From positions 1 to 21,147 of IMG/VR virus record IMGVR_UViG_3300005588_000456: a stretch of DNA of 21,147 nucleotides; one strand, 5' to 3'. The position numbers and the translations under genes are program-made. How positions within the stretch are numbered: position 1 is the first letter of the stretch; each line of letters begins with the position of its first letter. Of this stretch, positions 1 through 21,147 are shown piece after piece. The stretch is from a virus. The notes under the pieces were generated by a model that saw nothing but the letters and a program-made list of their open reading frames with translations, was not told the origin of the DNA and made no database searches.

Positions 1-19
1 AAAGTGACGGACGAATAAT

Positions 20-95
20 TCCCCCTTAGTTCAGTTGGTAGAACGGTGGACTGTTAATCCATATGTCGCTGGTTCGAGTCCAGCAGGGGGAGCCA
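20..95 (+). tRNA. tRNA-Asn (anticodon GTT)
   Basis: A complete 76-nt cloverleaf can be traced. The 7-bp acceptor stem pairs TCCCCCT with AGGGGGA. The D arm contains TTCAGTTGGTAGAA, the anticodon loop is CTGTTAA with GTT at 53-55, the T arm is CTGGTTCGAGTCCAG, and a CCA tail is encoded. It closely resembles gammaproteobacterial tRNA-Asn. The serine recombinase gene ends inside it on the opposite strand, so this is very likely the chromosomal attachment site of the element to its right. The second half of the att duplication would lie outside the window. Confidence 0.97.
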
Positions 96-1622
96 CATTG
101 AATTCTCACTGTGAATCATTTCAGGGTTCACAGTGAGAAGTCCTTCAGGACTCCAAGTTACCTTAGCAAACTCATCCATTATCTCTATTTGATCAACAAA
201 TTTTTCCAGGAACTTTCTTTTTAATCTAACTGGGACTTTTTCGCTGGTTAGTGTTTTCCTGATTAGCAAATAAAAATCATCAACATCTTTTTCATCTATA
301 ACAGGGACTTCTTCTGACTCTTTATCCAGAACAGCGAGCCTGTGCTGTATTTTTGCGATTTCATCATTAAGCTCTCGAAGTCTTGGAGCTAGGTCACCCA
401 TATTCAACCCAAGATCAGGATTTTCTAAAACCTCAAACAATCGTGCTCTTTTCTTTTTTAATGGGCTTAATTGTAACTCTAAGGACTGAGTTTCTTCTGC
501 TATTCGTTTCGCTCGTGTTCCCTTTAGCTGAGCCATGTCTTCCATTAATCGCTTAAGCACTTTCTTACTCAAAATACCGTTTAAAAACTTATCCGTTATA
601 AACTCTTCAAGTGCGCTGGCCGGCAACCGACATTTGCAATCATTAATTCCTTTTGTGCCACCCGAGCAGCTATAGTAGTAATACACTTTATTACGGCCGG
701 TTGCTCCTTCAATATTCATCGGATATCCACACTGATGAATCAAGATACCGGATAACAACCAGTTAGATTTCGGTATGCCACCTTTTTTATCGGGACTACA
801 GGTTATCTGTTGTGCCTGGTCAAATGTTTTTTGGCTAACTATAGGTTGATGACTGTTAATAATAATCCAGCTTTCTTCTGGCATTTCATTCCCACGACCA
901 TCACGACGACCGTAAACAGTCTTCCCTAACAGGATTTCGTTACTCAGTAAATAATGCACTGAGTTACTACTCCAAGGCTTTCCTCTTTTCGTAATTTTTG
1001 CATCATTCAGGTTTTTTGCGATGGTTTTGAACCCCAATCCCTCGAGTCTTGCTTTAAAAATCCGATTTACGATAGCAGCTTCTACAGGTTCTGGTACCAA
1101 GCGTTTCCTTTTGGGGTTTTCTTCAGCTTTCACCACTTTGTAGCCAAATGGTACCGTTCCACCGTTCCAGTAACCTTCCTGAGCGTTCTTTCTCATTGAG
1201 CGAGTGGTATCGACCGATACCTGGATGGAATGATATTCGTCAAAAATCTCAAGAATCGACTCGTGCAGGAAGCCAGACTCGTTTTTATGGTCGATTTTTA
1301 CAGTGCAGTACTCGACCATGGTACCGGCTTTAGCCAACCGGTCTTTATTCAGCTTCGCCTCGACCATATTTCGAGCAAAACGACTAGTGGACCAAGTAAT
1401 AAAGTAATCTACTTCATTATTTTCACAGTAATGAATGGCACTTTGAAACTCAGGTCTTCTATCGGTTCTACCTGACAGACCTTTGTCAGAGAATACCTTT
1501 AAAACCTCACATTTCAACTCTTTTGCCTTCTCCACGCACTTATCTAGCTGCGAATTTAAAGGTAATTCTTTTTCTGCCTGCTTGCCTGTTGAGACTCGCA
1601 GGTAAATAACTGCAGTTTTCAT
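54..1622 (-). CDS. Large serine recombinase (integrase) ending inside tRNA-Asn
   Basis: This 522-residue protein is predicted to integrate and excise the element. The N-terminal resolvase domain (about 1-150) has the nucleophile Ser11 in YLRVST and the SRFARN motif at 80-85. A recombinase domain follows (about 155-285, with VPFGY at 157-161). Next comes a zinc-ribbon-like segment (Cys298, Cys319, Cys329, Cys331), then a charged coiled coil (about 365-435) typical of large serine recombinases. The gene is the last one before the tRNA, and residues 510-522 plus the stop codon are read from the antisense strand of tRNA-Asn, ending in the sequence LPLLDSNQRHMD. The C-terminus is therefore made by the attachment site itself and would change on excision. 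No strong Shine-Dalgarno sequence precedes the ATG; the upstream gene ends 9 bp away, so translational coupling is likely. Family assignment is firm; tRNA-Asn as target is inferred from position. Confidence 0.93.
   Translation of the reverse strand: MKTAVIYLRVSTGKQAEKELPLNSQLDKCVEKAKELKCEVLKVFSDKGLSGRTDRRPEFQSAIHYCENNEVDYFITWSTSRFARNMVEAKLNKDRLAKAGTMVEYCTVKIDHKNESGFLHESILEIFDEYHSIQVSVDTTRSMRKNAQEGYWNGGTVPFGYKVVKAEENPKRKRLVPEPVEAAIVNRIFKARLEGLGFKTIAKNLNDAKITKRGKPWSSNSVHYLLSNEILLGKTVYGRRDGRGNEMPEESWIIINSHQPIVSQKTFDQAQQITCSPDKKGGIPKSNWLLSGILIHQCGYPMNIEGATGRNKVYYYYSCSGGTKGINDCKCRLPASALEEFITDKFLNGILSKKVLKRLMEDMAQLKGTRAKRIAEETQSLELQLSPLKKKRARLFEVLENPDLGLNMGDLAPRLRELNDEIAKIQHRLAVLDKESEEVPVIDEKDVDDFYLLIRKTLTSEKVPVRLKRKFLEKFVDQIEIMDEFAKVTWSPEGLLTVNPEMIHSENSMWLPLLDSNQRHMD
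103..139. repeat. Perfect 13-bp inverted repeat beside the tRNA
   Basis: TTCTCACTGTGAA (103-115) and TTCACAGTGAGAA (127-139) are exact inverted copies separated by 11 bp. They lie 8 bp past the tRNA CCA end and inside the last codons of the serine recombinase. There is no T-run after it, so it is a poor intrinsic terminator. Its place at the presumed attachment junction makes a recombinase-binding half-site, or a processing hairpin for the tRNA transcript, the two obvious readings. Confidence 0.7.
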
Positions 1623-1631
1623 TTTTTTATA

Positions 1632-2096
1632 TTAACTCTTGTCTTCTTTCGCCGCGATAGCTCGTTCGATTGTTCTAACGTGAACTTTTATTTTTAATTC
1701 ACGCTTCAAGTATTTCTGAATAGCTTTATTGTCGTAGCCAGCTTCCGATAAGCTACGAATAACAAGGTTGCGTTGGTATGAATGATATCGACTAATGCAC
1801 GGTACATACAAACTCTTGCCGGAATCGGTCATAGCGTCAAGATGATGCCACACGGCAATAAAGCTTTCGATTCCAATCTTTTCCACAAGAGGCAACCACT
1901 TGGCTGAAAGACCAATTTCGCGCAATTCATCGAGCGCGCGATTTTTTTGTACGGAAAGTCCTGAAGATATGCAGTTATCCTGGTACCCTCCCCCCCCACC
2001 AGAGAGGTGGTCACCCTTATGCCGAGCCCCCACCATACCCATACCTTCTGATATTTGCGTTTTAAGTTTCGCAATGTCTTCGTTTCGAGCTTTCAT
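1632..2096 (-). CDS. Small HTH-like protein upstream of the serine recombinase
   Basis: I do not recognise a precise family for this 154-residue protein. The C-terminal half (about 80-150) has a pattern like Mor/C-type or homeodomain-like regulators: a short helix, LYVPCISRY, then a basic helical segment (RNLVIRSLSEAGYDNKAIQ) and a second helix ending RTIERAI. This suggests DNA binding. It ends 9 bp before the recombinase start, so the two are probably co-transcribed; a directionality factor or integrase regulator is a reasonable inference, not shown. The Shine-Dalgarno AAGGAG is 11 nt from the ATG. Residues 33-37 are a Gly run encoded by a tract of eight consecutive G (1990-1997 on the plus strand as C), a possible slippage site. 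Confidence 0.72.
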   Translation of the reverse strand: MKARNEDIAKLKTQISEGMGMVGARHKGDHLSGGGGGYQDNCISSGLSVQKNRALDELREIGLSAKWLPLVEKIGIESFIAVWHHLDAMTDSGKSLYVPCISRYHSYQRNLVIRSLSEAGYDNKAIQKYLKRELKIKVHVRTIERAIAAKEDKS

Positions 2097-2347
2097 AACG
2101 TCTTGATCTCCTTAGCATATAGCTTTGGTGAACTTCGTTTTTACCTATTAAGCGAAATAGTCCTACGGCAATAGGTCTATGCTTTTGGCCGTAATTAAGG
2201 CGATTTTCAGAGGTGTGTTAAACCGTCTGAGAACACCCGTAAATCCTATATATAAGTAATCCTGTAACCTCCTGCTATAGTGGTTCTATGTGAAACTCCG
2301 TGAACCCGAATGCGTGTGCAGCCTGTTATGTAGAATAAAGGGCCAGA
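2097..2347. other. Intergenic region with short inverted repeats
   Basis: I see no credible gene in these 251 bp. There is a short inverted repeat TACGGC (2164-2169) / GCCGTA (2188-2193), a GGTTC/GAACC pair around 2281-2305, and an AT-rich TATATATAAG patch near 2250. This probably holds the promoter for the HTH/recombinase pair and the 3' end of the tyrosine recombinase transcript, but no convincing promoter hexamer pair or terminator stands out. Confidence 0.4.
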
Positions 2348-3358
2348 CTATTTGAGCATTTTAGTTAATGGAGTGACGTGCGTATTAATCTTGCCGAGTG
2401 GATTAGCCTTATCCACTACCTGTGTAAGCTTTCTAAGCGCTAACTGTTGGTAGATGCGAGTGGTGTCAGCATTGGCGTGACCAAGTAATGTCATGACTTC
2501 TGGAGTAGTCGCTGATTCTTCAGCTAACTCAGCGCCAACTAAATGGCGCATTGCATGAGGGTGTGCCTGGTCTGCCGGAATACCTGCTGCCTTTGCATGC
2601 TTGGTGATGATGTCCTGTACTGTGCGCTTCTGAAGTCTTCTCTTCTCGCCACGATGATCATACTCAGGCACGGTTCTGTTGCGAGTATTGATAAAGAGTA
2701 CTCGTTGGCCATTAGGCAGCAACCTATCGGCACTTCTAAAGTCCGGATGTGCCAGGTAAGCCTGAAGGAGTAGCATCGCTTCACTGGGAACAGGGACTAC
2801 CCGCTGATTCTTACCCTTCTCTTCCAGGCTAACAGCACAACGAGAGTGACCTGCCTCATCCTCATACCAGACCAAAGACTCTTGATTCAGGCTAATCAGA
2901 CCGCTAATACGCATACCTGTGCCAATCAGCATAGCCATGATAGTGACATCTCTTAAACCTATAAAGGTATTGATATCAGGTGCCATCAATAGCTTTTCAG
3001 CATTCTTCAGCCCAAGCGCTTTAGGTATCTTTCGACCTATTCTTGGGTAGACCAGGCGAAGAGATGGGTTGGAAGGGATGTGGCCATTCTCAAAGAGCCA
3101 GGTGTAAAAACCTTTCACGGCTGCAATAACCGCTTTCCTTGAGCTAGGGCTTAAACCCTCTTTATATAAGTGCATCCCGGTCCAATCCAACAGCTCCTGG
3201 TAAGACAGGTCAATGAATGGGGTGTCTGGATAAAAATTTTTAAGCCTTACCAGGTAACCAAAGTACTTCTCAGCCGTTGAATCTGACCGTCCTTCAGCCG
3301 CTTTTTTGTAATCAATCCACTGTTTAAGCAGTTGAAAACATGGTTCTTTTTCGAACAT
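2348..3358 (-). CDS. XerC/D-like tyrosine recombinase
   Basis: This is a 336-residue site-specific recombinase with an N-terminal SAM-like core-binding domain (about 5-95) and a C-terminal catalytic domain (about 115-320). The catalytic set is visible: Arg150 in GTGMRISGLISL, a Lys in EEKGKNQR (181-183), His268-x-x-Arg271 in HAMRH, His294 in LLGHA and the nucleophile Tyr303 in RIYQQL. Its architecture is that of XerC/XerD and of many phage or plasmid resolvases; its length also matches integron integrases, but I see no integron-specific segment or attC. The start is supported by GGGGAGG 7 nt upstream. It is not adjacent to the tRNA junction, so it may serve dimer resolution or another site, possibly in the repeat-rich 606 bp directly upstream. 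Function as recombinase is firm, substrate unknown. Confidence 0.92.
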   Translation of the reverse strand: MFEKEPCFQLLKQWIDYKKAAEGRSDSTAEKYFGYLVRLKNFYPDTPFIDLSYQELLDWTGMHLYKEGLSPSSRKAVIAAVKGFYTWLFENGHIPSNPSLRLVYPRIGRKIPKALGLKNAEKLLMAPDINTFIGLRDVTIMAMLIGTGMRISGLISLNQESLVWYEDEAGHSRCAVSLEEKGKNQRVVPVPSEAMLLLQAYLAHPDFRSADRLLPNGQRVLFINTRNRTVPEYDHRGEKRRLQKRTVQDIITKHAKAAGIPADQAHPHAMRHLVGAELAEESATTPEVMTLLGHANADTTRIYQQLALRKLTQVVDKANPLGKINTHVTPLTKMLK

Positions 3359-3554
3359 TTCAAAACCTCCCCAGGGAGAAAAACCTGTGGAACCGTGGAT
3401 GACGGGAATATTTATTGTAACTCATTGATGTGCTTAGAAAAAGGCATCCACACTTTTCCACAAAAAAGCGTGGATCACGAAAAAAACCCGTGGACACATT
3501 TTGTTACATTTTCAAAACCCGTGGAAGCGCATATTCCTTTCTTTTTCGCTCGCT

Positions 3555-3606
3555 CTTTATATATTTCTTTATTTTTTAATAACTTAATAAATAAATATAA
3601 ATAAAG
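3555..3606. other. AT-rich block
   Basis: About 50 bp made almost entirely of A and T sit between the sparse and the tandem GTGGA copies. Such a block beside iterons is the usual form of a DNA unwinding element. That role is an inference from arrangement only. Confidence 0.5.
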
Positions 3607-3631
3607 AGGGGCGGGCGCGAAAAAACGGCAT

Positions 3632-3682
3632 GTGGAAGAAAAGGACAAATCCGTGGAAGAAAAGGACAAATCCGTGGAAGAA
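3632..3682 (+). repeat. 21-bp tandem direct repeats (two full plus partial copy)
   Basis: The unit beginning GTGGAAGAAAAGGACAAATC is repeated exactly at 3632-3652 and 3653-3673, followed by nine matching bases at 3674-3682. Unit length (21 bp, two helical turns) is typical of iterons that place a replication initiator on one face of the DNA. Confidence 0.85.
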
Positions 3683-3750
3683 TTGAGATTTTATGATCCC
3701 CCTAAATACGGGCTTTTCAAGGACTTACAATAGAAAATAGCTATCATCCA

Positions 3751-3792
3751 CGCTTTTTACAACTTCTCCCCGAGAAGGTATTGTAAAAAGCG
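3751..3792. repeat. Long interrupted hairpin (12-bp + 6-bp stems)
   Basis: CGCTTTTTACAA (3751-3762) is exactly complementary to TTGTAAAAAGCG (3781-3792). Inside it CTTCTC (3763-3768) pairs with GAGAAG (3772-3777) around a CCC loop, leaving a 3-nt GTA bulge on one side. There is no T-run, so an intrinsic terminator is unlikely. Candidate roles are a tyrosine recombinase crossover site, a folded single-strand site or part of an origin. Confidence 0.7.
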
Positions 3793-3828
3793 GTTCGAAA
3801 GCGGATATTTTTGTACCTTTTTGGTTCA

Positions 3829-3845
3829 CTGACGTGAAACGTCAG
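3829..3845. repeat. CTGACGT/ACGTCAG dyad
   Basis: Perfect 7-bp inverted repeat with a 3-bp spacer (GAA), downstream of the hicA stop and in the same non-coding region as the tandem repeats. It could be a protein-binding site; no known consensus is claimed. Confidence 0.5.
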
Positions 3846-3964
3846 CCTACTTTAACTCGCTAAGGGGGTGCGGGGGGTTGTTAATGGATAGAGTTGGGCA
3901 TTGCCAGGTAAAGAGCAAAGAGGCAGCTTATAAATAGAAACTGGTGATTAGAAAATTTTATGAA

Positions 3965-4261
3965 TTAAGCTTTGGATTGATTGAGCTTACGTGAAATCTT
4001 ATCTAGATCTGGCTGGTATTTCTTTTCAGTACAACACCGAAACAGCTCCTTCTTCGATACTCCCGCCTGGTTTGCCATACTCTTAAACAATTCACGATGA
4101 AATGGGGCGTGGTGACTGTCGACCGTAACCTTACGATATGGATTATCTGCCGTCCACTGTTCATGACCGCCTTTCTGGCTACTAAAAGAAAAGCCGAGCT
4201 TTGTGAGCCCGGCTTTCATTTCTTTCTCTGTGACCGGCCTTAGCTTCCGTATTAGGCCCAT
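3965..4261 (-). CDS. hicA: HicA-like toxin (mRNA interferase)
   Basis: This 98-residue basic protein has the HicA dsRBD-like fold signature: a lysine-rich first helix (KEMKAGLTKLGF), the catalytic-type histidine in KGGHEQW (His33), a strand KVTVDSHH, and the C-terminal helix pattern FHRELFKSMANQAGVSKKELF. HicA toxins cleave mRNA and are neutralised by HicB. It overlaps the upstream hicB-like gene by 10 bp, the usual sign of coupled translation in toxin-antitoxin pairs. The order is antitoxin first, the reverse of the classic hicAB arrangement but found in many other HicBA loci. A C-terminal extension after about residue 75 (CTEKKYQPDLDKISRKLNQ) is longer than in minimal HicA proteins. Assignment is by pattern only. 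Confidence 0.75.
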   Translation of the reverse strand: MGLIRKLRPVTEKEMKAGLTKLGFSFSSQKGGHEQWTADNPYRKVTVDSHHAPFHRELFKSMANQAGVSKKELFRCCTEKKYQPDLDKISRKLNQSKA

Positions 4262-4581
4262 GCTCGACTACGTGGCTCCTCTTCGAACGCTAAGCATTTG
4301 GTGTCATTACCGTTCTTTTTCGAATGGATATAACACATCAATTTAATCCAATGATAGCGTAGTATTTGTGAAAGTGGCGCTTTTCTGTTTAATAGTTGAT
4401 AAGCATGCTGCCTATCAACAGTTACAGCCTCTTGCACGTAGTCAACAATTTGTCCATGAAGCTTTTGCTTTGCTTCTACCATGGTATCAGCTTGAGCGGC
4501 CAGGCTTAAGTCGATACACACAGCTATCCAGAGGCCATCTGACTTTTCAGCATAGCATCTTAGTAATTTGTCTTGTTGCAT
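4252..4581 (-). CDS. hicB: HicB-like antitoxin
   Basis: This 109-residue protein has the N-terminal HicB partial RNase-H-like fold: strand LLRCYAEKSDGLWIAVCIDL, then AAQADTMVEAKQKLHGQIVDYVQEA. Residues 60-80 (NRKAPLSQILRYHWIKL) resemble the middle of short HicB-like proteins. I cannot see a clear C-terminal HTH or ribbon-helix-helix domain, so DNA binding, if any, would be unusual. The start is supported by AAGGAG 6 nt upstream, and a 17-bp palindrome lies immediately before that. It presumably neutralises the HicA-like protein encoded 10 bp back in its own 3' end, stabilising the element. Confidence 0.72.
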   Translation of the reverse strand: MQQDKLLRCYAEKSDGLWIAVCIDLSLAAQADTMVEAKQKLHGQIVDYVQEAVTVDRQHAYQLLNRKAPLSQILRYHWIKLMCYIHSKKNGNDTKCLAFEEEPRSRAWA

Positions 4582-4593
4582 CCCAATCTCCTT

Positions 4594-4648
4594 AACCCTT
4601 TAAAAGGGTTTCGCATGCAGATTATCCATATAATGTATAAAAATTCAA
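4594..4648 (-). promoter_or_regulatory. hicBA promoter with palindromic operator
   Basis: Reading on the minus strand, TTGAAT (4643-4648) and TAATCT (4619-4624) are spaced by 18 bp and form a plausible sigma-70 promoter. The 17-bp palindrome AACCCTTTAAAAGGGTT (4594-4610, single central base) lies just downstream, between the promoter and the hicB start, where an autorepressing antitoxin complex would bind. Confidence 0.55.
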
Positions 4649-4733
4649 CATATTTCCGACAAATTGCGAAACTTGGAAAGTTACTAATATGAGTCTATAC
4701 CTTTGAAATAGTTCCTTCAACAGGATTTACTAG

Positions 4734-4798
4734 GCGCTCCTACGTGAATATTTTAAGACTTAGCGACCGTTAGTGGCCAAGATTTCGCGTAGGAACGC
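4734..4798. repeat. 11-bp inverted repeat, 43-bp spacer
   Basis: GCGCTCCTACG (4734-4744) and CGTAGGAACGC (4788-4798) are inverted copies with one mismatch, which becomes a G-U pair in a minus-strand transcript. It sits between the end of the antirepressor unit and the hicBA promoter. No T-run follows, so it is not a standard terminator. The rest of 4649-4810 holds nothing I recognise. Confidence 0.45.
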
Positions 4799-4810
4799 GG
4801 GGGTTTGGCG

Positions 4811-4975
4811 CTATCCTGTCAGTTTAGCCAGGATTAGCTGTAGCAGGAAGAAGAGCTGATCCCCAGTCATGTCGATCGGGGAATCCCCGGCTGCAGCGGC
4901 CATGTTGGCAACTGCTTCCAGCGCCTGGCCACCTTCGACAAGCTTCTTCTCCATAACGGCTAATTCATTACTCAT
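4811..4975 (-). CDS. Unknown 54-residue protein of the antirepressor unit
   Basis: A 54-residue open frame with a good Shine-Dalgarno (AAGGAGAC, about 8 nt before the ATG). The sequence starts MSNELAVMEKKLVEGG, is alanine-rich in the middle and ends in a hydrophobic helix-like stretch (LFFLLQLILAKLTG) too short for a confident membrane segment. I do not recognise it. It follows the Bro-N gene by about 80 bp in the same direction, with GC-rich short inverted elements between (about 5010-5050), and is probably part of the same transcript. Codon pattern and ribosome-binding site make it a likely real gene. Confidence 0.65.
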   Translation of the reverse strand: MSNELAVMEKKLVEGGQALEAVANMAAAAGDSPIDMTGDQLFFLLQLILAKLTG

Positions 4976-5058
4976 TTGTGTTGTCTCCTTGTTTTATTAT
5001 TGGTTAATGCGCAAGCCTGCGCCGCAATAATATACGGCTCAGGCGCGCATTTCCCAAA

Positions 5059-5577
5059 TCAGGCTGCCGGTAATTCTGCGAAATCGACCCTGTGGCCAAG
5101 AATGTTCGACAGGTCTCGAACCTCCTGTTGCAGGACAGACTTCAAGAAAGGATTGGTGGTCCCGGACAGCTTCTCGGAGACAGCAACGAGCTGTTTAGAA
5201 TAGCTGATGCGTTGGCTGGAGCTGACTTGGCCATAAGCGCCCCATTTCCGTATCGAGGGCAAGACCTCCTCACACACCCAGTTCGCGAACTCGATGGCCT
5301 TGGCCTTGTTCGAGCGGAAAATGAGTCGATAGAGGGCTGGTTCGGAGAGGAAAGTAGTCTCTTTTGCCCCACTCTGCATGCTAACCTTTATCATGCAGGT
5401 CCACTCTTTTGGCATGTTCTTCAGCGTCTGATTGCTCCAAGAAACGTCCAACGCATCGCACACATCCTTAGCGCAGAACCAGGTATTACCCAGCTCATCG
5501 CTGGCGGTTCGGATCTCGTTCTGGGTGAACAGGAAGGGATTAGCGATAGGCTTTATTTGCATCTCTTGATTATTCAT
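5059..5577 (-). CDS. Bro-N domain antirepressor-like protein
   Basis: This 172-residue protein has a canonical Bro-N domain at about 16-115: FTQNEIRTASDELGNTWFCA, then KDVCDALDV, a central strand region, FLSEPALYRLIFRSNKAKA and FANWVCEEVLPSIRKWGAY. Bro-N proteins bind DNA or other proteins, and phage members often act as antirepressors. The C-terminal 55 residues are helical and not recognised. The start has AGGAG upstream and overlaps the previous gene by 8 bp, so expression is coupled to the Bro-like gene and, through it, to the C4-like RNA further upstream. In this position it is the best candidate for a factor that inactivates the CI repressor at 16426-17184. Confidence 0.87.
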   Translation of the reverse strand: MNNQEMQIKPIANPFLFTQNEIRTASDELGNTWFCAKDVCDALDVSWSNQTLKNMPKEWTCMIKVSMQSGAKETTFLSEPALYRLIFRSNKAKAIEFANWVCEEVLPSIRKWGAYGQVSSSQRISYSKQLVAVSEKLSGTTNPFLKSVLQQEVRDLSNILGHRVDFAELPAA

Positions 5578-6058
5578 GGCTGCTCTCCTTAGTGTTTAAA
5601 GACACAACAGTCGATAGATACTCTGCCACCCTACTATCTTCACCCAGAAGGTCGGCGTGTTCGCAACCACTTTCAAAGCGATTGAATGCCGCAACCACAT
5701 CAAATAAAGAATCGATATGGTCTGGCACTACAGTTTTTATTAAGCGGCGAATACCAGCAAGGTTGATCACATAGCAGTTGATATTAGTTGCCCAGCACAC
5801 GAAACCAACTTCTCGCATTGCATTGCTTGGCTCATCTTCAACATACAGCTTTAACTGATACAACGCCTTCGTGACGTCCTCCCAGAAAAACCAGAGTTCA
5901 CTATTCATCGAATACGCTGGTCGCATATAGGTATTGCCGAAAATGGGATGCCTAAGGAAAGGAACGCCATAAAGGGTAAGGGTATTCGTTCCAGGAGGAA
6001 CGCAAGGGTTGTAGCGATGCTCGCTCAGTACAGTCGAGCTTTGAGTTTGATCAGTCAT
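5570..6058 (-). CDS. Divergent Bro-N-like protein, first gene of the antirepressor unit
   Basis: A 162-residue protein. I chose ATG 6058 because GGAGG lies 5 nt upstream; the open frame continues further up, but that part runs through a structured RNA and is unlikely to be translated. Residues 28-115 follow the Bro-N layout in diverged form: LTLYGVPFLRHPIFG, SELWFFWEDVTKALYQL (matching the WFCAKDVCDAL stretch of the next gene) and a YVINLAGIRRLI helix at the position of the conserved ALYRLIFRS helix. The region between about 6060 and 6183 contains a C4-like RNA with 7-nt complementarity to the sequence overlapping this ribosome-binding site, so translation is probably repressed in the lysogen. 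It may be a partner, regulator or second antirepressor. Confidence 0.7.
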   Translation of the reverse strand: MTDQTQSSTVLSEHRYNPCVPPGTNTLTLYGVPFLRHPIFGNTYMRPAYSMNSELWFFWEDVTKALYQLKLYVEDEPSNAMREVGFVCWATNINCYVINLAGIRRLIKTVVPDHIDSLFDVVAAFNRFESGCEHADLLGEDSRVAEYLSTVVSLNTKESSHE

Positions 6059-6104
6059 AATGACCTCCACGTGTTTTTGTGTTTTCGGCCACCTGAAAAT
6101 AGGT

Positions 6105-6183
6105 GGTCGGGAGTTCACAACCGTGCACGTGGCCACGGCGGGTTCATTCCCCTTTCGGGTCTTGTATTCGCCCACTCCCGACC
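6105..6183 (-). ncRNA. C4-like antisense RNA candidate upstream of antirepressor genes
   Basis: On the minus strand a 79-nt segment is closed by a perfect 10-bp stem, GGTCGGGAGT (6183-6174) with ACTCCCGACC (6114-6105). Inside are a GACCCGAAAGGGG hairpin and a CCGTGG/CCACGTGCACGG region. A plausible promoter places transcription start at the first G of the closing stem. The internal box CCACGTG (6132-6126) is complementary to CACGTGG (6073-6067), which overlaps the ribosome-binding site of the following Bro-like gene. C4 RNAs of phages P1 and P7 have this position and mode of action: they are made from the leader of the ant operon and block ant translation. Sequence identity to a C4 family model is not checked. 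A second hairpin, CCACCT/AGGTGG (6089-6106), overlaps the 3' end of the closing stem and could compete with it. Confidence 0.6.
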
Positions 6184-6189
6184 ATAATC

Positions 6190-6219
6190 GATATAGCCAG
6201 AAGCTTATTGTAGGCACAA
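6190..6219 (-). promoter_or_regulatory. Promoter of the C4-like RNA and antirepressor unit
   Basis: On the minus strand TTGTGC (6219-6214) and TATATC (6195-6190) are spaced 18 bp. The start expected 7 nt downstream falls at 6183, the first base of the 10-bp closing stem of the candidate RNA. The agreement between promoter spacing and stem start is the main support; the hexamers themselves are moderate. Confidence 0.45.
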
Positions 6220-6258
6220 AAAAACCGCAACGTGAATGCTCAATAAGGGCGGTTGCGG
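6218..6258 (-). terminator. Intrinsic terminator (minus strand) upstream of the C4-like RNA promoter
   Basis: CCGCAAC (6258-6252) pairs with GTTGCGG (6231-6225) and is followed by seven T (6224-6218) on the minus strand. The loop is long (20 nt), so strength is uncertain. It would insulate the antirepressor promoter from transcription entering from the right. The rest of 6259-6384 contains no convincing gene; a weaker GGAG/CTCC hairpin with a T-run lies near 6286-6306. Confidence 0.5.
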
Positions 6259-6384
6259 GTTATATGCCGCCACGTGATGTTGTAAAAAAAGGAGTTGTGA
6301 AGCTCCAGTCGAAAGTGTATCTTTAAACTTCGCTTTTTGTCAAGGGGTGCGAAAACTGACAGAGAGCAACGCAGCGCATTCACG

Positions 6385-6415
6385 TTGCACAACAAAGAAT
6401 TAACTTATAAGTTAA
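6385..6415 (+). promoter_or_regulatory. Promoter region of the lipoprotein gene with 16-bp palindrome
   Basis: TTGCAC (6385-6390) and TATAAG (6406-6411) are 15 bp apart, slightly short for sigma-70. The -10 lies within the perfect 16-bp palindrome TTAACTTATAAGTTAA (6400-6415), a likely operator. It sits 29 bp before the gene start, so the gene has its own regulated promoter, as expected for a moron expressed from the prophage. Confidence 0.5.
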
Positions 6416-6444
6416 CCAGGATGACTAACAAAAGGAGAACACCT

Positions 6445-6957
6445 ATGACCAAACTCATCCCAATCATTTTGCTGGTATTTCTAAGCGCTTGCGCCAGCAT
6501 GAACGATGCACTAACACCCGATGCAGATATTGTAGAAGATGAATTTTACGGAACAAAAGAAGTTTACCAAGAACCTGTTAGCGCAACCAGCGCCTTCTCT
6601 GAAGGCTGGAACCTGCTTGGATTCCGTTGGAATACAGGGAATCCTGACATAGTTTACCTTTTAATAGCAGTTAATGGTGCTGTTAATGTGGAGGGACTAG
6701 ACTTTCGAATTGGCAACGAGTTTATTCAAACTGAAACTGCCAGCACACTGACTAAGTATGAAGATTCACATTCTCGACGTCAGTTTAAAGTATCCTATGA
6801 AGATTTCTTGAAGATAGCTAATGCTGATGAAGTCTTGATGCGCGTGGAGATGATCGACAAATACAATGTCAGCTCATTTGGTAAAAGCAAAAACGCAGCG
6901 GTTGGTTCAAAATTCCCCAAGTTTCTGGAACAGATAAAGCAGCTGAAGGGTTCTTAA
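6445..6957 (+). CDS. Predicted outer-membrane or periplasmic lipoprotein (moron)
   Basis: A 170-residue protein starting at ATG 6445, supported by AAAGGAGA 7-8 nt upstream; the open frame further upstream lacks a ribosome-binding site and a signal sequence. Residues 1-14 form a short signal peptide (MTKLIPIILLVFLSAC) ending in lipobox LSAC with the lipid-modified cysteine at 16. The mature protein starts CASMND and has no motif I recognise; it has alternating strands (GWNLLGFRWN, DIVYLLIAVNG, GLDFRIGNEFIQ) and a basic C-terminus. It is on the opposite strand from all its neighbours, with its own promoter, palindrome and terminator. This is the classic arrangement of a lysogenic-conversion gene; superinfection exclusion at the cell surface is a possible role, not shown. 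Confidence 0.82.
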   Translation: MTKLIPIILLVFLSACASMNDALTPDADIVEDEFYGTKEVYQEPVSATSAFSEGWNLLGFRWNTGNPDIVYLLIAVNGAVNVEGLDFRIGNEFIQTETASTLTKYEDSHSRRQFKVSYEDFLKIANADEVLMRVEMIDKYNVSSFGKSKNAAVGSKFPKFLEQIKQLKGS

Positions 6958-7012
6958 GTATTTGACATTTATCACGGGCACTTCCTTCGGTCGCCCGCGA
7001 AGGCGGGAATCC

Positions 7013-7045
7013 AAAAAAAGGCGCTTTAAGCGCCTTTTCTTTTGT
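7013..7045. terminator. Bidirectional intrinsic terminator
   Basis: GGCGC-TTTAA-GCGCC (7020-7034), extendable by AAA/TTT pairs, is flanked by seven A on the left (7013-7019) and TTTTCTTTT on the right. It can terminate the lipoprotein transcript on the plus strand and the 29-residue ORF transcript on the minus strand. Confidence 0.85.
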
Positions 7046-7050
7046 CTTAT

Positions 7051-7140
7051 TTACCAACCTGGATATCCGTCAAATCCGTAAAAACCTTCAATGACACTTC
7101 CATCTGGCAGCTTATCCCAACCCTGATAATCATCTTTCAT
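7051..7140 (-). CDS. Putative 29-residue peptide with own transcription unit
   Basis: A 30-codon frame (starts MKDDYQGWDKLPDG, ends GFDGYPGW) with a good Shine-Dalgarno (AAAGGAGAAAGG about 5-9 nt before the ATG). It is followed within 6 bp by the bidirectional terminator and preceded by a palindrome-bearing promoter region, so it looks like a complete mini-gene. It is acidic and rich in Gly, Tyr and Trp, with no signal sequence. I do not recognise it; function unknown. Confidence 0.5.
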   Translation of the reverse strand: MKDDYQGWDKLPDGSVIEGFYGFDGYPGW

Positions 7141-7161
7141 AGCCTTTCTCCTTTGTAATTG

Positions 7162-7198
7162 AACTAAATTTAGTTTAAGGGAATTTCACTAAGTGTAA
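7162..7198 (-). promoter_or_regulatory. Promoter and palindromic operator before the 29-residue ORF
   Basis: The 14-bp perfect palindrome AACTAAATTTAGTT (7162-7175) shares AACT/AGTT half-sites with the palindrome at 6400-6415. On the minus strand TTTACA (7198-7193) and TAAACT (7176-7171) are 16 bp apart, a plausible promoter whose -10 overlaps the palindrome. The shared half-sites hint at one regulator acting on both units. Confidence 0.4.
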
Positions 7199-7203
7199 AG
7201 CTA

Positions 7204-7407
7204 CTATAACTCTATCTCTAAAAACTTTCCCTTCCTTTCGATGATGATTTCCCGCCCATCAGCTATTGCTTCATAAATCACATAAACAGCCGGATAATAA
7301 CTTTGAGCGAACCCGAGAGCCTTCCGATAATCATCGAAAGTCTCCGATTGAATCTTATAGGGAGAGTTCTGGTTCTCCTGGTATTCAATGATCACTCTGT
7401 ATTTCAT
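7204..7407 (-). CDS. Unknown 67-residue protein
   Basis: I take ATG 7407 as the start (MKYRVIIEYQENQ) because it overlaps the stop of the preceding gene in an ATGA arrangement; the open frame continues 13 codons further up but has no better signal. The protein has an alternating strand pattern (YRVIIEY, YVIYEAI, REIIIERKGKFLEIEL) with a central helix, a small alpha/beta fold. No motif is recognised. It is the last gene of a four-gene cluster of small proteins (8002-7204). Confidence 0.6.
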   Translation of the reverse strand: MKYRVIIEYQENQNSPYKIQSETFDDYRKALGFAQSYYPAVYVIYEAIADGREIIIERKGKFLEIEL

Positions 7408-7580
7408 TGAGCCATCCAATCGAGCATTTCTTGTTTTGAGCCCCAATCCTCCGGGAACACAGCATACTTTTTATGTAGTTCACCAATGTTTGCTAGAACC
7501 TCTTTATCCTGATCATTAAGTTCAATGCAGATAGGTTCATCTTTCGCATCAAACCACGTATCACCTATTTTAACTTTCAT
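7404..7580 (-). CDS. Unknown 58-residue acidic protein
   Basis: A 58-residue frame beginning MKVKIGDTWFDAKDEPICIE and ending MLDWMAQ. The Shine-Dalgarno AAGGAG is 12 nt upstream within the end of the preceding gene, which stops 4 bp before; the stop overlaps the next start (ATGA). It begins with two short strands and a helix rich in Asp and Glu. This resembles the phrasing of many small phage proteins that carry a local condition in their N-terminus, but I know no family. The tight spacing supports it being real. Confidence 0.65.
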   Translation of the reverse strand: MKVKIGDTWFDAKDEPICIELNDQDKEVLANIGELHKKYAVFPEDWGSKQEMLDWMAQ

Positions 7581-7584
7581 AAAA

Positions 7585-7830
7585 TCAGTACTCCTTGCTA
7601 TCCCAGATTAGTTCACCCTGATCATTCCAAACTTTAAACTTCCAGTAAGGATGACAGTTGCTAAGAGTGCCATCACCGAAATCCACATTAAAGTTGCACG
7701 CTCTGTTGCCAGATTTGATAACTCCTTCCTGGCCAGCAACAGTACATCGCCACCCGGCTTTGATGGAGGGGAGATCTCTGTATTCAGTCACGCGGTCGAT
7801 ACTCGATTGAGCCTCAATTATATCAGACAT
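7585..7830 (-). CDS. Unknown 81-residue protein
   Basis: An 81-residue protein with a central strand-rich part (GWRCTVAGQEGVIKSG, CNFNVDFGDGTLSNCHPYWKFKVW) resembling a small SH3/Tudor-like barrel, as seen in several phage host-takeover proteins; that comparison is only impressionistic. It starts with GGAGGGTAAAA before the ATG and overlaps the preceding gene by 8 bp. No catalytic motif is visible. Confidence 0.65.
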   Translation of the reverse strand: MSDIIEAQSSIDRVTEYRDLPSIKAGWRCTVAGQEGVIKSGNRACNFNVDFGDGTLSNCHPYWKFKVWNDQGELIWDSKEY

Positions 7831-8002
7831 TTTTACCCTCCTTCAGCTGCTTCAATTTCTGCTGTGCCTGAGCCTTCGATTCGAAGATTAAAGGGCCGTT
7901 GTTATCCATACAATGATGCCATTTACCCTTAATCAACACCTGAATGCCGTAATGTGGGGTTAGTTTGTCGGTGTTAAACCAGTCGTGTAATCGGTATTTC
8001 AT
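7823..8002 (-). CDS. Unknown 59-residue basic protein
   Basis: A 59-residue frame starting MKYRLHDWFNTDKLTPHYG with Shine-Dalgarno AAGGAG 6 nt upstream. It has two short strands (IQVLIKGKWHHCM) and a Lys/Gln-rich C-terminal helix. It overlaps the following gene by 8 bp and opens the small-gene cluster after a gap of 160 bp. Not recognised. Confidence 0.65.
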   Translation of the reverse strand: MKYRLHDWFNTDKLTPHYGIQVLIKGKWHHCMDNNGPLIFESKAQAQQKLKQLKEGKNV

Positions 8003-8162
8003 GTCGTCTCCTTAGTTAGTTAATACCCCTTTGTCGCCACCGGCGGGGCTACCGGCTATTCACACAATGACTTGGCTTGCTGCTTATTAGCTGAGTGGGC
8101 GCATAATACTTGTATGGAGGTTACACAAGCGCTAACCCAAACGCTGACCCGAACAACCGCGG
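8003..8162. other. Intergenic gap with imperfect direct repeats
   Basis: This 160-bp gap separates the long early operon from the small-gene cluster. It contains a GC-rich stretch with repeated ACCGGC (8040-8056) and two imperfect 12-bp direct repeats, CGCTAACCCAAA and CGCTGACCCGAA (about 8130-8153). A promoter or processing site is likely here, but no convincing hexamers are seen. Confidence 0.35.
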
Positions 8163-8426
8163 TTATTCTTTGAGCTCGCTTTCGCTAGATTCCCACTGCC
8201 CTATTTCCTGATAAAGCTCCGCAAGCTTTTCTCCTACATCTTTAAGTAGAGTTTTGCACTTATGATTCCAGATACCGTAGTGACAGCCATCATTGCTATT
8301 CAGGTCATCACTTTCTTGTACATGCCCTAGCTGCCTTTCCACAATGTCCTGAATATTGGCTACACGGTCGAGCGCTTCGAGGTTGTAGCCTTCAGTTGTT
8401 TTTGTGCAAGTTTTAAATTCAGTCAT
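8163..8426 (-). CDS. Unknown 87-residue acidic protein
   Basis: An 87-residue, glutamate-rich protein overlapping the preceding gene by 8 bp. The middle contains a His/Cys-bearing stretch (NDGCHYGIWNHKCKTLL) and the C-terminal part looks like an amphipathic helix (LKDVGEKLAELYQEIGQWES). Last gene of the long early operon. Not recognised. Confidence 0.65.
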   Translation of the reverse strand: MTEFKTCTKTTEGYNLEALDRVANIQDIVERQLGHVQESDDLNSNDGCHYGIWNHKCKTLLKDVGEKLAELYQEIGQWESSESELKE

Positions 8427-8754
8427 GATCAGATTCCCTTGCTCTCAAGTTCACCGGCTCAAATCGTGGATAAGTTTTGCCGGCAAAGCGCACTTCTAAA
8501 TTATGAATCTGAAGGAAGCCACCCAATGTCCAGTTGCAGCCTTTCGAATCATCGAAGCGACCAACACAGGAGAAGGCAAGGAACGGCTGAACATCTTCCC
8601 AGTCTTTGCCAGCACCGGCATCTATGAGGTCTTGTGCACTTTGCTCCGTTCCGCATCGAGGACAGACAAACTTAGCGTTCACCGTGTCGCAGTTCTGATC
8701 TTTGATGGCCTGTTGGAACTCCTCTAAGGAGACGATTTTTAATTGGTTACTCAT
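8419..8754 (-). CDS. VVA0879-like zinc-binding phage protein
   Basis: A 111-residue protein. Residues 29-111 follow the pattern of the phage/prophage proteins annotated as VVA0879 family: FVCPRCGTEQSAQDLIDAGA, then FSCVGRF, a GCNWTLGGFLQIH segment and a PRFEPV strand. Cys31, Cys34, Cys63 and Cys73 could bind a metal. The family is common in early phage operons and its function is not established. It overlaps both neighbours by 8 bp. A ribosome-binding site (AGGAG) lies in the usual place. Confidence 0.75.
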   Translation of the reverse strand: MSNQLKIVSLEEFQQAIKDQNCDTVNAKFVCPRCGTEQSAQDLIDAGAGKDWEDVQPFLAFSCVGRFDDSKGCNWTLGGFLQIHNLEVRFAGKTYPRFEPVNLRARESDHD

Positions 8755-9055
8755 GGTCCTTCTCCCTAGGCCCTATCATTTCAATAGTGCCAATTTGTGC
8801 GACAACCCCTTTGGTCAAATCCACTTTAACGGGTTGATCCTGAGTCACCTTATGCCAGGTCAAATTGTTTTCCTTGCAGGCTTTGTCCCAGGCATTGATT
8901 GCGTTTACTTCGTCCTGCATGTCGCTACCACCTTCGATCCCTGCGTCTCTGAGTCGCTTCAGGTTTTCCTTCAGCAGGGTTCCAGCAACCAGTAGGTCGT
9001 GGATAGTTTGGTAGGCGTAATGCAGCTGCCGTTCTTGTACTGGATCGTTTTTCAT
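8747..9055 (-). CDS. Unknown 102-residue helical protein
   Basis: A 102-residue protein whose first 65 residues are strongly helical (ERQLHYAYQTIHDLLVAGT, LLKENLKRLRDAGIEGG) with a strand-rich tail (VKVDLTKGVVAQIGTIEMIG). Overlaps of 4 and 8 bp with neighbours show coupled translation. Not recognised. Confidence 0.65.
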   Translation of the reverse strand: MKNDPVQERQLHYAYQTIHDLLVAGTLLKENLKRLRDAGIEGGSDMQDEVNAINAWDKACKENNLTWHKVTQDQPVKVDLTKGVVAQIGTIEMIGPREKDHE

Positions 9056-9240
9056 GAGTCTTCACCTTCTACAAATTCAATAATGCCGTGCTGGCCGTCT
9101 TCAGTGGCTTGCCACTCGATAACCTTCAGCGAGTCTTCACCGTTGATCTGGATCTCCGTGTCTGGAGGGAACTGCGATAAGATTTGAATTAATTCCCCGG
9201 TGCAGACAACCTGGTGAGATCTGGTGTTTTTAAACATCAC
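9052..9240 (-). CDS. Unknown 62-residue highly acidic protein
   Basis: Twelve Asp/Glu against three Lys/Arg give a strong negative charge. The pattern GELIQILSQFPPDTEIQING then strand IIEFVEG is seen in small phage proteins of unknown role. GTG 9240 fits the Shine-Dalgarno AAGGAG (7 nt) better than the following ATG 9237, so the start is uncertain by one codon. Size and charge would be compatible with a DNA mimic, but this is speculation. Confidence 0.6.
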   Translation of the reverse strand: MMFKNTRSHQVVCTGELIQILSQFPPDTEIQINGEDSLKVIEWQATEDGQHGIIEFVEGEDS

Positions 9241-9400
9241 TGTTACGCTCCTTTTTCAGGCGGTCTAACAACATCCCGAGTTGATTCAGGTTGTAGTAAT
9301 CCTGAATTACGATGTTGCCGATTTGGGGCATAACCTCTTCAAAGAATTTATCTGCTCTGTCGATGAGCTCGTTCATGTCATTTTGTTGCTGTTGGTTCAT
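9230..9400 (-). CDS. Unknown 56-residue protein
   Basis: A 56-codon frame starting MNQQQQNDMNELIDRADKF and ending LDRLKKERNSDV, with GAGGTGATGT before the ATG. It is nearly all helical and overlaps the next gene by 11 bp, whose Shine-Dalgarno lies inside its 3' end. Not recognised; supported by context and the good ribosome-binding site. Confidence 0.6.
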   Translation of the reverse strand: MNQQQQNDMNELIDRADKFFEEVMPQIGNIVIQDYYNLNQLGMLLDRLKKERNSDV

Positions 9401-9428
9401 ACATCACCTCGTAGGCTCTTAAAGTTAA

Positions 9429-9614
9429 TTACCAGCGTGCTGAGAACGCCAGGTCTCGAATTTCAGGGTTTAGTGGAATCGCATCATCGTGCTCACCGTG
9501 AAGGGTGACTTTTGATAGTCGCTTGCGGTATGGGTTTGGTTGCTTTTGCCCAACCTTCAGGTCTCCGGTGTATTGCGGATAGGACTCTTTAGCTTTGATG
9601 CGCTTAACTGTCAT
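9429..9614 (-). CDS. Unknown 61-residue basic protein
   Basis: A 61-residue protein with a basic first half (MTVKRIKAKESYPQYTG, QKQPNPYRKRLSKV). The start overlaps the preceding stop in an ATGA arrangement. No motif is recognised; basic charge would fit nucleic-acid contact. Confidence 0.58.
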   Translation of the reverse strand: MTVKRIKAKESYPQYTGDLKVGQKQPNPYRKRLSKVTLHGEHDDAIPLNPEIRDLAFSARW

Positions 9615-9886
9615 GACTCCGATTTTGAATCGTTTAGCGATGATTTTTCAGGATCCTGGCTAAAAAATATTGTCAGCACTTCCTCTTTGGATAACAGGCT
9701 TCTGCGTTGCTGGCGCTTACAGCTTCTGACCAGGCCTTTGGTCACTTCCGGATGCGCATGGCGGTTACGAATGCGGTATGCCATAGCAATAGAAATTTCG
9801 TATTCTTCAGCAAGATTTCGCACAGGCTCAGAGCTGATATAAATATCTCGGATCTGCTCGACCTTTAGTTTTCTATGTCTACCCAT
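9611..9886 (-). CDS. Small HTH DNA-binding protein
   Basis: I chose ATG 9886 (MGRHRKLKVEQI), giving 91 residues, because AGGTGAG lies upstream and it overlaps the previous gene by only 8 bp; the longer frame starting at 9961 has no such signal. Residues 8-45 form a helix-turn-helix: KVEQIRDIYISSEPVRNLAE, then EYEISIAMAYRIRN, similar to Hin/resolvase-type or homeodomain-like HTH. A basic patch (RSCKRQQRRSL) follows. It is probably a regulator of this operon or an accessory DNA-binding factor. Confidence 0.7.
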   Translation of the reverse strand: MGRHRKLKVEQIRDIYISSEPVRNLAEEYEISIAMAYRIRNRHAHPEVTKGLVRSCKRQQRRSLLSKEEVLTIFFSQDPEKSSLNDSKSES

Positions 9887-10142
9887 TGTGCTCACCTCGC
9901 TTTTTAGGCTTTGTGACCTTGCCAGGGTGGCCGATCTTGGCAACATCTCTGCTGATGGCATCCTGCGCAGTCATGCCTGGCTTGAAGAATGGCACCCATG
10001 ACTGAGCGTATTCGTGGGCAATGCCCTGTGGCATACCTAGTTCACTTTTAGCCAAGGCCAGTAATTCTTGAGTGAATCGTTCACGAGCTGCACTCAGCGT
10101 CTTGCCCAATCTACGAGCTGGCATAATTAAGTCGTTTCTCAT
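9879..10142 (-). CDS. Unknown 87-residue protein
   Basis: An 87-residue protein with a helical body (TLSAARERFTQELLALAKSE, IAHEYAQSWVPFFKPG) and a basic C-terminus (GKVTKPKKRGEHNG). Overlaps of 4 and 8 bp with neighbours. A second in-frame ATG at residue 7 is possible. Not recognised. Confidence 0.6.
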   Translation of the reverse strand: MRNDLIMPARRLGKTLSAARERFTQELLALAKSELGMPQGIAHEYAQSWVPFFKPGMTAQDAISRDVAKIGHPGKVTKPKKRGEHNG

Positions 10143-10384
10143 GCGACCTCCTTTTGTGGCAGCAAAATAACGCCATCAACTCGGATCTCGTTGATTTTGC
10201 TGGTTGGTAATTGGCTTGCGTTGGCGTAAAAAAGTTGCAGGTTTTCGTACTGCTCCCGGTCAACATACAGCGCATCTATCTGCTCGGAATGCAGGCGCAT
10301 GTAGACCAGGTGTTTGTGGCAAGCGTTAATGAATTTAACGGCTTTTTTCTTGTTTAATTTTTTACCTTCGATAATCACTTCCAT
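10139..10384 (-). CDS. Unknown 81-residue protein after the primase
   Basis: The start overlaps the primase stop (TAATG), so it is coupled to replication-gene translation. It has a basic N-terminal helix (KKLNKKKAVKFINACHKHLV) followed by a helix and two strands (EIRVDGVILLP). Not recognised; a replication accessory role would be a guess from position. Confidence 0.62.
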   Translation of the reverse strand: MEVIIEGKKLNKKKAVKFINACHKHLVYMRLHSEQIDALYVDREQYENLQLFYANASQLPTSKINEIRVDGVILLPQKEVA

Positions 10385-13110
10385 TAGAGGACTCCTTGTG
10401 CGGCAAGATTGGGATTCAATGTCGGAATTGATGCGGATAACCCGTATTCCTGAAGCTTCTCAAGCGACAATCCGCTCAGATGGGCGACTCGTTTACCGTT
10501 TATCGTGCGTTCCTTGTCGTCAATGTGGAGAACACCGGCCCTTTCAAGCTGCTTCTTTAAGACTTTTGCTGACTTCACCGGCAATGCGTTGTATTTATCT
10601 CTAAGGGCTGGTGTCTGCGAAAAATGCTGCATGACGTGGCTTGGGCGAACAAATAAACACATAGTGTTATCGTCTTTCTCAGCTTCGCTAAATTGATACG
10701 GATATCGGAACTGGTTGGAATCAATTTCGCCAAGCACCACTTCCATGATCCAGACCCAAGGTTCACGATCCGAACTGGTCTCGACAATATGGCTGTTCAT
10801 TTCGGTGATCAGGTGAGGGATAAAAGCGCCAGTGGCTTCGTCGATGTTTGCGAATCGGCAAACCAGACGCCATGCAGCGAGAACGGCGGCATAATTGCCA
10901 ACCATCCGCATGGCACCATCGTCATTTTTAGCTGCTGATGATTTGTCTGACATGAATTTGCGACACTTCGCATACAGTTTGGCGACTGTCTCACGGTCTA
11001 AGCCCGACAAATAATCAAGCCATTGCTTTACGGGGAATTTGGGCAAGGTTTCAGGCATCATCGGGCCTTTCTTTCCGGTCAGTTCTACCCGAGTGACTTT
11101 ACCGAGTAGTGAGTTGACTGGCACATCCTCGCCTGCTAACAGCACTGGAGCGCTGACCAGGTATTCCGTCATGTCAGAGCCACGGCGGGTAATGGTGTAT
11201 TGATAAGACTCCTGCAGCAGCGCCACGGCTTTATCGATAACCTGTGAGTTTCGTGCTGAGATTTCTTCCCAGCCAACAGGGTGGCTAGTGTGACTGACAG
11301 AAGTCAGCAAACGAAATTCAGTTTGTAGTGATTGTCCGGAGAACATGGTGAAACCAATCGTGCGCTCCAGACGTTTAATGATCGTCGACTTACCCGCGCC
11401 CTTGTCCGCCTGAAGAACAAGATGTGGCCAGAAGCCAATCAAGGCCTTTAAGTGACAGCCCAATGCCCAGACCAGCATTTGAGTTGCAGCATTTTCTTTG
11501 AAGGTTTCCTGATAAGCTTCGACAACGGATCGGGCGTCCGATGTTTGGCCACGCGGGAAAGTCAGACCGTGATATGGGCATTGCTTTTGTGGATCGGTGA
11601 AGAAGCAGTCAACGCCTTCATTGACGGTCAACTTGCGTTCTTTCCAGGCAAGGCCCACAAAGTTAATAGCCGTTCGCCCACCGATGGAAACAGCGCGTTC
11701 CCAAATATTAACCACCCGGGCAAAGTGGGCAGGACGATAGATAGGGCCAAACTTGCGCCACTGGTCTATGTTGTGCAGGTTTTCGTCGTGTAAGACCCTG
11801 CGAATTAATACATTCCCGTGCCTTGGAACTTGAACCGCTGCAGCGAATACACTGTGGGGTTCATCGTCATCTTCTCCGGACATGACGGCTTTTGCGGAGG
11901 CGATAGTGACTTTGCTGACAGCAGCAACACGAAAGCCACACACGTCTTCATAAGCTTTGTAGTCAGAGCCCTCTTCATCATCTCTCCTTTTAAGTTGAAA
12001 GAACTGGGTAAAGTCCGGACGCACTTCAAAAAATGGGTATTTCTGGGCATCATGAAAGGGTAAATAAATACGCGGTTTGCCTGGTGTGTCGTCACCCAGC
12101 TGACCAGGTATCAACCAGGGTTCCCGGCGTTCGAGCGCCATGCGGGTTTCATCAGCACCCTTCTCCACCAGCAAATCGTTAATATCCTGCCCAACTTCCC
12201 ATTCTCTGGTATCGACAATAAGACAGGGGATGTTGACTGCTGTCAGTTCTTCATGAACTCGCCAGGCACAGGATTGGCCAGGTCGATAGCCTTTATCGTT
12301 AATATCATCATGATCGGGACAAATGATGACTTCCTTGCCTCTGAGAAAACGCCAATCAATGCCCTGATTCTGAGTTCCTTTCATGGCCACGGCATGGACG
12401 AACGGATTGCTGGAAAAGGCTGTGAGAACGGTCAATGCGTTGATAGGTGACTCAACAATGTAAACCTTCTTCGCTTTTTTTAAACTGGAGGTGCACGGGA
12501 TATATAAAGAGCCGTTCTTCTCGCCCTGGCTTTTGGTTTTCAGTCCACCGTTGAGTTCAGGGTCAAGAAAGCGGTAATCAACCCCCTCGACATGGGATGT
12601 ATCAGCATTGCGAGAGATAAAGGCAACAGCAGGGCCGCAGTAACCAAGCTTACCAGGCTCAACAGTAGGAGAATGATAATCGCTGTAACCAAGTGTCCGG
12701 CGTTTGACAGCAAACTGAATAACTTTTTCATCAATTTTTCTTCCTTTTAAATAGTCAAATCCAAGTTCTGGTTTTTCCAAACATCGAGCCGCAATCCATT
12801 CAATCTGACTGAGTTGTTTGGCTTCTGTGGTGTTGTCGAACGGGATGTTGTAAAGCTCGTGTAGTCTGCGAACGGCTTCGCTTTCGTCAATCAAATCCTC
12901 AACATACATGATTAAATCAATGCAGCTCCCGGCTGCATCCGAGCTAAAGTCTTTGAAAGTCTTTCCATCGTTAAAAATGGACAGCGATGGGTTTTTGTCT
13001 TTATGGTGAGGAGAACGGTAGTTACCGTTCCCCTTCGGTCTTTCCAGCCCGAGCTTTTCAGCCAGGTCATGAAGGTCAATTCTATTTTTCAGTTCTTGTA
13101 TGTTCGCCAT
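10384..13110 (-). CDS. Primase-helicase fusion (degenerate zinc fold, TOPRIM, P-loop ATPase)
   Basis: This 908-residue protein is the replication enzyme of the element. Residues 1-95 match the DnaG-type zinc-binding fold (YRSPHHKDKNPSLSI, GSCIDLIMYV) but the usual cysteines are replaced: only His36 of the C-x2-H pair remains, and the CxxC pair reads DFSS. Residues 215-300 are a TOPRIM domain with the catalytic Glu220 in YIVESPINAL and the acidic CPDHDD at 264-269. Residues 545-690 form an ATPase: Walker A ADKGAGKST at 568-576, a Walker-B-like VGWEEIS at 612-618 and an arginine-bearing RRGSD segment. This is the layout of prophage and mobile-element primase-helicases. The start lies within the previous gene (29-bp overlap); the Shine-Dalgarno is weak. 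Confidence 0.9.
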   Translation of the reverse strand: MANIQELKNRIDLHDLAEKLGLERPKGNGNYRSPHHKDKNPSLSIFNDGKTFKDFSSDAAGSCIDLIMYVEDLIDESEAVRRLHELYNIPFDNTTEAKQLSQIEWIAARCLEKPELGFDYLKGRKIDEKVIQFAVKRRTLGYSDYHSPTVEPGKLGYCGPAVAFISRNADTSHVEGVDYRFLDPELNGGLKTKSQGEKNGSLYIPCTSSLKKAKKVYIVESPINALTVLTAFSSNPFVHAVAMKGTQNQGIDWRFLRGKEVIICPDHDDINDKGYRPGQSCAWRVHEELTAVNIPCLIVDTREWEVGQDINDLLVEKGADETRMALERREPWLIPGQLGDDTPGKPRIYLPFHDAQKYPFFEVRPDFTQFFQLKRRDDEEGSDYKAYEDVCGFRVAAVSKVTIASAKAVMSGEDDDEPHSVFAAAVQVPRHGNVLIRRVLHDENLHNIDQWRKFGPIYRPAHFARVVNIWERAVSIGGRTAINFVGLAWKERKLTVNEGVDCFFTDPQKQCPYHGLTFPRGQTSDARSVVEAYQETFKENAATQMLVWALGCHLKALIGFWPHLVLQADKGAGKSTIIKRLERTIGFTMFSGQSLQTEFRLLTSVSHTSHPVGWEEISARNSQVIDKAVALLQESYQYTITRRGSDMTEYLVSAPVLLAGEDVPVNSLLGKVTRVELTGKKGPMMPETLPKFPVKQWLDYLSGLDRETVAKLYAKCRKFMSDKSSAAKNDDGAMRMVGNYAAVLAAWRLVCRFANIDEATGAFIPHLITEMNSHIVETSSDREPWVWIMEVVLGEIDSNQFRYPYQFSEAEKDDNTMCLFVRPSHVMQHFSQTPALRDKYNALPVKSAKVLKKQLERAGVLHIDDKERTINGKRVAHLSGLSLEKLQEYGLSASIPTLNPNLAAQGVL

Positions 13111-13318
13111 TGATACGAGCTCTTGTTATGTCTTTGACTTCTACAATGACTTCAGTCCTGCCGAATTTTTCCTGAAGCCCCTTAATGAACGGATGATCCA
13201 GAAGGTCAAGTAATACAGAATCGTTCTCTTGTATCTGCTCCCAGACTTTCCTTTTTTCTTCTTTCGGAAGTCGGGTTAAATTGACCTTCTCTTTTCCATC
13301 TTCGTAAAATGTTTTCAT
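13082..13318 (-). CDS. Unknown 78-residue charged protein
   Basis: A charged 78-residue protein (KEEKRKVWEQIQENDSVLLD then a strand EVIVEVKDI) that overlaps both the methyltransferase gene (4 bp) and the primase gene (29 bp). Not recognised. Translational coupling makes it likely real. Confidence 0.62.
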   Translation of the reverse strand: MKTFYEDGKEKVNLTRLPKEEKRKVWEQIQENDSVLLDLLDHPFIKGLQEKFGRTEVIVEVKDITRARINGEHTRTEK

Positions 13319-14061
13319 TGCCGTTCCAGATAAATCCTTGTGATGTTTTCAAGGTTATTTACTGTGTGGCATAACGGACACATTCCCTGATAAAGAATGA
13401 CTAATGCTCCGCATGCCACACAGGGAGTTAACTCACTCATAGTTTTTTGGAGGTATGATTTAAGGCCCTCCCCGAGATTCCATACATTGTGATAACGCTC
13501 CAGATAAACAGAACCGCGTTCAATCAAGTCTTTCAAATCAACCCAACGGATTTTTGGAAGCTCTGTAGCCAGGTGAAATTTATAGTGCTCCCAGGTAACG
13601 ATGCAGATGTCGTAGCGGTTGTCTGATTGTGCCTTCCCTTGTTGATCAAGAAATGCTGGACGACCAGTTAAAAAGAGCACTTCGGTAGCTCTGCGAATGA
13701 CGTTTTCCTTGAACCATTTCGTTCCTGTTGCAGCTGGGATGACCGCAGTGATTGAGCAGTAAGGTGTTTTTTGTGCATACGCTGCCGCTAAATCCGAAAA
13801 CACCTGAAGATTGGGTTTGCTGAACGGAGGATTGGCAAAAATTCGAATGTGCTGATCATGGGCGCGCTCGATTTTATCCCAGTCGGCTGTCCATGCGCTG
13901 TTCTCGAACGAGAAAAACTGTGGATGCAATGAATTTTCTTTGGAAGCACACAAATCAATGTCGAATGGCCCATAAACAAAATTCAGGTAAGCATACAATT
14001 CAGGAGGTGTGCGCCATTGGTCCGTCACTTTCTCTTCAATTGGTTCGATAGCAGCTGTCAT
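13315..14061 (-). CDS. Phage DNA N6-adenine methyltransferase with C-terminal zinc ribbon
   Basis: A 248-residue protein of the phage Dam-type family. The N-terminal DQWRTPPELYAYLNFVYGPF and DIDLCAS (34-40) match the SAM-binding start of these enzymes, and NPPF (77-80) is the catalytic motif of adenine methyltransferases. Further support comes from VIPAATGTKWF, LTGRPAF and the DICIVTW strand. The C-terminus (about 210-248) adds C-x2-C...C-x2-C (Cys214, 217, 228, 231), a zinc ribbon extension. It may methylate the phage DNA to escape host restriction, or modify regulatory sites. It starts 4 bp inside the end of the recombinase gene. Confidence 0.88.
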   Translation of the reverse strand: MTAAIEPIEEKVTDQWRTPPELYAYLNFVYGPFDIDLCASKENSLHPQFFSFENSAWTADWDKIERAHDQHIRIFANPPFSKPNLQVFSDLAAAYAQKTPYCSITAVIPAATGTKWFKENVIRRATEVLFLTGRPAFLDQQGKAQSDNRYDICIVTWEHYKFHLATELPKIRWVDLKDLIERGSVYLERYHNVWNLGEGLKSYLQKTMSELTPCVACGALVILYQGMCPLCHTVNNLENITRIYLERQ

Positions 14062-14705
14062 TGCATAAACTCCTTAAGGTCTTCTTTGGATGGTTTGGTG
14101 TAGATGCTGGTTGTTTTGATGTCCGAATGTCCCAGCACTGCCTGAATTTTGCGTAGAGTGGCAGGATCATGAGCGCCATTTTCGTCCAGCTTGCGTTTTG
14201 CCCAGGTGTGACGAAACCAGTGCGGGGTCATGGCATCCAGTCCGACTTCAGCACCCCATTTTTTGACTCGAATTTGTATCGAGCGAACGGTGATACCTGC
14301 GCCTTGGCGAGAGGTCAGCAAAGGGCTGTCGGAATTTTGCGAACCACCCATTTTGCGATTAATGCGTAATAGATTTTGTAAAGCAGTAATGGCAGATTTG
14401 TTAGCGTAAATGTCTTGCTGTTTCCCGCGCTTGTTAAATTCTCCAATCTGGAAACGCCCGGTTGCGATAGCATCTTTAGCCTGTTGAATGGTCAGTTTCG
14501 ACAAAGGCTGCACTCGAATGGCCGTTTCTCGAACCAATCGCAACATCCAATAGTCACGCTCAACCAGTTCGCTGGAACCTTTTTGCTTGGCAAGGTTAGC
14601 GAAGAATCTTTTTTCTTCCTCAGGTGTCAGGTAGCGATTAAAAACCTCCGCTTTTTTCGGAGCGTCCGGTTTGTTTCGATTCGGTGACTCATGTAGCTTA
14701 AGCAT
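14058..14705 (-). CDS. Catalytic-domain-only tyrosine recombinase
   Basis: A 215-residue protein with the whole catalytic signature: Arg64 in TAIRVQPLSKLT, Lys in NKRGKQQ (92-95), His162-x-x-Arg165 in HWFRHTW, His193 in LGHSDIKTT and Tyr202 in SIYTKP. The N-terminal core-binding domain normally found in integrases is absent; only about 45 residues precede the catalytic part, a size like the FimB/FimE inversion recombinases. Embedded between a methyltransferase and a nucleotide-modification-like gene in the early operon, it is unlikely to be the integrase of this element. It may invert a DNA segment or resolve dimers elsewhere in the phage genome. Confidence 0.87.
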   Translation of the reverse strand: MLKLHESPNRNKPDAPKKAEVFNRYLTPEEEKRFFANLAKQKGSSELVERDYWMLRLVRETAIRVQPLSKLTIQQAKDAIATGRFQIGEFNKRGKQQDIYANKSAITALQNLLRINRKMGGSQNSDSPLLTSRQGAGITVRSIQIRVKKWGAEVGLDAMTPHWFRHTWAKRKLDENGAHDPATLRKIQAVLGHSDIKTTSIYTKPSKEDLKEFMQ

Positions 14706-14985
14706 CTTTCTCTCCTTGGCTTTCGCTGTGTCTTTTGTGAACTCGTTTCAGTAGTAAATAACCAATCAAATCCAGCTCAACGTCTTCGCCGTAATCGTTG
14801 CCACGGGCCATTCTCGATAGTTTGTCGTCGATGCGAACGTTGATTTGCTCCAGTGGATCAGCTTTAGAAAAGATGCGAACTGGATCTAAGGCTGAGTTTC
14901 CATAACTTTCGTTTTTCTCTCTGAGCAAGTTGAAAATTTCTGTTAGTTCCTGGTTGAGTAGAAGTTGGAATTGATGGTGATTCAT
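14698..14985 (-). CDS. Nucleotide-modification-associated (Nmad1/DUF1599-like) protein
   Basis: Start chosen at ATG 14985 (MNHHQFQLLL), 95 residues, which overlaps the preceding stop as ATGA; the frame extends upstream within another gene. The core at 20-80 reads NLLREKNESYGNSALDPVRI, then RIDDKLSRMARG and a DLIGYLLL helix, the pattern I associate with small phage nucleotide-modification-associated / DUF1599 proteins related to MazG-type folds. A role in nucleotide metabolism is likely; substrate unknown. Confidence 0.72.
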   Translation of the reverse strand: MNHHQFQLLLNQELTEIFNLLREKNESYGNSALDPVRIFSKADPLEQINVRIDDKLSRMARGNDYGEDVELDLIGYLLLKRVHKRHSESQGEKDA

Positions 14986-15308
14986 GCAAACTGAACCTCT
15001 TGTCGCGTTGAGACGCACTCAACCAGAATGGCTTTGAGCTGACCGTTTTCGCGCTTTACGGCAACAGGTATGAATAAAAGGCCTAGCCAGGCAGAACAGT
15101 CCAGCACCTCGCCTTCTCGCAGGAGGGAGCAAAAACGAAAAGTTGAGTTGTGGATTCTGACTCTGGCTAGTCGGTCACAATGACCGAAGGAAAATAGTCG
15201 CAACAGATAGCCCTGACCAACTTCGACCAGGCGGTGAGGCCTTATCCAAATTCGTCTTGTTGCGACCACAGGGGCAGGATTAGTTGGTTTTTTTAATACT
15301 TGGATCAT
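14982..15308 (-). CDS. Unknown 108-residue protein
   Basis: Start ATG 15308 (MIQVLKKPTNPAP) chosen because it follows GAGGACAG by about 11 nt and overlaps the upstream gene by only 29 bp; a TTG three codons further up is an alternative. Strand-rich and basic in the middle (RRIWIRPHRLVEVGQGYLLR, SFGHCDRLARVRIHNS), which suggests a beta-barrel-like fold. Not recognised. It is sandwiched in the early operon and ends with an ATGA overlap. Confidence 0.58.
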   Translation of the reverse strand: MIQVLKKPTNPAPVVATRRIWIRPHRLVEVGQGYLLRLFSFGHCDRLARVRIHNSTFRFCSLLREGEVLDCSAWLGLLFIPVAVKRENGQLKAILVECVSTRQEVQFA

Positions 15309-15471
15309 GATGCAATCTGTCCTCTTCACTCCAGATCCCGCGCTCGATAAAGAAGTCTTCGAAATCAGCGGGAGCACATAAATACAATTCTTGCGCCGGC
15401 AGCCTTAAGTGGGCTGGGTCTGCGTTGCAGACAATCCGGCTGGGAATGGTGGCTTTTTGACGCTTGGCCAT
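15280..15471 (-). CDS. Unknown 63-residue protein
   Basis: A 63-residue protein (MAKRQKATIPSRIVCNADPA ... DFEDFFIERGIWSEEDRL) whose start overlaps the CII-like stop by 1 bp (TAATG). No motif is recognised. Position and coupling make it part of the early transcript. Confidence 0.62.
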   Translation of the reverse strand: MAKRQKATIPSRIVCNADPAHLRLPAQELYLCAPADFEDFFIERGIWSEEDRLHHDPSIKKTN

Positions 15472-15965
15472 TACTCGCCCTGGTGTTGAATCAGGGATTT
15501 CAGACGGGCCAGAAACTCGAACGATGCCTGGTTGGCTTCGATGGTTTCTTTCTCGATACGGCGGTATTCATCTTCGGAAATAACACCGTCAGCTAACGTC
15601 TCTTTGAGAGCGATTGCGGTATCACCGATTTCAGCATGCCAGTTAGCGTAAAGGTCGAGCAGCTCGGTATCGGCTACCCCTTCAAAACAACCCACTGGAA
15701 TGACCGCAAATCCGCAGTGTTGAGCAATGGTCTGTAGAAGTGAAAAATTGTTGAAGGCTTTCATGGTTCGAACGGCATCGAGCAGCCCGAACTTGTGGCG
15801 TGGCATATAAGGATTAACTTCATTTGAAAGAGTGTTGCGACTCTTCCCCAGGATTTCGGCAACTGCCTGCGCGCCACCCGAGACGCTATGCACCAAATGA
15901 TGCGCTGCGTCCTCAATGGGAGAAATTTCGCTATATTCGGCTATTGGCTTAACAAATACCGTCAT
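15471..15965 (-). CDS. CII-like phage regulatory protein
   Basis: A 164-residue protein of the phage regulatory CII type. The N-terminal region 15-55 contains AAHHLVHSVSGGAQAVAEIL then GKSRNTLSNEVNPYMPRHK, the HTH arrangement of those proteins; the C-terminal half is an alpha-helical oligomerisation region (TAIALKETLADGVISEDEYR). It is the first long gene of the early operon. In mRNA its ribosome-binding site GGAGG sits in a 10-bp perfect hairpin (15972-16005), so translation is probably restricted. Temperate-phage CII proteins steer between lysis and lysogeny or activate early genes. Confidence 0.82.
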   Translation of the reverse strand: MTVFVKPIAEYSEISPIEDAAHHLVHSVSGGAQAVAEILGKSRNTLSNEVNPYMPRHKFGLLDAVRTMKAFNNFSLLQTIAQHCGFAVIPVGCFEGVADTELLDLYANWHAEIGDTAIALKETLADGVISEDEYRRIEKETIEANQASFEFLARLKSLIQHQGE

Positions 15966-15971
15966 TGTGAG

Positions 15972-16005
15972 CCTCCATTAATTGTTCACGTTTTTTTAAT
16001 GGAGG
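15972..16005 (-). promoter_or_regulatory. Hairpin sequestering the CII-like Shine-Dalgarno
   Basis: On the minus strand CCTCCATTAA (16005-15996) pairs perfectly with TTAATGGAGG (15981-15972), with a 14-nt loop. The GGAGG of the right arm is the Shine-Dalgarno 6 nt before ATG 15965. In this state ribosomes would not reach it; opening would need a protein, another RNA or coupled translation. Confidence 0.75.
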
Positions 16006-16026
16006 TAAGTCGCTAAGCTTTTTGAC

Positions 16027-16128
16027 ACCGTGAATCATGCTATGATCATCGGTGAGGTAAATAGTGTTTCGAGCTTGTGGCTTAACGGCCTTACCTCAGC
16101 AGACAGGGAGCGGCAACTCTCTGTCTGC
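16027..16128. other. Structured leader between the Arc-like and CII-like genes
   Basis: Three elements follow one another. A partial dyad ACCG..ATCAT/ATGAT..CGGT spans 16027-16053. The pair TGAGGTAA (16053-16060) / TTACCTCA (16091-16098) forms a stem. Immediately after, GCAGACAGGGAG (16099-16110) and CTCTCTGTCTGC (16117-16128) make a 12-bp stem with one G-U pair if read on the plus strand and one mismatch on the minus strand. The strand bias hints at a plus-strand RNA. A TTGACA at 16022-16027 is present, without a good -10. Confidence 0.5.
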
Positions 16129-16135
16129 ACCTTCT

Positions 16136-16315
16136 TTAGCTGGCTTTTTCCAGCAATCTCATGCCTTCATTTTCTGCTTTCATGCCCAGCTCAATGTAGT
16201 AATTAAGCTGTTGCTGTAGCGTCCGCTTCTCTTGGTCGGCGATTTCACCGACCTTTTCACGTAGCGCTGCAGGCATCGAAATGCTAAATCTGACATCTCT
16301 GTTTTTAGTACTCAT
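16136..16315 (-). CDS. Arc-like ribbon-helix-helix regulator (59 residues)
   Basis: A 59-residue protein: strand RDVRFSISMP then helix AALREKVGEIADQEKRTLQQ and helix LNYYIELGMKAENEG, the MetJ/Arc ribbon-helix-helix pattern in which the strand of a dimer inserts into the major groove. The Shine-Dalgarno AGGAAC lies 5 nt before the ATG. It is the first gene transcribed divergently from the CI repressor, in the place of cro, so it probably represses one or both immunity promoters. Confidence 0.78.
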   Translation of the reverse strand: MSTKNRDVRFSISMPAALREKVGEIADQEKRTLQQQLNYYIELGMKAENEGMRLLEKAS

Positions 16316-16347
16316 CTAAAGTTCCTGTGCTAAGATTGATGCTAAAA

Positions 16348-16392
16348 GTTCAAATTTGGTTCTTTTTGGTTCGATTTCGAACCATCTGGAAC
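16348..16392. promoter_or_regulatory. CI operator cluster (GGTTC/GAAC half-sites)
   Basis: The perfect dyad GGTTCG-ATTT-CGAACC (16368-16383) is flanked by a further GGTTC at 16358 (a 10-bp direct repeat with the first), GTTCAA at 16348 and GGAAC at 16388. They lie between the divergent CI gene and the Arc-like gene, where lambdoid repressors bind. A TTTATAA at 16402-16408 may be the -10 of the CI promoter; I cannot define a clear promoter for the opposite direction. Confidence 0.65.
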
Positions 16393-16425
16393 AATTAAAC
16401 GTTTATAAGGATTCAATGTCAAGCC

Positions 16426-17184
16426 ATGAATGAAATATTTTCATCGAACCTAAACAAGATGATAGGTCATCGAAAGCCCTATCGATGGGCGGCTGAATTA
16501 GGCCTGAGTAAATCAATGATGACGAAAATGAAGGATGGGCACGTTCCCAGCGAGGAGGCACTGAGCCACATCGCTTATTGTGAAGGTGTGAGTCTTTCCT
16601 GGTTACTCTATGGCGCTGGCAGCCGATACGACATAGAAAGCTACAACGAAGACGATTTAGCGCACTTTATTCAAAAGTCCGGCAATGAGATTGATAAAGT
16701 GGATCTTGTCAGTGACAGAAAGCGGGTGGGATTGTTTGTCTACACGCGTGAAAAAATGAGCTTTAAGGGTAACTCTGTAAGCATTGATAAAATTCGCCGA
16801 TACTCAGTTTATCCCTCGCATGAATTCCTGAAAGTTATCGAACCGATCAGCGGCAAAATACAGTCTCTGGAGGTGGTCAACTCGCAAGAATTTGATGATG
16901 TGATCGGCAACCAGCTTCTTGAGCCAATGATTAAAAATATCGGCTGGAGCAACATTAAACCAACCCTGGCTAAAATTATTGAATTCGGAAAAGCGCCTGA
17001 ATTGGCTCAGGCATTAGAGCTGGTCTTTAATGCGATGGGGATTGAAGGACTGGATTCGCTGCAGATCGCCAAAACAACGAATCAAATTATGAACATGAGC
17101 GAAGATTCCGGGCAACCCATCAATGAGATAAACCCGGCATTGGTTCGGACGCTTTTTAACGGCAATGAAACCAAAGAAGATTAA
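16426..17184 (+). CDS. CI-type phage repressor without peptidase domain
   Basis: A 252-residue protein with an N-terminal HTH of the phage CI type (about 8-62: LNKMIGHRKPYRWAAELGLS, SKSMMTKMKDGHVPSEEAL, AYCEGVSLSWLLYGAG). The C-terminal 190 residues show no Ala-Gly cleavage site and no Ser/Lys dyad of the LexA/lambda CI peptidase, so RecA-induced self-cleavage is unlikely. This fits control by an antirepressor. It is divergent from the Arc-like gene and the early operon, and its 3' end overlaps the convergent tail gene by 4 bp. A weak AAGGA precedes the start at a long distance. Confidence 0.8.
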   Translation: MNEIFSSNLNKMIGHRKPYRWAAELGLSKSMMTKMKDGHVPSEEALSHIAYCEGVSLSWLLYGAGSRYDIESYNEDDLAHFIQKSGNEIDKVDLVSDRKRVGLFVYTREKMSFKGNSVSIDKIRRYSVYPSHEFLKVIEPISGKIQSLEVVNSQEFDDVIGNQLLEPMIKNIGWSNIKPTLAKIIEFGKAPELAQALELVFNAMGIEGLDSLQIAKTTNQIMNMSEDSGQPINEINPALVRTLFNGNETKED

Positions 17185-17567
17185 TTAAGCCCTAGTTCCG
17201 AAACATCCACTTCCTGAGCATCTGGATAAAGCGTCTTCAGGTGCTCATAAGCCTCTCCAATCTGTTCGCCGTTTTCGCCGGTGAATCTCATCTGAAAGAC
17301 TGCCTGTCCCTGCTCGTTTGGCAAGTGGCCAACCGCTGGCATACCTTCACGCAAAGTCTTCTCACTGGCAAATATAGAAACTTGGAACTGCCCGGAACGA
17401 GTTGGGCCATTCTGAGTGTTTGCCTGGTATTTTCCGTTCGGCCCTGGTCGAGCTGGTACCTGATATTGATAGCGTGACTGGCTGTTGTCAGCCAGAGCTG
17501 TTACGACCAGAACTGCGCCTTTAAGGCTCAGTCCGTGGGGCGTTTGTAAATCTAGTTTAAGTGCCAT
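17181..17567 (-). CDS. Unknown 128-residue protein downstream of the tail genes
   Basis: A 128-residue strand-rich protein (LSLKGAVLVVTALAD, YQYQVPARPGPNGKYQ, VFQMRFTGENGEQIGEA). It starts directly after the preceding stop and ends converging with the CI gene. Its place at the end of a tail module suggests a structural or virion-associated role; no family is recognised. Confidence 0.62.
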   Translation of the reverse strand: MALKLDLQTPHGLSLKGAVLVVTALADNSQSRYQYQVPARPGPNGKYQANTQNGPTRSGQFQVSIFASEKTLREGMPAVGHLPNEQGQAVFQMRFTGENGEQIGEAYEHLKTLYPDAQEVDVSELGLN

Positions 17568-18308
17568 TTAAGTATCCTCTTCAAGATTAAATAAAATATG
17601 TTCGCCAGCTGGATGATCAACTGGAGCGGCCCTTGTGACCGACACCTGGTCGCCGTTCACATCGACAACTTCAACCTCTTCATCGCCAAGCTTGGCTTTT
17701 TTGCCCACCGCTATCCCGTTCCCAGCATCAACCATTTCAATCGTCACATCATTCGCAGCTGGAATCACTTGAGCAGCCGCCTTAGCAACGGGAGGCAGCT
17801 TTCGGTTAGCTTTGTCTTTATCGATAACGCCAACAACGTCGAGCAGTTCTTTCGGTGCTCCATGTGCTTGCATCAAGCCTTTCTTAAAGTTACGAGCACA
17901 CTCATGACGCTTTGTGGTTAGATCCCTGTAATATTGCTCGTCAGCATCTTCAAATGCTTGCCGTGTGTTAAAGTCCTTTTCTTCTGGCTTAGTGATTAAA
18001 TCAATCTCAGCTTTGGTATCGATACGAATCTGTTTTTCACGGCAACCACCACAGGCCCAATCATTCGGAATTCCGTCAAAGGGACTGGTATCAACCAACT
18101 CAGCAGGAAGGCAGAAGCAACCACACCCTTCACATTGATAGAGGATCTTCGCTGGTTCGGTGACTGCATAGGTTGGTTCCTCCTCACCCTCTACAAATAC
18201 CTCCTGAACCACCGCCTTACGGATAACCTGAGTTTTCCCTAGAAACTCGAAGCCGTTTTGCAATGCCTCATAAAGAGTAGGCAATTTAAAGCTGATTACT
18301 GTATCCAT
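17568..18308 (-). CDS. Tail-module protein with zinc-ribbon motif
   Basis: A 246-residue protein. Residues 55-92 contain C-x2-C (Cys59, Cys62, also 64 and 66) and C-x2-C (Cys86, Cys89), likely a zinc site. A helical middle part (EDADEQYYRDLTTKRHECAR) and an Ala/Val-rich C-terminal domain (VTIEMVDAGNGIAVGKKAKL) follow. The start overlaps the gpJ stop by TAATG. I do not recognise the family; it may be a tail accessory or chaperone protein. Confidence 0.65.
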   Translation of the reverse strand: MDTVISFKLPTLYEALQNGFEFLGKTQVIRKAVVQEVFVEGEEEPTYAVTEPAKILYQCEGCGCFCLPAELVDTSPFDGIPNDWACGGCREKQIRIDTKAEIDLITKPEEKDFNTRQAFEDADEQYYRDLTTKRHECARNFKKGLMQAHGAPKELLDVVGVIDKDKANRKLPPVAKAAAQVIPAANDVTIEMVDAGNGIAVGKKAKLGDEEVEVVDVNGDQVSVTRAAPVDHPAGEHILFNLEEDT

Positions 18309-21147
18309 TATTCACCTGCCAATAGTTCAAAGATTAAATCCTCAGCGCCAGAAGGCGTACCCGTTTCTTCATTCGGAGCTGTGGCTGTGTAGTATTTGAC
18401 GTTATCAAAAGCGTTAATCTGCCCACCATTAGTTCCTAGGAAGAGTACGGTAACCGCAAACTCACGCCCTGCATGATTCGTTAACCCATCAACGCTAATG
18501 GTGTGTTCGTCATTGACATAAGTAGTGGTAGGCCCTGCGGAGGATCCGTTGAAGGTTTTTTCGCCACGTTTAACCCAACCACCACCATCGTTTGTATAAT
18601 ATCCAACTTTGACAACTCCGGGGAAGTAGTTATCAAGTTCTTCGTCATATTGATTATTAACTGTTACATCAATTTGAAACTGATAATTGTCGTCCCAAGC
18701 CTGAGCACTGACCGATTTATGCATGACGAAATCATAACCATCCACATTTGCCGTGCTACCTGAATCCGTGTTTAAAGTAGTCGAACCCGCTAGTTCTTTA
18801 ATTTTTGCAGAGCAATCAAAACCTGTTGTGGACACATTAATTGCTTTTGAAATTAGGTTTTGCTTACCTGTTAGAGTTGTTGAAAATGTCACCCCGCCTC
18901 TGAACTTAATGATTGGGGGCGTATTGAACGCGGTGTTAAACACATGACTCCCACCATCACGTATCACGCCAGCACCAAGACCAAAAGGTGCGCGTCTAAT
19001 GGTTCCATCGCCTTGGTTAATTCCTAAATTTTCAACTAAACTCCCGGGCCCGATAACGGTTTGATTCGTGTTATTTGCTTGCAACCCACCCAATCTTACA
19101 GGAATGTAGGGAAGCTCGACTTCCCCTTTGTAGACTTGTGCACGTCTCCAATGCTGGTTATTGGTTCCGCTGCCTGTGCCATTGTTGCCATTACGTACAG
19201 CAATAGCCATATAAACTGTACCGACAGGGATCGTTGCAAACCCATATATCCTAGTCGGGGTCGATGTGCTGTTATACTGCCCGCCATTACTAACTCCAAC
19301 GTGAGATTGTGCTCCATCATAAAATCTATGACGCATATCCAAGGTTTGACCATCATCGCTCCAAACCTCGGCAGAAATAGCAACTACATCACCTACTACT
19401 AATCCTAAATCAGAGATTAAAAATAGCTCTCCAACATCCTGAAAAGTGGTTCCATCAAAATCGCGTTGTGAATGGTAACTAGGAGGTGCCCCGTTATCAT
19501 AATTGACCAAGTTATTAAGGAGGTTATTTTCTGGCGGTTTACTTACAAGATTGGCATACCAGTCAGCGCCCAAAGTAGCGCCCGACTCTGGCAGCATTGC
19601 CCACCCAGCTCCATTCATTAAATCATTTTGTATCAGGGAGTCATTACGTATTGCTTCAATGCCAGACAGCGCTGAAAGATTTGGTGGGCGGTTTGCGACG
19701 TGCATTGACCAGTCTGCTTCGTTAAAGTCTGCAAGCGCGCCGAAGAGCCCAGGGTTTCTGATCTGGTTATAAGTCAGCAGATCATTATTCACACCATCAG
19801 GCATGTTGATCATTGGCAAATTGCCTGAGAAATCTCCGTAATCAAAGTTTGAGGATGTTGCACCTATGCCTGTGGTGTTGGTGGGATGCCAGACTGAATA
19901 ATTGCCGGATGTGTCTTTGCAGCGGATCCAGTAGTAATTGGTTACACTTGGGTCAACGGCATGGCGATAAAAAGTTGACGGAGCCGCGACTTTTGCCAGC
20001 AACAGTGCATTGTTCAAATCGTTGGTAGGGCTGACATAAATTTCGGTCAACTTTACGTCTGGATCAGCTGGCAATGACCAGGTTAAATTCAAACGTCGAT
20101 AACCTCCGGTGACGGACAAAGAACTCGGGCCACCGGGTGGGATAGCTTTAGCTGTCACGGTATGGTTCGTGAGAGTTAACCAATCTGACGCACTCCCCCA
20201 GTTAGCGACCGTTCGAACACGAATATCTATCACATCACCTTCAACCAGTCCTTCCAGCGTGTCGGTTGGCTCTGTTGCAATATATCCCGTCCATTGATTC
20301 TGACCGGCTGGCGACCACTGAACTTCATAGTCACGCACAAATGCAAACGCGGGTTTAGTCCAGGAACACTTTACGCCTACCTTCAGCTGACCTGTTGGCG
20401 CTATGACGTGCACGTTGACAGCGGCCAAGTTAGTTGGTGCTGGAATATCAAAAGAGTTCGGTAGCGAAGTTCGCGGGGGCGGATTATAGACCGTTAAATT
20501 TCCATCGGCATAATCGTACATGGCGGCACTGTCTTCTGAGACTGTCATAGACAAGGCGCTGTCGGCAGGGTTATACCCAACATCAGTCACACGCACGCCA
20601 TAACTTTGCCAACCCAGGAGCGTGTTTGTTAGTGCGATATTTTCGCCCACTGGAACCAATACACCTTTCGAAGTAGTCTCAAAATTCGCTGTCAGACTGG
20701 ACTTGTTTCGAGCCAGCATTAATTTGGCGATACGTTGTGCCATGTAAGCCGATATCGTGAACGGTAGCTCAATGTCTTCTACGATGTCCTCTCCAAACTG
20801 GTTAACCAGATCGGTGTCTCTCACCTCCGGGAAATCGGTGGGAAGATACACAGAATCCGGATCGATGAACTGACCGCGCACCACATTAAACGTATCTTTT
20901 CGACCACTCCGAGGATTGATATTAATATCCGACACAAAATCATCATCGGTCAGCTCGACAACAGGCGCACCCTGGTACACACCAGGAACAGCGACAAAAC
21001 CACTCAAAGTCATTGACCAATGGCCGGCCATCGCTGTCACCATGGCGTCAAAATTCTGAGCAATGGGAGAATCCGTCTTAACCACACCATTCAAGGTGTA
21101 TCGAGGTTCGCTGCCACCGCCTGGTTTAGCGACTAATTCATCACAGG
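18308..21147 (-). CDS. Lambda gpJ-like tail tip / host specificity protein (5' end outside the window)
   Basis: The frame is open to the right edge, so this is the C-terminal 946 residues of a longer gene; the TTG at 21094 is not its start. The visible beginning (EPRYTLNGVVKTDSP, QNFDAMVTAMAGHWS, FPEVRDTDLVNQFGEDI, YMAQRIAKLML) is the conserved tail-tip part of gpJ-like proteins. Two fibronectin-III-like modules follow (starting APTNLAAV and PSSLSVTGG). The C-terminal 450 residues are strand-rich, with a variable, Asn/Gly-rich sequence typical of receptor-binding tails. It identifies the phage as having a lambda-type tail (siphovirus morphology, inferred) and probably decides host range. Confidence 0.88.
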   Translation of the reverse strand, partial: CDELVAKPGGGSEPRYTLNGVVKTDSPIAQNFDAMVTAMAGHWSMTLSGFVAVPGVYQGAPVVELTDDDFVSDININPRSGRKDTFNVVRGQFIDPDSVYLPTDFPEVRDTDLVNQFGEDIVEDIELPFTISAYMAQRIAKLMLARNKSSLTANFETTSKGVLVPVGENIALTNTLLGWQSYGVRVTDVGYNPADSALSMTVSEDSAAMYDYADGNLTVYNPPPRTSLPNSFDIPAPTNLAAVNVHVIAPTGQLKVGVKCSWTKPAFAFVRDYEVQWSPAGQNQWTGYIATEPTDTLEGLVEGDVIDIRVRTVANWGSASDWLTLTNHTVTAKAIPPGGPSSLSVTGGYRRLNLTWSLPADPDVKLTEIYVSPTNDLNNALLLAKVAAPSTFYRHAVDPSVTNYYWIRCKDTSGNYSVWHPTNTTGIGATSSNFDYGDFSGNLPMINMPDGVNNDLLTYNQIRNPGLFGALADFNEADWSMHVANRPPNLSALSGIEAIRNDSLIQNDLMNGAGWAMLPESGATLGADWYANLVSKPPENNLLNNLVNYDNGAPPSYHSQRDFDGTTFQDVGELFLISDLGLVVGDVVAISAEVWSDDGQTLDMRHRFYDGAQSHVGVSNGGQYNSTSTPTRIYGFATIPVGTVYMAIAVRNGNNGTGSGTNNQHWRRAQVYKGEVELPYIPVRLGGLQANNTNQTVIGPGSLVENLGINQGDGTIRRAPFGLGAGVIRDGGSHVFNTAFNTPPIIKFRGGVTFSTTLTGKQNLISKAINVSTTGFDCSAKIKELAGSTTLNTDSGSTANVDGYDFVMHKSVSAQAWDDNYQFQIDVTVNNQYDEELDNYFPGVVKVGYYTNDGGGWVKRGEKTFNGSSAGPTTTYVNDEHTISVDGLTNHAGREFAVTVLFLGTNGGQINAFDNVKYYTATAPNEETGTPSGAEDLIFELLAGE

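Follow-up and report, generated by a model that had tools for sequence, protein, structure and literature searches.

The window analysed here, a virus record of 21,147 bp, carries on its minus strand a structured RNA element ahead of a small operon with a candidate antirepressor gene of the Bro-N type. A first-pass annotation, made from the sequence alone, had taken this element for a C4-like antisense RNA working by the logic of the c4-ant immunity of phages P1 and P7. The question raised by the locus is hence twofold: to which RNA family the element belongs, and whether it acts as an antisense lock on the genes that follow it.

Family and fold of the RNA element

A search of Rfam covariance models (cmscan) assigns the element to sRNA-Xcc1 (RF02221) over the full length of the model (positions 1-87), with 64.7 bits against a cut-off of 53 (E 6.8e-10). 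By contrast, the C4 model (RF01695, curated cut-off 45 bits) found nothing across positions 5000-6450 even with the E threshold relaxed to 10, while real C4 RNAs in four comparison loci (L300, L301, L303 and L108) score 56-71 bits against it. The C4 identity formerly proposed, and with it membership of RF01695, is hence rejected, but a wrong family label alone says nothing on mode of action.

The perfect 10-bp closing stem that had been described is present in both the sequence and the fold of the minus strand (GGUCGGGAGU, 6183-6174, with ACUCCCGACC, 6114-6105; MFE z-score -2.85). Its 5' end is the trinucleotide GGU (6183-6181), and the RNase P processing of C4 uses GGW. Inside the stem, the hairpin at 6139-6120 presents the sequence CCACGUG within its loop, and fold, covariance-model alignment and the complementarity peaks described below all reveal the C4-type stem-loop architecture with antisense boxes a' and b' (Table 1). 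Like C4 (P1/P7; RF01695, clan CL00128), the features of which are summarized in PMC5320573, the window RNA comprises a closing stem and two inner hairpins, with boxes A and B placed alike; unlike in C4, hairpin 1 of the sRNA-Xcc1 family is a conserved AAUACAA-ACCCGNNAGGGGAA element. Compensatory changes, which the first-pass annotation had suggested looking for, are seen in abundance, since the 97 distinct closing-arm pairs found among 137 RNAs all pair, many of them through double changes, although this result is biased towards structure because the stems came from a search that maximized pairing.

sRNA-Xcc1 has been published as an integron-borne RNA of Xcc, controlled by HrpG/HrpX (as cited in passages of PMC12444791 and PMC12189769) and without established targets. 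It occurs in integron cassettes upstream of symE (PMC12444791) and is present in Xylella islands (PMC12189769). The window copy, a member of the same sequence and structure family, is in contrast phage-borne, and the mechanism proposed for it here relies on adjacent targets.

Table 1. Features of the RNA module and of the operon that follows it in the window.
Feature	Position	Strand	Description	Basis
Promoter-like element	6314..6343	-	TTGACA-18-TACACT; predicted to launch the leader, with transcription expected from near the b1 hairpin	Consensus scan, 10/12
Leader hairpin	6291..6306	-	GGAG-CUUCACAA-CUCC; loop shows most of b1	Sequence and fold
Upstream target b1	6294..6301	-	TTCACAAC	Perfect 8-nt complement of box B
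Upstream target a1	6269..6276	-	CACGTGGC (= CACGUGGC)	Perfect 8-nt complement of box A
Intrinsic terminator of leader	6218..6258	-	CCGCAAC/GTTGCGG stem, long loop, 7-T run at 6224-6218	Sequence and fold
RNA of RF02221	6097..6183	-	C4-like architecture	cmscan and fold
Box A	6126..6133	-	Hairpin-2 loop, GCCACGUG	Peak of own-versus-swapped complementarity in the family
Box B	6114..6121	-	GUUGUGAA, directly 3' of hairpin 2	Second complementarity peak in the family
Downstream target b2	6077..6081	-	CACAA (5 nt)	Complementarity match
Downstream target a2	6067..6073	-	CACGTGG, 2-nt overlap with Shine-Dalgarno sequence	Complement of CCACGUG in box A
Shine-Dalgarno sequence	6064..6068	-	GGAGG of first gene, ATG at 6058	Sequence
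First gene	5570..6058	-	162-aa orphan	Weak Bro-N alignment
Bro-N antirepressor gene	5059..5577	-	Overlaps first gene	Pfam Bro-N 1.5e-20; PHROG anti-repressor Ant 1.8e-33

Target sites on both sides of the RNA

The anti-RBS box claimed for this locus is confirmed: the loop sequence CCACGUG complements a2, which reaches 2 nt into the Shine-Dalgarno sequence, and one of the two boxes is thus placed to occlude the downstream ribosome-binding site, as in C4. The downstream match is nevertheless modest (7+5 nt, compared with 8+8 nt upstream), and chance pairing at this site is inflated because CACGTG is palindromic. The upstream target, with its promoter-led leader and intrinsic terminator, had been overlooked in the first-pass annotation. 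The leader of the window matches its own RNA over 16 nt (8+8, both perfect), as opposed to at most 12 nt for each of the 139 other listed RNAs. The layout of this leader (b1 in a hairpin loop, a1, terminator) is the same as that of isrK, even though the isrK model (RF01394, cut-off 50 bits) has no match in the window leader at E up to 10.

The upstream element of the family keeps a fixed order, consisting of a -35-like hexamer, a stem-flanked b1, a1 and a T-run. Among 113 listed loci, the hexamer lies ahead of b1, mostly at 39-44 nt (~42), in 85 (7 controls), b1 is flanked by a 4-bp stem in 81 (23 controls) and a T-run follows within 60 nt 3' of a1 in 95 (5 controls). A promoter starting at the closing stem itself, as had been claimed, is not what the family conserves, for a -35-like hexamer occurs within 60 nt before the RNA in just 21 of 135 listed loci, against 8 controls. 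Because a conserved promoter precedes the leader and none comparable is kept directly before the RNA, the simplest reading of these sequences is that a read-through transcript is probably processed to yield the RNA.

The operon in its genomic setting

Two Bro-N genes had been reported downstream of the RNA, of which only the second is recognizable as such. For the first gene, comparison with Pfam, PHROG, PDB and phage sequences gave no match beyond a weak alignment with the Bro-N profile (probability 15%), no relatives of its protein were found in viral contigs or phage records, and a structure model of it was unusable (pLDDT 35.5). The Bro-N product is the clear candidate for the antirepressor of this phage. 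The description of a CI-like gene (16426-17184) without a peptidase domain holds, an HTH domain being its sole hit, and a two-level immunity link between the antirepressor module and this CI-like repressor is plausible.

Other regions of the window contain a HicA-like toxin gene (3965-4581, minus strand; PF07927, 1.7e-7), with an overlapping upstream ORF where the HicB antitoxin would sit, and a homologue of the central tail fibre J (18308-21094, minus strand; PHROG 31, 1e-54), which agrees with a lambda-type tail. In addition, the attachment end of the prophage is probably marked by a tRNA-Asn beside a serine-recombinase-like ORF, together with a tyrosine integrase encoded separately (20-1622 and 2348-3358).

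Relatives of the RNA and the genes they precede

Relatives were gathered by the motif ATACAANACCCGNNAGGGGAA in the conserved hairpin 1, leaving the antisense boxes out of the query. The scans of IMG/VR viral contigs and of GTDB genomes returned at least 119 stretches each, family counts being thus lower bounds, and at least 140 non-redundant loci remained after removal of near-duplicates and a closing-stem filter. Of 16 viral loci sampled, 14 passed the RF02221 cut-off, as did each of the six annotated records from phages or plasmids that were tested, and the exact boxes of the window were found in no other viral contig scanned.

Downstream genes on the same strand begin mostly 35-70 nt past the closing stem. 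The Pfam families assigned to them in the 67 listed viral loci, which can overlap, are Rha (11), P22_AR_C (11), Bro-N (10), KilA-N (9), AntA (5), P22_AR_N (5) and ORF6N (5); judged by these domains, the downstream genes in phages are mostly putative antirepressors, drawn from six antirepressor domain families. The 59 listed genome loci feature the XAC0095 family (16), Bro-N (14) and SymE (4). Deposited annotations of the downstream genes read 'ant' in Aaphi23 and Rac-SA53, two antirepressors in Bordetella phage IFTN1, a KilA-N gene in Acinetobacter phage 4316 and a BRO gene in a Pseudomonas plasmid.

Complementarity follows the locus

For every RNA, complementarity was scored by exact Watson-Crick matches, both to the flanks of its own locus and to those of the remaining listed loci; free duplex energy also rated own flanks better than swapped ones, yet it was discarded as a statistic, being noisy from pairing of the GC-rich scaffold. 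On the downstream side, 72% of own and 12% of swapped pairs have a longest exact match of 7 nt or more (z 20; listed loci), and two collinear boxes together cover 12.0 nt with own flanks and 8.2 nt with swapped ones (z 21.8; 140 listed loci). On the upstream side, the two-box match in the listed loci averages 14.3 nt (own) versus 9.4 nt (swapped; z 36.5), with 13 nt or more in 84% and 2.9% of cases, respectively. A scan with 6-mers from every position of the RNA reveals that, for both flanks, the excess lies in the loop of hairpin 2 and in the stretch directly 3' of that hairpin. Complementarity peaks for own and swapped flanks, respectively, at 52% and 2.7% downstream and 62% and 4.2% upstream for box A, and at 33% and 5% downstream and 57% and 8% upstream for box B. 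The downstream scan shows a smaller rise at the very 3' end of the RNA, where the query passes the closing stem into the leader, which we read as local hairpin pairing. The 3' box of the downstream target usually extends 2-3 nt into the Shine-Dalgarno sequence in the family loci listed.

Complementarity thus covaries between the RNA and its own sites on both flanks: where RNAs of the same scaffold differ in their loops, their targets differ to match, and in genomes with multiple copies the own upstream site is strictly the best for 22 of 25 copies. At least one site is matched in 127 of 137 listed loci (both in 85, downstream only in 12, upstream only in 30), and neither in 10. Blocking of the ribosome-binding site is not universal, because about 30 loci, mainly Xanthomonadaceae with XAC0095-family genes, have the upstream site only. 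Distant targets in trans, considered for the loci without a downstream match, were rejected on the grounds that their boxes match the upstream leader.

In fourteen Xanthomonadaceae loci (L124, L129, L132, L147, L149, L160, L167, L171, L173, L195, L204, L218, L223 and L233) the boxes match the upstream leader but not the next ribosome-binding site, and the next gene is mostly of the XAC0095 family (NF047335), with symE in L124. These loci may hold a domesticated or transcription-only variant of the RNA. Three symE loci (L240, L162 and L172), in turn, have both upstream and downstream target sites, and their RNA may serve as an antitoxin RNA for SymE; L240 is probably an integron cassette, since it bears an attC-like GTTAGGC motif.

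Relationship to C4, IsrK and P4 CI RNA

The same procedure applied to 22 non-redundant C4 loci, as a control, yields 15.4 nt (own) versus 9.5 nt (swapped) downstream and 13.7 nt versus 10.0 nt upstream (z 13.8 and 10.6); here, too, the hairpin-2 loop holds box A and box B follows hairpin 2, the geometry of the sRNA-Xcc1 family. C4 shares with this family a Shine-Dalgarno-overlapping target before the next gene and an upstream leader target, and it likewise precedes antirepressor genes; the downstream target boxes, however, are often 3-5 nt apart in the sRNA-Xcc1 family, as against some 20 nt or more in most C4 loci examined. The closest relatives of the window Bro-N protein (46-50% identity) are preceded by C4 in L300, L301 and L303 and by sRNA-Xcc1, in the same place, in L302, suggesting that C4 and sRNA-Xcc1 have been exchanged interchangeably ahead of related Bro-N genes. 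Both RNA families are found 1.4 kb apart in L108. The c4-ant logic proposed for the window, with antisense silencing of the antirepressor operon, is strongly supported by comparative evidence, namely the own-versus-swapped contrast at two boxes and two sites, its recovery in the C4 control, the apparent exchange with C4 and the six antirepressor domain families downstream.

IsrK/STnc1160 of Gifsy-1 (RF01394) offers a similar arrangement, with a leader RNA and intrinsic terminator, a processed RNA sharing complementary sequences, and an operon that includes anrP; the short IsrK acts in trans to activate a read-through transcript (PMC4825925). The isrK loop UUGGCA of the Rfam consensus complements UGCCAA in C4, and in L301 (2761-2837) isrK lies directly before C4, with its loop complementary to C4 box B. 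This adjacency and complementarity make isrK look like a C4 leader target in L301, and suggest that it may be one generally. In a similar vein, the P4 CI RNA (seqA, seqC) is a processed antisense RNA with targets upstream and downstream of itself (PMC4825925), but it works by transcription termination on replication genes, and the likeness drawn here is one of layout.

Proposed mechanism and its alternatives

We consider the window element to be an antisense immunity module of the C4/P4-CI type built on the sRNA-Xcc1 fold, with a probability of roughly 0.86 on the comparative sequence evidence. For its operation, from processing, silencing and action in trans to the effect on lysogeny and the role of the leader (termination or sponge), we infer the following course. 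Transcription would begin at the upstream promoter, at about 6307, and a fraction of the transcripts would end at the leader terminator. Read-through copies would hold the RNA, which would probably be excised at the closing stem in the way RNase P releases C4, leaving GGU at its 5' end; once free, the RNA would expose box A in a loop, with box B single-stranded. Pairing with a2/b2 would block translation of the antirepressor operon, and the phage would stay lysogenic; pairing with a1/b1 in the leader would either favour termination, as with P4 CI RNA at seqA, or allow the short leader to titrate the RNA, as with IsrK.

The main rival is a leader switch acting in cis only, in which the boxes would pair with a1/b1 or a2/b2 within a single transcript, controlling its termination or translation with no free RNA. 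It owes this position to the folded 271-nt leader, which permits such pairing: the lowest-energy fold joins a1/b1 to the boxes of the RNA (z -4.2), and a separate promoter for the RNA is not conserved. We nonetheless hold this switch to be unlikely, for Northern and RACE show the Xanthomonas sRNA-Xcc1 to be a discrete RNA of 88 nt (PMC2996969), C4 and P4 CI, which share the geometry, are processed free RNAs (PMC5320573, PMC4825925), and an intact loop that displays box A, set behind a strong closing stem, fits a free RNA. In the predicted full-leader fold (window 6040-6310, minus strand), the closing stem has its 5' arm paired with the preceding GCUUCUGGCUAU, and a1/b1 pair with the boxes; this fold is a possible alternative, unprocessed state of the transcript.

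The literature presents sRNA-Xcc1, and the Xylella sXF RNAs, as trans-acting regulators of virulence or host genes, a role with which the reported control by HrpG/HrpX agrees. As the primary function of the family this seems very improbable, more so than the cis switch, given that the boxes follow the adjacent sites locus by locus, that within a genome the best fit is to the RNA's own leader for 22 of 25 copies and that the Xanthomonas symE cassette L240, with its attC-like GTTAGGC motif, has both sites beside the RNA. Host targets may exist, secondary to the adjacent sites.

Implications

No link between sRNA-Xcc1 and antirepressors was found in the literature searched, subscription papers lying mostly outside that search, and the only article found there to list sRNA-Xcc1, C4 and isrK jointly gives them as separate annotations and leaves antirepressors unmentioned (PMC12189769). 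In a broader reading, to which we give slightly better than even odds, RF02221 would be a portable antisense lock with a private two-box code, built on a second and independent scaffold and put to several uses, with a sponge or attenuator leader, exchange with C4 and virulence effects as by-products. If this is true, phages lock antirepressors, plasmids BRO genes, and integrons and chromosomes SymE toxins and XAC0095 genes by the same means; the self-terminating leader RNA would be an anti-antisense sponge or attenuator, each copy an insulated RNA switch exchangeable with C4; and the virulence and vesicle roles reported for sRNA-Xcc1 would be by-products of the antisense lock. The mechanism proposed here gives a specific and testable function to an RNA family that for 15 years has carried the annotation of a virulence-linked sRNA, with targets sought genome-wide, and it links phage immunity (C4, P4 CI, IsrK) to integron symE cassettes. 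It further suggests that superinfection specificity may be readable from loop sequences of 7-8 nt.
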